64,000 nucleotides of DNA from Frankia casuarinae. Its GTDB lineage: Bacteria > Actinomycetota > Actinomycetes > Frankiales > Frankiaceae. Each line of letters starts with the position of its first letter. Positions within the stretch are counted from its first letter, which is position 1. A program made the translations under genes and the position numbers. The stretch spans positions 3,658,001-3,722,000 of the forward strand of contig NC_007777.1 of assembly GCF_000013345.1 (NCBI RefSeq). Reading direction: 5' to 3'. This document shows positions 1 to 64,000 of the stretch, one piece after another. The notes under the pieces are model-generated. The model saw only the letters and a program-made list of their open reading frames with translations, ran no database searches and was not told the DNA's origin.

Positions 1-1207
1 CGGCGCCGGGATCACTGACGAGGCAGAGCAGACCCGCCCCGGGCGCGGACGTCACCCGCGCCCCGGTGACCTGCACCTGGTAGCCCGTCGGATAGGACCA
101 GGCCGGCACGCTGATCGCGGTCGCCGTGCCGGCAGCGAGGGGCGGCCCGGCCGACGGCGCGGTCCGATAGGCCACCGTCAGCACCCGCGACGCGTCGAAG
201 CGCAACACCTCCGGTACCCCGGCGATGGCCACGGGGTAGGGGCGGACGATGTCCGCGGGCGGGGCGGGCGCCCGGCGTTCGGCGCCGCCGAGCCCGACGG
301 GCGCGGCGGTGCCCACCGTGCCCCCGGTCGGGCTCGGGACGTCGTAGAACCAGCTCAGGCCGAACGCGTCGGCGGAGGCGACGAGACCGCGGACACTGAC
401 CGCCGACCCGTCCTTCCAGCCGACCAGGTATCCGGTCGGATCATTGACCGCCACCGTCGATGCGGCGTCGAACGGGGCAGGCCGCTCCCGCCACAGCAGG
501 TGCGCGCCGTCATGCGCGGCCACCGCCGCAACGAGACCCGCACCGCCGCCACCACCATCGGGCACCTCGTAGCCGAGCAGGCCCGGCACATCGCGGAACC
601 GCGTCGCCAACCGTTCGAGCCCCGCGGCGAGGCCGGCGACGGAGGGCACGTAGCCCGCCGAGGAGGGCACGATCCGCAGCGTGACCCGCAACCCGCGGTC
701 GGTGAACATGCGGGTGAGGGCGGCGGCCTGGTCGAGTCCGGGGTCGGCGGGCGTGGTCGCCGCGCCGGCACCGTCGAGGACCGGCCCACCGGAGGTCGCC
801 GGGAAGCGGCCGCCGCTGGCCATCGGGACCGCCAGGCGCACCCCGGTAAATCCGAAGCCGACCCAGGTGTCGATGTCCCCGGCGGTGGGCGTCACCCCGG
901 CCGGCACCGTGATTCCATGCAGGACGACCACCCGGCGATCACTGTCCGTAAGATACGTTCCCGAGCGACCGATCGTATCGGCCGGGGCAGCGCCCACGGA
1001 CGGTCCAACGGGTCCAGCAGGTGCGGCGGGTCCAGCGGGGGAACCGGCCGCCGAGGCCCCGGGCACCGGGCCCGTTCCCGCGAGGCAGCCGACGATCAGG
1101 CCGAGCGCGACCAGAAGTGGACGCCGTCCCGGGAATCGCCGGGGATGTTCGAAGCCGCCGCGACGCCGACCGATCGCCGTCCAGCCAGGAACGCTGTCAC
1201 CACACAC
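1..1207 (-). CDS. GH5-like secreted lipoprotein, 3' end cut by window edge
   Basis: About 400 codons run off the left edge. From a GTG start the N-terminus is basic (RRRGGFEHPRR), then a hydrophobic stretch ending in LIVGC, which fits a lipobox, so export and lipid anchoring are likely. A Gly/Ala/Pro-rich spacer follows, then VVVLHGITVPAGV and a region with LLGYEVPD and HLLWRERPAPFD. The tail (YPVAIAGVPEVLRFD) looks like the C-terminal beta domain of endoglycoceramidase/cellulase-type GH5 enzymes. The usual NEP acid/base motif is not evident at GYEVP, so activity may be altered or lost. It lies 32 bp downstream of the PlsC gene on the same strand, so they may be co-transcribed. The start is uncertain because no strong ribosome binding site is visible. 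The family assignment is an inference from pattern, not from a search. Confidence 0.5.
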   Translation of the reverse strand, partial: MCGDSVPGWTAIGRRRGGFEHPRRFPGRRPLLVALGLIVGCLAGTGPVPGASAAGSPAGPAAPAGPVGPSVGAAPADTIGRSGTYLTDSDRRVVVLHGITVPAGVTPTAGDIDTWVGFGFTGVRLAVPMASGGRFPATSGGPVLDGAGAATTPADPGLDQAAALTRMFTDRGLRVTLRIVPSSAGYVPSVAGLAAGLERLATRFRDVPGLLGYEVPDGGGGGAGLVAAVAAHDGAHLLWRERPAPFDAASTVAVNDPTGYLVGWKDGSAVSVRGLVASADAFGLSWFYDVPSPTGGTVGTAAPVGLGGAERRAPAPPADIVRPYPVAIAGVPEVLRFDASRVLTVAYRTAPSAGPPLAAGTATAISVPAWSYPTGYQVQVTGARVTSAPGAGLLCLVSDPGA

Positions 1208-1239
1208 CGGACCATCCTGCCGTGCCCACCGCAAACGGG

Positions 1240-2121
1240 TCAGACCGCCCGGTCGATCCGGTCTTTGGTGGCACGTGGGTTCGCCGGCGCCGTGACCGGC
1301 AGCCCGAGCTGATCCGGAGACCGAGCCGGCGTCGCCGCCCCAGGGGAACCCGGCGCTGTGCCGGTGGACGCCGGGGAGACCGATGCCGTGCCAGTAGACG
1401 CCGCGGCCGCCCCGGCAGCCGCCTGTGCCCGGGCGGCCGCGAGCTCCTCCTTGGCCCGCTTCGCGTACAGGTCCACGTACTCCTGGCCGGACAGGGCCAT
1501 CAGCTCGTACATGATCTCGTCGGTGACCGAGCGCAGGACGAAACGATCATCTGCCATGGCCGCGTAGCGGCTGAAGTCGAGCGGGCGGCCGATGCGGATG
1601 CCGACCCGACGGATCTTCGGCACCAGCTGGCCCGGCGGCTGAACCTCGAAAGTCCCGATCATCGCCACGGGGATGACCGGGACCCCGGCCTCCAGCGCCA
1701 AGCGCGCGACACCGACCTTGCCGCGGTAGAGCCGGCCGTCCGGGGATCGGGTGCCCTCCGGATAGATCCCGAGCAGGCGGCCCTGGCGGAGCACCCGGAC
1801 CCCCGAGCGCAACGCGCCCTCGCTCGCCTTGCCGCCGCTGCGATCGATCGGGATCTGGCCGACGCCGCTGAAGAACACCCGCTTGAACCACCCCTTGACG
1901 CCCGCCTCGGTGAAGTAGTCGCTCTTCGCCAGGTAGGTGACACGGCGGGGGACGACCAGCGACAGGAAGAGGTGGTCCAGGAAGGAGAGATGGTTGCCGG
2001 CGAGGATCGCGGGCCCCTCCAGGGGGATGTTCTCCGCCCCCTCGACCCAGGGACGCCAGAACAGTCGCAGGACAGGTGTCAGGAATACCTTGACCACCCA
2101 GTAGAACAAGACAGCTCCCAC
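1240..2121 (-). CDS. plsC: 1-acyl-sn-glycerol-3-phosphate acyltransferase (PlsC family)
   Basis: A 293-residue membrane-associated acyltransferase that transfers an acyl chain to lysophosphatidate or a related lysolipid in phospholipid synthesis. The catalytic HX4D box is NHLSFLD (about residues 43-49), and the glycerol-phosphate-binding box is YPEGTRSPDG (about 120-129). A hydrophobic N-terminal segment (MGAVLFYWVVKVFLTPVL) suits membrane attachment. The last 60 residues are an Ala/Ser/Thr/Pro-rich tail outside the catalytic domain, containing the repeats VSPASTGTAP and TGTASVSP. Actinobacteria carry several paralogues, so the exact acceptor cannot be told from sequence. The GH5-like lipoprotein gene follows on the same strand. 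Confidence 0.9.
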   Translation of the reverse strand: MGAVLFYWVVKVFLTPVLRLFWRPWVEGAENIPLEGPAILAGNHLSFLDHLFLSLVVPRRVTYLAKSDYFTEAGVKGWFKRVFFSGVGQIPIDRSGGKASEGALRSGVRVLRQGRLLGIYPEGTRSPDGRLYRGKVGVARLALEAGVPVIPVAMIGTFEVQPPGQLVPKIRRVGIRIGRPLDFSRYAAMADDRFVLRSVTDEIMYELMALSGQEYVDLYAKRAKEELAAARAQAAAGAAAASTGTASVSPASTGTAPGSPGAATPARSPDQLGLPVTAPANPRATKDRIDRAV

Positions 2122-2735
2122 CTGGTCACCGCCGCACGACGACGGCCCGCCGGGGGCGCCCGTGGCCAGTCGCCCGTCTTCATCCGCCGACGCCGATCAC
2201 ACCTGGCCCGAACCTCCCACGAACCGACCGGCCGGTCGGGCACCGGGGCGCACGCCGCCGGTCCACGACCCGCGGCCTCGTCGGGGTCCGCCACGGAGAC
2301 CCCGACGATCCTTGCGACCCCACCGCGCCGGGTCGCCCAGGGCCGGGTCGCCAGGATGATGGGCTTGTTCGAGCCTAAGGAGAGGTCATCACGACGTCCA
2401 CCGAACGGGGTCTACCCCGCTCGGCGTGTCATTCTCCGGTGCCGGCCAGGAAACCTGACGGCGGGCCCCCAACCCCCCGCGGACCGCGCCTCGATCCCGA
2501 TGTCCCGCGCGCGTGGCCACCCATCACCGATATCATCAGGCGGAGACTTTCCGTCCGGCGGCTTCTGCGCAGCGATGTTGCGCAGCGATGTTGCGCAGCG
2601 AGTGAGACACGCACGACCGTGGCCTCAGCCCGCGGACCGTGCGAGCATGCGTTTACCGGCGTTTTCCCTCCGCGCGTCGCCGGACCCGCATCGCGGCATA
2701 CGGGCGGGCGCGCGAGGCACGAAGGGCGGATCACG
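2122..2735. other. 614-bp divergent intergenic region
   Basis: This lies between the divergently transcribed plsC and esterase genes, so it should hold both promoters. An AAGGAGAGG sequence near 2379 looks like a ribosome binding site, but no ATG or GTG start follows at normal spacing. A GGGG-tcta-CCCC mini-hairpin follows near 2407. Three tandem 13-bp repeats sit near the esterase end (separate entry). No convincing gene was seen. Confidence 0.5.
2566..2604. repeat. three tandem 13-bp repeats upstream of esterase gene
   Basis: The unit TGCGCAGCGATGT occurs twice exactly, and a third copy reads TGCGCAGCGAGTG. Each unit contains the palindrome TGCGCA, giving three palindromes in 13-bp register about 130-170 bp upstream of the esterase start. 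A protein-binding array is possible; replication slippage is the simpler explanation. Confidence 0.75.
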
Positions 2736-3533
2736 ATGGCGGGTGTCACCGGTGCGGCCGTCCTCCCGGGCGCGGAACCGTTCGAGTTCGAGGGTGGGTC
2801 GGTCGGCGTGCTGCTGGTCCACGGGTTCACCGGCTCCCCGGGCAGCATGCGGCCCTGGGGCGAGTACCTCTCCGCAGTCGGACTGACAGTCTCGTGCCCG
2901 CTGCTGCCCGGCCATGGCACCCGCTGGCAGGACATGGTGCCCACTACCTGGCCGGACTGGTACGCTACGGCGGAGACCGCGTTTCTGCGGCTGCGGACCA
3001 CCTGCGAGCAGGTCTTCGTCATGGGGCTGTCGATGGGCGGGACCCTGGCCCTGCGGCTGGCCGAGCAGCACGGCGGGGACCTCGCCGGCCTCGTCACGGT
3101 GAATCCCAGCCTCACCACCGACCGGTGGCACGCGGCGTTCGCCCCGCTGCTGAGCCGGGTGATCCCCGCCGTGCCTGGCGTGGCTGGCGACGTGAAGGCC
3201 GAGGGCGTGCCCGAGGTCGGTTACGACCGGGTACCCCTGCGCCCGTTCGCGTCGCTGCGCCAACTGTGGGCGGTGACCCGGCCGGAGCTCGGTCGGATCG
3301 TCTGTCCGGTCCTCACCTACCGCAGCGTCGTCGACCATGTGGTGGAAGCCAGCTCCGGCGCGATTCTGCTGGCCGGGCTGCGCGCCCCGGCCGAAGAACG
3401 ACTGTTGGAGAACAGTTACCACGTCGCGACGCTCGACAACGACCGAGAAACGATCTTCGACGGAAGTCTGGAATTCGTCCGGCGGCACGCGCCACGCGCG
3501 CTCGTGCCCGACGCGCCCTGCGGCGATGACTGA
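2736..3533 (+). CDS. alpha/beta-hydrolase, carboxylesterase / monoacylglycerol-lipase type
   Basis: A 265-residue cytoplasmic serine hydrolase for short esters or monoglycerides. The oxyanion-hole motif HGFTGSP is at about residues 29-35, and the nucleophile elbow GLSMGG places Ser near 99. Downstream RSVVDHVV and NSYHVATLDND supply the likely Asp and His of the triad. The set matches the Bacillus Est30/thermophilic esterase family. The frame is open far upstream, but ATG 2736 is preferred because AAGGGCGGA lies just before it and the conserved fold begins soon after. The stop codon overlaps the start of the next gene by 8 bp (ATGACTGA), suggesting translational coupling. Confidence 0.85.
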   Translation: MAGVTGAAVLPGAEPFEFEGGSVGVLLVHGFTGSPGSMRPWGEYLSAVGLTVSCPLLPGHGTRWQDMVPTTWPDWYATAETAFLRLRTTCEQVFVMGLSMGGTLALRLAEQHGGDLAGLVTVNPSLTTDRWHAAFAPLLSRVIPAVPGVAGDVKAEGVPEVGYDRVPLRPFASLRQLWAVTRPELGRIVCPVLTYRSVVDHVVEASSGAILLAGLRAPAEERLLENSYHVATLDNDRETIFDGSLEFVRRHAPRALVPDAPCGDD

Positions 3534-4392
3534 GCGGTCACCGGGTTCAGGACCCGGCGAGCACCGGCCCTCGCCGGCGGACGGCGCCGCGCCCGAGGGG
3601 GCTCCCCTCGGCGGGCCGGGCGGCGCCCCCGCCGGTGGCGGTGGCACCTCCGCGAACCGCGAGGAGCCGACCGGCGGCGGATCCACGCCCGGTGCCGCGC
3701 CCACGGCCGGCCGGGGTGGCGGCGGTCTCGACGGCGACAGCGACGGATCCGCGACAACCGCGGGGGGCGACGCACCGCGGCCCTCCCCGCGCTCCCAGAA
3801 AGCCGACGACGCCGCGTTCTTCGAACTCATCGCGCGCTTCGACGAGGAGCCCGAATCCCACCGGTGGCCGGCTGCGGAGGATCTGGACGACACCCGCCGC
3901 CCCACTGTGATCATCCTACGTCCGCCGTTCGAGCCGGCTGCTCCGCCCGTGTCGGAGGACCGGACCGAACCCGGGCTCGACCAGTTGCCGTTCCCGTCCG
4001 CGGGCGGCGAGGGCGGCCGACGGGGACGCGGCGGCACCGAGGACCTCGTCGTCGACCTCGGCGATCTGCCGGGTTCCGGCCAGCTCCCGGAGGGTCTGGA
4101 CGACCCGGATCTGGATCCGGATCCGGATCTGGACCCGGACGGCGAGCACTACGAGCCGCCACCCCCGCCACCGCTGCCACGGATCAGGCCCGTGACACGC
4201 TGGGCGCTCGGTTCGATCGCCCTCGGTGTGATGTTCCTCGTCGTTCCGGACCTGATCGACTTCAACCAGTCCCGAACCCAGAACGTCGCCGGGGTTCTGC
4301 TGATCCTCGGCGGGGTCGGCACGCTGGTCGCGCGGATGGGAGACCGTCCGCCCACGGACTTCGACGGCCCCGACGACGGCGCGGTGGTCTGA
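3526..4392 (+). CDS. acidic proline/glycine-rich membrane protein of unknown function
   Basis: A 288-residue protein that I do not recognise as a named family. The first 90 residues are low-complexity Gly/Pro/Ala. A conserved-looking block, DDAAFFELIARFDEEPESHRWPAAEDL, follows, then an acidic Asp-Pro repeat (DPDLDPDPDLDPDGE near 200) and a PPPPPPLP stretch. Two C-terminal hydrophobic segments (WALGSIALGVMFLVVPDLI and NVAGVLLILGGVGTLVARM) form a probable hairpin in the membrane, leaving a long cytoplasmic N-terminus. It starts inside the esterase gene's end. Similar two-TM C-termini with an 'AFF.LIA.FD' motif occur in actinobacterial hypothetical proteins next to esterases (memory, not checked). 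Confidence 0.75.
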   Translation: MTERSPGSGPGEHRPSPADGAAPEGAPLGGPGGAPAGGGGTSANREEPTGGGSTPGAAPTAGRGGGGLDGDSDGSATTAGGDAPRPSPRSQKADDAAFFELIARFDEEPESHRWPAAEDLDDTRRPTVIILRPPFEPAAPPVSEDRTEPGLDQLPFPSAGGEGGRRGRGGTEDLVVDLGDLPGSGQLPEGLDDPDLDPDPDLDPDGEHYEPPPPPPLPRIRPVTRWALGSIALGVMFLVVPDLIDFNQSRTQNVAGVLLILGGVGTLVARMGDRPPTDFDGPDDGAVV

Positions 4393-4442
4393 GCGCGGCG
4401 TGGCAGCCGTCGTACCGGCACCGAGATGGAAGGGCGTGGGGC

Positions 4443-5687
4443 GTGCAATATCACGAAAAGGTCGAAGTCCACGGACATCTCATGGATACGGGCGTGCTGG
4501 CCCGGGTTCTCGATGACGTGCTGGACTATGGCGGTGACTATCGGGTCGTTCGTATCGACCTGGGGCGCAGCCACGATGACGAGTCCCACGCGGTCATCAC
4601 GGTGGGGGCCGACTCACCGAGTCAGCTCATGCGCATTCTGATGCGGATCCAGGTCCACGGCGTGAACAAGATCGAGTCTGGCACGGCCCGGTGCGAGCCG
4701 GCCGACCGCGACGGCGTCTTCCCCCCGGACTTCTACTCCACCACCAATCTGGAGACCGTCGTCCACCTCGACGGCCAGTGGGTGCCGGTGGAGCATCCCG
4801 AGATGGACTGCGGCCTGGTGGTCTCGCACGGCCGGGTGCGAACGGTACCGGTCACCGACGTGCGCGCGGGAGACATGATCGTGTGCGGCGTGGACGGGGT
4901 GAAGGTCGTCCTGCCGGTCACCGCCCATTCCAGCCGGATCTACGAGGAGTACGAATCCCTGGCCGCCCCGCTGCCGAGCTCCACCCAGCCGCAGGCGGTC
5001 CTGGTCCGGGCGATCGCCCGCCAGATCCGCGAGGTGAAGGCCGAGGGCTCGCAGGTGCTCTGGGTGGCGGGTCAGGCGGTGGTGAGCACCGGAGCCGGGC
5101 CGGCGCTGGTCGCCCTCGTCGGGGCTGGCTATGTCGACGTGCTGTTCGCCGGCAACGCGCTGGCGACACTCGACGTGGAGGCTGCCCTCTACGGATCGCC
5201 GCTGGGGCTCGGGCCGCTGCGCAGCGGCCGGGTGCAGCGCGGCAGCGAGCAGCACATCCGCGCGGTCAACACGATCCGCCGGGAGGGATCCATCCGGGCC
5301 GCCGTGGAGTCCGGCGTGCTCACCCAGGGGATCATGCACGCGATGGTCAAGGCCAACAAGACCTTCGTGCTCGTCGGATCGGTCCGCGACGAAGGCCCGC
5401 TGCCCGACGTCCACACCGACGTCCTGGCAGGCCAGCGGGCGATGCGCGCCGCGCTACGGGGGGTGGCGTTCGCCCTCATGATCGCCAGCGCCCAGCACTC
5501 CGTGGCCACCGGCAACATCCTGCCGGCCTCGGTCCCGGTGGCCTGCGTGGACGTCAACCCCTCGACGGTGCACGCCCTCATCGAACGCACCAGCGCGCAC
5601 GCGGTCGGCGTCGTCGCCGACACCGGGCTGTTCCTCGAGGAGCTCGCCGCCGAACTGGTACCCGACTACCGGGCCTCCCCCGCGTAG
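4443..5687 (+). CDS. TIGR00300 family protein, archaeal-type ornithine cyclodeaminase-like
   Basis: A 414-residue protein. The opening QYHEKVEVHGHLMDTGVL and the later PPDFYSTTNLET and PVEHPEMDCGLVV match the LOR/SDH-bifunctional-enzyme conserved region (TIGR00300). The C-terminal half has a Rossmann-like segment (VLWVAGQAVVSTGAGPALVALVGAGYVDVLFAGNALA). Family members include the archaeal ornithine cyclodeaminase and the C-terminal half of cyanobacterial ArgZ/AgrE, so conversion of ornithine to proline with ammonia release is the likely reaction. There is no N-terminal arginine-guanidine-removing domain here, so arginine dihydrolase activity is not expected. GTG 4443 has GGAAGGG about 8 nt upstream. 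The gene stands alone between a membrane protein and a convergent glucokinase. Confidence 0.8.
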   Translation: MQYHEKVEVHGHLMDTGVLARVLDDVLDYGGDYRVVRIDLGRSHDDESHAVITVGADSPSQLMRILMRIQVHGVNKIESGTARCEPADRDGVFPPDFYSTTNLETVVHLDGQWVPVEHPEMDCGLVVSHGRVRTVPVTDVRAGDMIVCGVDGVKVVLPVTAHSSRIYEEYESLAAPLPSSTQPQAVLVRAIARQIREVKAEGSQVLWVAGQAVVSTGAGPALVALVGAGYVDVLFAGNALATLDVEAALYGSPLGLGPLRSGRVQRGSEQHIRAVNTIRREGSIRAAVESGVLTQGIMHAMVKANKTFVLVGSVRDEGPLPDVHTDVLAGQRAMRAALRGVAFALMIASAQHSVATGNILPASVPVACVDVNPSTVHALIERTSAHAVGVVADTGLFLEELAAELVPDYRASPA

Positions 5688-5739
5688 CGGCTTCGCCGCG
5701 ACGCGGGGACCCCTGTCACAGGGCGCCGTACGGGGTCTC

Positions 5740-5758
5740 CGCCGAATCGCCTTCGGCG
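5740..5758. terminator. hairpin between convergent genes
   Basis: CGCCGAA and TTCGGCG form a 7-bp stem with a 5-base loop. It lies between the stop of the TIGR00300 gene and the stop of glucokinase, so it could end either transcript. There is no U-tract, which is common in high-GC actinobacteria. Confidence 0.45.
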
Positions 5759-5787
5759 ACCCTCCTGGGATCGCCGTGGGGGTCGGG

Positions 5788-6846
5788 TCAGAACCGGGCG
5801 AGGTCGGCCGCGCCTACGAGGCCCGCTTGGGATCCGAGCTCGGCGATGACGATGTCCGGCTCGGAACGGTAATCCCGCCCGGGCATAGCGGCCAGGAGGC
5901 TCTGCCGGGCCGGGCCGAGCAGCAGCTCGCCGGCGTCGGAGACGCCGCCGCCGATGACGAAGCGGTTCGGGTCGAGCGCGGCGACCAGCATCGCCATGCC
6001 CTCGCCGAGCCAGTGGCCGATCTCGGTGAAGCACCTGATCGCCGCCGGGTCCCCCTTGCGCGCCGCCTCGGTGACGTCCGGGCCGGTCAGCGCGTCGACG
6101 CCACCGCCGCAATGCTCCAGCATGGGCACGGCCGCACTCGGATCCACGGTGGCGATGTTCTTCGCCAGCCGGACCAGCGCTCGCCCGCTCGCATACTGTT
6201 CCCAACACCCTCTGTTACCACAACCGCACGGATACCCGTCGGGTACCACCCGCATGTGACCCATCTCGGCGCCGATACCGGACGCGCCCCGGTAGAGCTC
6301 ACCGCCCAGGACGATGCCGCTGCCGATGCCGGTTCCCACCGTCAGGCAGACGAGGTCACGCCGGCCACGGCCGGCCCCGAAACGGTACTCCGCCCAGGCC
6401 ATCGCGTTGGCGTCGTTCTCCACGACGACGGGCAGGCCGATGCGCCCCCCGACCTCGTCGCGCAGGGGTTCGTCGCGCCAGGCGAGGTTCGGTGCGAACA
6501 GGACGCGGGACCGGTCCGAGTCGACCCACCCGGCCGCGCCGATGCCGACCGCGCGCACGGCGTGGTCGGCACTGAGCTCCGCGACGACGCTGGCGATGGT
6601 GTCCGCGACCTCGGCGGCCGAATGGCCCGGGGTGGGCCGACGCAGGGAAGTGATGATCGTCCCCGCACCGTCCACGACGCCGGCGGCGACCTTCGTCCCG
6701 CCAACGTCGATGCCGATCGTCAGGCCCTCCATCCGGTTCTCCGCCGGCAACGGGCCGGGGGCCGCGCCGGCACGCTCGGCGCGCGGAACCGTCAAGCTGC
6801 CCGGAATATCCAGGTTCTTCGAACTATCAGGAGTAGCGATGCTCAC
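5788..6846 (-). CDS. glkA: ROK-family glucokinase
   Basis: A 352-residue cytoplasmic kinase making glucose 6-phosphate from glucose and ATP. The ATP-binding GIDVGGTKVAAGV is near residue 45. The ROK zinc site CGCGNRGCWEQYASG is complete, and the sugar-binding GAEMGHM lies upstream of it. In Streptomyces the orthologue also mediates glucose repression, so a regulatory role is possible (family knowledge). The GTG start overlaps the stop of the preceding CxxC-protein gene as GTGA, which supports this start. A shorter start at MEGLTIGID (about 6732) cannot be excluded, because the first 38 residues are outside the fold. It is the last gene of a reverse-strand operon. Confidence 0.92.
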   Translation of the reverse strand: MSIATPDSSKNLDIPGSLTVPRAERAGAAPGPLPAENRMEGLTIGIDVGGTKVAAGVVDGAGTIITSLRRPTPGHSAAEVADTIASVVAELSADHAVRAVGIGAAGWVDSDRSRVLFAPNLAWRDEPLRDEVGGRIGLPVVVENDANAMAWAEYRFGAGRGRRDLVCLTVGTGIGSGIVLGGELYRGASGIGAEMGHMRVVPDGYPCGCGNRGCWEQYASGRALVRLAKNIATVDPSAAVPMLEHCGGGVDALTGPDVTEAARKGDPAAIRCFTEIGHWLGEGMAMLVAALDPNRFVIGGGVSDAGELLLGPARQSLLAAMPGRDYRSEPDIVIAELGSQAGLVGAADLARF

Positions 6847-7418
6847 GTGATATCGATCCTCTGCACGCGGGGTCTAAGCGCGGTGGCTGGTTGGGTGCCG
6901 GTGGTGTCCCCCGGCCATGGATGATCTCCGGATGCGGGGCGCGCCGTCTCGCGCCGTCGCGGCGTGGCGGGCCCGGGAGCGCCCTCCCCACCGGCACCGA
7001 GGGCGGCGCGGAACGCCGCGGTCAGGGATCCGGCCGCCGCGAGGAGATGGCCAACCACCTCGGGGCGGTCGCCAGCGAGGCTCGACAGGAGCCGGCACAG
7101 TGGGCACACGGCGCAGGGCCAGGTGTGATCCGCGGGTCCCGGCGCCGGATCCGCCTGGGGATCGGGCATCGCCGCCGCATCGTCGGCAGCGGGTCCCGCC
7201 GCCGACGATGCGGCGGGACCGGGATGCCCGGCGGGACCGGGGGGCAGATGCGAGGCGGCCCAGTCCCGCAGGGCGTCAGCGAGCAGGGCGGCTTCGACCG
7301 CGAGCGACCCGCGGCCGGGCAACGCGGACGGGTCGGGGGGAGGCGTGCCGGGGGGAGGCGTGGTGAAGTCGGGCCCAGCGCCGGCGGGCCGGCCCGGGGT
7401 GGACCGCTGCGTGGTCAT
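6843..7418 (-). CDS. conserved actinobacterial protein with central CxxC motif (DUF5304-like)
   Basis: A 191-residue protein of unknown function. Low-complexity Pro/Ala/Gly regions flank a short conserved core: LAVEAALLADALRDWAASHL, then WPCAVCPLCRLLSSL with three Cys (CAVCPLC), and a helical segment GHLLAAAGSLTAAFRAAL. The Cys cluster could bind metal or be redox active. Start and stop overlap both neighbours by 4 nt (ATGA with the ArsA-like gene, GTGA with glucokinase), so synthesis is probably coupled. I recall a similar protein beside glucokinase and an ArsA-like ATPase in Streptomyces. Confidence 0.75.
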   Translation of the reverse strand: MTTQRSTPGRPAGAGPDFTTPPPGTPPPDPSALPGRGSLAVEAALLADALRDWAASHLPPGPAGHPGPAASSAAGPAADDAAAMPDPQADPAPGPADHTWPCAVCPLCRLLSSLAGDRPEVVGHLLAAAGSLTAAFRAALGAGGEGAPGPATPRRRETARPASGDHPWPGDTTGTQPATALRPRVQRIDIT

Positions 7419-8629
7419 ACCCGCACCCACTGCCGCGGGTCCGGAACGAACGAGACGACCAGCCGGTCGTCACGCAGCCGGGCGGTGCTCACGTCGCAGC
7501 GACGCAACGCCGCGGGCAGCGGAACAGCCCGCCGGTACGACCCCACGGTCACCACCAGGTCATCACCCAGCCGGGCCAGATCGATCTGGGAACTGTCGAC
7601 GAACGGCAGGCCGAAGGACAGCGCGAACCCGTCCTCGGTGCGTTCCACCCGCGGCTGGCCGCTCGGGCCGATGAGCGGCTCCCCGAGAACACTCCCCGGA
7701 TCGAGCTCACCGTAGGTCGCCGCGCCGAAAGCGGCCAGCTCCTCCAGGCCGATCGGTTCGCCCGCCCGGTAGCCGACCGGGAGGACCGGGGTGGGCATGA
7801 AGGCCGCGGTGATGTCGGCGAGCTGCTCGCGGTGAACGGCGGCCCACCCCGCCCGCCAGGCGTCCGCGTTCGCCGGCGGAAAGATCCGGTTGACGACGAC
7901 GCCGTCCAGAGTGAACCCGTGCAGCGACAGCGCCGTAAAGCTGCCGCGGGCCGCGGCGAGCGCCGAGCTCTCGGGGGTCGCCACCAGCCGGACGCTGGTG
8001 GTGGCGTGGTCGGTGAGGATCGCGCGCAGGTCGACCGCCGCCCGGTGCAGGCGGGAGACGGTGTCGTAGGCGGGGGCCGCCAGCGCGCTCCACCGCCCGC
8101 CGAGCGCCGCCGCCCAGCCGAAACCGGGTCGCAGCCAGCGCGCGAAGGCACCGTCGGGCGGCAGCAGCCGGCGGCAGTACCACGACAGCGTCTCGGGAAA
8201 GGCCAGCAGCCGCACCAGCGCCGCCGCCGGGCCTCCGTCGACCACCACCAGGTCGTAGTTCTCGCTGGTGAGACCGTCGCGCAGTTCGAGCAGCGTCAGG
8301 GTCTCGACGGCCCCCGGCAGGAAGGCCAACTCCTCCAGGTCGAACGGATCGACGTTGATGGCCGGCCAGGTGCCCGCCAGCACCTCGCGTACGGCCGGCC
8401 ACCGGGTCTCGACCGCGCGGCGCAGGTCGACCTGCTGGCCGTGCAACCCCGGTTCAAGCTCGGTCGGCTCGGCGCCGATCGGGTGGTCGAGCGCGCCGGC
8501 GAGCCCCGCGGCCGGGTCGACCGACAGCACGAGGGTCCGGTGACCCCGTTGGGCGGCGAGGATCGCGGTCGCCGCCGCCACCGTGGTGGTACCGCCGCCG
8601 CCCTTCCCCGTGAAGAGCACACACCGCAC
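7415..8629 (-). CDS. ArsA/GET3-family ATPase
   Basis: A 404-residue cytoplasmic ATPase. The N-terminal deviant Walker A is FTGKGGGGTTTVAAA (about residues 6-20), followed by LSVDPAAGLAGAL and the switch-like YDLVVVDGGPAA. The C-terminal 90 residues form a small beta domain (LPFVDSSQIDLARLGDDLVVTVGSYRRAVPLP) resembling the alpha-crystallin/Hsp20-like tail seen in many actinobacterial and cyanobacterial ArsA-like proteins. No arsenite-binding Cys triad or ars operon is present, so arsenic export is unlikely. A chaperone or targeting role is plausible but not shown. It begins 6 bp after the SRPBCC gene and overlaps the next gene. Confidence 0.85.
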   Translation of the reverse strand: MRCVLFTGKGGGGTTTVAAATAILAAQRGHRTLVLSVDPAAGLAGALDHPIGAEPTELEPGLHGQQVDLRRAVETRWPAVREVLAGTWPAINVDPFDLEELAFLPGAVETLTLLELRDGLTSENYDLVVVDGGPAAALVRLLAFPETLSWYCRRLLPPDGAFARWLRPGFGWAAALGGRWSALAAPAYDTVSRLHRAAVDLRAILTDHATTSVRLVATPESSALAAARGSFTALSLHGFTLDGVVVNRIFPPANADAWRAGWAAVHREQLADITAAFMPTPVLPVGYRAGEPIGLEELAAFGAATYGELDPGSVLGEPLIGPSGQPRVERTEDGFALSFGLPFVDSSQIDLARLGDDLVVTVGSYRRAVPLPAALRRCDVSTARLRDDRLVVSFVPDPRQWVRV

Positions 8630-8635
8630 GTGCGC

Positions 8636-9070
8636 TCAGCTCTCGACGTACTTCTTGAGGTCCTTGAGAGCGGCCTCCACGATGCCGCTCTGCACCTTCC
8701 GCCGGAGCAGACCAGGAATCTTGATCTTCGTCTCGGCGGTGAGGTCGTAGGTCACCTCGGTGCTACCGTCACCCAGGTCGCGCAGGGTGTAGCTGCCGTC
8801 CTGCGATGACATCGCCTGGCCCTCGACCATGCTCCAGACGACCTGATCATCGCCCTTCCAGGTGTACTCGTTGACGAACTCGTCCTTGATGACGACGGCG
8901 TTGATCCGAAACCGGGCGCGCCGGGGACGGCCGTCCGGGCCCACATCGAGGATCTCGGCCTCCTCGATCTGGCCGATCCAGGTCGGATACGCGGAGATGT
9001 CGGCGATCGCCCCCATCACCGCGGCGGGCCGGGCGTTGATGACGATCGTCGATCGGGCGTGGTCCGCCAT
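8636..9070 (-). CDS. SRPBCC (START-like) family protein
   Basis: A 144-residue single-domain protein of the polyketide cyclase/dehydrase, lipid-binding fold. STIVINARPAAVMGAIADISAYPTWI is the typical first strand and helix. The curved sheet follows (FRINAVVIKDEFVNEYTWKGDDQVVWSMVEG), and the long closing helix is VQSGIVEAALKDLKKYVES. It probably binds a hydrophobic ligand in the cytoplasm. ATG 9070 is chosen because GGAGGTG lies about 10 nt upstream and the fold starts at residue 6. It is the first gene of the SRPBCC-ArsA-CxxC-glucokinase operon, and the close linkage to an ArsA-like ATPase hints at ligand or client handling. Confidence 0.87.
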   Translation of the reverse strand: MADHARSTIVINARPAAVMGAIADISAYPTWIGQIEEAEILDVGPDGRPRRARFRINAVVIKDEFVNEYTWKGDDQVVWSMVEGQAMSSQDGSYTLRDLGDGSTEVTYDLTAETKIKIPGLLRRKVQSGIVEAALKDLKKYVES

Positions 9071-9222
9071 GGCAGACAGCACCTCCACATTCTTCGAGCG
9101 CGGCTGAAGAGCACGGCGTCGCCGGCCCACCGGCAACCCGGATCTCTCCGGGGCCCGGGAACAATCCCCGACCGATCGCCTGAGGCTACCGGAACACCGA
9201 GCGCGCCCGGCCGAGCGGCCGG

Positions 9223-9990
9223 CTACCACTCAAGAACGAAGGGCGTCCCCCGAGCATGGAAATGTCCGACGTTCACGCAGCGTGTGCCGTCGATCTCCAG
9301 GCTGGCCGTCAACGGCTGGTGCACATGCCCGAAGAGCACGTAGCGCGGCCGGGTCGCGTGAATGGCTTCGAGGATCGCCACACTGCCGCGCTCGAAGCGG
9401 CGTGCCTCGATGTCGTAGACCAGCTCGGGGATGTGCGGGGGGATGTGGCAGCACAGGACGTCGACCTCGCCCACCGCGGCGACCTTGGCGGCGAAGGCGT
9501 CGTCGTCAATCTCGTAGGGGGTGCGCATCGGGGTCTGTAGCCCCCCGCCGACGAAGCCGAACCGCAACCCCCCGATCGTGGTGGTCTGCCCGTCCAGCAG
9601 GGTGACGCCGTCGCGCAGGTACTCGGGATACAGGTGCGGCAGATCGACGTTGCCGAAGGTCAGGTAGGTCGGGGTCGGGAACGCCGCGAACAGCGCCTCG
9701 TACTGACGGCGGATGGCCGCCTCCACGATCTGCGTACGGTCCCCGCCCAGGCTCGCCCACAGCGTCCGGGACCATTCCCGGGCCTCGTCGAACCGCTGGG
9801 CGTTACGCAACTCGATCATGCGACCCACGGCCTCGGCGCCGAACAGGTCGCCCATGATGCCCCGGCCGTGATCGTGGTAGTCGATGAAGAGGATGAGATC
9901 ACCCAGACACACGAACGCGTCGGCCCCCTCGCCCGCCGCCGCCAGCGCATCCGCCCGCCCGTGCACGTCGCTGACCACGTGGACCCGCAT
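9223..9990 (-). CDS. metallophosphoesterase
   Basis: A 255-residue calcineurin-like phosphoesterase. Metal-binding motifs appear in order: SDVHGRADAL (D-x-H) near residue 6, CLGDLILF (GD) near 32, FGNVDLPHL (GN-x-D, replacing the usual GNHD/E) near 118, CCHIPPHIP near 185, and FGHVHQPL (GHxH) near 227. Substrate is unknown; family members act on nucleotides, phospholipids or cyclic nucleotides. ATG 9990 begins exactly at the first beta strand (MRVHVVSDVHG), so the longer upstream frame is not needed. It lies 152 bp upstream of the SRPBCC operon on the same strand and may share its transcript. Confidence 0.88.
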   Translation of the reverse strand: MRVHVVSDVHGRADALAAAGEGADAFVCLGDLILFIDYHDHGRGIMGDLFGAEAVGRMIELRNAQRFDEAREWSRTLWASLGGDRTQIVEAAIRRQYEALFAAFPTPTYLTFGNVDLPHLYPEYLRDGVTLLDGQTTTIGGLRFGFVGGGLQTPMRTPYEIDDDAFAAKVAAVGEVDVLCCHIPPHIPELVYDIEARRFERGSVAILEAIHATRPRYVLFGHVHQPLTASLEIDGTRCVNVGHFHARGTPFVLEW

Positions 9991-10216
9991 GGCTGGAAGC
10001 TTAGGCGCCGACAGGGGTCCGTCGCCCCTACTCGAACGGTCCATCCGGCCGATGAGGGATGCCGTGCGGATCCCGGGCATATCTCAGGACGTATCCCCGG
10101 CGGTCGCGCTCACCGGCGACGATCACCGGCCGGACACCGTCGAAGGGAACCCTTTGCACCCCGCAAGGTCGCAAACCGCCTGCCCGGAGGCTAACGTCTG
10201 ATGCCCTGGCCTGGCC

Positions 10217-10256
10217 TTCCGTTCTTCCGTTGTTCCGTGCTTCCGTTGTTCCGTGG
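10217..10256. repeat. five tandem 8-bp repeats (TTCCGTTG-like)
   Basis: Five consecutive octamers: TTCCGTTC, TTCCGTTG, TTCCGTGC, TTCCGTTG, TTCCGTGG. They end 42 bp upstream of the acyl-CoA synthetase start, in its promoter/leader region. Copy number could vary by slippage. Confidence 0.85.
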
Positions 10257-10298
10257 CGTCGTCCTCCGGCGCGCACAAGCCATCTGGTAGGAGTAGCA

Positions 10299-12098
10299 GT
10301 GCGCGAGTACACCTCCCCGCCCCTGGTCACCATCGCCGACGATGCGACCCTGACGGACGCCGTGTTCCGCAACGCGGCGGCACATCCGGACAGTACGCTT
10401 ATCCAACACAAGATCGACGACGAGTTCGTCGGCATGACCGTCCGCGAGTTCCACGATCACGTCGTGGCCACCGCCCGGGGCTTCATCGCCCGCGGGGTGC
10501 GGCCCGGGGACCGCGTCGGTCTGGCGAGCCGGACCCGGTTCGAGTGGACGATTGTCGACTACGCGGCGTGGCTGGCCGGAGCCGTCTGCGTGCCGATCTA
10601 CGAGACCTCCAGCCCGGGCCAGATCGAGTGGATCCTGCGGGACGCCGGCGTCGAGGTTCTCGTGGTCGAAAACGACGAGCTCGCCGAGCGGGTCGCACAG
10701 ATACGCGACGGGGTCCCCGCGCTGCGGGAGGTCCTCGTCATCGAGCACGGGGCGCTGGCCGGTCTCGCCGTGGACGGCGCAGGCATCGCGCCGGAGCGGC
10801 TGACGGCGGCCCGGGCGTCCGTCAACGCCGACAGCCTCGCGACGATCATCTACACCTCGGGGACCACCGGCCAACCGAAGGGCTGCGAGATCACCCATCG
10901 CGCCCTGCTGTTCACCGCCGAGGCGGCCATCGCCACGCTGCCCGAGCTGTTCGCGCCCGGTGCGTCCACACTGCTGTTCCTCCCGCTGGCGCACGTGTTC
11001 GCCCGCATGCTCCAAGTGGGCGTGGTCCAGGGGGCGTTCACCCTCGCCTACACCCCGGACTCGCGGACCCTGCTGCCCGATCTCGCCAAGGTACGCCCGA
11101 CCTTCCTGCTCTCCGTGCCCCGGGTGTTCGAGAAGGTGCACGCCGGGGCACGCCACAAGGCGCACGCCGAGGGCAGGGGTTGGATCTTCGACGCCGCCGA
11201 GAACACCGCGGTCGCCTACAGCCGGGCTCTCGACGGCGGCGGCCCCGGCCTGCTCCTGCGGCTGCGGCACCGGCTGTTCGCCGCGCTGGTCTACGGCAAG
11301 CTCCAGGCTGCGCTCGGTGGGCGGGCCCGCTACGCGGTCAGCGGCGGGGCGCCGCTGGGTGAACGCCTCGGCCACTTCTTCCGCGGGATCGGGTTCACGG
11401 TGCTCGAAGGCTACGGTCTGACCGAGACCAGCGCGCCGGCCGCGGCGAACCGGCCGGGCAACGTCCGCATGGGCACCGTCGGCCAGCCCTTTCCTGGCGT
11501 GACGATCGCCATCGCCGATGACGGGGAGATCCTCATCCGCGGTCCCCTGCTGTTCCGCGGCTACCGCAACAACGAGCTCGCGACGAAGGAGGCGCTCGAC
11601 GCCGAGGGCTTCCTGCACACCGGCGACCTCGGCGACCTCGACGCCGACGGCTTCCTGCGGATCACCGGCCGCAAGAAGGAGCTGCTGGTCACCGCCGGTG
11701 GGAAGAACATCGCACCGGCGCCACTGGAGCACATCATCCAGTCCCATCCCCTGGTCAGCCAGGCGATGCTGATCGGGGACCGGCGGCCCTTCGTCGCCGC
11801 CCTCGTCACGCTCGATCCCGAGGCGTTCGACCGGTGGCGGTCCTCGGCGGGCAAGCCGGCCGGCGCGACGGTTGCCGACCTGATCGACGACGCCGGCCTG
11901 CGCACCGAGATCCAGAATGCGATCGACGCCGCGAACGCGACAGTGTCGCATGCCGAGAGCATCAAGAAGTTCGCGATCCTGCCGCAGGACTTCACGGTGG
12001 AGACCGGCGAGCTCACCCCGAGCCTGAAGGTGCGCCGCTCGCTGGTGCTCGACCGGTTCAGCCAGGCGGTGGAGGACATCTACGCTACCCCGCGCTAA
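10299..12098 (+). CDS. long-chain fatty-acid--CoA ligase (AMP-forming)
   Basis: A 599-residue ANL-superfamily enzyme that activates fatty acids through an acyl-AMP to acyl-CoA. The A3 P-loop IIYTSGTTGQPKGCEITH is near residue 184, the A5 motif GYGLTETSAP near 370, the A7 block FLHTGDLGDLDADGFL near 440, and the A8 hinge ITGRKKELLVTAGGKNIAP follows. The final catalytic-Lys region is TGELTPSLKVRR. The organisation fits FadD15-type actinobacterial ligases. GTG 10299 has AGGAG 8 nt upstream, and the conserved N-terminus begins there. It converges on the PimB' gene with a 4-bp overlap of stop codons, so no terminator fits between them. Confidence 0.92.
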   Translation: MREYTSPPLVTIADDATLTDAVFRNAAAHPDSTLIQHKIDDEFVGMTVREFHDHVVATARGFIARGVRPGDRVGLASRTRFEWTIVDYAAWLAGAVCVPIYETSSPGQIEWILRDAGVEVLVVENDELAERVAQIRDGVPALREVLVIEHGALAGLAVDGAGIAPERLTAARASVNADSLATIIYTSGTTGQPKGCEITHRALLFTAEAAIATLPELFAPGASTLLFLPLAHVFARMLQVGVVQGAFTLAYTPDSRTLLPDLAKVRPTFLLSVPRVFEKVHAGARHKAHAEGRGWIFDAAENTAVAYSRALDGGGPGLLLRLRHRLFAALVYGKLQAALGGRARYAVSGGAPLGERLGHFFRGIGFTVLEGYGLTETSAPAAANRPGNVRMGTVGQPFPGVTIAIADDGEILIRGPLLFRGYRNNELATKEALDAEGFLHTGDLGDLDADGFLRITGRKKELLVTAGGKNIAPAPLEHIIQSHPLVSQAMLIGDRRPFVAALVTLDPEAFDRWRSSAGKPAGATVADLIDDAGLRTEIQNAIDAANATVSHAESIKKFAILPQDFTVETGELTPSLKVRRSLVLDRFSQAVEDIYATPR

Positions 12099-13225
12099 CC
12101 GTCCGGGCCGGCGAGCAGCGTGCGCAGGTCCTGCGCGAGGACGTCCCACCGCCAGCGCAGCTCGACCCACGCCCGCCCCGCGGCACCCATCGACGCCGCC
12201 CGGTCGGGGTCGGCAAGAAGATCACCGATGGTCGTCACGACCTGCGCCAGATCGGTACCGTCGATCACGATGCCGGTGTGCTGGTGCAGGACGGCGTCGG
12301 GGGAACCCCCACTGCGGCCGGCCACCACCGGCAGGCCGGTCGCCGACGCCTCGAGGAAGACGATGCCGAGCCCCTCGACCTCCAGGCCGGCGAGGCGGGA
12401 GCGGCAGGGCATCGCGAACACATCGCCCGCCGCATAGTGCGCCGGCAGTTCCTCCCACGGCACCGAACCAGTCATGATCACATGCTCGGCGACGTCGTTC
12501 TCCCGGGCGAGCCGTTCAAGGTCACCCCGCCGGGGACCGCCGCCGACGATCAGCAGCGCGGCGTCCGGTACGCGGCGCCGTACCATGGGCAGCGCCCTGA
12601 TCAGCATGTCCTGGCCCTTGCGGGCGACCAGCCGGCTTACGCACACCACCACCCGGCGGCCCGTCAGCCCGTGGCGCCGGCGCATCTCCTCGCGCCCGTG
12701 ACCGGGATGGAACAGCGAGGGGTCGACTCCGCTGGGCAGCCGGGCGAAGGTGGGATGGCCGCCGAAGGCGGGCCGGATCCGGGCCCGGGTGTAGTCGGTC
12801 AGATAGGTGATGACGTCGGCCGCGGTGCCGATGCTGTGCAACGCCTGACGCGCCCCCGGCAGCGCCGCCCAGCCGACCTCGTGACCATGGGTGCTCGCGA
12901 CCATCCTGCGCATGGCCGTGTCGCGGCGCAGCCGGGCTCCAAGCAGCCCGAGCGGTGCCGCGGCGCCGAACCACATCGTGTCGCATCCCTCCGCCCGGGC
13001 GATCTCTCTGGCTCGGCGCAGGACGTCCGGTGTCGGCAGCATTAGCGACGTGGTGTGCCGCACGACCGGGAAGTTCTGTTCGGCGTCGAAGGCGGCGGCG
13101 TTCTTCCAGGCCGGGGCGTAGACGACGATCTCGCCCTCGGGCAGCCGCGAGGCGAAGTTGTGCACGTAGGCCTGGATCCCGCCGGGACGGGGCGGGAAAT
13201 CGTTCGTGACGGCCAGCACGCGCAT
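12095..13225 (-). CDS. pimB: GT4 mannosyltransferase, PimB'-type (phosphatidylinositol mannoside synthesis)
   Basis: A 376-residue GT-B glycosyltransferase. The N-terminal loop NDFPPRPGGIQAYVHNFA is the GT4 acceptor-side signature, and SRLVARKGQDMLIRAL and LLIVGGGP mark the donor domain. CRSRLAGLEVEGLGIVFLEA, with its E-x7-E region, is characteristic of actinobacterial PimB', which adds the second mannose from GDP-mannose to PIM1 at the inner membrane face. ATG 13225 opens directly into MRVLAVTNDFPP; a GTG 13 codons earlier is a weaker alternative. Donor and acceptor are inferred from family similarity. Confidence 0.85.
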   Translation of the reverse strand: MRVLAVTNDFPPRPGGIQAYVHNFASRLPEGEIVVYAPAWKNAAAFDAEQNFPVVRHTTSLMLPTPDVLRRAREIARAEGCDTMWFGAAAPLGLLGARLRRDTAMRRMVASTHGHEVGWAALPGARQALHSIGTAADVITYLTDYTRARIRPAFGGHPTFARLPSGVDPSLFHPGHGREEMRRRHGLTGRRVVVCVSRLVARKGQDMLIRALPMVRRRVPDAALLIVGGGPRRGDLERLARENDVAEHVIMTGSVPWEELPAHYAAGDVFAMPCRSRLAGLEVEGLGIVFLEASATGLPVVAGRSGGSPDAVLHQHTGIVIDGTDLAQVVTTIGDLLADPDRAASMGAAGRAWVELRWRWDVLAQDLRTLLAGPDG

Positions 13226-13306
13226 CCGCTCATATTCTCCCACGGTCCCACCGCGTTTTCCCACGGCCCCACCGACGCCCGCGCCGGAATCCCCCGGCCG
13301 GGCGGG

Positions 13307-13540
13307 CTAGCCGGCGCGGCGACGCCGCGGCGTCTGGTCCGGCCGCGGCGCCTGGTCCAGCAGGGCCGTCCGCACGTCGGCGAGCGGGGGCAGCAGACCG
13401 GCGTCGGCGAGCAACCGCAATGCCTCGAGCTCCTCGGCGTCCCAGCCGACGGGCGGGCCCGACGCCGGGAGCAGGACGGTCATCATGCAGCCGGCGCACC
13501 TGACACCACGGGCGGTGCAGGAGTCACAGTCGATCAGCAT
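13307..13540 (-). CDS. small Cys-rich conserved actinobacterial protein
   Basis: A 77-residue protein starting MLIDCDSCTARGVRCAGC, with four Cys in a CxxC-x6-CxxC arrangement suited to binding zinc or an iron-sulfur centre. A hydrophobic TVLLPA and a Leu-rich helix (EELEALRLLADAGLLPPL) follow, then a basic tail. The ATG is chosen because GGAAGG lies 8 nt upstream; GTG 13549 has no room for a ribosome binding site. I recall similar small proteins near NYN or NlpC genes in Streptomyces. Function unknown. Confidence 0.75.
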   Translation of the reverse strand: MLIDCDSCTARGVRCAGCMMTVLLPASGPPVGWDAEELEALRLLADAGLLPPLADVRTALLDQAPRPDQTPRRRRAG

Positions 13541-13690
13541 CGTGCGCACCTTCCGGATCCGAACCGGTGGAGGTCGGCGACGACAAACAATCCGAGCACC
13601 GATCTCCCGACTTCACCGACGGTAAGTCCAGGGTCCGACAATTCTCGGCGGACAAGTCCCGCCCGGCGAAAGTCCCGCCCGGCGGATCCC

Positions 13691-15001
13691 CTACCGGTCG
13701 AGGCGGGCCAGCAGAGCGGCCGAGGGCACCGCCCGGGCTCCGGCTGCGACGCAGTTCTCCGCGACCTCCCGGTCGGAGGTGATGACGAAGACCGGGCGGC
13801 CTTCCGGTTCCATCCGCGCCAGCCGGACGATCTCCTCGTCAGCGAGCTGCCCGGGCCGGCTGAACAGCACGCGCACCCCCCGAGGCATGGCGACACCCAC
13901 CGGCCGGGCCACGACGGCGGTGGCGTCGAAGACGACCGTGACCTCGCTGTCGGGATTGCGGCCCGCGAGCGCACCGAGTCCGGACAGCAGCCGCTCACGC
14001 TGGGCCTGCAGGGTGAGGCGGCCGTAGCCCCGCTTGGTCACGTTGTACCCGTCGATGATCAGATGGACCCCGGGGACGGCCAACACCTCGTCGATCAGGG
14101 AGGGGTCGTCGTCCGGCCGCCCGCGGGCCCCGACGAACGCCTGCGGGCCGTTACTCGGACCGGCTCCGCCGCGAGCGATGAGATCCGCGGGCCTCGCGAC
14201 CATCGTCGGGAGGTCGAGTTCGCGTCGCAGGCCGTGCGCCGAGGCGATCAGGGTGTCAAGTAGAACGCGCAACCGGGCGTCATCGACGCTGCGGGACTCG
14301 CGGCTGTCCCGGCGGGTGGAGGCGAGCGCGCTCTCCAGCTCCGCCACCCGGCCGCGCAGCCGCCGGGTCTCCGCCTCGGCATCCCGACTGGCGGCCAGGG
14401 CGGCGTTCCGGGCCGCCTCGGCCGCGGTCAGGGCCTCCCGCGTGGCCTGCTCGGCCTGCCGGATCCCGGCAGCGGACGAGCGCAGCCGCCGGCGAGCCTC
14501 GTCCGCCTCCGCCCGGGCCGCCTGCAGCTGCTCGCGCAGTTCCTCCTGCTCGGCCGCGGCGATGCGCTTGCTCGTCTCGAGTTGTTCGGTGAGCCGCAGT
14601 ATCGTCCGCCCGGCCTCGTCAACCTGGCTGCGGGCCGCCGCCTCCGACGTGGACGCCGCGGCGACCTGGACCAGCTCCTGCCAGCCGGAGACCCGCAGCA
14701 GGTACGCGACCGCGGCGATCTTCTCGGGGGGCGCCGCGGGCGGCGGTCCGTCCGGCGAGCTGACGGCTTCGACAAGCTCGGGATGATGACGGTGGATCCA
14801 CTCGGCGACCCGGCCGCGGAACACGTCACCGTCCACCGCCGCGGCCAGCGGGACGGCCCCCTGGCGGACACGGCGGGAGGGCTTGAAGCGGCGCACCGCG
14901 ACCAGCGACGGCGGGACCTGCGACTCGGGAAGATCCGCCAGCGTCCGCTCGGCGAACTCGACGACATGCGCACGCACCGGCGCCGGAAGCGGCTCACGCA
15001 T
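13691..15001 (-). CDS. coiled-coil NYN-domain RNA-binding/nuclease-like protein
   Basis: A 436-residue protein. The N-terminal 110 residues are a globular actinobacterial domain (VRRFKPSRRVRQGAVPLAAAVDGD). A long predicted coiled coil follows (about 135-265, dense in Ala, Glu and Arg). The C-terminal 150 residues are a YacP/NYN domain: HLIIDGYNVTKRGYG supplies the first catalytic-type Asp and Asn, VVFDAT the next Asp, ADEEIVRLAR another acidic pair, and VITSDREVAENC the last Asp. This PIN-like fold is found in RNases such as Rae1 (YacP), so RNA cleavage is plausible. All acidic residues appear retained. The gene is monocistronic. Confidence 0.85.
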   Translation of the reverse strand: MREPLPAPVRAHVVEFAERTLADLPESQVPPSLVAVRRFKPSRRVRQGAVPLAAAVDGDVFRGRVAEWIHRHHPELVEAVSSPDGPPPAAPPEKIAAVAYLLRVSGWQELVQVAAASTSEAAARSQVDEAGRTILRLTEQLETSKRIAAAEQEELREQLQAARAEADEARRRLRSSAAGIRQAEQATREALTAAEAARNAALAASRDAEAETRRLRGRVAELESALASTRRDSRESRSVDDARLRVLLDTLIASAHGLRRELDLPTMVARPADLIARGGAGPSNGPQAFVGARGRPDDDPSLIDEVLAVPGVHLIIDGYNVTKRGYGRLTLQAQRERLLSGLGALAGRNPDSEVTVVFDATAVVARPVGVAMPRGVRVLFSRPGQLADEEIVRLARMEPEGRPVFVITSDREVAENCVAAGARAVPSAALLARLDR

Positions 15002-15326
15002 GCGGCGAACCCGAGGGTGGCGACGAAATGTCCGTCATCACGCGCACGACGGAAAAACTGGGCGGGCCGTATCTCCAACGGCTCGTCCAACCGGCCAGAC
15101 AGCAAGGCACGCGGGACTCCGGAGCCGATGGGGAGAACGATGACAGTACAGCTTATCGGGAGAGCTCAGGGCACTCACAGCCGCTACCGGCCGGATCGGT
15201 ACGTCGCGGCCTACGGCTGGGCGGTCATTGTCTTAGGTGAAAGTCGGCTTATGTAGCCTCGCGAGGCGCGCCCCTTATGCTCGATTTCTTCCGAACGCGG
15301 CCCTGGCTGCGCCTGAGAGGATCATC
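15002..15326. other. divergent intergenic region with a possible 38-codon ORF
   Basis: Should hold promoters for the NYN gene (reverse) and the DUF4352-like gene (forward). A small ORF with a good ribosome binding site is listed separately. Nothing else is recognised. Confidence 0.4.
15140..15256 (+). CDS. possible 38-residue small protein
   Basis: ATG is preceded by GGGGAG at 5-nt spacing, and the ORF runs 38 codons to TAG. The peptide has a basic, Tyr-rich middle (RYRPDRYVAAYGW) and a short hydrophobic run (AVIVLG). It ends 70 bp before the DUF4352-like gene and could be a leader or an independent small protein. There is no family match from memory. Evidence is only the ribosome binding site, open frame and position. 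Confidence 0.3.
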   Translation: MTVQLIGRAQGTHSRYRPDRYVAAYGWAVIVLGESRLM

Positions 15327-16622
15327 GTGACCGACCAGAACCCGCCTCACCAGCCCCCCAGCGGTGACGGGAGCCAGGAGGCGTGGAGGCAGCCGAGTGA
15401 TCCCTGGCACCAGCCCGCGGACGCCGGCAGCACCCCCACCTCCGGTTCGTCCTCTACTCCCCCGGCGGCCCCGGTCCCATCGTGGGGAGCGCCCCAGCCC
15501 GGCCAGCCGAACCAGCCCGACTCGGAGGAGACACGCCTCGCCTGGCCAGGCACCGCCCCACAACCGGGTGGGCAGCAGTGGGGCGGGCAGCCCGGCGGCC
15601 CGCAGCACCCCGGCGCCCCACAGCACCCCGGCGCCCCACAGCACCCCGGCGCCCCACAGCACCCCGGCGCCCCACAGCACCCCGGCGCCCCACAGCACCC
15701 CGGCGCCGCGCCAGGGTGGGGACAGCCCGGCGAACGGCAGGGCTGGGGACAACCGGGCGGCTGGCAACAGCCGGACCATCCCCCGGCCGCGGCTGCCGGG
15801 CCCTACCAGGGTGGGAGTGCCCCATACCCGGGGACGGTCGGCTACCAGGGCGCTCCCGACGCCTACCAGAGCCCCCCGGGGGCTTACCACAACCTCCCGG
15901 GGGGCTACCCGCCGCCCGGCGGCTGGCAGCAGGGCAGCCCGCTGCCTCCGCCCCGGCAGCGGGCCAATCCGCTGTTCATCATCGTGCCCCTCGCCGTGGT
16001 CGCCGCCATCGTGCTCGGTGTCGTGATCGCCCTCGCGGTGCGCGGCGGTGACGGCACCGAGATCGCCTCCCCGCCGGCCCCGACGGTGACCGTGCCCGAC
16101 CTCCCGAACACCACTGCGACCGCGACCGCGACCGCCCCGACCGCGGCCGCCCCGACCGCGACCGCCCCGAACGGAGTGCCGAACTGCGTTCCGGTGACGC
16201 CACAGCACGCGCCGGCGGCCGGCACCGCGACGATCGGCGGGTCCGGCACCGCCGTCGGCCGGGCCACCTCCTCGGTCAGCGACTTCGAAGCCAGGGTCAC
16301 CCTCAACAGCGTCTGCTCCACCACCGGCAAGGTGACCCAGTACGGCGACGCGCCCACCCAGGGGGCCTACTACGTCATTAACGTGACGGTCGAGGTGAGC
16401 CGCGGGTCGACGTCCGCCTCGCCGTCCGACTTCTACATCCAGACCTCCGACGGCACCCGGTACGACGGCAGCTACGAAAACGTCGCGCCACGGCTGTCGG
16501 TGTCGACTCTCAAGGCCGGGCAACGGGTCCGGGGCAACATCGTCATCGATGCGCCGCCCGGGCACGCCATCCTGAACTGGGAACCGCTGTTCGCCGTCGA
16601 TCCGCCGAAGTTCCAGCTCTGA
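15327..16622 (+). CDS. Pro/Gly-rich single-pass membrane protein with DUF4352-like C-terminal domain
   Basis: A 431-residue protein. Residues 1-210 are a cytoplasmic low-complexity region rich in Pro, Gly, Gln and Tyr, including six copies of QHPGAP and later YQ/GGY motifs. One transmembrane segment (LFIIVPLAVVAAIVLGVVIALAV) is near 215-237. A Thr/Ala-rich stalk (TATATATAPTAAAPTATAP) leads to a C-terminal domain of about 130 residues. VSDFEARVTLNSVC, QGAYYVINVTVEVSRG and SDGTRYDGSY fit the immunoglobulin-like DUF4352/telomeric-repeat-binding-factor-2 fold, placed outside the cell. GTG 15327 follows GAGAGG. Function unknown; the GYP-rich N-terminus is common in actinobacterial envelope proteins. 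Confidence 0.82.
   Translation: MTDQNPPHQPPSGDGSQEAWRQPSDPWHQPADAGSTPTSGSSSTPPAAPVPSWGAPQPGQPNQPDSEETRLAWPGTAPQPGGQQWGGQPGGPQHPGAPQHPGAPQHPGAPQHPGAPQHPGAPQHPGAAPGWGQPGERQGWGQPGGWQQPDHPPAAAAGPYQGGSAPYPGTVGYQGAPDAYQSPPGAYHNLPGGYPPPGGWQQGSPLPPPRQRANPLFIIVPLAVVAAIVLGVVIALAVRGGDGTEIASPPAPTVTVPDLPNTTATATATAPTAAAPTATAPNGVPNCVPVTPQHAPAAGTATIGGSGTAVGRATSSVSDFEARVTLNSVCSTTGKVTQYGDAPTQGAYYVINVTVEVSRGSTSASPSDFYIQTSDGTRYDGSYENVAPRLSVSTLKAGQRVRGNIVIDAPPGHAILNWEPLFAVDPPKFQL
15603..15707 (+). repeat. six tandem 18-bp repeats encoding QHPGAP
   Basis: The unit CAGCACCCCGGCGCCCCA is repeated in frame; the first five copies are identical and the sixth diverges after 15 bases. The near-identity suggests recent slippage-driven expansion inside the N-terminal low-complexity region. 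Confidence 0.92.
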
Positions 16623-16639
16623 CCGCCGCGTACCCCTAC

Positions 16640-16675
16640 GAACCGCTGAAACCGCCAGAACCCCTGAAACCGCCA
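16640..16675. repeat. two 18-bp tandem repeats after the DUF4352-like gene
   Basis: Two units, GAACCGCTGAAACCGCCA and GAACCCCTGAAACCGCCA, differ at one base and lie in the 80-bp gap between the convergent DUF4352-like and HIT genes. No stem-loop is formed, so this is not an obvious terminator. Confidence 0.7.
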
Positions 16676-16700
16676 GAACCGCGCCAGACCGGTACCCGGC

Positions 16701-17096
16701 TCAGCCGAGGGCGGCGCGGATCCGCTCGGCCACGGCATCGAGCTCGGCCGAGTCGGGGTTGTGGTCGGCGAGCCTGAAGTCGATCTGCGTCTCGTCCTCG
16801 ATCGGCAGGAGATGCACGTGGACGTGCGGGACCTCCAGCCCGGCGACGAGCGCGGCCACCCGCCGAGGTCGGAAGGCCGCGTCGATGGCGCGGCCCACCG
16901 TCGCCGCGGCGCTCCACAGCGCGGTCTGGAGGTCATCGGGTAGATCGATCCAGTGGTCGATCTCGGTGCGGGGAACAACCAGGGTGTGTCCCGGCCGGAT
17001 CGGCGCGATCGTCAGGAACGCCACCACATGCTCGTCGGAGTAGACGATGCGACCGGGAAGCTCGCCGTTGATGATCCGGGTGAAGACGCTCGGCAT
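16701..17096 (-). CDS. HIT-family nucleotide hydrolase
   Basis: A 131-residue histidine-triad protein. The catalytic triad is HVHVHLLP near residues 97-104. The N-terminal SVFTRIINGELPGRIVYSDEHVVAFL and IRPGHTLVVPR blocks are the usual nucleotide-binding elements of the Hint branch. Likely reaction: hydrolysis of AMP-N/P or adenylylated compounds in the cytoplasm. ATG 17096 is chosen because the family begins at MPSVFTRII; the longer frame adds 29 atypical residues. Confidence 0.9.
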   Translation of the reverse strand: MPSVFTRIINGELPGRIVYSDEHVVAFLTIAPIRPGHTLVVPRTEIDHWIDLPDDLQTALWSAAATVGRAIDAAFRPRRVAALVAGLEVPHVHVHLLPIEDETQIDFRLADHNPDSAELDAVAERIRAALG

Positions 17097-17240
17097 GGGT
17101 GCGACCCTATCGACCGGGTCGTCCGGCACGTGACGACAGCACCCGATGGCCGATGGCCGTTCACCCGGCCGTCGAGCTGTCACGTTTTCCGCTGGGCGCG
17201 CCGGGAGTCCGGCCCCGCGGGAGTCCGGCCCGCCGGGGTG

Positions 17241-17651
17241 TCAGACGAAGGGGCGCGCAAATCCCGCTGGCCCAACCGTCATCACCCGGAACTCATTACC
17301 CTCCGGATCCTTGAGAACGTATCCGCTCTCCCCGTCGTCGTCGTACCGGGATACCCGGCGGGCACCGAGGGTCGACAACCAGCCGATCACACGCTCCGCG
17401 TCGACGGCGTAGAGATCCAGATGAAGCCGGTTACGGCCGGCATTGCGCTTCGCCCCGGGCCTGAGAAGGAGCTTGGGTCCCGCGCCGGCCGGGTGACGCA
17501 GGATCGCCCCGTCGTCACGCCGGCTCACCTCGTATCCCAATGCGGCGGACCAGAAGCGCACCATCACGTCAACGTTCAAACAGTCGACCGCGACCCGCGC
17601 CACTCGAATGCCGTTCGTCTCGAACCATGCCACCTGGGCATGATTCCGCAT
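17241..17651 (-). CDS. VOC-family (glyoxalase/bleomycin-resistance fold) protein
   Basis: A 136-residue protein with VARVAVDCLNVDVMVRFWSAALGYEVSRR, the first beta-alpha-beta module. The second module is RLHLDLYAVDAERVIGWLSTLGARRV, ending in the typical YVLKDPEGNEFRVM. The metal-ligand-like His (HLDL) and Glu (NEF) are present. This matches the single-domain 'glyoxalase-like domain' proteins common in actinobacteria, whose substrates are mostly unknown. ATG 17651 is a compromise; the frame is open 47 codons further, but the extra residues look non-coding. Confidence 0.75.
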   Translation of the reverse strand: MRNHAQVAWFETNGIRVARVAVDCLNVDVMVRFWSAALGYEVSRRDDGAILRHPAGAGPKLLLRPGAKRNAGRNRLHLDLYAVDAERVIGWLSTLGARRVSRYDDDGESGYVLKDPEGNEFRVMTVGPAGFARPFV

Positions 17652-17833
17652 TCGACGCACGCAGGCCTGCCGAGTGGGCCGCACGCTTGAGCGCACGCCC
17701 CGACAGAAGCACCAGACTGCCCCGACGGGACCATGAACGGGACAACCGCGGAGAATTTCGTGGCCAATACCGGCCCGTGGCACACCCGGCACCCTACGGA
17801 GCAGGTAGCGTTAGTCGTTTTCCACCGGCCCGC

Positions 17834-17865
17834 GACCCGGAACCTCCATGACCCGGAACCTCCAT
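17834..17865. repeat. 16-bp tandem duplication at a possible start codon
   Basis: GACCCGGAACCTCCAT occurs twice back to back. Each copy ends in a potential ATG, in different frames. It spans the first possible start of the exonuclease fusion, which makes that start less trustworthy than GTG 17959. Confidence 0.8.
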
Positions 17866-19713
17866 GACGACGTGCGGCGAGGCGGACCTGCTTTCGCATC
17901 CGGGTCCGCGGACGATCCCGGGCGCAAAACTGTCGGGGGTGGGACCTACCGTGACGCCGTGCGCCCAGATCCCGCCCCGGACCGTCCCCGGCCGCCCCGA
18001 CAGGGCAGGCTGGATGATCTCGGTCGTCCGTTGGCGGACGTGACCTTCGTCGTGTTCGACCTGGAGACGACGGGCACCTCCCCGGGACGCGACGAGATCA
18101 CCGAGATCGGCGCGGTCCGGGTCCGCGGCGGCCGGATCCTCGCCGAGATGGCCACCCTGGTCCGGCCGGGCGTCGGCATCCCTCCGATGGTCTCGGTGCT
18201 CACCGGCATCACCGACGTGATGGTGGCGACGGCGCCGCCGGTCACGCAGGTGCTGCCTACCTTCCTGGAGTTCGCCCGCGGCGCCGTTCTCGTCGCCCAC
18301 AATGCCCCGTTCGACCTCGGCTTCCTGCGCGCCGCCGTCGAGCTCTGCGGCTATCCGGTACCCGTCTGGGAGTATCTGGACACGTTGCGTATCGCCCGGC
18401 GGGTGGTCACGAGAGACGAGAGCCCCGACTGCCGGCTCACGTCGCTGGCCTCGCTGTTCCGCAGCCCGGTCGAGCCCCGCCACCGGGCGCTGGCGGACGC
18501 CCGGGCCACCGTCGACGTGCTGCACGGGCTGTTCGAACGGCTCGGCAACGCGGGCGTGACCACCCTGGAGGACCTGCACGACTACAGCTCCCGGGTGTCG
18601 CCGGCCCAGCGACGCAAACGGCATCTGGCCGACGGCCTGCCGACGGGCCCGGGTGTCTACATCTTCCGGGACGCCGACGAACGAGCCCTGTATGTCGGCA
18701 CCTCGCGTTCGGTGCGCTCCCGGGTCCGTACCTACTTCACCGCCAGCGAGCCCCGGACGCGGATGGCGGCGATGGTGGCGCTGGCCGAGCGGGTTGACGC
18801 GATCGGATGCGCGCACGCCCTGGAGGCCGAGGTCCGGGAACTGCGGCTGATCGCCGAGTACAAGCCGCCGTACAACCGCCGATCCCGCTTCCCGGAGCGC
18901 TCCGTGTATCTCAAGCTCACCGACGAGCCATTCCCACGGCTTTCACGGGTGCGCGCCGCCCGTGACGACGCGACCTATCTCGGGCCGTTCGGCAGCGTCC
19001 GCGCCGCCGACGCCGCCGCCGAGGCGCTGCTGGCCGCGGTGCCGCTGCGCCAGTGCTCCGGGCGCCTGTCCCCGCGCGTGCGCCGGTCCGCCTGTACCCT
19101 CGCCGACCTCGGCAGATGCGGAGCGCCGTGCGACGGCCGGGAGGACGTGGCGAGCTACGGCCGGCACGTCGCCGCCGCCCGGGCCGCCATCACCGGCGAT
19201 CCGGGCCGGGTCATCGCCGCCTCGACGCGGCGGATCGACCGGCTGGCCGCCGAGCGGCGCTACGAGGAGGCCGCCGTCCAGCGGGACCGGATGATCGCGT
19301 TCGTCCGCGCAGCCGCACGTGCCCAGCGGCTGTCGGCCCTCACCGGGGTCGCCGAGCTCGTCGCCGCGGCCCCGACCGCCGAGGCCGGCTGGGATCTGGC
19401 CGTAGTGCGTCACGGTCGGCTGGTGTCGGCGGCGAGCGTGCCGCCCGGTGTCGATCCGCGGCCCTGGGTCGACGCCGCGGTCGCCAGCGCCGAGACGGTG
19501 CGGCCGCGGCCCGGTCCGGCCCCGTGCGCCTCCGTCGAGGAGACCGAACGCATCGCCCGTTGGCTCGGTGGGCCTGGGGTGCGGCTCGTGCGGCTGGAGG
19601 GCGAGTGGAGCTGGCCGGCCGCGGGCGCCATCCGCGCCGCAGCCGGATTCGGTGCGGCCCCCGGCCGGTCGGTACGTGCGTATGACGGTGACGGATGGTT
19701 CCCGTCGGCCTGA
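17848..19713 (+). CDS. DEDDh exonuclease / GIY-YIG (UvrC-like) fusion nuclease
   Basis: Up to 621 residues. The first domain (about 65-235) is a DnaQ-like 3'-5' exonuclease: ExoI VVFDLETTGTSPG, ExoII AHNAPFDLGFL, ExoIII HRALADARATVDVL. The second (about 265-345) is GIY-YIG: GPGVYIFRDADERALYVGTS followed by VRSRVRTYF. UvrC-like EAEVRELRLIAEYKPPYN comes next, with Cys at CTLADLGRCGAPCDG. This 'DEDD exonuclease domain-containing' architecture is known in actinobacteria and suggests DNA repair. It is not the main UvrC, because the UvrB-binding and HhH regions are not visible. GTG 17959 (584 residues) is a plausible alternative start; the residues before it look unconserved. A hairpin follows the stop. 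Confidence 0.87.
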   Translation: MTRNLHDDVRRGGPAFASGSADDPGRKTVGGGTYRDAVRPDPAPDRPRPPRQGRLDDLGRPLADVTFVVFDLETTGTSPGRDEITEIGAVRVRGGRILAEMATLVRPGVGIPPMVSVLTGITDVMVATAPPVTQVLPTFLEFARGAVLVAHNAPFDLGFLRAAVELCGYPVPVWEYLDTLRIARRVVTRDESPDCRLTSLASLFRSPVEPRHRALADARATVDVLHGLFERLGNAGVTTLEDLHDYSSRVSPAQRRKRHLADGLPTGPGVYIFRDADERALYVGTSRSVRSRVRTYFTASEPRTRMAAMVALAERVDAIGCAHALEAEVRELRLIAEYKPPYNRRSRFPERSVYLKLTDEPFPRLSRVRAARDDATYLGPFGSVRAADAAAEALLAAVPLRQCSGRLSPRVRRSACTLADLGRCGAPCDGREDVASYGRHVAAARAAITGDPGRVIAASTRRIDRLAAERRYEEAAVQRDRMIAFVRAAARAQRLSALTGVAELVAAAPTAEAGWDLAVVRHGRLVSAASVPPGVDPRPWVDAAVASAETVRPRPGPAPCASVEETERIARWLGGPGVRLVRLEGEWSWPAAGAIRAAAGFGAAPGRSVRAYDGDGWFPSA

Positions 19714-19734
19714 CGTGACGTGCTCCGTCAGGCC
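19707..19734. terminator. hairpin between the exonuclease fusion gene and qcrB
   Basis: GGCCTGACG and CGTCAGGCC form a perfect 9-bp stem with a 10-base loop around the stop of the forward gene. It lies just beyond the stop of qcrB, so it may terminate both convergent transcripts. Confidence 0.6.
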
Positions 19735-19740
19735 GGGCGG

Positions 19741-21324
19741 CTACTGCCGGCCGCCGCCGGGTGGCTGCTTCTCCTCGACGAAGAACCCGGTCACGGCCTT
19801 GCCTGCGCGGCGCGCAAGCCCCTTGCCGTGACCGTCGCCATGCCCGTTGGCCGCCGGCAGCTCGAACCGGTCCGTCGGGACGAGCGGATGGTCGGGGACG
19901 GGAGTCGGCTTCGGGCGGTGGTCCTCCACGAACTCCCCGCTGGGAAGCTGGCGGATGATCCCGGTCTCGATGCCGTGATGCTCGATCTCGGCGTCCTTCT
20001 GGTTGAGCGCGATGCAGATCTTCTTCGTCACCGCATAGGCGATCGGTGGCACGACGATGAGCCCGATGCGGCCGGCCCAGGTCATCGCGTTCAGCGAGAT
20101 GCTGAAGGTCTTGGCGATGATGTCGTTACCACCGGAGATCATCAGCACCAGGTAGAAGCTGATCGCCATCGCGCCGATCGCGGTCCTGGTCGGCGCCTCC
20201 CGTGGCCGCTGCAGCAGGTTGTGCGGCTTCGTGTCCCCGGTGAACCTGGCTTCCAGCGCGGGATAGAGCGCCGCCAGCGTGAACAGGATGCCCGGCAGGA
20301 CGGCAGTCGGCCAGAACACCGCGGGGATGGTGTGCCCGAGCCCGCGGAACTCCCAGGGCGGCATGAGCCGGGTCGAGCCGTCGAGGAAGCCGATGTACCA
20401 GTCCGGCTGGGAGGCCGAGCTGACCTTCGACGGGTCGTACGGGCCGAACATCCAGATCGGGTTGATCTGGGCGAGACCGCCGAGCAGCGCGAGCATCGCG
20501 AAGACCAGCATGAAGAACCCGCCGGACTTCACCGCGAACACGGGGAAGACCCGGTGGCCGACGACGTTGTCCTCGGTCTTGCCCGGCCCGGGGAAGTCCG
20601 TGTGCTTCTGGTGCCACAGGATGCCCATATGCGCGCCGATCAGGGCGAGCAGGACACCCGGCACCAGCAGGATGTGCGTCACGTAGAGCCTGGGCAGGAA
20701 GTTGACGCCCGGGAACTCCCCGTTGAACACGAGGAACGACGCCCACGTCCCGATGATCGGGATGGACTGGGCGATCGAGGCCGCGATCCGCAGACCGGTG
20801 CCGGAGAGCAGGTCGTCCGGGAGCGAGTAGCCGGCGAAGCCCTCGAGCATTGACAGGGCGACCAGACCGATGCCGATCAGCCAGTTGGTCTCACGGGGCT
20901 TGCGGAACGCGCCGGTGAAGAACACCCGGAACATGTGCACGATCATCGACGCGACAAAGACCAGCGCGGCCCAGTGGTGGATCTGGCGGAACACCAGACC
21001 GGCCCGGGTGTCGAAGCTGATGTCCAGCGTCGAGGCGTAGGCCCGGCTCATCTCCACGCCCTTGAGCGGGACGTAGGAACCGTTGTAGATGACCTCGGTG
21101 TTCGACGGGTCGAAGAACAGAGTCAGGTAGATGCCCGTCAGCAGCAGCACGACGAAGCTGTAGAGGGCGATCTCCCCGATCATGAACGACCAGTGGTCGG
21201 GGAAGACCTTGTTCAGGTTGCGCCGCAGAAAGGCCTGGTTGCCGAACCGTTCGTCGAGCTCACGGTTGGCCTTCCGGATCGGGCCCGGCCGCTTGACGAA
21301 CTCGGGGGCGGATGCGGTGGTCAT
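19741..21324 (-). CDS. qcrB: cytochrome bc1 complex cytochrome b subunit
   Basis: A 527-residue integral membrane subunit that binds haems bL and bH and forms the quinol sites of the actinobacterial bc1-aa3 supercomplex. Haem-ligand segments include [20 protein letters not shown] and [20 protein letters not shown]. The long C-terminal extension (after about 420) carries extra helices and a His/Gly-rich soluble tail, typical of actinobacterial QcrB. Its ATG overlaps the stop of qcrA as ATGA. It is the last gene of ctaE-qcrC-qcrA-qcrB. Confidence 0.96.
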
Positions 21325-22643
21325 GAGCGCTCCCAGAAGGCGGCACCGACGGGCTCGTGGTAGTCACCGTCACGGGCGTAGAGGAACCCGTCCTTGTCCG
21401 CGGCGATGGCAAGCTGTGGCAGGGACCGGCTGGCCGGCCCGAAAATCGCCCGACAGCCGTCCCGCACGTCGAAGACGGACTGGTGGCAGGGGCAGAGCAG
21501 ATGATGGGTCTGCTGTTCGTACAGGCTGACCGGGCAGCCGGCGTGCGTGCAGATCTTGGAGTAGGCGACGTGGCCGTCGACGCCCCAGTCCTCCCGGCCC
21601 TTGCGGGGGCGGTCGACCCCCGGTGGCAGCCGGATGAGCAGCGTCGTGCTGTCGGCCTTGGTCTGGACATCGGTCTTCGGCTGGTACGCAACGGTGCCGT
21701 CGGACTCGGTCACCGGAACGGCCGGGAACACCGTCTCGATGCCGCCGATGGCGACGTCGCCGAGCTTGACGTAACGGCCGTCCTCCGTGACGAGGCGGGC
21801 ACCCTTCACCCAGCTCGTGTGGTCGAGCTTCTTGCCCGGCTTGGTGTTCGTCAGGTTCAGCAGCGGCACCACGATCAGCCCGCCGAGCACGGTGCCCGCC
21901 CCGAGCAGGGTGCGGCGCAGCAACGGGTAGCGCGCGAGGCCGGTGTCGGCGAACCCGGCCGCGATCTCCTCCTCGGTGACGGCGATCTCCTCCTTGGAGG
22001 AGGCGAACGCGTGGCGCTCCTGCACGGCCTGCTCGTGCGGCATCAGCCGCTTGGCCCACAGGATCAGGCCGATGCCGAGCCCACCGACGGCGAGGCCCAG
22101 CGCGGCCCCGAGGGAGGGGGTGTAGTACGCCTTGTACTTGTCACCGACGAAGTTGGTGACAACGAACCCGACGGTGCCGATCACCGAGATCAGGAACCAG
22201 CCGGCAATCAGCCGCTCCGCCCGCCGCTCGGCCCGGCGGTCCACGTCCTGCGCGCGCGGCGGACGGACGGTCACCCCACCGGCGGCCCGCTCCCCGTAGG
22301 TCGGCTGGATGACCCCCGCCTGCGGGCGAACGGCCGTGGTCGCGGGCTCACGGGTCGAATCGGTCTGGTGGGGCGGCGTGCCCAAGGCCTCCGGGCCGTC
22401 CGACGTCCCGGCCGGGACGTCCGGGCCGCCGGCGGACACCCCGGATCCCCCGGCGGGCTGGCCGGAGGTGTCCACCGGGTGTTTCGCCCTTCTGAAGATG
22501 CTGCTCATCGAGTCCTGGTCAGATTCGTCGGCCGGTTCGCCCTGGTAGCCCGGGTAGTGCATGCGCCGGTCCGTCGGAACGGACGGCTGGTCCGCACCGG
22601 AATCCGCCGGCCCCGGCGTGCCCCGGCCCGTCTGGTCACTCAT
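21321..22643 (-). CDS. qcrA: Rieske iron-sulfur subunit of cytochrome bc1 complex
   Basis: A 440-residue protein. The C-terminal Rieske domain has [12 protein letters not shown] and CPCHQSVFD, giving two Cys and two His ligands for the 2Fe-2S cluster. Three hydrophobic segments precede it ([52 protein letters not shown]), the three-helix anchor of actinobacterial QcrA. The first 130 residues are a Pro/Gly/Asp-rich cytoplasmic region, longer than usual. ATG 22643 overlaps the qcrC stop (ATGA); an in-frame start ten codons earlier is not favoured. Confidence 0.94.
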
Positions 22644-23566
22644 ACCTTCTGCCTCGCTCCGATCCACAGGCACACACCCAGCAGGGCACCGACGCCCACC
22701 AGCCAGGCCAGCAGTCCCTCGGGCACCGGACCGTAGTTACCGAGGCTGTACCCACCGGCGCTCGGCGCTTCCTTCATGTGCTTGATGTAGGCCGCGATCG
22801 CGGTCGCGTCCTCCTCGTTGAGCTGGCGCGGGCCGAACACCGGCATCGACTCCGGCCCGGTCCGCATGGCCTCGACGACCTGCACCGGGGTGGCCTCGCT
22901 CAGCGAGGGGGCGAACTTGCCGTAGGTCAGCGGCGCGCCCTGCCCGACGGCCTGATGGCACTGCGCGCAGTTGGCCCGATACAACTCGCCGCCGTGCGAC
23001 AGGTCGGCGTCGTTGAGCGCCGCGTCCGTGACCTTCGGCACCTCCTCGCCGCCGCCAAGGCTCTGGATGTACGCGGCGAGCTGGTCGATCTGGGTCGCCG
23101 AGTAGATCGGGGGCTTGCGGTCGGCCTGCGCGGCGGGGGCGGCCAGCGGCATCCGGCCGGTCGACACCTGGAAGTCCACCGCGGCGGCGCCGACGCCGAT
23201 GAGGCTGGGCCCGGTGTTCGTGCCCTGCGCTCCCAGCCCGTGGCAGGTCGAGCAGCCCTGCAGGTACAGCGCCCGGCCCTGCCGGACCGCCTCGTTGGCG
23301 TCCGGGGTCTGCGCGGCGTTGCCGCCCGGCGCCAGCACCGTCCACAGCACCCCCGTGGCCAGCAGGCCGAGGACCATGACCAGCGCGGAGGACCTCCGGC
23401 GGCGGCGCGCGGACGAACGGCGTCCGCGCGAGAACCGCTTCGTGGCGGCGACCGACACCGAGGATCGCGACGCCGCAGTGCCCGACGCCGGGGTGCCCGA
23501 CGGTGGGATGCCCGACGGCGTGTCCGAGGATGACGAGGTGCCCGAGGATGCAGTCATGTCGCTCAC
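22640..23566 (-). CDS. qcrC: di-haem cytochrome c subunit of bc1 complex
   Basis: A 308-residue protein that carries electrons from the Rieske centre to cytochrome oxidase without a soluble cytochrome c. Two c-type haem motifs, CSTCHGL and CAQCHQA, lie in two successive cytochrome c domains, with probable Met ligands in TGRMPL and PESMPVFGP. An N-terminal Ser/Thr/Pro-rich stretch precedes the signal/anchor helix [22 protein letters not shown]-terminal helix ([20 protein letters not shown]) anchors it. The GTG start overlaps the ctaE stop (GTGA); ATG three codons later is an alternative. Confidence 0.95.
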
Positions 23567-24201
23567 TGGAGGAGGTAGATGGTCGCGAAGAGGGCGATCC
23601 AGACAACGTCGACGAAGTGCCAGTAGTACGACACGACGATCGCCGAGGTCGCCTTCTCCGGTGTGAAGCGCCCGTACGTCGATCGGCCCAGCACCATCAA
23701 GAAGGCGACGAGACCGCCGATCACATGGAGCCCGTGGAAACCGGTGGTCAGGTAGTACACCGATCCGTAGGCGTGCGATGCCATCGTGAACTTGTTCTCG
23801 CTGAAGTACTCGTTCGCCTGGCCGCCGACGAACACCAGACCCATGATCAGCGAGATCAGGTACCAGCGCCGTAGCCCGTACACGTCACCACGCTCGGCGG
23901 CGAACACGCCGAGCTGGCAGGTGACGCTGGACAGGACCAGGATCACGGTGAAGAACAACGCGTACCCGACGTGCAGCTCCACGGGTCCGTGTTCGGATCC
24001 GGCGGGGTCGCCGGTGACCGGCGGCCAGTTGCCGCTGTTGACCGAACGGATCGTGAAGTACATCGCGAACAGGGACGCGAAGAACATCAGCTCCGACGAC
24101 AGCCACACGACCGTGCCAACCGAGACCATCGAGGGACGGTTGGCCGTCGGGTGTGGTGGAGGAGCCTTCTCGAGGACGGGGGCTGAGGCCACGTCGGTCA
24201 T
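23563..24201 (-). CDS. ctaE: cytochrome c oxidase subunit III
   Basis: A 212-residue membrane protein with five predicted helices, the short actinobacterial form. The [27 protein letters not shown] and terminal [20 protein letters not shown] segments are subunit III signatures. ATG 24201 is chosen because residues from [12 protein letters not shown] match family N-termini; the frame is open far upstream without coding character. It is the first gene of the four-gene overlapping operon with qcrCAB. Confidence 0.94.
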
Positions 24202-24529
24202 TCTGGCACGGGACGGCCCACGCGCCACTGTAGGTTCGACGTTCGGTAGGACTACGACCCGTCGATGACCGCCCCGAATCATCGTGGCGGCTGCCTCGCC
24301 TGCCCGGCAAAGCCCTGCCGTAGCTGGAAAAACGCAGGTCACAGCGATGTCAGTTGGCCTACGAACGACGCGGAGCGACAAGGCTGACCCGGCCGATGTT
24401 GCGTGCCTCACCCGCGACACACCGGCCCGCCAGCGCCCTCCGGCGGGCACAGTCGAGCCAACACGGACACCCCCGACCGCGCCGTGACCCCCGACCGTGA
24501 CGTGACGTGACGCCGGGCCGGGGCGGGCC
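24202..24529. other. 328-bp intergenic region upstream of ctaE
   Basis: Presumed promoter region of the ctaE-qcrCAB operon. A run of three CGTGA pentamers is near 24499. No gene and no confident promoter were identified. Confidence 0.4.
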
Positions 24530-24985
24530 TCAGCCGGACATCGCGGCGAGCGCCCGCAGGCCGTCCGCCGGCAGGGCGATGCCGCCCTCCGAGCCGGGAT
24601 CGACCGCGAGCAGAAGATCGTCGGACGGCCAGATCCGGCCCAGGGCCGCCACCTGGACCGTGCGGTAACGCGCCACCTCCGGCAGCGCCTCGGCCAGGCG
24701 TTGCTCAGAGGTGAACGTCGGGACGAACTGGGTGCCGTCCTGCCGTTCGGCCACCGGCAGCTGCAGGAGGCTGTCGTCCTCCTCCGACAGATCGGTGATG
24801 TCGTTACCGAGGTCGGGCAACAGGACCTCGGCGGCGGCGAGGTCACCGAGCGCGGCCCACTCGTCCTTGCCCTCGGCGAGGCGGTGCAGCGCGGCCCGCG
24901 CGGCCGTGCCCTGCGCGGAGGGGACGCCGGGCGGGACGGCGGCGCCGGGGCGGATGCGGTCGGGACGTAGCTGGTCATCGGTCAC
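24530..24985 (-). CDS. SseB-family protein
   Basis: A 151-residue protein resembling the SseB N-terminal domain found widely in actinobacteria: [27 protein letters not shown], a central [26 protein letters not shown], and a final [19 protein letters not shown]. Despite the name there is no type III secretion system here; the function of the domain in actinobacteria is unknown. It stands 328 bp upstream of ctaE on the same strand. Confidence 0.8.
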
Positions 24986-25140
24986 GGGTGGCTCCCTGAC
25001 GTGGATGAACGTGCTGACGTTGACGGGCGGACGGACGTGCCGACACGGACGCGTGCCCTAGATGTTCCGCCTACCCATCCCGCGGCGCGCGAACCGACTA
25101 CCCGCGGATGCGTCCGACCTCACCCGCGACGGGGACCCGC

Positions 25141-25180
25141 GGCCGTGACCGGCCGTGGCCAGCCGTGACCAGCCGTGACC
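25141..25180. repeat. four tandem 10-bp repeats
   Basis: Four decamers of pattern RGCCGTGRCC (GGCCGTGACC, GGCCGTGGCC, AGCCGTGACC, AGCCGTGACC) between the DUF3501 gene and the SseB-like gene. A partial GTGACCGG follows. Confidence 0.8.
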
Positions 25181-25211
25181 GTGACCGGCAGGCAGCGGCC
25201 GGGTGAGCCGG

Positions 25212-25808
25212 TCAGGACCGCAACGCGAGATCCGCGATGAGGACACGCCGGGTAGCTCCGGTCAACGGCGTCGCCTCGCTGTACTCCGGGTGTTCCACGA
25301 CAAGCTCGACCGGCACGCCGGGGTCGCGGAAGGCGTCCCGGAGCGAATCGGTCAGCGCGAAGCGCACCATGTGCACGGAGACGGTCTCGGTGGGCATGTC
25401 GGGATCCTCGTCAAGGCCGGGGATCTCCTCGCCCGCCACCCGGATTCCGCCGATCTCCAGGGCGAGACTGTGCTGCAGCCCGGCAAGCCGCCCCAACTCC
25501 TCGCGGACGGTCTCCAGAACCGAGAGCTCGATGAACACCGTCGCCGTGAGGACGTGGCTGGAGGGTAGCAGGCGGGAGTAGGCATCGATCTCGTGGGCGA
25601 CGTCGGCGGAGGCGGTCAACCGCTCGGTGTAGACCATCTCCTGCACCTGGTAGCGCAGCGTCTGCTCGTTTTCGAACTCGAGGACGACGATGTCCCCGAC
25701 CCGTACCCGGCGTTCGGCGCGCACCAGGATCATCTGGCTGCGCAGCCGCAGCCGGCGCTCCGCGTACGCCTGGTGGTCGGTGGTGATGTCGGCGATGGTC
25801 AGCGCCAC
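25212..25808 (-). CDS. DUF3501 family protein
   Basis: A 198-residue protein matching DUF3501: [37 protein letters not shown], then [20 protein letters not shown], an [10 protein letters not shown] block, and [17 protein letters not shown]. Family members commonly sit beside rubrerythrin or Fe-S oxidoreductases and are thought to act in oxidative-stress handling; the biochemical role is unknown. GTG 25808 has AGGAGA at good spacing and begins the conserved domain. It follows rubrerythrin by 185 bp, with a strong hairpin in the gap. Confidence 0.85.
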
Positions 25809-25920
25809 CGTGCGATCTCCTGTCCGGAAATGCTGGGATCCGTAAACGGGCGGGCGGTCCAGGAACGGCCGAGGGCCCACGAATCGGCCGAGGGCCCACG
25901 GCGCGGGAGCGACGATGCGA

Positions 25921-25968
25921 GCCGGGGTGGCGACGAGGGACTACTGGCATCGCCCCCGCCACCCCGGC
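25921..25968 (-). terminator. hairpin between rubrerythrin and DUF3501 genes
   Basis: GCCGGGGTGGCG pairs perfectly with CGCCACCCCGGC (12 bp) across a 24-base loop. It lies 25 bp past the rubrerythrin stop and could end or attenuate the fur-rubrerythrin transcript before DUF3501. Confidence 0.6.
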
Positions 25969-25993
25969 CCGGTAGATCGAGAAACCCCGACGA

Positions 25994-26434
<441 letters not shown>

Positions 26435-26458
26435 GAAGCGCTCCTTGTGGATGGGTGT

Positions 26459-26899
26459 TCACTGTTGGCCGGTCCCGGCCGCGCCGCGGGCCGGGCCGGA
26501 GCCGTTCGCCTGACAGTCCGGGCACAGCCCCCGGAACCGCAGGTCGTACCCGGTGATGGCGAATCCCGAGCGACACGCGATCTGGGCCATCATCCCGTCG
26601 AGGACGGGATGATCAATATCGACCGCCCGACGGCATCCGTCGCAGACCACGTGGTCGTGACGACTCGTGTTGGCGTCGTACCGGGCCGCCGTGCCGTCGC
26701 CCAGGTTCAGCTCGAGCGCTCGGCCGGCGGATACCAGCAACGCCAGTGTGCGGTACACGGTCGCACTGCCGATCCCCGGGGATACGGTCCGCACCCGCTC
26801 GTGGACCTCGGCCGCGGTCGGATGGTCGCGGGCGGCAGCCAGCACCGCCAGCACGGCCATCCGCTGCGGAGTGAGACGAAGATCGGTCTGGTCGTTCAT
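26459..26899 (-). CDS. Fur-family metalloregulator (PerR-like)
   Basis: A 146-residue repressor. The winged helix is RLTPQRMAVLAVLAAARDHPTAAEV through GSATVYRTLALLVSAG. The metal region includes HDHVVCDGCRRAVDIDHP, and a second CPDC pair near the end completes the structural Cys4 zinc site. Co-location with rubrerythrin suggests peroxide sensing (PerR) rather than bulk iron control, but Zur or Fur cannot be ruled out. A perfect TGAGAA-n3-TTCTCA palindrome about 100 bp upstream suggests autoregulation of the fur-rubrerythrin unit. Confidence 0.9.
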   Translation of the reverse strand: MNDQTDLRLTPQRMAVLAVLAAARDHPTAAEVHERVRTVSPGIGSATVYRTLALLVSAGRALELNLGDGTAARYDANTSRHDHVVCDGCRRAVDIDHPVLDGMMAQIACRSGFAITGYDLRFRGLCPDCQANGSGPARGAAGTGQQ

Positions 26900-27292
26900 A
26901 GGATCACGCCCGTCGTACGGCGGTGGAACGCCCCAGGCCGCCGGCGATCACGCTCGAGGCGTCACATGGTCCGGCCGGCATCAGGATCCACCGGTTGAGA
27001 ACGATTCTCAGTATCACTCCCGGGACGATCCGAAGGCAACCAGGGAGCTGTGATCCCGACCTCACCCGGCCCGGCGAGGGCCAGTCGGGCGATGCGACAC
27101 GGGTCACGTCCAACGGTCCGCGGGAGGTAGCCTGCACAGGACAACTCTCACATGGCAGCGTCCACTTCCGAGGCGCCCGGAGCTCCGGGTGCCTGGAGTT
27201 CCGAGGTGCCTGGAGGGCGGTCCGCAGTTCACCGCTGGTCGGCTCGCCGCCGGTCGGCGGTGGTCACCTCTCGCGAAAGGCCCGCGGACGAC
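26900..27292. other. 393-bp divergent control region
   Basis: Holds promoters for fur (reverse) and the receiver-like gene (forward). It contains the Fur-type palindrome and, near 27167-27217, short imperfect repeats of TCCGAGG/CTGGAG pattern. No gene seen. Confidence 0.45.
26996..27010. promoter_or_regulatory. Fur/PerR/Zur-type operator
   Basis: TGAGAACGATTCTCA is a perfect 6-3-6 inverted repeat and fits the general Fur-family pattern TGANAATNATTNTCA closely. It lies 97 bp upstream of the fur start codon and is AT-rich against its surroundings, as expected for a selected site. Confidence 0.7.
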
Positions 27293-27721
27293 ATGAGCAC
27301 CGTCCTCGTCTACGCCGACCGAGCGGATGTGCGCGAACACGTCCGGAACGCGATCGGCCGTCTCCCCGCCGCCGACCTCGGTCCGATCGAGTTCGTCGAG
27401 GCCACCGACGCCCCCGAGGCGATCGGCGTAGTCGATCATCACGAGGCGGATCTGTGCGTCTTCGACGCGGAGGCCACCCCCAGCGGGGGCATGGGGCTCT
27501 GCCGGCAGCTGAAGAACGAGGTCACCAACTGTCCGCCGACCATCCTGCTGGTCGCCCGCCCGGACGACCGCTGGCTCGCCACCTGGTCCCAGGCGGATGC
27601 GGTGGTCACCCATCCGATCGATCCGGGTCTACTCACCGAGGCGGTCGTGACACTGCTGCGGGCGCGTGCCGGCGGCGCCGTGGCCCGTCGGCCGCTCACC
27701 GGCGCCCAGCTCGCCCACTGA
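27293..27721 (+). CDS. receiver-like (CheY-fold) protein
   Basis: A 142-residue protein, [21 protein letters not shown] followed by alternating strands and helices. The predicted phospho-acceptor position is [18 protein letters not shown], where the strand ends in [12 protein letters not shown] and [13 protein letters not shown] follow. No output domain is present. The acidic pocket is partly altered (one Asp near residue 8 where two are usual), so phosphorylation is uncertain. Similar stand-alone proteins sit just before trpD in actinobacteria. It ends 19 bp before trpD. Confidence 0.78.
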
Positions 27722-27740
27722 GATCCAGGGCTTCCGAGGT

Positions 27741-28904
27741 ATGACCACCGTTGGCGCATCCCACTCCCACACCGGCCGCTCCCCCGCCGGGGCGTCCCCC
27801 GCCGGGGCTCTCCCGACCGCCGGGACGAGCTGGCCGGAGCTGATAGGAGCATTGCTAGCGGGCGAGTCCCTGGACTCCGCGCGCACCGCCTGGGCGATGC
27901 AGCAGATCATGGCGGGGGTCGCCTCGCCCGCGCAGGTGGCCGGGTTCGCGGTGGCGCTGCGGTCCAAAGGGGAGACGCCGGAGGAGATCGCCGGCCTGGT
28001 AGAGGCCATGCTGGCCAGTGCCACGCCCCTGAGCCTGTCCGAGCGGGTACGGGCCCGCGCCGTGGACACCTGCGGGACCGGTGGCGACCGTTCCCACACC
28101 GTGAACCTGTCGACGATGGCCGCGCTGGTCGTTGCCGGCGCGGGTGTGCCGGTGGTCAAGCACGGAAACCGGGCCGCGTCGTCATCCTGCGGCTCGGCGG
28201 ACCTGCTCGCGGAGCTCGGTGTCGTGGTCGACCTGTCGCCGTCCGGCGTCGAGGCGTGCCTGGCTACGGCCGGCATCGCCTTCTGCTTCGCCCAGGTCTT
28301 CCACCCGGCGATGCGGCACGTCGGCGGGGTCCGGCGCGAGATCGGCGTGCCCACCGCGTTCAACATCCTCGGGCCGCTGAGCAACCCGGCCCGCCCCGGC
28401 GCGCAGGCAATCGGCGTCGCCGACGCGCGGCTCGCTCCCGTCGTCGCCGGGGTGCTGGCGGACCGGGGCACCCGGGCGCTGGTGTTCCGCGGCGACGACG
28501 GGCTCGACGAGCTCACCCCGGTGACGACGTCCGCCGTGTGGGTCGTCGCGGCCGGCGCCGGACAGCCGCGCCGCGAGCGGTTCGACCCCCGCGACGTCGG
28601 CATCCACGTCGCGGACCACGCCGCGCTGCGCGGCGCGGACGCCCGTTACAACGCCGCCGTCACCCGGTCGGTGCTCGCCGGTGAGCCCGGACCCGTCCGC
28701 GACGCGGTCCTGCTCGCCGCCGCCACCGCCCTGGTCGCCGCGGCCGGCCCCTCCGATGCCCCCGTCACCGAGCAGATCGCCGCCGCCCTGCCCCGGGCGG
28801 CCGAGGCGGTGGACTCCGGTGCCGCCCGGGCCGTCCTGGAGCGCTGGGTGACCGCGAGCCAGAGCGCCGCAGCGGTTGACGCGGCGGCGGCCACGGCTCT
28901 CTGA
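27741..28904 (+). CDS. trpD: anthranilate phosphoribosyltransferase
   Basis: A 387-residue enzyme of tryptophan synthesis that joins anthranilate to PRPP. The PRPP loop [17 protein letters not shown] is near residue 114, the anthranilate site [17 protein letters not shown] follows, and [29 protein letters not shown] is fully conserved. The first 30 residues are a Ser/Ala/Pro-rich extension. ATG 27741 has GAGGT just upstream. It is placed, as in other actinobacteria, between the oxidase gene groups rather than in a trp operon. The stop codon is part of a long hairpin shared with ctaF. Confidence 0.95.
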
Positions 28905-28959
28905 TCCCGCCCGGGTCGGGGCCCCCGAGGGAAGGGCGACCCCGACCCGGGCGGGATCA
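28902..28959. terminator. bidirectional terminator with 20-bp perfect stem, trpD/ctaF
   Basis: The arms at 28902-28921 and 28940-28959 are exact reverse complements (TGATCCCGCC... / ...GGCGGGATCA), with an 18-base loop. The left arm begins with the trpD TGA and the right arm ends with the ctaF stop, so both stop codons are in the stem. Confidence 0.85.
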
Positions 28960-29358
28960 GTCCTCGGGCACCGGCGGGTGCCAGAAGTTCTCGAAGACCA
29001 GGCAAGTCACGAACACCACGACCAGAAGCGCACCGAGAATGATCATCCAGACGCCGAAGACGAGGCCCATCGCCGCCGTCACCGAGCTGGCCCCGATGAA
29101 GAACGGATAGTAGCTGCCCGGGGTGAAGTGCCCGAGCTCCCCAGCCCCGTCGGCGACCTCCGCATCCGGCAGGTCCTGCGGGCGCATCCCGATCCGCCGG
29201 CCGGTGAAGATCAAGTATCCGCCGACGAGCAGGCCGAGCCCCGTGGTGAGGGTCAGCGCGGCCGTGCCGGTCGGGTCCTTCGACCAGAACCAGTACACCA
29301 GCGCGGCGGCCCCGGCGAAAACTCCGAAGAAGTTGAAGATGATGCCTTCCACCTTCAT
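28957..29358 (-). CDS. ctaF: cytochrome c oxidase subunit IV (actinobacterial type)
   Basis: A 133-residue membrane protein with four predicted helices (IIFNFFGVFAGAAALVYWFWS, AALTLTTGLGLLVGGYLIFTG, and two C-terminal ones). The central LGHFTPGSYYPFFIGASS is the signature of actinobacterial subunit IV. It is the last gene of ctaC-ctaD-ctaF and starts 12 bp after ctaD. Confidence 0.93.
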   Translation of the reverse strand: MKVEGIIFNFFGVFAGAAALVYWFWSKDPTGTAALTLTTGLGLLVGGYLIFTGRRIGMRPQDLPDAEVADGAGELGHFTPGSYYPFFIGASSVTAAMGLVFGVWMIILGALLVVVFVTCLVFENFWHPPVPED

Positions 29359-29370
29359 GCCATGGCCGCC

Positions 29371-31053
29371 TTAACTGATCTCGGGAGTCGCGTGGTAGTC
29401 GATCCGGCCGATCGTGGCCGGATAGTGCAGGTCGAACGCCGGGCGTTCGGAGCGGATGCGCGGCAGCGTCCGGAAGTTGTGCCGCGGCGGGGGGCAGGAG
29501 GTCGCCCATTCCAGCGAGTTCCCGTAGCCCCAGGGGTCGTCGACGACGGCGAGTGGGCCCTTGCGGTAGGAGTGCCAGAGGTTGTAGATGAACGGCAGCG
29601 TCGAGAGGGCGAGCAGGAACGAACCCGCGGACGAGATCGTGTTCAGCGTGGTGAACCCGTCGTTCGGTCCGTAGTCGGCGTACCGGCGGGGCATACCCTG
29701 CACGCCGAGCCAGTGCTGCACCAGAAACGTCGTGTGGAAGCCGAGGAAGACCGTCCAGAAGTGGATCTTCCCGAGCCGGTCGTTCATCAGCCGGCCCGTG
29801 ACCTTCGGGAACCAGAAGTAGGTGCCCGCGTAGGCGGCGAACACCACGGTCCCGAAGATGACGTAGTGGAAGTGGGCGACGACGAAGTAGCTGTCGCTGA
29901 CGTGGAAGTCGATCGGCGGGCTGGCCAGCAGTACCCCGGTCAGACCACCGAACAGGAAGGTCACCAGGAAACCGACGCAGAACAGCATCGGCGTCTCGAA
30001 GGTGAGCTGCCCGCGCCACATCGTGCCGATCCAGTTGAAGAACTTCATCCCGGTCGGCACCGCGATGAGGAACGACAGGAAGGCGAAGAAGGGCAGCAGC
30101 ACCGCGCCGGTGACGAACATGTGGTGCGCCCACACCGCGACGGACAGGGCTCCGATGCCGATGGTGGCGAAGACCAGACCCTTGTAGCCGAACAGCGGCT
30201 TGCGGGAGAAGACCGGCAGGATCTCGCTGACGATGCCGAAGAACGGCAGGGCGAGGATGTAGACCTCGGGGTGGCCGAAGAACCAGAACAGGTGCTGCCA
30301 GAGCAGCGCGCCGCCGTTGGCGGCGTCGAACACGTGCGCGCCGAAGCGCCGGTCGGCCTCCAGGGCGAGCAGCGCCGCGGCGAGCACGGGGAAGGCAACC
30401 AGCACGAGGATCGAGGTCACCAGGAAGTTCCAGCAGAAGATCGGCAGCCGGAACATCGTCATGCCCGGGGCCCGCATCGTCAGGATCGTCGTGATCATGT
30501 TGACGGCGCCGAGGATGGTACCCAGACCGGACACCGTCAGTCCCACGATCCACAGGTCCGACCCGGCCCCCGGCGAGTACACCTCGTTATTCAGCGGCGA
30601 GTAGGCGAACCAGCCGAAGGACGCGGCGCCGTTCGGGGTCAGGAACCCGAGGATCACCGTCAGGCTGCCGAACAGGAAGAACCAGTAGGACAGCGCGTTC
30701 AGCCGCGGGAACGCCACGTCCGGCGCGCCGATCTGCAGCGGCACGAGGAAGTTCGCGAACGCGAACGCGATCGGGGTCGCGAACATGAGCAGCATCAGCG
30801 TGCCGTGCATCGTGAAAAACTGGTTGTACTGCTCGTTGGAGAAGTACTGCAGCCCCGGGCGGGCGAGTTCCGCCCGCATCATGATGGCCAGGACACCGGC
30901 GAAGAGGAAGAACCCGAACGACGTGACGAAGTACATGACGGCGATGTCCTTGTGGGACGTCGTCCGCAGATAGCCGAGCAGGTTCGTCCGCCGGGGGATG
31001 TGGGAGTCCGGGGAGTCGGCGTGGCCGACACCCGCTTCTTGTACGAGGGTCAC
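29371..31053 (-). CDS. ctaD: cytochrome c oxidase subunit I
   Basis: A 560-residue, 12-helix catalytic subunit of aa3 oxidase with haems a and a3 and CuB. The CuB/Tyr loop is [25 protein letters not shown] carries the paired CuB His, and [17 protein letters not shown] carries the a3 and a ligands. [13 protein letters not shown] lies near the end. GTG 31053 overlaps the ctaC stop (GTGA). An upstream in-frame extension overlapping ctaC is non-coding in character. Confidence 0.96.
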
Positions 31054-32000
31054 TGTCCACTCCCGGTGGTTGCGGTGGTGGCGGCGGTCCCGGTCGTTGA
31101 CACGGCCGGCGCCGCCGAGATCGCCACGTTCTCCCGGTCCGCGATGAACGTGTCGTACTCGGCCTGCGGCACGACCTTCACGTAGAAGTTCATCCGGTCG
31201 TGGTCCGTCCCGCACAGTTCGGCGCATCGACCGATGAAGGTGCCGGTCTTCGTGATGGTCAGTTCAAACTGGTTCACCCGGCCGGGGATGACGTCCCGTT
31301 TGAACAGGAACTCCGGCACCCAGAACGAGTGGATGACGTCCGGCGAGCTCTCCACGAAACGGATCGAGCGGTTCTGCGGCAGCACGAGCACCGCCGGTTC
31401 ACCGGGGCGACCGGTGACCTCGATCGGGTTGGCACCCTGCCGGCCGGATCCGGTGTCGAGGTACTTGAACTGCCAGTTCCATCGGAAGGCGATCACGTCA
31501 ACGGTGACGTCTGGCTTCGGCGAGAGCTTGGTGACCTCGCTCTCGTCCCGGGCCGTGTAGAAGAACAGCCCGGCCACGATCACCACCGGCACGACGGTGT
31601 AGAGAACCTCGACTGGCAGGTTGTAGCGCACCTGGCGGGGAAGCACGTCGCTGCGTTTCCGGAAGGCGATGATCGCGTAAAAGATCATTCCCCAGACGAG
31701 CACACCGACGGCGAGCGCGGCGATCGCCGAACCCTGCCAGATGTTGAGAAGGCGCGGCGTCTGGTTCGTCACGCCCCTGGGATAGCCGAATGTAGGCCTG
31801 TCGCAGGCGGTCGCCATGATCCCCACGACAGCGAGCACGGCACCGAGACGCAGGACACGCCGAAGCGGCCGGATGTGCCGCGTCCCGTGCACGCCGACCG
31901 CGGACACCGCAGCTGCGCGTGTGTCGGAGTCAGCCGGTGTCGTCGGCGTGTCCTCGACATCCGCGAGCGACGGCCGGGTCCGACCGAAGGATCTCCTCAC
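31050..32000 (-). CDS. ctaC: cytochrome c oxidase subunit II
   Basis: A 316-residue lipoprotein-type subunit carrying the CuA centre. The signal [17 protein letters not shown] ends in a lipobox Cys. Two helices follow ([22 protein letters not shown] and [12 protein letters not shown]). The CuA domain has [10 protein letters not shown] and [14 protein letters not shown], with all Cys, His, Glu and Met ligands present. GTG 32000 is preferred because GGGAGG lies at good spacing upstream; a frame open to 32129 would add 43 Arg-rich residues without homology. It is the first gene of the ctaCDF operon. Confidence 0.94.
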
Positions 32001-32246
32001 CAGGTCCTGCCTCCCACGACGAGCGGGCCGCGGCCGCGGGGCGGACAGCGTTCGTCCCCGCGCGCGAGACCCCCTGGAAACGCCATGTCGCCCCGCCGAT
32101 CCAACCGGACGACATGCTGTCTTCGACACGCTGTAGATGGTGCGGCAGCAGCGTATCTCAGCAGCCGCGAACCTTCTCGCCTAAGGCCCCCGTCAGCGCC
32201 TGTGACGCACGCCCCTCCCGGCCGTTCACGGCGTACCGTTTCACAG

Positions 32247-33395
32247 GTGCCGGCCTATCTCGACCACGCGTCGACCACGCCGCTGCACCCTGCCGCGCGC
32301 GAGGCTCTGCTAATGGCTCTTCAGGATGGTTGGGCCGACCCGGCACGGTTGTATCGGGAGGGCCGCCGGGCGCGCATGCTGCTCGACGCGGCCCGCGAGA
32401 CCGTCGCGGGCGTGCTCGGGGCCCGGCCGGACGAGATCAGTTTTCCCGCGAGCGGGTCGGCGGCGGCGCATCTGGCCCTGTTGGGCACGGCGGCGGCCCG
32501 GCGGCGTGCGGGTGACGTCGTCATGGTCAGCGCGGTCGAGCACTCCAGCGTCCTGCACGCCGCGCAGCGGCACGAACAGGCCGGTGGACGGGTCGTCAGG
32601 ATTGGTGTGGATCATCTCGGCCGGGTCGACCCCGCCGACTTCACCCCCGTCGCCGGTACCGCCGTCGCCAGCCTCCAGCACGCCAACCACGAGGTCGGGA
32701 CCATCCAGCCGGTCGCCGAGGTCGCCGAACGGATGCGCGCCGCCGGGGTGCCGCTGCACACCGACGCCGCCGTGACAGTCGGCCACATCCCCGTCGACCT
32801 GGCCGACCTCGGGGTGGATCTGCTCACCGCGAGTGCCCACAAGTTCGGCGGACCACCCGGGGTGGGCGTTCTCGCGGTGCGCACCGGGACCCGCTGGCGC
32901 AGTCCCGGTCCCGTTGACGAGCGGGAGGGCGGTCGGGTTGCGGGCTATCCGAACGTCCCCGCCGTCGTCGCCGCAGCCATGGCGCTGAGCGCCCGGGCGG
33001 GTGAACTCGCCGCGGAGGCGCCCCGGCTCGCCGGCTACGTGGCCGAACTGCGCCGCCGGCTGCCCGAACTCGTCAACGGCGTGGAACTACTCGGCGATCC
33101 GGACCGGGCGGCGACGGTTCCGCACATCAGCGCGTTCTCCTGCCTCTACGTCGAGGGCGAGGCGCTGCTGACCGAGCTCGACCGGACCGGAATCGCCGTG
33201 AGCTCCGGGTCGAGCTGCACATCCGACACCCTGATCCCGAGCCATGTCCTGGTCGCCATGGGCGCGTTGACGCACGGCAACCTGCGGATATCCTTTGGCC
33301 GCGAGTCGACCCAGGCCGATCTCGACGCCCTGCTGACGGCGCTGCCCGCAGCCGTACGCGCCGTGCGGGACCGGCTGGGCGCCGCCGGGCTTTGA
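32247..33395 (+). CDS. cysteine desulfurase, NifS/IscS type
   Basis: A 382-residue PLP enzyme releasing sulfane sulfur from cysteine. It starts YLDHASTTPLHPAAREAL, the family N-terminus. SAVEHSSVLHAA holds the PLP-stacking His, ASAHKFGGPPGVG the Schiff-base Lys, and SSGSSCTSDT the catalytic Cys loop. GTG 32247 opens directly into the conserved VPAYLDH. It is followed after 13 bp by a TusA-like protein, so sulfur relay to tRNA, molybdopterin or another acceptor is likely. The flanking iron-sulfur and respiratory genes also fit a role in cluster supply. Confidence 0.93.
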   Translation: MPAYLDHASTTPLHPAAREALLMALQDGWADPARLYREGRRARMLLDAARETVAGVLGARPDEISFPASGSAAAHLALLGTAAARRRAGDVVMVSAVEHSSVLHAAQRHEQAGGRVVRIGVDHLGRVDPADFTPVAGTAVASLQHANHEVGTIQPVAEVAERMRAAGVPLHTDAAVTVGHIPVDLADLGVDLLTASAHKFGGPPGVGVLAVRTGTRWRSPGPVDEREGGRVAGYPNVPAVVAAAMALSARAGELAAEAPRLAGYVAELRRRLPELVNGVELLGDPDRAATVPHISAFSCLYVEGEALLTELDRTGIAVSSGSSCTSDTLIPSHVLVAMGALTHGNLRISFGRESTQADLDALLTALPAAVRAVRDRLGAAGL

Positions 33396-33408
33396 TGCCG
33401 ACAATCCG

Positions 33409-33645
33409 ATGACGGAACAGCCGCACACGGTCGACTCGCGGGGACGACGCTGCCCGTTGCCGATCATCGATCTGGCCCGCGCCTTCGGCGGGATTCCGGT
33501 GACCGGCACCATCACGCTCTGGGCCGACGACCCCGCCGCCGGCGCGGACGTCGTGGCCTGGTGCCGGCTGCGGGGTCAGGAGCTGGTGGACGTCTCCCCG
33601 CTTCCGGAAGGCGGGGAGGCGTTCGTCATCCGGCGGCTTGTATAA
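33409..33645 (+). CDS. TusA-family sulfur carrier
   Basis: A 78-residue protein, VDSRGRRCPLPIIDLARA, with the catalytic CPxP motif (Cys near residue 15). The small ferredoxin-like fold ends GEAFVIRRLV. It accepts persulfide from a cysteine desulfurase and passes it on. Position 13 bp after the desulfurase gene supports direct pairing. Confidence 0.93.
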   Translation: MTEQPHTVDSRGRRCPLPIIDLARAFGGIPVTGTITLWADDPAAGADVVAWCRLRGQELVDVSPLPEGGEAFVIRRLV

Positions 33646-33653
33646 CCCGCCGG
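33630..33653. terminator. weak hairpin between tusA-like and pfkB-like genes
   Basis: CCGGCGG and CCGCCGG form a 7-bp stem around the tusA-like stop codon, with a 10-base AT-rich loop, between convergent genes. Confidence 0.4.
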
Positions 33654-33654
33654 C

Positions 33655-34951
<1,297 letters not shown>

Positions 34952-35314
34952 TCAGTGGAACGAGTCGCCGCAGGCGCAGGAACCCTGGGCATTCGGGTTA
35001 TCGATAGTGAAACCCTGCTTCTCGATCGTGTCGACGAAGTCGATCGTCGCCCCGCCGAGGTACGGGGCACTCATCCGGTCCACCGCCACCTTGACACCGG
35101 AGAAATCGATGACGGTGTCGCCGTCGAGGGACCGCTCGTCAAAGAACAGCTGGTAGCGCATGCCCGAGCAGCCTCCGGGCTGCACCGCGATACGCAGCTT
35201 GAGGTCATCCCGACCCTCCTGCTCGAGCAGGGTCTTCACCTTGCCTGCGGCGGTGTCGGTGAGGACGACGCTCGAGGACTGCGTCGCGGGTGCCGTGGTG
35301 TCCTGAACGGTCAT
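34952..35314 (-). CDS. erpA: A-type iron-sulfur carrier (ErpA/IscA/HesB family)
   Basis: A 120-residue protein that delivers Fe-S clusters. The three ligand Cys are in GGCSGMRY (C49) and GSCACG (C113 and C115). AAGKVKTLLEQEGRDDLKLRIAVQPGG and DPYLGG-like SAPYLGGATIDFVDTI are typical. The first 15 residues are a variable Ser/Thr extension. ATG 35314 has GGAGTAG at good spacing. It is divergent from nadA, whose product needs a 4Fe-4S cluster, and lies near the respiratory Rieske gene. Confidence 0.94.
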   Translation of the reverse strand: MTVQDTTAPATQSSSVVLTDTAAGKVKTLLEQEGRDDLKLRIAVQPGGCSGMRYQLFFDERSLDGDTVIDFSGVKVAVDRMSAPYLGGATIDFVDTIEKQGFTIDNPNAQGSCACGDSFH

Positions 35315-35725
35315 AGGGACTACTCCTGCCCTTGGTGGACGTGCCTGGCAAGCCAGGCCACTAGTTCCGGTTGACTTGTACGCAGGGCGCCGCCGACCAT
35401 CCGGCGCACACCCCCCGGGCACGGCACTGCCACTGTGCCGACATCCATGCCCAACACCGTCGGCCGGGATCCGCTTCCTATGGTAGCGACGTCGGCGCGG
35501 GCCAACCACGTCGAGATCCCGACCATGCCTGGAGACGGTGGTCACTCCCGTTCACGTTAGTGACCTTCGTCTGGCCGCCAGCTGACCACGAAGAGCTCGG
35601 CATACGATGGCGCCGGGAGTTAGAGTCTCATCGACCATTCGTGGACGGGTCCGGCGGGATCGTTCGGTCGGCCGCCGCGGACGACGAGGCGGCCAGGCCG
35701 AGGGCCGGTCGACCGGAGGAGCGCC
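35315..35725. other. 411-bp divergent intergenic region, erpA/nadA
   Basis: Presumed divergent promoters. A TACGAT hexamer near 35604 could be a -10 element for nadA, but no matching -35 was found. No gene and no NAD-type regulator site were recognised. Confidence 0.4.
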
Positions 35726-36949
35726 ATGACCACCAACCCGACCCTGCGGCGCGGCCCCATCCCTGCTCGCGACCCGGCCCTCGGCCGGGTCGGTGTGACT
35801 CCATCACCGCTGGCCCTGCTGCTACTCGGCCGCCAGGCCGACCCGGCCAGCGAGCGTGGCGTGGACTGTCCGGGTGAACTCCCCCCGGCGGCCGATCCGG
35901 CCCTCACAGCCCGCGCCGCGGCGGCGAAGCGGGCGCTGGGTGATCGGGCGTTCATCCTCGGGCACCACTACCAGCGCGACGAGGTCATCGCCTTCGCCGA
36001 CGTGACCGGCGACTCGTTCAAGCTGGCCCAGCAGGCCGCCGCGCGGCCGCAGGCCGAGGCGATCGTCTTCTGCGGCGTGCACTTCATGGCGGAAAGCGCC
36101 GACATCCTCACCGGCGCGCACCAGCAGGTGATCCTGCCGGACCTCGCCGCCGGCTGCTCGATGGCGGACATGGCCACCGCCGAGCAGGTCGAGCAGGCCT
36201 GGGACGATCTGCTCGATGCGGGAGTCGCCGCCGATACCGTTCCGGTGAGCTACATGAACTCCTCGGCCGCGATCAAGGCGTTCACCGGGCGCCACGACGG
36301 GACGATCTGCACCTCGTCGAACGCCAGGCGCGCGCTGGAGTGGGCCTTCGGCGAGCGCGGGGGTGCCCGGGTGCTTTTCCTGCCGGACCAGCACCTCGGC
36401 CGCAACACCGCCATCGGTGAACTGGGGACAAGCGAGCAGGACTGCGTCGTTTACGACCCCCGCAAGCCCTCGGGAGGACTGACCCGCCGGCAACTGCGCG
36501 CGGCGAAGATGATCCTCTGGCGGGGTCACTGCTCGGTGCACGGCCGGTTCACCCGCGACAGCGTCGACGAGGTCCGCCGCCGGATCCCCGGGGTGACGGT
36601 GCTCGCCCACCCCGAGTGCCGGCGGGAGGTCGTCACCGCGGCCGACCTCGTCGGCTCGACCGAGTACATCATCTCGGTCGTCGCTGCCGCTCCCGCCGGA
36701 TCGGCGTTCGCGATCGGTACCGAGCTGAACCTGGTGCAGCGGCTGGCGACGAGGCACCCTGACAAGACCATCGTCTTCCTGGACCGTACGGTGTGTTTCT
36801 GCTCCACCATGAACCGGATCGACATGCCCCACCTCGTGTGGGCGCTGGAGTCCCTCGTACGGGGTGAGACGGTGAACCGCATCACCGTCGACCCGGACGT
36901 GGCCACCTATGCCCGGAAGGCTCTCGACCAGATGTTGGCGCTGCCCTGA
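35726..36949 (+). CDS. nadA: quinolinate synthase A
   Basis: A 407-residue 4Fe-4S enzyme that condenses iminoaspartate with dihydroxyacetone phosphate in NAD synthesis. FILGHHYQRDEVIAFADVTGDSF is the substrate-binding start, FCGVHFMAE carries the first cluster Cys, CSMADMA is conserved, CSVHGRFT carries the second, and CFCSTMNRID the third. The first 65 residues are a less conserved extension typical of long actinobacterial NadA. No nadB or nadC is in the window. Stop and the next start share one base (TGATG). Confidence 0.95.
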   Translation: MTTNPTLRRGPIPARDPALGRVGVTPSPLALLLLGRQADPASERGVDCPGELPPAADPALTARAAAAKRALGDRAFILGHHYQRDEVIAFADVTGDSFKLAQQAAARPQAEAIVFCGVHFMAESADILTGAHQQVILPDLAAGCSMADMATAEQVEQAWDDLLDAGVAADTVPVSYMNSSAAIKAFTGRHDGTICTSSNARRALEWAFGERGGARVLFLPDQHLGRNTAIGELGTSEQDCVVYDPRKPSGGLTRRQLRAAKMILWRGHCSVHGRFTRDSVDEVRRRIPGVTVLAHPECRREVVTAADLVGSTEYIISVVAAAPAGSAFAIGTELNLVQRLATRHPDKTIVFLDRTVCFCSTMNRIDMPHLVWALESLVRGETVNRITVDPDVATYARKALDQMLALP

Positions 36950-37578
36950 TGGCTCTGCTGAAACGACGCAACTCCGCCGGCCCCGATGCCGGCCCCGGCC
37001 CCGGGGACCCGATCGCCGAGCAGGTGGAGAGGGTCGAACAGGAGAAGGTCGCCGATCCGCGGCGCACGGCGGCCAAGGGCCGGCCCACGCCCCGCCGGGC
37101 GGAGGCGCGGGCCGCCCGTACGAAGCCCGGTGGTGCGCTCGGCGTCTCGGCGAACAAGCAGGAGGCGCGGGCCGCGCGACGCAGGCAGAGCCAGGAGTAC
37201 CGCGCGGCGATGATGTCCGGCGACGTCAGCCGGCTGCCAGCGCGTGAACGCGCGCCCGAGCGCGTACTGACCCGCGACTTCGTGGACACGCGGATCAACG
37301 TCGGATCGTTCTTCTTGCCGATCGCCGTCGTCTACTTCGTCGGCGGACTGGTCCCGAACGCATCGATCAGGCTGGCCGCGACCCTGCTGATGCTGCTCGG
37401 GATCGTCGCGGTCGTCATCGACTCGATCCTGCTCTCCTGGCAGGTGAGCCGGCGCGTCGCGGAGAAGTACCCGGACTCCCGGGTGCGGGTGCGGGCCTAC
37501 GCCGCGCAGCGCGCGCTACTGCCGCGGCGCTGGCGACTCCCCCGCCCGCGGGTCTCCCGCTCCGACCCGCGCCCCTGA
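36949..37578 (+). CDS. DUF3043 membrane protein
   Basis: A 209-residue protein. The N-terminal half is highly charged and basic (GRPTPRRAEARAARTK, ARAARRRQSQEYRAAMMSGD). Then RDFVDTRINVGSFFLPIAVVYFVGG and a second helix (AATLLMLLGIVAVVIDSILL) mark DUF3043, an actinobacterial family of unknown role. The C-terminal tail is again basic. It is translationally coupled to nadA by a 1-nt overlap. Confidence 0.88.
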   Translation: MALLKRRNSAGPDAGPGPGDPIAEQVERVEQEKVADPRRTAAKGRPTPRRAEARAARTKPGGALGVSANKQEARAARRRQSQEYRAAMMSGDVSRLPARERAPERVLTRDFVDTRINVGSFFLPIAVVYFVGGLVPNASIRLAATLLMLLGIVAVVIDSILLSWQVSRRVAEKYPDSRVRVRAYAAQRALLPRRWRLPRPRVSRSDPRP

Positions 37579-37611
37579 TCGACGGTCAGGGCCGACGGCT
37601 AAGGTCGTCAC

Positions 37612-38577
37612 GTGAAGCATCGACGTCTTGGGCGCAGCGGCCTGTCGGTCAGTGAGATCTCCTACGGCAACTGGATCACCCATGGTGACCAGATCGAGGC
37701 GGACGCGGCGACCGCCTGTGTGCGTGCCGCCCTCGACGAGGGCATCACCACATTCGACACCGCGGACGTCTACGCCGGTACCCGCGCCGAGAGCGTCCTG
37801 GGCGAAGCGCTGCAGGGCGTGCGCCGGGAGTCCTACGAGCTGTTCACCAAGGTCTACTGGCCCACCGGCCCGGGGGAGAACGACAAGGGCCTCGGTCGCA
37901 AGCACATCATCGAGTCCGCGCACGCCTCGCTGCGCCGTCTGCGCACCGACCATCTCGACCTCTACCAGGCACACCGGTACGACCCGACGGTGCCGATCGA
38001 AGAGACCCTGCGGGCCTTCGACGACCTCGTCCGCGCCGGCAAAGTGCTCTACGTCGGCGTGTCCGAGTGGAGCGCCGCGCAGATCAGCGACGCCGTCCGG
38101 CTGGCCAGCGAGCTGGGGCTGGACCGCATCATCTCCAACCAGCCGCAGTACTCGATGCTGTGGCGGACCATCGAGGCCGACATCGTGCCCGTCAGCCGGA
38201 AGGCCGGGATCTCCCAGATCGTCTGGTCGCCGATCGCCCAAGGCGTGCTCACCGGCAAGTACCCGCCCGGTCAGCCACCGCCGGCCGGCAGCCGGGCCAC
38301 CGGTGAAACCGGTTCCACCTTCATCTCCCGGCTGCTGCGCGACGACGTGCTGACCGCGGTGCAGGAGCTGCGGCCGATCGCCGCGGACGCCGGGCTGTCG
38401 ATGGCGCAGCTCGCCGTCGCCTGGGTGCTGCAGAACGACAACGTCGCCTCAGCGATCATCGGCGCGTCCCGGCCGGAGCAGGTACGGGAGAACGTCAAGG
38501 CTGCCGGCGTGACGCTCGACACGGCGCTGCTTGATCGGATCGACGACGTGCTCGCCGAGGTCGTCACCCGGGCCTGA
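37612..38577 (+). CDS. aldo/keto reductase (Kv-beta/YghZ-like)
   Basis: A 321-residue NADPH-dependent oxidoreductase. It begins MKHRRLGRSGLSVSEISYGNW. The catalytic Asp-Tyr pair is in TFDTADVYAGTRAE, the Lys in LFTKVYWP, and the His region in DLYQAHRYDP. NQPQYSMLWR and the C-terminal cofactor region AIIGASRPEQVRENV fit the potassium-channel beta-subunit branch. Substrate unknown. It follows DUF3043 by 33 bp, so it may be the third gene of the nadA transcript. Confidence 0.92.
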   Translation: MKHRRLGRSGLSVSEISYGNWITHGDQIEADAATACVRAALDEGITTFDTADVYAGTRAESVLGEALQGVRRESYELFTKVYWPTGPGENDKGLGRKHIIESAHASLRRLRTDHLDLYQAHRYDPTVPIEETLRAFDDLVRAGKVLYVGVSEWSAAQISDAVRLASELGLDRIISNQPQYSMLWRTIEADIVPVSRKAGISQIVWSPIAQGVLTGKYPPGQPPPAGSRATGETGSTFISRLLRDDVLTAVQELRPIAADAGLSMAQLAVAWVLQNDNVASAIIGASRPEQVRENVKAAGVTLDTALLDRIDDVLAEVVTRA

Positions 38578-38636
38578 CCCGGGCCTGCCTCCAGGCCTGG
38601 CCCCGGGCCCGCCGGCTACCCCGAACCGAATCAGAT

Positions 38637-38674
38637 CTGATCTGATCTGATCTGATCAGATCAGATCAGATCAG
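38637..38674. repeat. 38-bp perfect palindrome built of TCTGA/TCAGA pentamers
   Basis: Four TCTGA units are followed by TCAGA units. The 19-bp arms are exactly complementary with no loop, centred on TGATCA at 38653-38658. GATC occurs eight times in the cluster at exact 5-bp intervals from 38634. It lies between convergent aldo/keto reductase and TetR genes and overlaps the TetR stop codon. It could act as a terminator or a protein or methylation site. Confidence 0.92.
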
Positions 38675-39351
38675 CCAGGCTGGTCGCCAGCCGGGTCGGT
38701 TCGGCGGAAAGCGGAGGCCAGCGCCTGCCAGGTCCGGTCGAGATCGGATCCTGGCAGATAGCGGCCGTCCAGTTCGAGGATCATCGTGCCGTGCGCGGCG
38801 GCCCACAGGGCCTGCGCACGATAGGGTTCCCCGGCCGCCCGGTAGAATGGCTCCCCCGCCCAGTCCTCGACGTCGGCGCTCAGTAGCCGACGGTTCAGCG
38901 AACCGGCGGTGACCAGGCGGTAGAGGTTCGGATGGGCTTGGGCATAGCCCCGGTACGCGGCCAGCAGGGCCGGGACCACCTCCGCGGCACCGCCGCGGTC
39001 GACCACGTCGTGGAGCAGGTCCCCGATCTCCATGAGCATGGTCTCGATCAGCTTGGCCTCGAGCTGCGGCTTACCCGCGAGATGCTTGTACAGCGACGGC
39101 GCCCGGATACCGAGGAGATCACCGATCCGGCGCATCGTCAGCGCCCCCGCCCCCTCGGTCTCCAGCACCCCCCGCGCGACCGTGATGATCTCGGTGACCC
39201 GCGGCGAGACGGGGCCTAGGACCGGGCGGGGCGCGATCCTGGGCAATGGCGGCTCGCCGACCGGCCGCGCCTGCGCCACCGACCGTGCTCCCCGCACCGG
39301 CGCCGGCCCGGATTCCGCCCGCACCGGTGAGGTCGCCGCCCCCGTGTTCAC
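38671..39351 (-). CDS. TetR-family transcriptional regulator
   Basis: A 226-residue regulator. After a 45-residue Pro/Arg-rich leader, the HTH is VTEIITVARGVLETEGAGALTMRRIGDLLGIRAPSLYKHLAGK. The C-terminal ligand domain (AYRGYAQAHPNLYRLVTAG, LWAAAHGTMILEL) is of the WHG/TetR_C_13 type. The GTG start overlaps the stop of the DUF385 gene (GTGA), so the two are one unit. Four tandem 13-mers upstream of that unit are the probable operator. Confidence 0.9.
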   Translation of the reverse strand: MNTGAATSPVRAESGPAPVRGARSVAQARPVGEPPLPRIAPRPVLGPVSPRVTEIITVARGVLETEGAGALTMRRIGDLLGIRAPSLYKHLAGKPQLEAKLIETMLMEIGDLLHDVVDRGGAAEVVPALLAAYRGYAQAHPNLYRLVTAGSLNRRLLSADVEDWAGEPFYRAAGEPYRAQALWAAAHGTMILELDGRYLPGSDLDRTWQALASAFRRTDPAGDQPG

Positions 39352-39836
39352 GCCGGTGTGATCACGAAGACGGGGTGGCGGGGCGCGATCCGACGGATCT
39401 CCTCATCGGGCGAGTCCGGCCCGACCCCGTCGAAGAAGGCGCCGACCTCGGCCTTCCACCGCCGCAGGTAGGCCCGCAGCACGGCGACGCTCGCCGCCGG
39501 ATCCAGCTCGGTCGCGGAGTAACGCGTGCGCGACCGGCCACGCAGCAGGCATAGCTCGCCTTGGGCCGCGCGCAGATTACGCACCCACTGGCCGTGCCCT
39601 CGCGCCGAGACCAGGTACTGCTGCCCGTCGAAGATGAGCAGGTTCACCGGGGTCCGGCGCGGCTCGCCGCTGATCCGGCCGCGTACCTCGAGGATCCGAC
39701 TGCCCAGGAGGCTGATCCCCGCCCGGGTCAACGCCGCGACGGCGCGGTTGGCCACGTTACGGGTGAACCATCCGGGGGCGAGGTAATGCGCTTCGGCCGG
39801 AGTGGACGGGTTGTTGTGCTCGGTCAAGATCTGCAC
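39348..39836 (-). CDS. F420-type nitroreductase-family protein (DUF385)
   Basis: A 162-residue split-barrel protein of the deazaflavin-dependent nitroreductase family: RILEVRGRISGEPRRTPVNLLIFDGQQYLVSARGHGQWVRNLRAA matches the Ddn/DUF385 core. F420 is the likely cofactor; the substrate is unknown. Translation is coupled to the TetR gene that follows, so the regulator probably controls this gene and itself. Confidence 0.87.
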   Translation of the reverse strand: MQILTEHNNPSTPAEAHYLAPGWFTRNVANRAVAALTRAGISLLGSRILEVRGRISGEPRRTPVNLLIFDGQQYLVSARGHGQWVRNLRAAQGELCLLRGRSRTRYSATELDPAASVAVLRAYLRRWKAEVGAFFDGVGPDSPDEEIRRIAPRHPVFVITPA

Positions 39837-39913
39837 CCTCTCTGTCGACCGGAACGGCCCGGCGCCGGCCTGAGCGATCTCGATGGTTCGGCCGGCCGGA
39901 CCACACCGGACAG

Positions 39914-39965
39914 GCCAACGTCGTCAGCCAACGTCGTCAGCCAACGCTGCCAGCTAACATCGTTA
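39914..39965. promoter_or_regulatory. four tandem 13-bp repeats, probable TetR operator array
   Basis: Units GCCAACGTCGTCA, GCCAACGTCGTCA, GCCAACGCTGCCA and GCTAACATCGTTA follow one another without gaps. The last, with two further bases, forms the perfect palindrome GCTAACATCGTTAGC (39953-39967), a classic TetR-type operator shape. The array is 78-130 bp upstream of the DUF385 start. Confidence 0.75.
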
Positions 39966-40045
39966 GCCGACCTCTCGTCAAGAGGCGGTTCGGTCGGCGC
40001 GAATCGGGACCGGCACCGGTCGGGACCGGCACGGGCGGAGGCGGC

Positions 40046-40258
40046 TCAGGTCACCGGGCGCAGGCTCATCGGCCCGTAGACGCGACGGCCGGCATCGAGG
40101 AGCGTCACCTGCGCCACCCCCGCATCGAGCAGGTCACGCCAGGTCTCCCCGAGCCACGTCTCAGCGTCTCCCTGGCTGGTGAACGACTCAGAGGTCGAGT
40201 CCCCGCCGACCATCGTGATCGTGCCGTCATCGCCTTCGTAGCGCCAGGTCCAGGTCAT
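40046..40258 (-). CDS. small conserved actinobacterial protein
   Basis: A 70-residue acidic protein starting MTWTWRYEGDDG. The pattern continues SFTSQGDAETWLGETWRDLLDAGVAQVTLLD and ends VYGPMSLRP. It resembles small actinobacterial proteins of unknown function with a W-R-Y opening and a terminal YGPMSL. GGAAGG lies upstream of the ATG at good spacing. Cytoplasmic; no domain name recalled. Confidence 0.8.
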   Translation of the reverse strand: MTWTWRYEGDDGTITMVGGDSTSESFTSQGDAETWLGETWRDLLDAGVAQVTLLDAGRRVYGPMSLRPVT

Positions 40259-40684
40259 GAGTGTGTCCTTCCCACCCGGGCGGCCCGCGCTGGAGCCGCC
40301 GGCCGTGATCGGCCAGTGCGCCGGCCGGTCGTCCCATCCAACCGCGTGCACCCCGCCGACGCGGGACTCCCGGCCCCACGCCAGGGCCGATGATCCATCG
40401 TGGCACTGGTCGACCGGCCCGCGGGCCCGGGTCTGGTCGGCCCGTGCTACTGGCGCGGTCGGCGATACCCGCGCCAGGATGTCGTGAACGTCGGTAACGT
40501 CAGTTCCGGTGGATGCCCGGACAGCATCGCGACCACCACGATCGCGAAGCCGGCGTCACCGGTCATCGCCGGTCGTGCGAGCCGGCGGCATGTCCGCACG
40601 GTGAGCACAGCCGCGTCGAAGGCAGGTCCGCACGACAGGCACGTCTGCGTGAGCAGTACGTCGGTACAAGGAGGAAGAACCCGC
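40259..40684. other. 426-bp divergent intergenic region
   Basis: Separates the 70-residue protein from the 57-residue membrane protein. It has a short repeat GTCGTGAACGTCGGTAACGTC near 40483, but no GlnR-type second half-site. No gene seen. Confidence 0.4.
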
Positions 40685-40858
40685 GTGGGAACGACCGTCT
40701 ACAACGCAGCGGCCATCGTGGCCGAGTCCGTGGAACACGAGGACGCTCCCCTGACCTGGTGGGCCGCCGCGCTCGTCACCTTCGCGGCAATCTTCCTGCT
40801 GGCGGTGGTGCTCACCCTCATGACCCTGTGGGAGCGCAAGCGCCACCCGCACGTCTGA
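40685..40858 (+). CDS. 57-residue single-pass membrane protein
   Basis: A GTG start is preceded by a strong AAGGAGG ribosome binding site. The peptide begins VGTTVYNAAAIVAESVEHEDAPL, has one transmembrane helix (WWAAALVTFAAIFLLAVVLTL), and ends in a basic WERKRHPHV, predicting an outside N-terminus and cytoplasmic tail. It stands alone 96 bp before the MBL-CobU gene. No family recognised; the strong ribosome binding site makes it likely real. Confidence 0.65.
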   Translation: MGTTVYNAAAIVAESVEHEDAPLTWWAAALVTFAAIFLLAVVLTLMTLWERKRHPHV

Positions 40859-40954
40859 GGTTCCGCGGGCCACGGAGCCTGGCAGGCTTGAGAACCCGGA
40901 GAGGCGGGATCCGGGGGGATCCGGGGCGCAACGGGATCCGGGAGACGGAACACG

Positions 40955-42478
40955 ATGAAGGTGACGCTGCTCGGCACCGGCTCGGCGGACGGCTGGCCCA
41001 ACCCGTGGTGCGACTGCGCATCCTGTGCCTGGGCCAGGGAACACGAAGTACGCGGGCAGACGGCCGTTCTGATCGACGACGCCCTGCTGATCGACTGTGG
41101 TCCCGACGTGCCCCGGACCGCTGCCCGGCTCGGAGTACGCCTATCGGGGCTGCGTCATCTGCTGATCAGTCACGCCCATCCCGATCATCTGGGGCCCGAG
41201 AGCCTGATGTGGCGCTCGTGGTCGACAGCCGCGGGACGGCCCCTCGACGTGGTCGGTCCGCCGGCGGCGCTGGCGGCGTGCCGGGAGTTCCTGGCTCGCT
41301 GGGAGCGCTCCGATCCGGACCGGGACGGCTCGCCGCTGCGGCTGATCGCCGTGGTGCCCGGGGGCACGCCGACGACACCCGGACCCCTGCGCCTCGGCGC
41401 GGACGATCGGCAGGCCGCGGAGGACCGGGGATCCCCGGAGGATCAGGAGTCCCCGAGCGATCGGGGTTATCTCGTTCGACCGGTCGCCGCCCAGCACGGT
41501 GACGCGAGCATCGGGCCGGCCGTGCTCTACGACGTGACGGCGCCGGACGGTGGACGTCTGCTGTACGGCTGCGACACCGCGGCGCCGCTGCCGGCGGAGA
41601 CGCTCGAGGCGGTCACCGGCCGCGCCTACGACGTCGTGCTGCTGGAGGAGAACAACGGCGACCGGCCGGGGTTCGGCGAGCACCTTGACCTCGACACCTT
41701 CGGTCAGCTCGTGGCCGAGCTGCGCCGCCGCGGCGCCGTGGTGCCGAGCACCCTGGTACTGGCCGTCCATCTGAGTCACCGCAACCCGCCCGGCGACGAA
41801 CTGGCCCGCCGGCTCCACCTCGTCGGCGCGCTGGCACCGGCGGACGGGACCGTCTATGACATCGTCCCGGCCGCCCGGCGGCAGCCATCACAGCCGTCGC
41901 AGCCGTCGCAGCCACCACGGGCACCAGGGCGGTGGCAGAGTCCGGTGCTCCCGGCACCACACCGGGTCCTGATCACGGGGGGTGCTCGGTCGGGGAAGTC
42001 GGCCGAGGCCGAACGCCGGCTGCTCGCCGAACCGGAGGTGGTCTACGTCGCGACGTCGGCGCCGCCTGATCCGGCCGACGCCGAGTGGTCCGAGCGGATC
42101 GCCGCACACCGGCGGCGGCGCCCGGCCGCCTGGACGACCGTGGAGACGGTCGACCTGGTTCCCCTGTTGCGCTCTCCCGGACCACCGCTGCTCATCGACG
42201 GTCTGGGGCTGTGGGTCGGCGCCTGGCTGGACCGTCCGGACGAGTTGCGCATCCGCGCGGAGGAGCTCGTTGACGCCTGGCGGGCCACCGGCCGTCGGGT
42301 CGTCGCGGTCACGGACGAGGTCGGTTCCGGGGTCGTTCCCCCGGCCGAGGCCGGCCGCCGGTTCCGCGACGTGCTCGGCCGTCTCAACGCCGATCTCGCG
42401 GCCGAGGCCGACGAGGTGTGGCAGGTGGTCGCGGGCATCCCCCTCCGGCTGCGACCGTTCCCGCACGAGCGGTCATAG
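40955..42478 (+). CDS. cobU: metallo-beta-lactamase-fold / CobU fusion protein
   Basis: A 507-residue protein. Residues 1-300 are an MBL hydrolase: LLGTGSADGWPNPWCDCASC is PhnP-like, with SHAHPDHLGPE the zinc site, YGCDTAA and LAVHLSHR. A QPSQPSQPSQP linker (about 310) leads to adenosylcobinamide kinase/guanylyltransferase: P-loop GGARSGKSAEAE near 340, the guanylylation-type AHRRRRPAAW, and VTDEVGSGVVPPAEAGRRFRD. CobU makes adenosylcobinamide-GDP. The MBL half could act on a corrinoid or nucleotide intermediate; this is inference. A hairpin follows the stop. Confidence 0.9.
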   Translation: MKVTLLGTGSADGWPNPWCDCASCAWAREHEVRGQTAVLIDDALLIDCGPDVPRTAARLGVRLSGLRHLLISHAHPDHLGPESLMWRSWSTAAGRPLDVVGPPAALAACREFLARWERSDPDRDGSPLRLIAVVPGGTPTTPGPLRLGADDRQAAEDRGSPEDQESPSDRGYLVRPVAAQHGDASIGPAVLYDVTAPDGGRLLYGCDTAAPLPAETLEAVTGRAYDVVLLEENNGDRPGFGEHLDLDTFGQLVAELRRRGAVVPSTLVLAVHLSHRNPPGDELARRLHLVGALAPADGTVYDIVPAARRQPSQPSQPSQPPRAPGRWQSPVLPAPHRVLITGGARSGKSAEAERRLLAEPEVVYVATSAPPDPADAEWSERIAAHRRRRPAAWTTVETVDLVPLLRSPGPPLLIDGLGLWVGAWLDRPDELRIRAEELVDAWRATGRRVVAVTDEVGSGVVPPAEAGRRFRDVLGRLNADLAAEADEVWQVVAGIPLRLRPFPHERS

Positions 42479-42483
42479 CGTCC

Positions 42484-42506
42484 TCACGGGACGAATCCTC
42501 CCGTGA
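42484..42506. terminator. hairpin after cobU
   Basis: TCACGGGA and TCCCGTGA form a perfect 8-bp stem with a 7-base loop, 6 bp after the cobU stop. It may separate cobU from cobT-cobS. Confidence 0.6.
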
Positions 42507-42712
42507 CGAAGTCGTAGCGGTAGAGCCCGGCCGAGCAGGCCACGATGAGACCGGCCGGTTCGGTCGCGGGAAGCCACCGGCAGGACCGGGCCGCGCCGTC
42601 GCTCACCCGCCAGACCCGCACGGTGCGGTCATTGCCGCCCGAGGCCAGCCACCTGCCGGCCGGGCCGGCCGGCAAGGACCAACCGTCCCGGCCGCGCCGA
42701 TCGGCACAATCA
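42484..42712 (-). pseudogene. WD40-repeat gene remnant
   Basis: The reverse strand ends with a frame encoding [22 protein letters not shown], a near-perfect WD40 repeat. [32 protein letters not shown] and a stop follow. Only about one repeat is recognisable, and the upstream frame runs antisense into the cobT start without homology. It therefore looks like the 3' stub of a deleted beta-propeller gene stranded between cobU and cobT. Confidence 0.55.
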
Positions 42713-42793
42713 TGCGGTACGGGGACCACTGGGAGATACCTTCGCGGGGATGTGGTGCGTTGCCGACCGAGCGGATCAGGTAGTAAGGATCCC

Positions 42794-43927
42794 GTGGATC
42801 CCGATGCGTCAGGCAGCGCCGTTCCCGCCGTTCCCCCGTTGGACTCCGACGCGATGGCGGCGGCTCGCCAGCGGCAGACCGAACTGACCAAGCCACCCGG
42901 GGCGCTGGGCCGGCTCGAGGATCTGTCCATCTGGCTCGCCGGCGCACAGGCGACCTGCCCACCCCGTCCCTTCGCCCGGATCCGGGCGGTCGTGATCGCC
43001 GGCGACCACGGTGTCGCCCAGGCCGGGGTGTCCGCCTTCCCCAGCGACGTGACCGCCCAGATGGTCTCGAACTTCGCCGCGGGCGGCGCGGCGGTCAACG
43101 TGCTGGCCCGCCAGGTCGGGGCCGCCGTGCGCGTGGTGGACGTGTCCGTGGACACCGCGCGGCCCCTCACGCCGGGCGGGGTGGATGGATCGGCCGCACC
43201 GGAGCGCTATCGGGTGCGACGGTCGAGCGGACGGATCGACCGCACCGACGCGCTGTCGGTCGCGGAGGCGGACGCCGCGTTCGCCGTCGGCCGACTCATC
43301 GCGGACGAGGAGATCGACGCGGGCGCGGACCTGCTTGTTCCCGGCGAGATGGGGATCGGCAACACAACCCCCGCAGCCACCATCGTGGCGCTGCTGTGCG
43401 ACCGGGAGCCGATCGAGGTAGTCGGCCGCGGGACGGGGATCGACGACCAACGTTGGATGCTCAAGACGGCCGCGATCCGGGACGCGATGCGGCGCGGCCG
43501 GCCGTTCACCGGCGACGCGCATTCGGTGCTGCGGATCGTCGGTGGAGCCGATCTGCTCGCCCTGGCCGGGCTGCTGGCGCAGTCCGCCGTGCGACGGACG
43601 CCGGTCATCCTCGACGGTGTGATCGTCTGCGCGGCGGCACTGGCCGCAGAGCGGATCGCCCCAGGAGCAAGCCAGTGGTGGGTGGCCGGCACCCGGTCCA
43701 CCGAGCCCGCCCAGGGAATCGCACTGGACGCACTCGGTCTGACCCCCCTGGTCGACGCCGGCCTGCGTCTCGGGGAGGGCACCGGTGCGCTCCTCGCCGT
43801 TCCGTTCCTGCGGGCGGCCCAGGCCACGCTGGCCGAGATGGCGACGTTCGACCAGGCCGGTGTCAGCGGGAAAGCCGAGGTCGGCGGCGGCCAAGGGGAC
43901 TCGGGCCCCGCGGCCGGTGCCCCGTGA
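42794..43927 (+). CDS. cobT: nicotinate-nucleotide--dimethylbenzimidazole phosphoribosyltransferase
   Basis: A 377-residue enzyme that makes alpha-ribazole phosphate, the lower-ligand nucleotide of cobalamin. [20 protein letters not shown] is the base-site start, [17 protein letters not shown] and the phosphate loop [14 protein letters not shown] follow, and the catalytic Glu is in [16 protein letters not shown] 42794 has AAGGA upstream. It shares one base with the cobS start (TGATG). Confidence 0.94.
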
Positions 43928-44760
43928 TGCTCGAGGCAAGAACAGCATTCACGCTGCTCACCGTCCTGCCGCTGCGGGGCCCGGAGCACACCGACCGGCG
44001 GCTCGCGGGCCGGGCGATGGCCCTGGCGCCCTTCGTCGGCCTGGCCCTGGGGCTGCTCGCCGGCAGTGCGGTGTTCGCCACCCGGATCGTCACGGCGGTT
44101 CCCGGTCAGCGCGCCCAGACCCTGCTGCCGGCCGTCGTCGGCGTCACGGTGCTCGCTCTGGTCACCCGGGGCCTGCATCTCGACGGGCTGGCCGATCTCG
44201 GGGACGGGCTCGGCGCCTGGCGAGCGCGGGGCAGGGATCGCGCCTTGGAGATCATGCGCGAGTCGACCATCGGGGCCTTCGGAGCGATCATCGTCCTGTT
44301 CGTGGTGCTGCTCCAGGTCGGGGCCCTGAGCACGACGATCTCGGCGCACCGCGGCACGCTGTCGATTCTGGTCGCCGCGATGACCAGCAGGCTCGCGGCC
44401 ACCCTGGCCTGTACCGGCGCCGTCCCGCCGGCTCGGCCGGATGGCCTCGGTGCGCTGGTCGCGGGAACCGTGCGGACCCGGGACGCGGCGCTGTCCTTCC
44501 TGGCAGTCTGCGCCGTCGCGGCGCTGGCCGGACTGCTGGACTTCGACGGCGGCGGCCCCGGCCGGGCGCTGCGAGCGGTCCTCGCGGTCTGGGTCGGGAC
44601 AGGCGTCTCGTTTCTGCTCCGGCGGTATCTGCTCACGCGCTTCGGCGGGATCACCGGAGACATCCTCGGCGGACTCATCGAGATCACCGCGGCGGCGACC
44701 CTGCTCGTCATGGCCATGACGATCCCGACGCCCGTCCTGCACACCCTCGGCCTGCACTGA
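43927..44760 (+). CDS. cobS: adenosylcobinamide-GDP ribazoletransferase (cobalamin synthase)
   Basis: A 277-residue integral membrane enzyme joining adenosylcobinamide-GDP to alpha-ribazole, the last step of cobalamin assembly. FTLLTVLPLRGPE at the N-terminus, the motif RGLHLDGLADLGDGLGAWRARGRDRALEIMRES with the Asp cluster for metal, and IGAFGAIIVLFVVLLQVGAL fit the family. GTG 43924 is an alternative start one codon earlier. It is coupled to cobT. Confidence 0.94.
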   Translation: MLEARTAFTLLTVLPLRGPEHTDRRLAGRAMALAPFVGLALGLLAGSAVFATRIVTAVPGQRAQTLLPAVVGVTVLALVTRGLHLDGLADLGDGLGAWRARGRDRALEIMRESTIGAFGAIIVLFVVLLQVGALSTTISAHRGTLSILVAAMTSRLAATLACTGAVPPARPDGLGALVAGTVRTRDAALSFLAVCAVAALAGLLDFDGGGPGRALRAVLAVWVGTGVSFLLRRYLLTRFGGITGDILGGLIEITAAATLLVMAMTIPTPVLHTLGLH

Positions 44761-44767
44761 CAGCGCG

Positions 44768-44825
44768 GCGGACGCCGCCCGCTGGCGTCCGCCCGGCGGG
44801 CCCGCCGGACAGGCCCGTCCGGCGG
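44768..44825. terminator. twin hairpins between cobS and gcvT
   Basis: Two perfect 9-bp stems in tandem: GCGGACGCC/GGCGTCCGC (44768-44792) and CCGCCGGAC/GTCCGGCGG (44802-44825). Placed in the 70-bp gap of convergent genes, they may serve one transcript each. Confidence 0.7.
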
Positions 44826-44830
44826 CTGGG

Positions 44831-45946
44831 CTACTTGGGCGAGGACCTGACGAACGGCGGCCGGACAACCGTCATGGGACTCGGACGGCCCCGGACGTCG
44901 ACGTTCACCGTGTCGCCCCCCTGCACGGACCGGTCCAGCAGGGCGAGCCCGATCCCCTGGCGCAGCGTCGGAGAGAACGTGCCGCTGGTGACCTCACCGA
45001 CCGTGGCACCAGCCGCGGAGGCCACGGTCATGTGCGGACGGGGAATCACCCGGCCGGTGGACCGCAGCCCCCACAGCAGGCGGGAGGCGCCGGCGGACCG
45101 CTCCGCGAGCAGGGCGTCGCGTCCCCAGAAGCGATCCTTGTCCCAGCCGACGGCCCACCCGGAGCGAGCCTGGACCGGCGTGATCGACAAAGAGAGGTCC
45201 TGGCCATGCAGCGGATACCCCATCTCGGTCCGCAGCGTGTCGCGGGCACCGAGGCCGACCGGCACGACGCCGAGCGGCCCACCCGCCGCGAACAGCGCAT
45301 CCCACAGCGCAGGGGTGTCGTCCCAACGGGGCAACAGCTCGTAGCCTCGCTCTCCGGTGTAGCCCGACCGGCACACGATCACCGGGTGGCCCTTCCACTC
45401 CGCGTCGACGAAACTCATATACGTCCCGCCGGTGGGCAGGCCGAGGGCGCCGAGCAGGTCGGCGCAGGCCGGTCCCTGGACCGCTACCACGCCGTACCCG
45501 GTGTGCAGGTCGGTGACGGACACGCCCGCCGGCGCCGCCGCGGCGAGGCGAGCGACGACCTGTGCGGTGTTCGCGGCGTTCGGGACGAGGAAGACTTCCT
45601 CGTCGGAGTACAGGTAGGCGATCAGATCGTCGACGACCCCGCCGGTCTCCTCGCAGCACAAGGTGTACTGCGCCTGGCCGGGGCCGATCCGGCGCAGGTC
45701 GTTGGTCAGGCAGGCGTTGACGAAGGCGGCGGCGCCGGGGCCGGCGATCCTGGCCTTGCCGAGATGGCTGACGTCGAAGATCCCGACCGCGCCGCGGACC
45801 GCCTGGTGCTCGGCGAGCACCCCGCGGCCGGTGTACTCGATCGGCATCTCCCAGCCACCGAACCCGGCCATCTTCGCGCCCAGTTCGACGTGCCGGTCGT
45901 ACAGCGGGGATCGACGCAGCTCTGGGGATCGACGCAGCTCTGCCAT
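44831..45946 (-). CDS. gcvT: glycine cleavage system T protein (aminomethyltransferase)
   Basis: A 371-residue folate-dependent enzyme releasing ammonia and forming methylene-THF from the aminomethyl-lipoyl H protein. [29 protein letters not shown] and [15 protein letters not shown] are conserved; [19 protein letters not shown] holds the folate-site residues. ATG 45946 opens with [12 protein letters not shown], from an 18-bp duplication. gcvH and gcvP are not in the window, but lipoate genes are close by. Confidence 0.94.
45906..45941 (-). repeat. 18-bp tandem duplication in the gcvT 5' end
   Basis: Two identical 18-bp copies (GGGGATCGACGCAGCTCT on the plus strand) add a repeated ELRRSP to the N-terminus of GcvT, before the conserved domain. 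Confidence 0.9.
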
Positions 45947-46066
45947 GGCCAGCAGCCTAGTGTCCGGCCGGCAGCGGTCGAAACGACCGCGGGCCTGGCC
46001 TCCGGCCACCCGCCGGTGGGGTCCGGCTCCCCGTCGGGAAGACCTCCCGTTCAATACGCTCACCGC

Positions 46067-47662
46067 ATGACCACCATCGTGCCCAGTACCGCCGCTCTCG
46101 CCGATCTCGATGTGGACGCGGTGGTGATCGCCACCGCCACCGGCGACGAGGGGCTCCTCGTAGCCGGTGGCGCGGCGGACCTGGACGCCGCGCTCGGCGG
46201 CAGGCTGACGCAGGTGCTTGCCTCGCTGGGCGCGACCGGCAAGGCCGGCGAGACGGTCCGCTTCGCCACCCTCGGTACCGTGCCCTGCGCGACGGTTCTC
46301 GCGGTCGGGCTGGGCCCCCTCGCCACGTCGTCCACGCCGATGTCGTCCACGCCGATCGGCACCGAGGCACTACGCCGGGCGGCCGGGGTCGCGGTGCGCT
46401 CCCTCGCCGGGACCGCGCGGGTGGCCGTCGCTCTGGCGGCCGCGCCGGGCGCGGTCACGTCGGAGTCGGTGCGTGCCGTGGCCGAAGGCGCGTTGCTCGG
46501 CACCTACTCCTACGACGGGCTGCGCACCACGTCGGCGAACGGCCGCCCCCGCCCCGTCGAGGAGCTGACGGTGCTCGTCGACGAGCAGAGCCTCCCGACA
46601 GCGGAAGAGGAACTGCGCCGGGCCACCGTCGTCACGGATGCGGTCACCCTGGTCCGCGATCTGGTGAACACGCCGCCGAGCCATCTGTCCCCCGCCCTGC
46701 TCGCCGACATCGCCGTCGAGCGGGCCACCGCCGCCGGCGTGACGGTCGAGGTCCTCGACGAGGTGACGCTCGCCGAGGGCGGCTTCGGAGGCCTGCTCGG
46801 TGTCGGCCAGGGATCCGCGAATCCACCGCGGCTGGTGCGGCTGGAATGGCGCGGCGGTGGATCCGAGCGGCCGGCGCTGGCGCTGGTCGGCAAGGGCATC
46901 ACCTTCGATTCCGGGGGGTTGTCCCTGAAGCCGTCGACCTCCATGGAATGGATGAAGACCGACATGGCGGGCGCGGCCGCGGTGCTCGGCACCGTCATCG
47001 CCGCGGCCCGGCTCAAGCTCCCGATCACTCTCACCGGCTGGATGCCCTGCGCGGAGAACATGCCCTCGGGCGACGCGATCCGCCCCTCCGACGTTCTCAC
47101 CCTGCGCGGCGGCACCCGGGTGGAGGTGCTCAACACCGACGCCGAGGGCCGGCTGGTGCTCGCCGACGCCCTCGTCCGCGCCAACGAGGAGTCACCGGAC
47201 CTGATCGTGGACGTGGCCACCCTGACCGGCGCACAGATCGTCGCCCTCGGCCACCGGACGAGCGGACTGATGGGTCGTGCGGCCGCGGTGGACGCGGTCG
47301 CGTCGGCGGCGGCCGCCGCCGACGAGAGCGTCTGGCCGATGCCCCTTCCGCCCGATCTGCGCAAGGGACTGGACTCGACGGTGGCCGACATCGCCAACGT
47401 GCCACCGGGAGGCAACCGAGACGGCGGCATGCTGGTCGCCGCGCACTTCCTCGCCTCGTTCGTCCCCGAGAAGGTGTCCTGGGCGCACATCGACATCGCC
47501 GGTCCCTCCTGGAACGGTGGAGAGCCCTACGGCCACACCCCCAAGGGAGGCACCGGCATGATCGTACGCACGCTCGTCCAGCTGGCGCAGGACCGCGCGA
47601 CGACGACGGCCTCCCCCGGTTCGGCCACCGGTTCCCCGGCTGAGTCCCCGGCCGAGGGCTGA
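46067..47662 (+). CDS. pepA: leucyl aminopeptidase (M17)
   Basis: A 531-residue dizinc cytosolic aminopeptidase. The N-terminal macro-like domain spans about 1-190. [16 protein letters not shown] gives the metal-binding Lys and Asp, [16 protein letters not shown] the next Asp and Lys, and [14 protein letters not shown] is the M17 signature with Asp, Glu and the catalytic Arg. The last 20 residues are a Ser/Pro-rich tail. It is divergent from gcvT and upstream of lpdA, the order seen in other actinobacteria. Confidence 0.94.
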
Positions 47663-47686
47663 CCTGCGGGGGAAGGTAGGTACACA

Positions 47687-47800
47687 ATGGTTGCTGGCGC
47701 CTCGCGCAATGCAGCACAGTCACGCCCATCCGAGCGGCAGTGGGCTCACGACGTGAAAGACTGGCATCCGGTTGCCGTGGCTAGGCGAGCCGTGGCCTGA
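47687..47800 (+). CDS. possible 37-residue small protein
   Basis: ATG follows GGGGGAAGGTAGG within 6-12 nt. The ORF of 37 codons encodes a basic peptide with a central WAHDVKDWHPVAVARR and no transmembrane helix. It occupies the pepA-lpdA gap and could be a leader peptide for lpdA. No family recognised; support is limited to the ribosome binding site and frame. Confidence 0.3.
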   Translation: MVAGASRNAAQSRPSERQWAHDVKDWHPVAVARRAVA

Positions 47801-47958
47801 CGCTCCTGCTTCGGCTGCCGCGCTCAGCGGTGGGAACGCCGTCGGGGGCGGCGGCCAACCGCGTCACCGGCTTTGTCACTCGACGTAGCAGACGCTACTA
47901 GTAACGCTCTCGGCACCACCGGCAAGACCACAGGATTCAACGAGAAGGGACCCCTGGC

Positions 47959-49341
47959 GTGGCGAATTCAGCGGCCGGTCCCGTCGACCTGGTCATCCTC
48001 GGTGGCGGCAGCGGCGGATACGCCGCCGCGCTGCGCGCCGCGGAACTCGACCTGAGCGTCGTTCTGATCGAGAAGGACAAGCTCGGCGGCACCTGCCTGC
48101 ACCGAGGTTGCATCCCGACCAAGGCGCTGCTGCATTCGGCGGAGATCGTTGACAACATCAACGAAAGCGAGGCCTTCGGGGTTCGCTCGACCCTCGACGG
48201 CATCGACATGGCCGCGGTCAACTCCTACAAGGACTCGGTCATCGCCGGGCTCTTCAAGGGGTTGACCGGCCTGATCAAGTCCCGGGGGATCGAGGTCGTC
48301 GAGGGATTCGGCCGGCTGGTCTCCCCGACCGCCGTGGCCGTCGGCGACCGGGTCATCGAGGGTCGGCACGTCCTGCTCGCGACCGGTTCCTATTCCAAGA
48401 CCCTGCCCGGCCTGGACATCGACCACGACAAGGTCATCACCAGCGATGACGCCCTGACCCTCGACCATGTGCCGGCCTCCGCGGTGGTACTGGGCGCCGG
48501 GGCCATCGGATGCGAGTTCGCCTCCGTCTGGCGGTCCTACGGGGCCGAGGTGACCATCGTCGAGGCGCTGCCGCACCTCGTCCCGCTCGAGGACGAGTCC
48601 AGCTCCAAGCTGCTGGAGCGTGCCTTCCGCAAGCGCGGCATCAAGCAGCATCTCGGCGCGCGGTTCTCCGGGGTGAAGTCCACCGACCAGGGCGTGACGG
48701 TGTCCCTCGAGAACGGGACCACCATCGAGGCCGAACTGCTGCTCGTCGCGGTCGGTCGTGGACCGGTCTCGGAAGGTCTCGGCTACGAGGAGGTCGGCAT
48801 CGCGACCGACCGCGGCTATGTGCTGGTCGACCGTCAGCTACGCACGAACATTCCGACCGTGTCCGCGCTGGGCGACCTGCGGCCCGGGCTCCAGCTCGCC
48901 CACGTCGGCTTCGCCGAGGGCATCTTCGTCGCCGAGCAGCTTGCCGGGCTGGGCCCGGTGCCGGTCGACTACGACAACGTTCCGCGGGTCACCTACTCCC
49001 ACCCGGAGGTGGCCTCGGTCGGCCTGACCGCCGCGGTCGCCAGGGAGCGGTACGGCGAGATCAAGACGGTCACCTACAACCTGGCGGGCAACGGCAAGTC
49101 CCAGATCCTCAGGACCTCCGGTGCGGTCACTGTGATCGCGGTCCCCGATGGTCCGGTGGTGGGCGTGCACATGGTCGGCGACCGGGTCGGCGAGCTCATC
49201 GCCGAGGCTCAGCTCATCACCAACTGGGAGGCGTTCCCCGCCGAGGTCGCCCAGCTCATCCACCCGCATCCCACGCTGTCCGAGGCTCTCGGCGAGGCGC
49301 ATCTGGCGCTGGCCGGCAAGCCCCTTCACGTCCACGGTTAG
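47959..49341 (+). CDS. lpdA: dihydrolipoyl dehydrogenase (E3)
   Basis: A 460-residue flavoprotein that reoxidises dihydrolipoyl groups. FAD site DLVILGGGSGGYAAALRA, redox disulfide GGTCLHRGCIPTKALL, NAD site VVLGAGAIGCEFASVW, and the active-site His-Glu in the C-terminal HPHPTLSEALGEA are all present. GTG 47959 has GAGAAGGG at good spacing. It is followed by sucB after 142 bp, so the pair serves 2-oxoacid dehydrogenase and, with GcvT nearby, glycine cleavage. Confidence 0.95.
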   Translation: MANSAAGPVDLVILGGGSGGYAAALRAAELDLSVVLIEKDKLGGTCLHRGCIPTKALLHSAEIVDNINESEAFGVRSTLDGIDMAAVNSYKDSVIAGLFKGLTGLIKSRGIEVVEGFGRLVSPTAVAVGDRVIEGRHVLLATGSYSKTLPGLDIDHDKVITSDDALTLDHVPASAVVLGAGAIGCEFASVWRSYGAEVTIVEALPHLVPLEDESSSKLLERAFRKRGIKQHLGARFSGVKSTDQGVTVSLENGTTIEAELLLVAVGRGPVSEGLGYEEVGIATDRGYVLVDRQLRTNIPTVSALGDLRPGLQLAHVGFAEGIFVAEQLAGLGPVPVDYDNVPRVTYSHPEVASVGLTAAVARERYGEIKTVTYNLAGNGKSQILRTSGAVTVIAVPDGPVVGVHMVGDRVGELIAEAQLITNWEAFPAEVAQLIHPHPTLSEALGEAHLALAGKPLHVHG

Positions 49342-49483
49342 CGGGCACCGCCCTGGATCGTGCCTGCCCGTGCCACCCCCGCGGCCCGATCCGCCCAGGA
49401 TTCAGGCCACGCCAAGCATGAGCGCCTCCGGCCGGCCGCCCGCGCGGTGCAGATGCCGGACGCGACAAAGGAGTCGTTCCAGC

Positions 49484-50947
49484 ATGTCTGTATCTGTCAC
49501 AATGCCCCGGCTCGGGGAGAGTGTCTCCGAGGGAACCGTCACGCGGTGGCTGAAGCAGGAGGGTGAACGCGTCGAGGCCGACGAGCCACTGCTCGAAGTC
49601 AGCACCGACAAGGTCGACACCGAGATCCCCGCCCCCGCCTCCGGTGTCGTCAGCTCGATCAAGGTCGCCGAGGATGAGACCGTCGAGGTCGGCGTCGAGC
49701 TCGCGGTGATCGACGACGGGTCCGCGGGTGGCGGCACCGCACCGGCGCAGGCCACGCAGGCGCCCGCCGCGCCGGAGCCGGAACCCGAACCGGCGCCGGA
49801 ACCCGTGAAGCCGGCTGCCGCGGCACCGCCGCCTCCGCCCACTCCGACGCCCGCACCCGCGCCGACGCCCGCACCCGCGCCGACGCCCGCACCCGCGCCG
49901 ACGCCCGCGCCGGCACCGGCGTTCGCTCGTCAGCCGGAGCTCACCCCGGTCCCGGCCCAGACCCCGGCCGCCGCCAACGGGAACGGCGGCGGCATCGGTC
50001 GCTACGTCACCCCGCTGGTGCGCAAGATGGCCGCCGAGCTCGGCGTGGACCTGGGAACCGTGGCGGGAACCGGGCCGGGTGGACGCGTCACCAAGCAGGA
50101 CATCCAGGACGCCGCGCGGCCGCGGGACGCGGCTCCCGCGGCGCAGGAGACTCCCGCGACCCCCCCCACAGCCCCGACAGCCCCAGCCGTGGCGCCGACC
50201 GTGGCGCCGACCGGCGCTGCCCCCGTCCGCGGCCAGACCGAGAAGCTCTCCCGCCTGCGGGCGTTGGTCGCTCGCCGCATGGTCGAGTCGCTGCAGATCA
50301 GCGCGCAGCTCACCACCGTGGTGGAGGCCGACGTCACCCGGATCGCGCGGCTGCGGGACCGGGCGAAGAGCGGCTTCCAGGCTCGGGAGGGCATCAAGCT
50401 GTCATTCCTGCCGTTCTTCGCCTTGGCGACCTGTGCGGCGCTGCGTGAGTTCCCGCAGCTCAACTCCAGCATCGACGTCGAGGCGGGCACGGTCACCTAC
50501 CACGGAGAGGAGAACCTCGGCATCGCCGTGGACTCCGAGCGTGGTCTGGTCGTGCCCGTCATCCACAACGCCGGCGATCTCAACCTCATCGGGCTGGCCC
50601 GCAAGATCGACGACCTGGCGAGCCGCACCCGGGCCAACCGAATCTCGCCCGACGAGCTCGGCGGCGGCACCTTCACCCTGACGAACACCGGCAGTCGAGG
50701 CGCCCTGTTCGACACGCCGATCATCAACCAGCCGCAGGTGGGCATCCTCGGCACCGGCATCGTGACGAAGAAGCCGGCCGTCGTCGACGATCCGGAGCTG
50801 GGCGAGATCATCGCGGTTCGTTCGACGGTGTACCTGTCCCTCACCTACGACCACCGCATCGTCGACGGTGCCGACGCGGCTCGCTTCCTGGCCTTCACCA
50901 AGCACCGGCTGGAAAACGGAGCCTTCGAAGCCGAACTCGGCCTGTAG
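49484..50947 (+). CDS. sucB: 2-oxoglutarate dehydrogenase E2 (dihydrolipoyl succinyltransferase)
   Basis: A 487-residue E2 subunit. One lipoyl domain (about 1-80) has the lipoylated Lys in STDKVDTEI. A long Pro/Ala/Glu linker contains an 18-bp repeat. The subunit-binding domain is YVTPLVRKMAAELGVDLGTVAGTGPGGRVTKQDI. The catalytic domain ends with YDHRIVDGADAARF, giving the HxxxDG active site. Many actinobacterial E2s have two or three lipoyl domains; this has one. Whether it serves 2-oxoglutarate, pyruvate or both cannot be fixed. A strong hairpin follows. Confidence 0.93.
   Translation: MSVSVTMPRLGESVSEGTVTRWLKQEGERVEADEPLLEVSTDKVDTEIPAPASGVVSSIKVAEDETVEVGVELAVIDDGSAGGGTAPAQATQAPAAPEPEPEPAPEPVKPAAAAPPPPPTPTPAPAPTPAPAPTPAPAPTPAPAPAFARQPELTPVPAQTPAAANGNGGGIGRYVTPLVRKMAAELGVDLGTVAGTGPGGRVTKQDIQDAARPRDAAPAAQETPATPPTAPTAPAVAPTVAPTGAAPVRGQTEKLSRLRALVARRMVESLQISAQLTTVVEADVTRIARLRDRAKSGFQAREGIKLSFLPFFALATCAALREFPQLNSSIDVEAGTVTYHGEENLGIAVDSERGLVVPVIHNAGDLNLIGLARKIDDLASRTRANRISPDELGGGTFTLTNTGSRGALFDTPIINQPQVGILGTGIVTKKPAVVDDPELGEIIAVRSTVYLSLTYDHRIVDGADAARFLAFTKHRLENGAFEAELGL
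49844..49915 (+). repeat. four tandem 18-bp repeats in the sucB linker
   Basis: CCGACGCCCGCACCCGCG is repeated about four times (the last copy diverges), encoding PTPAPA units of the flexible linker between the lipoyl and binding domains. Confidence 0.85.
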
Positions 50948-50993
50948 CCCGGTCACGGCCGGCTGACCGTCCGGTCAGCCGGCCGTGACCGGG
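50948..50993. terminator. 21-bp perfect-stem terminator, sucB / pseudokinase gene
   Basis: The arms 50948-50968 and 50973-50993 are exact complements (CCCGGTCACGG.../...CCGTGACCGGG) with a 4-base loop. It begins at the sucB stop and overlaps the last codons of the convergent pseudokinase gene. Confidence 0.85.
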
Positions 50994-52789
50994 ACGTTCT
51001 CCGAGACCCGCCAACCGGAGCCGGTACGGATCAGGGTGAGGTCACGCCGTTCCGGCGACTTCGCCGCCTGATGCGCCAGCACCTTCCCCCCGGCGTCGAG
51101 GAAGTCGTAGGCGTTCAGGCGTTGGGTGACCCGCAGCACGGTGCGGTCCGGTTCCTCGACCCGGACCTTGAGATCGAGGATGTCGCTGCGCAGTGCCGAG
51201 GCATGCGCCCCCCTCGCGACCACCTGCCTCATCAGCGCGATATCCGAAGCGTGCAACTCACTACCCGCGGCATCAGACTCCGTCAGGAGGCTCTCGTCAG
51301 CCCGCTCGAACGCACGGCTGCGCGCGGTGTTCAACTCGGCGAGTACCGAACGCCAGACCTGCTCGGGCGACTGATTGGCGACCGGCGACGCCGTCGGTCC
51401 CCGCCCGGCCGCGGAGGCTGCACCGGTTGGTGGCACGGACGTCCCGGCCGCGCCGGGTGCATCGTCCTTCTCCGGGCTGGCCAGCAGCAACGCGACGGCC
51501 GCCACGACCACCAGCAGGCCCAGCCCGGCGGTCACCGGGAACAGCAAGCGCTGGCGGCGGGCTCCCACCCGACGCGGTCGGCGCGCGGAGGTCGGCCGGG
51601 TGCTCCGGCCCGGGGAGCCGAGGCCCCCCGGGGGCCTCGCGGGACCCGGGGAGCCCGAGGCGGTCGTGTGCCCGCGCGGACCTCGCTGCGTCCCCTGGCC
51701 GCTTCCGGTGGATCCGCCGGAACGCGGTGACCGCGGCCCCGGAGCAGCCGCACCCGGGGTGGCCGACCCCTTGCCCCCGGAGCCCCGACCGCCACCGCGG
51801 GCGGCCTTCCGAGGGTTGGTCGTCGCACGGGTCGATCGTCGGGGCGGTGGCGGCAACGAGTCGAGCAGCTCCGCGGCGTTGACGGCCGTCGCTCCGGTGA
51901 TGGCCCGGTCGGGCGGGGCCGGATCGTCGGGCGGGTCCACCCAGGGGATCGCCGGCAGGGTGTCGGTCGGCGAGGGACCGCGCCGCGCCGCGCCACCCGG
52001 CTCGCCGCCGCCCACCTCGCCGCCGCCCGCCAGGCGGACCGGGAGCGGAGTCGCGCTGCGGGCCAGCGACGCGGCGAGTTCCAGGGCGCTCGGTCGCCGA
52101 CGCGGGTCGTCGATCATGGCGGTCGCCACCGCCACCGCCACCGCGGCCGCGTCTGGCCCGGTGGCCTCACGCATCGCCCCGAGCAGCAGAGTGGCCAGGT
52201 CATGGACGTCCGCGGACGCGGCCTCGGGTGGAATCGGATCCGGTCTGGCGGCGTCGGCCAGCGCCGCGACCCCGAGCCCGATCAGAACCGGACGACCGTT
52301 CGGCTCCAACAGGATGTCCGCACGCTCGAGCCGGCCATGCACGACGCCGACGGCGTGCGCGGCGGCCAGGGCCTGCGCGATCGGCAGACCGATCGTGACG
52401 ACCTCACCGGGGTCCAGGTCCCCGCGGGCGGCGAGCAGCCGCGCGAGGCTGACACCGCCGACGACCGGCTCGGTGATCAACGCCAGGCCCTCCGCGGTCG
52501 GCAACACCGCCACGACCGGCACCAGATGGGGATGCTCCAGGTCCACGAGGGCCCGGGCCGCGATGACCGCCGCGGAACGCAGCACCGGGTCCGGCGCCAA
52601 CCGCACCCGCCGCACCACGCACTCGATTCCGGACTGGTCGAACTGACCCGACCAGAGCTCTCCAGAGCCGGCGTCCCGCAGGCGGGAACGCATGCTCACC
52701 CCCGGGACCTCGGGTACGCCGCCGACGCGCCGGGCCGGCCTGTCCGCGGAATCGTCGGTGAAGGTCACAAGAAGCGACGCTAGGCTCAA
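50975..52789 (-). CDS. membrane-anchored pseudokinase with extracytoplasmic domain
   Basis: A 604-residue protein with a Ser/Thr-kinase-like fold in residues 35-245. The three catalytic motifs are all altered: the beta3 Lys position reads CVVRRVRL, the HRD loop reads VVHGRLERADILL, and DFG reads VLIGLGVAA. ATP-dependent phosphorylation is therefore unlikely. A Pro/Arg/Gly-rich juxtamembrane stretch precedes one helix (LLFPVTAGLGLLVVVAAVALLLA, near 415-440). Outside is a 130-residue domain (VWRSVLAELNTARSRAFERAD to GSGWRVSENVPVTAG) of NTF2/SnoaL-like character. It may bind a partner or ligand. It converges on sucB and diverges from peptidase E. Confidence 0.85.
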   Translation of the reverse strand: MSLASLLVTFTDDSADRPARRVGGVPEVPGVSMRSRLRDAGSGELWSGQFDQSGIECVVRRVRLAPDPVLRSAAVIAARALVDLEHPHLVPVVAVLPTAEGLALITEPVVGGVSLARLLAARGDLDPGEVVTIGLPIAQALAAAHAVGVVHGRLERADILLEPNGRPVLIGLGVAALADAARPDPIPPEAASADVHDLATLLLGAMREATGPDAAAVAVAVATAMIDDPRRRPSALELAASLARSATPLPVRLAGGGEVGGGEPGGAARRGPSPTDTLPAIPWVDPPDDPAPPDRAITGATAVNAAELLDSLPPPPRRSTRATTNPRKAARGGGRGSGGKGSATPGAAAPGPRSPRSGGSTGSGQGTQRGPRGHTTASGSPGPARPPGGLGSPGRSTRPTSARRPRRVGARRQRLLFPVTAGLGLLVVVAAVALLLASPEKDDAPGAAGTSVPPTGAASAAGRGPTASPVANQSPEQVWRSVLAELNTARSRAFERADESLLTESDAAGSELHASDIALMRQVVARGAHASALRSDILDLKVRVEEPDRTVLRVTQRLNAYDFLDAGGKVLAHQAAKSPERRDLTLIRTGSGWRVSENVPVTAG

Positions 52790-52822
52790 ACCGGTCCGGT
52801 CTGCCTACCTCTTCGTCCGGTT

Positions 52823-52831
52823 GTGGATAAC
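52823..52831. promoter_or_regulatory. perfect DnaA-box sequence
   Basis: TGTGGATAA is the reverse complement of TTATCCACA. It lies 43 bp upstream of the peptidase E ATG. A single exact match is notable at this GC content, but no cluster surrounds it, so this is not an origin. Confidence 0.4.
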
Positions 52832-52873
52832 TTTTTACGATCCACCGCGGGGTATGCGATCGACGACCGTCAC

Positions 52874-53638
52874 ATGCGACAGCCTTCAGAGAGCGACGAA
52901 CCCGTGCAGATCCTCGCCACCAGCGGTGGCTTCCTTCCGGACGGCCGCTACGGAGCCAAGGTCGGTCCCATCCTCCATCACGCCATCAGTCTGTCCGCGG
53001 CGGGCGCACGGCCCCGGGTCTGCCTGCTGCAGACCGCCCTGGGCGACGACCAGGCCGCCTACGCCCGCGGGTACGCGGCGTTCAACCGCGACCGGCCCGA
53101 CGTGCTGCTCTCCCATCTCACGCTGTTCCCGATGCCGAACATCGCCGACATCCGCGCCCATCTGCTGGCGCAGGACGTCGTCTGGGTCGGCGGGGGCAGC
53201 GTCGCCAACCTGCTCGCGGTCTGGGCCGTGCACGGGCTCGGTGAGATCTTCCGAGAGGCGTGGGAGGCGGGGGTCGTGCTCGGTGGAGTCTCCGCCGGTT
53301 CACTGTGCTGGCATGTGGGCGGCACCACCGACTCCTTCGGCCCGGCTCTCCGCCCGGTGACGAACGGCCTCGGCCTGCTGCCCTTCAGCAACACCCCGCA
53401 CTACGACTCGGAGGCCAGCCGGCGGCCGCTGTTCCAGCGGCTGGTCGCCGAGGGCACGCTGCCGGCCGGATGGGCGACCGACGACGGAGTGGGTCTGCAC
53501 TTCCACGGCACCGATCTCGTCGAGGCGGTGGCCGACCGGCCCGGGGTGCACGCCTGGCGGGTCGAACGCGGTCCGGACGGCACCGCCGTGGAGACCGCGG
53601 TGGTGCCCCGCCTGCTACCCGCGGTGCCCCGCGACTGA
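52874..53638 (+). CDS. peptidase E / S51-family dipeptidase
   Basis: A 254-residue serine peptidase-like protein of the class I glutamine-amidotransferase-like fold. ILATSGGFLPDG opens the domain, DVVWVGGGSVANLL is the loop before the elbow, and GGVSAGSLCWHVGG carries the nucleophile Ser. NTPHYDSEASRR and DDGVGLHFHG give the likely His and Asp/Glu. The substrate in actinobacteria is unknown; enterobacterial PepE cuts N-terminal Asp dipeptides. ATG 52874 is chosen because homology starts eight residues later; the frame is open to a GTG at 52823 within the DnaA-box sequence. Confidence 0.85.
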   Translation: MRQPSESDEPVQILATSGGFLPDGRYGAKVGPILHHAISLSAAGARPRVCLLQTALGDDQAAYARGYAAFNRDRPDVLLSHLTLFPMPNIADIRAHLLAQDVVWVGGGSVANLLAVWAVHGLGEIFREAWEAGVVLGGVSAGSLCWHVGGTTDSFGPALRPVTNGLGLLPFSNTPHYDSEASRRPLFQRLVAEGTLPAGWATDDGVGLHFHGTDLVEAVADRPGVHAWRVERGPDGTAVETAVVPRLLPAVPRD

Positions 53639-53796
53639 GCCGGCAGGCTTATGATTGTGGATGTTCTCGGCTTTCCGCGGCCTCCCACCGCGAAGCATGG
53701 GACAGACAGCGCTTCCTCGCCAAAATCCGCTTGGCCGCGGAGCCTCCCCTCCTTCGAACCGGTCGCCGAGCAAGCTGAGCAGATGGAGCTGGTGGT

Positions 53797-54798
53797 ATGA
53801 CCGCCGTCGCCCCCGAGGGTCGCCCGCTGCTGCGCATCGAGGCCCGTAATGCGCAGACGCCGATCGAACGCAAGCCATCGTGGATCAGGACTCGGCTGCG
53901 CACCGGTCCGCAGTACCAGGACGTCAAGGGGCTGGTCCAATCGGCCGGGCTGCACACGGTGTGCGAGGAAGCCGGCTGTCCCAACATCTACGAATGCTGG
54001 GAGGACCGCGAGGCGACCTTCCTGATCGGCGGGGAGGTCTGCACCCGCCGCTGCGACTTCTGCCAGATCGACTCCGGGCGGCCTGCCCCGCTCGACCATG
54101 ACGAGCCGCGCCGGGTGGCGGAGTCCGTCGCCACCATGGGCCTGCGGTACGCGACGGTCACCGGAGTCGCTCGGGACGACCTCGCGGACGGCGGCTCGTG
54201 GCTGTACGCGGAGACGGTCCGCCAGATCCACGCACGCTCGGCCGATACCGGCGTGGAGGTCCTGATCCCGGACTTCGGCGGCCGGCCCGACCAGTTGGGC
54301 GAGGTGTTCGAGGCGGCGCCCGAGGTACTCGCCCACAACCTCGAAACCGTACCCCGGATCTTCAGGCGGATCCGGCCGGCGTTCCGGTACGAGCGCTCAC
54401 TCGACGTGCTGCGCCAGGCCCGCCAGGCCGGGCTGGTCACGAAGTCGAACCTCATCCTGGGTCTGGGTGAGACGGCGGAGGAGATCCACACGGCCCTGCG
54501 GGATCTGCGGTCGGCGGGGTGTGAGCTGCTCACCGTGACCCAGTACCTGCGCCCGACGCCGCGGCACCATCCGGTCGAGCGGTGGGTGCGGCCGGAGGAG
54601 TTCCTCGACTGGGGACGTGTCGGCGCGGAGCTCGGGTTCTCCGGGGTGATGTCCGGTCCGCTCGTCCGGTCTTCCTACCGGGCCAGCCGCCTCTACCAGC
54701 AAGCGATGACGGCACGTGACCAGGACCGCAGCGAAATGTCCGTTCCCCCGGAAAGTGTGTCGGAGAACTCTCACGGGCAACGGCCGAGTCCGTGGTGA
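53797..54798 (+). CDS. lipA: lipoyl synthase
   Basis: A 333-residue radical-SAM enzyme inserting sulfur into octanoyl-protein to make lipoyl groups. The auxiliary 4Fe-4S cluster Cys are in [13 protein letters not shown], the SAM cluster in [10 protein letters not shown], and the C-terminal sacrificial-cluster region is [17 protein letters not shown] with the conserved RSSY. It serves SucB here and other lipoyl domains. The usual partner lipB (octanoyltransferase) is not adjacent and was not seen anywhere in the window. Confidence 0.95.
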
Positions 54799-54915
54799 CC
54801 ATTCCTCGAAGCGGCTAGAATTAGCTTAGCGTTACCCCCTCGTTACATGGGGGTCATCCTCTTCGCCCATCATCGAGGTGTGTGCCCACGACCGTGCCGG
54901 GAGGTCGTTCCCATC

Positions 54916-55173
54916 GTGCTCCGTTCACTGCTCAGCGTTCTCGAAGAAGTGACCCTGCTGCTGCTGCCGCACGGAGGTCAGAAGACCGCGCGTCGTAACG
55001 CCTGGCGGGCGGCCACCGATCTGCACGTGACGACCGGCTATCGATGGATGGATACCACCGTGCCGCTTTCGGTCACGTCGGTCACGCCCGCGCCACCCCG
55101 AGTCACCACCCCGGGCCGCCGCCCCGCGTCCGCGCGCGGTCGCCGCCCAGCCCTGATCCGCGTCACGCCCTGA
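54916..55173 (+). CDS. small hypothetical protein, 85 residues
   Basis: A GTG start with GGGAGG 11 nt upstream. The N-terminal half is well formed: LRSLLSVLEEVTLLLLPHGGQKTARRNAWRAATDLHV, a hydrophobic helix then a basic RRNAW segment. The C-terminal half is a low-complexity Arg/Pro/Thr tail. The RRNAW pattern recalls small actinobacterial proteins of unknown function, but I cannot name one. Position between lipA and DUF4191 is the only context. Confidence 0.5.
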   Translation: MLRSLLSVLEEVTLLLLPHGGQKTARRNAWRAATDLHVTTGYRWMDTTVPLSVTSVTPAPPRVTTPGRRPASARGRRPALIRVTP

Positions 55174-55275
55174 TCACGCCCGACAGTCAGATCCGCCGGA
55201 CTTCCCGCCGGCCAACGGCGATCAGCGGGCGCGGGACGAGCATGCCGCTGGCCAGGAGGCCGTAGGCTCGCGGTC

Positions 55276-56142
55276 ATGGCACTGAAGAAGAAGCCGACGG
55301 ACGCCCCGGGGCCGGCGGCCCCTGGGGCGGCGGGGAAGGACCAGTCGGCGGGCGCAGCCGACAAGAACGGCGCGGCTGGCAGACGCGGCACCAATCCTGG
55401 CGCCGCGGGGAAGACCCCCGGTGCGGCCGGCAAGGGTGGCGCGGCCGGTCGGAACGGCCGCAGCGGCGAGGCGGGACCGGGAAAGGGATTCACCACTCGG
55501 GTCGCCCAACTCCGGATGATCTACAAGGTCACCCGGCAACGCGATCCCCGGGCGCTCTGGATCACCCTGGCGGGCTTCCTCGCTCCGGTCGCCGTCGGCA
55601 TTGTGCCCGCAATCTTCGTCGGTCCGCTGTACCTGTGGATTCCGATCGCCCTTCTGCTCGGGGTGGTCGTCTCCCTGAACCTGTTCAGCCGGCGGGTGCA
55701 GCGGACCGCCTACGCCGAGATGGAAGGCAAACCGGGCGCCGCCGCCGGAGTGATCGAACGGATGCGGGGAGAGTGGCGCCTCACCCCCGCCGTCGGCGTC
55801 AACCGGCATCAGGATGTGGTGCACCGTGTCGTCTGCCGGGCCGGGGTCGTGATCATCGCGGAGGGTCACGGGCGTGGCCCGCGGGAACTGCTCGCCGCCG
55901 AGAAGCGCCGGATCCGCAAGGCGGTCGGCGACACGCCGGTGACCGACATCATCATCGGTACCAGTGAGGGGGAGACTCCCCTACCCAAGCTGCAGAGCAC
56001 CCTGATGCGGCTGCGGCGCACCCTGCGCCGCAGCGAGGTCGATGCCCTTGACCGTCGCCTGCGGGCGATGGGCGGCGCGGCGCTGCCGATCCCGAAGGGA
56101 CCGATCCCCCGCAACATCCCGCGCGGCGGCCGCATCCGATAG
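55276..56142 (+). CDS. DUF4191 membrane protein
   Basis: A 288-residue protein. A 65-residue Gly/Ala/Lys-rich leader precedes FTTRVAQLRMIYKVTRQRDPRALWITL. Two helices (GFLAPVAVGIVPAIFVGPLYL and IPIALLLGVVVSLNLFS) lead to a cytoplasmic domain (RTAYAEMEGKPGAAAGVIERMRGEWRLTPAVGVNRHQDVVHRVV) characteristic of DUF4191. The family is restricted to actinobacteria and commonly lies between lipA and glnA; its role is unknown. The C-terminus is basic. Confidence 0.9.
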   Translation: MALKKKPTDAPGPAAPGAAGKDQSAGAADKNGAAGRRGTNPGAAGKTPGAAGKGGAAGRNGRSGEAGPGKGFTTRVAQLRMIYKVTRQRDPRALWITLAGFLAPVAVGIVPAIFVGPLYLWIPIALLLGVVVSLNLFSRRVQRTAYAEMEGKPGAAAGVIERMRGEWRLTPAVGVNRHQDVVHRVVCRAGVVIIAEGHGRGPRELLAAEKRRIRKAVGDTPVTDIIIGTSEGETPLPKLQSTLMRLRRTLRRSEVDALDRRLRAMGGAALPIPKGPIPRNIPRGGRIR

Positions 56143-56217
56143 CGCCGCCGCCAGGCGTGGTCCGCTGTGCGGCCCACGGTGGCCCACCCCGAAGCCCCGA
56201 AGTGGAGGGGATCCGCG

Positions 56218-56697
56218 CTACTTCTCGGGGCCGGGCTTCTCGGGGTCGCGCACCACCACGGTCCCGGCGGCGCGATCGTGAAGGCCGCGTAGGTCACGGT
56301 CCCAGATGAACACCGGGATGAACAGGCCCAGCAGAACGGTACGCACGACGATCCACGGCCAGGACTGCCGACCGCAGTCACGCAGCCGGATCACGCGGAT
56401 GCCGGCCAGCCGCATGCCGATCGTCTGACCGGCCGTACCGACGAGGATCAGCTCCTCGAGCAGGAAGAGCGCGTAGATCGCGAGGCCACGCGCGTCTGCG
56501 GCGTAGCTCAGTCCGACGATGTACAGCACACCGACGATCAGGTTCGCGACGACCGCGTCCACGAGGTAGGCCAGCAGACGCGGGCCGAACCCGACCACGG
56601 ATCCTCGGCCGTCCCGCGGCAACCCGAGGCGTACCCCGGGCGGGGTGTCCCGTGGCAGACCTGGCCCGTCAAGCCAGCCTCCAAGTGCTCGTCCCAC
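56218..56697 (-). CDS. RDD-family membrane protein
   Basis: A 159-residue protein with the RDD domain: RGSVVGFGPRLLAYLVDAVVANLIVGVLYIVG carries the Arg and Asp, then GQTIGMRLAGIRVIRLRDCG and VVRTVLLGLFIPVFIWDRDLRGLHDRAAGTVVV. Three helices are predicted. Members are implicated in transport or envelope functions; no substrate is known. It is divergent from glnA and sits between DUF4191 and glnA as in other actinobacteria. Confidence 0.92.
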   Translation of the reverse strand: MGRALGGWLDGPGLPRDTPPGVRLGLPRDGRGSVVGFGPRLLAYLVDAVVANLIVGVLYIVGLSYAADARGLAIYALFLLEELILVGTAGQTIGMRLAGIRVIRLRDCGRQSWPWIVVRTVLLGLFIPVFIWDRDLRGLHDRAAGTVVVRDPEKPGPEK

Positions 56698-56764
56698 GAC
56701 GCAAGCTTATGTGGCACCGCAACATGCACCCAACTCATCACGTTGAGTGATGAAGTGGGTTTCG

Positions 56765-56791
56765 GTAACGCTACGGAAACCATCCCGTGAT
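56765..56791 (+). promoter_or_regulatory. GlnR box upstream of glnA (three half-sites)
   Basis: GTAAC (56765-56769), GAAAC (56776-56780) and GTGAT (56787-56791) are separated by exactly 6 bases. The first two match the GlnR pattern gTnAC-n6-GaAAC perfectly. The site is about 90-115 bp upstream of the glnA ATG, so nitrogen-dependent control by GlnR is expected (known for actinomycete glnA). Confidence 0.75.
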
Positions 56792-56879
56792 GTCGTACAC
56801 CGATGACCTGGTGACCGGAGACACGCCAACATGGCGTAACCTGTGGGCCTAAGAAGCGTGACGCGATGCTGGAGGACGA

Positions 56880-58304
56880 ATGTTCACAAAAGCAGAAGAC
56901 GTGCTTCGCTATATCCGGGACGAAGACGTTCAGTTCATCGATGTCAGGTTCTGCGATCTTCCCGGGATCATGCAGCACTTCACCATCCCGACCCAGGTCT
57001 TCGCGGAGTCGGTGTTCACCGAAGGCCTGATGTTCGACGGCTCGTCGATCCGCGGCTTCCAGGCCATCCACGAGTCCGACATGCTGCTGCTACCGGACCC
57101 GCACACCGCTTTCGTGGACCCCTTCCGCGAGCACAAGACCCTCGCCATGACGTTCTTCATCCATGACCCGATCACCAAGGAACAGTACTCCCGGGACCCG
57201 CGCAACATCGCCAAGAAGGCGGAGGCCTATCTCCGGGGCACCGGCGTCGCGGACACCGCGTATTTCGGTCCGGAGGCGGAGTTCTACATCTTCGACGATG
57301 TCCGTTATGACTACAACCCCTACGGGTCGATGCACCAGGTCGACTCGGTCGAGGCCGCCTGGAACACCGCCCGGAAGGAAGAGGGCGGAAACCTCGGGTA
57401 CAAGCCGAGGTTCAAGGGCGGCTACTTCCCGGTGCCGCCCACGGACCACTTCACCGACCTGCGTTCCGAGATGACCCGGGTGCTCTACGAGACGGGTATC
57501 ACCGTCGAGATGCAGCACCACGAGGTCGGCACCGCGGGCCAGGCGGAGATCGACATCAGGTACGACACGCTCCTGAAGACCGCCGACAACCTGATGCTCT
57601 ACAAGTACGTCATCCGCAACGTCGCCCGCGGCCGCGGCAAGACCGTCACCTTCATGCCGAAGCCGCTGTTCGAGGACAACGGATCCGGTATGCACGTCCA
57701 CTCCAGCCTGTGGAAGGACGGGGAGCCACTCTTCTACAGCCCGAACGGGTACGGCGGTCTCTCGGACACCGCCCGCTACTACATCGGGGGGCTGCTGCAC
57801 CACGCCCCGGCGCTGCTGGCCTTCACCAACCCCACCACGAACTCCTACCGTCGGCTCGTGCCCGGCTACGAGGCACCCGTCAACCTGGTCTACTCGGCCC
57901 GCAACCGGTCAGCGTGCTGCCGCATCCCGCTCAGCGGTGACTCGCCGAAGGCCAAGCGGGTCGAGTTCCGCGTGCCGGATCCGAGCTGCAACCCGTATCT
58001 CGCCTTCGCCGCGATTCTGATGGCGGGACTCGACGGCGTGCGGAACAAGATTGATCCGCCGGACCCGATCGACAAGGATCTCTACGACCTCCCGCCGGAC
58101 GAGTTGGCCGCGGTTCCCCAGGTCCCGGGTTCGCTGGAGAAGGTGCTCGATGCGCTGGAGGCGGACAACGAGTTCCTGCGGGAGGGCGACGTCTTCACCG
58201 CGGATCTGATCGAGACCTGGCTGGACTACAAGCGGGTCAACGAGGTCGACGCCATCCGCCTGCGGCCGCATCCATACGAGTTCACCCTCTACTACGACAT
58301 CTGA
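56880..58304 (+). CDS. glnA: glutamine synthetase type I (GSI-beta)
   Basis: A 474-residue ATP-dependent enzyme, a dodecamer in the family. The substrate/metal motifs are [48 protein letters not shown] and NRSACCRIP. The adenylylation loop is [10 protein letters not shown] near residue 400, with the modifiable Tyr present, so GlnE can control it. GAGGACGA supplies the ribosome binding site. Controlled upstream by a GlnR box. Confidence 0.97.
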
Positions 58305-59032
58305 CGCCCAGCCGTAAGGTTCCGGCCATTGACCCATCGCCGGGCCTCGGGCGATCCGGCGGGCACCGAGGCGGTGACCGCGACCGGGTCCCGGACAGGT
58401 GCGGCACCGGTGAACCGCGGGGGTCGGTCACGCTCTTGAGGCGGGGAGCCCTGATTGACCCCTGCGGTTCGTCTGGGCCTTCGCCGCGGCGCCAGAAGGC
58501 CTCTTCGAGCCGGGGACGCGTGCGGAAACCAGGTCCCGCCGCCACCTCCGGGCGGAGACCGGCCGAAGGTCCGCCGCTGTCCACCAAGCGCCGGCGAGCG
58601 CCGGAAAGATCGCGAACAGGAGATGCCCGGACCCTTTCCCGGGATACCAGGCGAAACCCCGAACCCACATTGAAAATTAGTATACCAATTCCCCGAGGCC
58701 CTACTTCGACGACGTCGGAGGCGGGCCTCACGTATATGCGGAACGGCGCGGTCCAGAATACCGGCCATCTCCCTCCGCCGCCCGCCGGGACAGCACGACA
58801 CAAAAGCGGAGTCGGGGACCCCGAAAATCCCGGACGGCAGCCGGCCCCGATCGCCCAGAGCCAGCCTTTCGTGACATAGCAGAGACCAAAAATTAACAAT
58901 CGCGGAACAGGAAGGTAACTGGGCACGACAAGGCTCCGGTCGAACCCTCCCGTCATTCGCGGCCTGGGTCGGCTGGCCAGGCCGATCACGAAGTCGCTCC
59001 GTAACGTGCAGGATCAACCACGGGGAGTATGA
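58305..59032. other. 728-bp intergenic region upstream of glnII
   Basis: No gene seen. It has AT-rich islands unlike its surroundings (near 58670-58690 and 58885-58900) and the glnII GlnR-type array (separate entry). Likely the glnII control region with a long leader, and the end of the glnA transcript; no clear glnA terminator was found. Confidence 0.5.
58871..58919 (+). promoter_or_regulatory. extended GlnR box array upstream of glnII (five half-sites)
   Basis: GTGAC (58871-58875), GAGAC (58882-58886), TTAAC (58893-58897), GGAAC (58904-58908) and GTAAC (58915-58919) follow at exactly 6-base gaps, an 11-bp period. The first four match the a-site/b-site layout of actinomycete GlnR boxes; the fifth extends it. 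The array ends 113 bp before the glnII GTG. Confidence 0.75.
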
Positions 59033-60094
59033 GTGAGTTATCAGGCCGAGTACATCTGGATCGACGGCACCGAGCCCGAGCCGCTGATGCGCAGCAAGAC
59101 CCGCATCATCAGGGACGGTAAGGAACCGGAGATCTGGGGCTTCGACGGCTCGAGCACCAACCAGGCGCCCGGATCGAACTCGGACTGCGTGCTGCGGCCC
59201 GTCTTCGTCACGCCCGACCCGCTGCGGGGTGGCGACAACCTCCTGGTGCTCTGCGAGGTCGAGCTGACCGACTTCACGCCGCACCCGACGAACACCCGGG
59301 CCGCCGCCCGGACCGTCGCCGAGAAGTACGCCGACATGACGCCGATGTTCGGCATCGAGCAGGAGTACACCTTCTTCAAGGACGGCCGTCCCTACGGCTG
59401 GCCGGAGGTCGGCTACCCCGCGCCGCAGGGACCGTACTACTGTGGCGTCGGCGGCTCGAAGATGCCCGGCCGCCAGATCGTCGAGAGGCACGCGCAGGCC
59501 TGCCTCGACGCCGGTCTCGCCATCGAGGGCACCAACGCCGAGGTCATGATGGGCCAGTGGGAGTTCCAGATCGGCGTGCTCCCCGCCCCGGCGATCGGCG
59601 ACCAGATCTGGTTGGGCCGCTGGCTGCTCCACCGGATCGCCGAGGACTACGGCGTCGAGGTGTCGTTCGCCGCCAAGCCGATCCCGGGCGACTGGAACGG
59701 CGCCGGCGCGCACACCAACTTCTCCACCAGGCAGACGATGGAGGGCTGGGACGCCATCGTCGCCTGCTGCGAGGCGCTCGGCACCCGGGTGCTGGAGCAC
59801 GTGACCCACTACGGTCACGGCATCCAGGACCGGCTGACCGGTAAGCACGAGACAGCTCCGTGGAACAAGTTCTCCTGGGGCGCCTCCGACCGCGGCGCGT
59901 CGATCCGCATTCCGTGGGCTGTCGAGAAGGCCAAGAAGGGCTGGCTGGAAGACCGCCGCCCGAACGCGAACATGGACCCGTACCTGGTCTCCGCGCTCAT
60001 GATCGACACCTGCTGCAGCGCCTTGGCCGGCGACAAGCCGACGCTGTTCGTGCCGTCCCAGACCACCCCGACCCCGGCCGAGGCGACCGTCTGA
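59033..60094 (+). CDS. glnII: glutamine synthetase type II (eukaryote-like)
   Basis: A 353-residue GSII: YQAEYIWIDGTEPEPLMRSKTR, then EIWGFDGSSTNQAPGSNSDC, FGIEQEYTFF and GDWNGAGAHTNFSTR, all typical of GSII. It lacks the adenylylation Tyr loop, so GlnE does not control it; GlnR control through the upstream array is expected. In Frankia and Streptomyces GSII is made under nitrogen limitation (known). GTG 59033 follows GGGGAG. Confidence 0.96.
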   Translation: MSYQAEYIWIDGTEPEPLMRSKTRIIRDGKEPEIWGFDGSSTNQAPGSNSDCVLRPVFVTPDPLRGGDNLLVLCEVELTDFTPHPTNTRAAARTVAEKYADMTPMFGIEQEYTFFKDGRPYGWPEVGYPAPQGPYYCGVGGSKMPGRQIVERHAQACLDAGLAIEGTNAEVMMGQWEFQIGVLPAPAIGDQIWLGRWLLHRIAEDYGVEVSFAAKPIPGDWNGAGAHTNFSTRQTMEGWDAIVACCEALGTRVLEHVTHYGHGIQDRLTGKHETAPWNKFSWGASDRGASIRIPWAVEKAKKGWLEDRRPNANMDPYLVSALMIDTCCSALAGDKPTLFVPSQTTPTPAEATV

Positions 60095-60117
60095 CGAACG
60101 GTCACCATCCCGGAGTA

Positions 60118-60157
60118 CAGGCGGCCGTGGCGGTGCTCCCGACGACACGACCGCCTG
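60118..60157. terminator. hairpin between glnII and glnE
   Basis: CAGGCGGCCGTG pairs with CACGACCGCCTG (12 bp, one mismatch) across a 16-base loop. It lies 24 bp after the glnII stop and between convergent genes. Confidence 0.65.
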
Positions 60158-60201
60158 CCGCCCGGTCTTACGGTGGCGCGGTTCCGGCACCACCGGACGT
60201 A

Positions 60202-63200
60202 CTAGCCGAAATCCGCGGTCCGCTCGCGCGCGAACACCTCCTCGACGACGGCGCGGGCCAGCGCCGCCGACCGGCGGTGCTCGGCGACGAGCTCGCCGGC
60301 CCGGTCGGAGGGGTATCCCGCCGCGCTCGCCATCGCCTCCAGACCGGGCGGGCGGTCGGGGACGACGTCCGGACGCGGCCAGCCGGCCAGCGTGCTCGCG
60401 TTGCGGATGCGGGAGGCGGACATCCAGGCCGCGCGCAGGATCTCCGCCTCGCTCGCGTCGAGCAGACCGGCGACGACCGCGGCCCCCAGGCCTTCGAGCG
60501 TCGACGTCGTGCGCAGCGTGGGAATCTGCCGGCCGTGGCGCAACTGGAGGATCTGCACCGCCCATTCCACGTCGGTCAGCCCCCCGGGGCCGAACTTCAG
60601 GTGCAGCGTACGATCGACTCCCCGTGGGATCCGTTCCCGCTCCATCCGCCCGCGCAGGCGGATGATCTCGTCCAGGGCGCCCGCGGGAAGCGTGGTCGGG
60701 TAACGCACCATGTCCGCCAGCCGGCAGAACCGGTAGGCGAGCCCGGGATCACCGGCCAGGGGCTCCGCCCGCAGCAGCGCCTGCGACTCCCACTCCTGCG
60801 ACCACCGTTGGTAGTAGGCCGCGTACGCCTCCAGCGTGCGCGAGGCCGGGCCGCTGCGCCCCTCCGGACGCAGCGCCGTGTCCAGGCGCAGCGCCGGATC
60901 GGGTCCGGGAACGGCCAGCAGCCGGTGCAGCTCACCGACCACCTCGGCGACGGCCCTGCTCGCCCGGTCCGCCGACGCTCCTGGCCTGGCCTCGTGCACG
61001 AACAGCACGTCGGCGTCGCTGCCGTAGGACATCTCCGCGCCGCCGAGCCGGCCCATCGCGATCATCGAGATCCGCGCCGGCAACGACTCCGGGTCACCTC
61101 CGGCGACCCTGCGCTCGGCGACGAGCAGGGACGCGGCAATGGTGGCGGCCGCGGCGTCCGCCAGCGCCCGGCCCACGGCTGCGACGTCCTGCAGGCCGAG
61201 CAGGTCCGCGCAGGCGACCCGGACCAGTTCGACGCGGCGCACCGCCCGGGCCCGCCCGACGGCCTCCTCCCAGTCGGGGTTGCGGTGGGCGATCGCCACC
61301 ATGGTCCGGACCAGTGCCTCCCGCGGCACCGGGACGAGATCGTCCTCGGTGCGCAGCAGCCGCACCGACTCCGGCGCACGGGCCATCAGGTCCGCCACGT
61401 ACCGGCTGGTCGCGAGCACCCGGGCGAGCCGGTACGCGGCGCCGGCAGAGTCCCGCAGCAGCCGCATATACCACGGGGTACGCCCGAGTGCCTCGCTGAC
61501 CCGCCGATAGGCCAGCAGCCCGGCGTCGGGATCGGGGGCGTCGGCGAAGGTGGGCAGCATCGTCGGCAACAGGTGGCGTTGGATCGCGGCCGTCCGGCTC
61601 ACCCCGCTGGTCAGCGCCTCGATATGGCGCAACGACCGGTCCGGCGCGGCGAAGCCGAGCGCGGCCAGCCGGTCGGCCGCCTCCTGGGGGGTGAGGCGGA
61701 TCTCCTCCGTCGACAGGCGGGCGACCGCCTCCAGCAACGGCTGGTAGAAGAGCTTCTCGTGCAGCGATCGGACGGATCGGACCACCCGAGCGTGGGCCTC
61801 CTCGAACGCCTCCGCCGTGCGCAACCCCATCGACCGGGCCAGCCAGCGCAGCTCGGTGGAATCCCGGGGCAGCGTGTGCACCCGGCGCAGCCGTTGCAGC
61901 TGAAGGCGGTGCTCGGCGTTACGGAGAAAACGGTAGGCGTCGGCGAGCCCGGCCGCGTCGCGCCGACCGACGTAGCCGCCGCGGGCCAGACCGTCGATGG
62001 CGCCCAGGGTGGAGGCGACCCGCAGCTTGGCATCCACCCGGCCGTGGACGAGTTGCAGCAGCTGGACGGCGAACTCGACGTCGCGCAGGCCGCCCGGGCC
62101 CAGCTTGAGATTGCGCTCCGCCTCCGCGCGGGACAGTGTCGACTCCACCCTGCGCCGCATCGCCCGCACGTCGGCCACGAAGCCGGGACGGGAGGCCGCC
62201 GTCCACACCATGGGCGCGACCATCGCGCAGAACTCGGCGCCCAACGCCAGGTCTCCCGCGATCGGGCGGGCCTTGAGTAACGCCTGGAACTCCCAGGTCC
62301 GGGCCCAGCGACGGTAGTAGGCGTGGTGGCTGGCGAGCGTGCGGACCAGGGCACCGTCCCGGCCCTCCGGGCGAAGCCCCACATCGACCTGGAACAGCGC
62401 ACCGGCAGCGGTGACGGTGCCGGCGGCCCGGACCAGCCCCTCCGCCAGCCGCGTCGCCGCCGTCAGTACCGCCGGCCCGGCCGGTTCCGCCCCGCTCTTC
62501 CCCCCGTTCGCCGTACCGTTCGCCGCATCGCGCGGTGCCGTCGGCTCGGCGACGAACACAACATCGACGTCGCTGACGTAGTTCAGTTCCCGTCCGCCGC
62601 ACTTGCCCATGCCGATCACGGCGAGCCGGACCGGGGGCAGCCGCGGGTCGAGCCCGGCACGGGCGACCGCCAGCGCCGCGTCCAGCGCGAATCCTGCCAG
62701 ATCGGCGAGTTCGGCCGTGGCCTCGTCGAGTGGCACCGCGCCGGTCAGGTCCCGCGCCGCGAGGACCAGCAGCGCCCTGCGGTACGCGATCCGCAGGGCG
62801 TCGAGGATCTGGGGACCGTCGCCCGCCGCCCGGGGCGCCGGATCGTCCTGATCCGCGCCGACCGCGCGCAGCAGACCCGCCCGCACGCTCGCCGCATCCG
62901 GCGGGGTGGTGACCACCTCGTCGGCTTCCAGGATGCGCCAGTCCGCCGGATGGCGGGCAAGATGATCGCCAAGCGCGATGCTCGCGCCGAGCACGGCGGC
63001 GAGCCGGTCCCGCAGCCCCTCGTGGCGGGCCAGCGCGCCGACGAGGGCCGCGCCCCCGGCCGGGCCGAGGGCGTCCACGAGCCGGTCCAGCGCGGCGAGA
63101 GCCCGGTCCGGATCGGCCGCGGCCGCCAGCGAGCCGGCCACGACATTGGCCTCGAGCCGTTCCTCGCGCACGATTCCCACGGTGGCGGGACCGGGCAGGA

Positions 63201-63405
63201 CATCCCTGCCGGCGGTGGGCGGCTGGACGGCCGGAGTGAGCAGGCCGAGGCGGCGCATCGTCGTCTCGACCCGGTCGACGTCGGTGAAGCCGAGCCGCGC
63301 GAGCTGCGCGGCGACCGAACTCCCCCGCGGATGGGCCGGGACCGATCCCGCCCCGACTGGTCCCGGCCCGACCGTGGGGGGCCGGGTGCCGGTCCGCCCG
63401 GTCAT
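60202..63405 (-). CDS. glnE: bifunctional GS adenylyltransferase/deadenylase
   Basis: A 1067-residue cytoplasmic regulator that adds and removes AMP at the GSI Tyr. Two nucleotidyltransferase modules are visible: the deadenylase-type GMGKCGGRELNYVSDVDVVFV near 265 and the adenylylase-type AMGRLGGAEMSYGSDADVLFV near 785. Helical PII/GlnE-specific domains follow each. Both DxD pairs are intact. ATG 63405 overlaps the glnA2 stop (ATGA), supporting this start over one 20 codons earlier. Confidence 0.95.
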   Translation of the reverse strand: MTGRTGTRPPTVGPGPVGAGSVPAHPRGSSVAAQLARLGFTDVDRVETTMRRLGLLTPAVQPPTAGRDVLPGPATVGIVREERLEANVVAGSLAAAADPDRALAALDRLVDALGPAGGAALVGALARHEGLRDRLAAVLGASIALGDHLARHPADWRILEADEVVTTPPDAASVRAGLLRAVGADQDDPAPRAAGDGPQILDALRIAYRRALLVLAARDLTGAVPLDEATAELADLAGFALDAALAVARAGLDPRLPPVRLAVIGMGKCGGRELNYVSDVDVVFVAEPTAPRDAANGTANGGKSGAEPAGPAVLTAATRLAEGLVRAAGTVTAAGALFQVDVGLRPEGRDGALVRTLASHHAYYRRWARTWEFQALLKARPIAGDLALGAEFCAMVAPMVWTAASRPGFVADVRAMRRRVESTLSRAEAERNLKLGPGGLRDVEFAVQLLQLVHGRVDAKLRVASTLGAIDGLARGGYVGRRDAAGLADAYRFLRNAEHRLQLQRLRRVHTLPRDSTELRWLARSMGLRTAEAFEEAHARVVRSVRSLHEKLFYQPLLEAVARLSTEEIRLTPQEAADRLAALGFAAPDRSLRHIEALTSGVSRTAAIQRHLLPTMLPTFADAPDPDAGLLAYRRVSEALGRTPWYMRLLRDSAGAAYRLARVLATSRYVADLMARAPESVRLLRTEDDLVPVPREALVRTMVAIAHRNPDWEEAVGRARAVRRVELVRVACADLLGLQDVAAVGRALADAAAATIAASLLVAERRVAGGDPESLPARISMIAMGRLGGAEMSYGSDADVLFVHEARPGASADRASRAVAEVVGELHRLLAVPGPDPALRLDTALRPEGRSGPASRTLEAYAAYYQRWSQEWESQALLRAEPLAGDPGLAYRFCRLADMVRYPTTLPAGALDEIIRLRGRMERERIPRGVDRTLHLKFGPGGLTDVEWAVQILQLRHGRQIPTLRTTSTLEGLGAAVVAGLLDASEAEILRAAWMSASRIRNASTLAGWPRPDVVPDRPPGLEAMASAAGYPSDRAGELVAEHRRSAALARAVVEEVFARERTADFG

Positions 63406-64000
63406 AGCACCGGCAGGTACCGGTCGATCTCGAACGGGGTCACCTGCCGACGGTATTCCAGCCACTCGGCCCGCTTGTTCCGCAGGAAGAAGTCGAACAA
63501 CTCGTCGCCGAGGGTCTCCCGCACAAGCGCGGAATGCTCCATCACCTTGACCGCCTCGGCGAGCGAGCCGGGCAGGGCGGTGATCCCGCGCTCACGGCGC
63601 TGCGTGTCGGTGAGCGTCCAGACATCGTCCGCCGAAGCCGGTGGCAGCTCATAACCGCCCTGGACACCCCGCAGGCCGGCTGCCAGCACCAGGGCGAAGG
63701 TGAGATACGGGTTGCACGCGCTGTCCGGCAGCCGGAACTCCACCCGGGTGGCGTTGGATTTGTGGAGCTTGTAGAGCGGAACCCGCACGAGCGCCGAACG
63801 GTTGTTGTGGCCCCAGCACACATAGGCCGGCGCCTCCAGCACCTCGCCGACCCGCTGGTCGCCGATGAGCCGCTTGTAGGAGTTCACCCACTGGTTGGTC
63901 ACCGCGGTGATTTCGGCGGCGTGCGCGAGGAGCCCGGCGATGAAGGCCTTCGCCACCTTGGACAGCTGATAGTCGTCGGTCGGGTCGTGAAAGGCGTTAC
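63402..64000 (-). CDS. glnA2: glutamine synthetase-like GlnA2, 5' part outside the window
   Basis: The last 199 codons of a type I GS-like gene: SYKRLIGDQRVGEVLEAPAYVCWGHNNRSALVRVP, RVEFRLPDSACNPYLTFALVLAAGL, and a C-terminus EYRRQVTPFEIDRYLPVL. In the loop where GSI carries the adenylylation Tyr, the sequence reads TDTQRRERGITALPGSL, so modification by GlnE is not expected. Adjacent position to glnE and the terminal sequence match GlnA2 of mycobacteria and Streptomyces, whose members may act on polyamines or other amines rather than ammonia. Confidence 0.9.
   Translation of the reverse strand, partial: NAFHDPTDDYQLSKVAKAFIAGLLAHAAEITAVTNQWVNSYKRLIGDQRVGEVLEAPAYVCWGHNNRSALVRVPLYKLHKSNATRVEFRLPDSACNPYLTFALVLAAGLRGVQGGYELPPASADDVWTLTDTQRRERGITALPGSLAEAVKVMEHSALVRETLGDELFDFFLRNKRAEWLEYRRQVTPFEIDRYLPVL

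Follow-up and report, generated by a model that had tools for sequence, protein, structure and literature searches.

The closest described systems include GlnR-dependent promoters of Streptomyces. GlnR elements consist of half-sites of the gTnAC/GaAAC type with six-base spacers (PMC10704036; PMC5826061), and each half-site has an adenine as its fourth base (Wang 2015, as cited in PMC10704036). Typical GlnR targets in Streptomyces, including glnII, have two boxes (PMC5826061). In the activation complex four GlnR DNA-binding domains are arranged head to tail, and the receiver domains form a tetramer (PMC10704036). Four half-sites, which an initial sequence-only reading of the DNA analyzed here had given as the known box size, are not an upper limit, as the amtB promoter of S. 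coelicolor has six GlnR sites in three boxes, the most found in one promoter (PMC5826061). Five of these six sites are needed, site a2 is located at the -35 position, and when the three boxes were reduced to two, the 300-fold induction seen at 60 min fell to 45-fold (PMC5826061). The existence of promoters with more than four GlnR sites, and the effect of such sites on speed, are already known. The same applies to an odd number of needed sites, as three (a1, b1, and b2) of four are required at the nas operon (PMC10704036). In M. tuberculosis GlnR sites are located at -37 of glnA1 and at -30 of glnA2 (PMC4950008).

The locus under study is located in a stretch of 64,000 nucleotides (the window) of the genome of Frankia casuarinae, which is a single contig of 5,433,628 bases. 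The strain is taken to be CcI3, as one published CcI3 primer each fits glnII and glnA exactly. The window contains glnII, encoding glutamine synthetase type II (francci3_3143, 59033-60094, forward strand), which matched NF041605 (gln_syn_GlnII) with 573.5 bits at a cut-off of 500, and to which a published CcI3 francci3_3143 primer fits exactly at 59717-59739. Direct reading and a script revealed five GlnR-type half-sites upstream of glnII on the same strand, at 58871-58919, with six bases between neighbors, i.e., in 11-bp steps. They comprise the distal, extra site 1, GTGAC (58871-58875), and the four core sites, namely site 2, GAGAC (a1, 58882-58886), site 3, TTAAC (b1, 58893-58897), site 4, GGAAC (a2, 58904-58908), and site 5, GTAAC (b2, 58915-58919), the end of which is 113 bases upstream of the GTG start codon. 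The sequence-only reading had claimed a strict 11-bp register, and coordinates and spacing were found to be exact upon re-reading. The spacing and the half-sites themselves agree with the GlnR consensus, and all five sites have an adenine at the fourth position; in the relatives this adenine is present at sites 2-5 in 26/26 distinct upstream regions and less often at site 1.

Like the two-box a-b-a-b elements of S. coelicolor glnA and glnII, the array has six-base spacers and is located upstream of a nitrogen-assimilation gene, and sites 2-5 match such an element. Unlike these elements, it has one further in-phase half-site upstream. It shares with S. coelicolor amtB the presence of more than four half-sites (five at glnII) in one promoter and an a2 site at the -35 position, which for glnII is predicted, but amtB is a different gene, and its six sites form three a-b pairs. 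In addition, the extra box of amtB was shown to speed induction, an effect that would be a prediction for the extra site of Frankia glnII. The nas operon, with its odd number of needed sites, resembles the array in this number being odd; it differs in that it has fewer sites and that b1 and b2 are separated by 16 bases (PMC10704036). The amtB array of Frankia itself has the same 11-bp register and the same distance to a putative -10 element as glnII, but it has four sites (TTCAC, GAAAC, GACAC, and GGAAC), and AATTT or AATTC occupies the fifth place in 12 regions. A five-site array at Frankia glnII is not described in the titles and abstract openings of the publications about Frankia GlnR or the glnII promoter, a search that covered mainly freely accessible literature, and in the literature searched no data on Frankia GlnR binding, footprints, or the glnII start site were found.

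Half-site runs of different lengths were counted to evaluate how often such an array is expected. When both strands of the window were scanned with period 11, the glnII array was the sole run of at least four half-sites with the motif KNRAC or KNNAC; at other periods KNNAC yielded two four-site runs, one each with periods 9 and 10. No five-site run was present on either strand of 6.4 Mb of sequence simulated with a first-order Markov model; with KNRAC this sequence had 65 runs of at least three and no run of at least four sites, and with KNNAC the respective numbers were 328 and 11. As a sample of the organism's own genome, twenty evenly spaced 20-kb stretches were used (400 kb, both strands), which did not contain an 11-bp five-site run. 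Four-site runs at 11 bp were found zero times with KNRAC, once with KNNAC, and four times with KNNAY. The KNNAY five-site runs at other periods numbered 22 at period 9, 10 at period 15, and three each at periods 10 and 16. Long half-site runs are thus not rare at some spacings; they are rare specifically at 11 bp. The combination of four half-sites and NANNNT at a gap of 10 bases occurred once in the window and the 400-kb sample taken together, and this occurrence was the glnII array. As the half-site motif had been defined after the sites were seen, conservation is a stronger test than these chance counts.

The anatomy of the promoter was compared in 97 glnII upstream regions, which were scanned for four K-N-N-A-C/T half-sites at 11 bp. 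Such arrays were present in 55 of the 97 regions, 27 from Frankiaceae and 28 from others; the opposite strand yielded one. The 28 others comprised 21 metagenome-assembled sequences (Acidimicrobiaceae, Actinomycetes, or uncultured relatives) and seven of two families, f17 and f18. Two truncated contigs (L046 and L062) are included in the 42 regions devoid of an array. In two f17 regions (L158 and L159) the scan missed the array by one base of the third site, and CAATCT and CACTCT were seen by eye at gap 10. No 11-bp four-site array was detected in the remaining glnII upstream regions of the 97, e.g., those of Kineosporia and Paractinoplanes. A -10-like NANNNT was located exactly 10 bases past the last half-site in all 55 four-site arrays; at other gaps the numbers were mostly 0 to 4, with 25 each at gaps 21 and 23. 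It was also present at gap 10 in 14/14 Frankia amtB-type regions with a four-site array, i.e., 12 amtB regions plus L175 and L183; nine of the 12 had NANNNT also at gap 1 and eight at gap 24.

Because this gap of 10 bases is constant in glnII and amtB-type arrays, the -10 element of Frankia glnII is most likely AAGGCT at 58930-58935. A spacer of 17 bases would set the -35 element at 58907-58912, where the sequence ACAGGA overlaps site 4 and is unlike TTGACA. Given the constant gap, a2 would thus be located at the -35 position and b2 between -35 and -10. Transcription would be expected to start near 58942, and the start-site region and the untranslated leader would extend from 58936 to 59032. 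Two other -10 candidates were rejected. When TTAACA at site 3 was taken as -35 and TAACTG as -10, the last base of the latter was not kept in the relatives. RAYCCT at 58943-58948 has a gap of 23 bases, which was found in 25/55 regions, versus 55/55 for the 10-base gap, and the latter is common to the glnII arrays outside the Frankiaceae and to amtB. The placement of the -10 element suggests that the usual platform of four sites is formed by sites 2-5 and that the distal GTGAC at 58871 is the addition. The distance between sites 2-5 and the -10 element is the same as in the glnII arrays of family f18, which is probably Streptomyces-like. The constant spacing of last half-site and -10 element could be of use in searching other actinobacteria for promoters activated by GlnR.

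The conservation of the single sites was analyzed with 28 Frankiaceae glnII upstream regions, all of which could be anchored on sites 3-5, and 26 of which were distinct and full-length. The mean information content in the latter was 1.60 bits for the half-site columns versus 0.84 bits for the spacers; as the rows are related, some represent the same genome twice, and KNNAY is a loose motif, such counts overstate the independent evidence. The anchor sites 3-5 were kept in 28/28 rows. Among the 26 rows the anchor columns comprised TTAAC (22) and TTTAC (4) at site 3, GGAAC (23), GTGAC (2), and GAAAC (1) at site 4, and GTAAC (15) and GAAAC (11) at site 5. Site 2, which was not used for anchoring, was GAGAC, GTGAC, TTGAC, or a T-ending equivalent in all 26. 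Site 1 was the least conserved of the five sites.

Site 1 was further followed in a survey of the family, in which 31 of 32 GlnII-bearing genomes were read; one (G129) was left out, having only 31 bases upstream of glnII. The genomes belong to the genus of the window and to Protofrankia-like, Parafrankia-like, and Pseudofrankia-like genera, labels that were derived from named loci sharing the promoter sequences. In the first three genera site 1 had the form G-N-N-A-C/T in 23/23 readable genomes, with varying middle bases (TG, TC, CG, CA, AA, and TA). K-N-N-A-C was found in 12/12 readable genomes of the genus of the window (in the 13th, G012, the region is cut by a contig end), in 6/6 Parafrankia-like genomes, and in one of five Protofrankia-like genomes, the remaining four being T-ending. 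This verified that a fifth in-phase site is present at glnII, and it is kept in three genera of the family. Loss of register or half-site identity in relatives had been named as a refutation of the sequence-only reading, and the outcome was mixed: register and identity hold for sites 2-5 in every readable Frankiaceae region, but in the Pseudofrankia-like genus site 1 is out of register in all seven cases (0/7 in register; six by script and G139 by eye). In this genus TCAAC or ACAAC is kept 15 instead of 11 bases upstream of site 2 (L209, L211, L212, L153, L155, L214, and L215, by eye), as if a fifth half-site had slipped out of the 11-bp register by 4 bases. Outside the Frankiaceae, K-N-N-A-C/T occurred at the place of site 1 in three of 28 four-site arrays, few enough that chance may account for them. 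Given its weaker conservation and its loss of register in Pseudofrankia-like genomes, site 1 is inessential to the promoter. Evidence for a sixth site was not obtained: the downstream in-register place (CGACA in the window) had no kept half-site in the family rows, and at the upstream place TGAAC was present in 2/5 Protofrankia-like genomes, with CACAT, CAAAT, and the other genera unfitting.

A candidate for the regulator was found by a sequence search, in which an open reading frame matched PDB entries 8hih (E 2.6e-90), 8hig, 8hml, and 4o1i. The matched entries are named transcriptional regulatory or OmpR-family proteins, and we take all four to be GlnR structures. With this assumption about the entries, each of the 13/13 genomes of the genus encodes GlnR, as one match with an E value of 1e-60 or better was found in each, one of them (G011) with an internal stop. 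Among the 25 matches listed no NCBIfam name above the cut-off was present for the candidate. The proposal of a GlnR-type array at glnII is supported by the presence of GlnR-type half-sites and of a GlnR-like protein encoded in the genome. The genome also encodes a uroporphyrinogen-III synthase that ends in an OmpR-type DNA-binding domain (L135:1489-2958, minus strand; G000:C1 near 923394; NF005568, 546.8 bits). This protein is presumably NnaR-like.

The neighboring glnA gene encodes glutamine synthetase type I (francci3_3142, 56880-58304, forward strand; TIGR00653, 679.8 bits, cut-off 429.15) and is matched exactly by a published CcI3 francci3_3142 primer at 57163-57186. On the same strand it is preceded by a shorter GlnR-type array, GTAAC-n6-GAAAC-n6-GTGAT (56765-56791), which has three half-sites and no fourth, and the same was true for 5/5 other regions in which the search found glnA, among 19 loci. 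The idea that the fifth site could be gauged by comparing the sensitivity of glnII with that of glnA does not hold, because the two promoters differ also in the fourth site, and thus the fifth is not isolated. In qRT-PCR experiments the francci3_3143 mRNA increased 10-15-fold under nitrogen deficiency at every oxygen condition, and the francci3_3142 mRNA decreased (PMC4058466). The published expression is in line with a GlnR array that is strong at glnII and incomplete at glnA; effects of five sites and of four cannot be told apart by it.

The array is very probably a GlnR-activated promoter in a lineage-specific five-site variant, and we regard it as rather likely that the full explanation is GlnR activation of glnII with one half-site beyond the standard four. 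When nitrogen is limiting, GlnR protomers would line up head to tail, each on its own 11-bp half-site, and sites 2-5 (58882-58919) would form the normal activating platform. With site 4 over the -35 position and site 5 in the spacer between -35 and -10, GlnR would replace the missing -35 element and hold RNA polymerase at the -10 element AAGGCT. Site 1 would add one in-phase protomer upstream of the platform, and its most likely effect would be a higher occupancy, so that induction would come sooner or be stronger when nitrogen declines. GlnR binding and the transcription start are predictions, as is whatever site 1 contributes. It is plausible that the fifth site raises the sensitivity, an effect that is reasonable because of the analogy to amtB and because the key bases of site 1 are conserved. 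The fifth protomer may, on the other hand, not contact the activation complex, because the structure of GlnR with RNA polymerase contains four protomers (PMC10704036).

That solved structure, together with the observation that one of the six amtB sites, a2, is dispensable (PMC5826061), is also what would be expected if the four core sites did the work and site 1 were a weak or neutral remnant with little or no GlnR binding. Such a remnant would explain why site 1 shows the lowest conservation among the five sites, is off register in the Pseudofrankia-like genus, and is lacking in 25/28 arrays outside the Frankiaceae. Under neutral drift, however, it would be unexpected that G, A, and C/T of site 1 are kept in 23/23 genomes while the middle bases change, and we judge this explanation to be possible, but on balance unlikely. 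The accidental occurrence in phase of some of the sites, with only two or three that matter, would be easier to envisage for a half-site of merely three specified positions, and three-site runs were indeed found in the 400-kb sample (4 with KNRAC, 18 with KNNAC, and 58 with KNNAY). Nevertheless, the lack of 11-bp five-site runs in both the genome sample and the simulation speaks against it, and it is contradicted by the higher conservation of half-sites than of spacers and by the invariant distance to the -10 element, making an accident highly improbable.

A further explanation would be that the main user of the array, or a competitor of GlnR, is another OmpR-family regulator that binds 11-bp repeats, i.e., PhoP, MtrA, or AfsQ1. 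The OmpR-type DNA-binding domain family is represented in the genome by 20 matches. The PhoP core is TTCAC, in 11-bp repeats. TTCAC is none of the five glnII sites, nor any site of the other Frankiaceae glnII regions surveyed, so that no PhoP box of the TTCAC type was seen at glnII, whereas Frankia amtB and the f17 and f18 arrays do include a TTCAC site. In S. coelicolor PhoP competes with GlnR at glnA, glnII, and amtB, and AfsQ1 acts at glnII (PMC10704036). The nitrogen response of Frankia glnII, however, fits GlnR (PMC4058466), and a leading or competing role of one of the other regulators seems quite improbable.

The distribution of the fifth site was compared with that of nifH. NifH above the curated cut-off was found in 24/24 genomes of the three genera with an in-register site 1 and in one of eight Pseudofrankia-like genomes. 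The presence of the fifth site tracked nifH in all 30 genomes readable for both, 23 nifH-positive genomes with the site and seven nifH-negative genomes without it. Because all nifH-negative cases belong to one genus, this link is confounded by ancestry and may reflect a single loss by descent. The sole nifH-positive Pseudofrankia-like genome (G144) has no GlnII match and so cannot break this confound. It is tempting to speculate that the fifth half-site is a tuning element linked to diazotrophy, whose additional protomer would switch on glutamine synthetase II, the ammonium-scavenging enzyme, earlier or harder as nitrogen fixation begins, but we consider this to be quite doubtful. The Frankia glnII promoter varies a known design to a modest extent, the variation is retained in those nitrogen-fixing relatives that were compared, and nothing known would be overturned by it. 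A known activator is thereby assigned to a promoter of a nitrogen-fixing plant-root symbiont, with an extra half-site identified. It also enables the question of how GlnR occupancy scales with half-site number, four versus five, on the same core promoter, for which the Pseudofrankia-like genomes would be a natural four-site control.

Some further features surround the array. The glnII leader (58942-59032) is strongly conserved in Frankiaceae, and in 15 aligned sequences a conserved CUCCC close to the expected start would be able to pair with the ribosome site GGGGAG, in two of them with G-U pairs. A regulatory RNA structure was not supported, as the leader has no Rfam match, 0/17 predicted pairs changed on both sides, and the fold z-scores of five sequences (-1.04 to 1.56) were not unusual. 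Upstream of glnA (56765-56880) a conserved GTAACCT or GTGACCC is located nearer to the gene than the array and may belong to a separate promoter. Downstream of glnII the adenylyltransferase gene glnE is located on the opposite strand (60202-63465), and a further glutamine-synthetase-like reading frame, also on the minus strand, enters the end of the window (63402-63998), and thus the region contains a glutamine synthetase cluster together with its adenylyltransferase.
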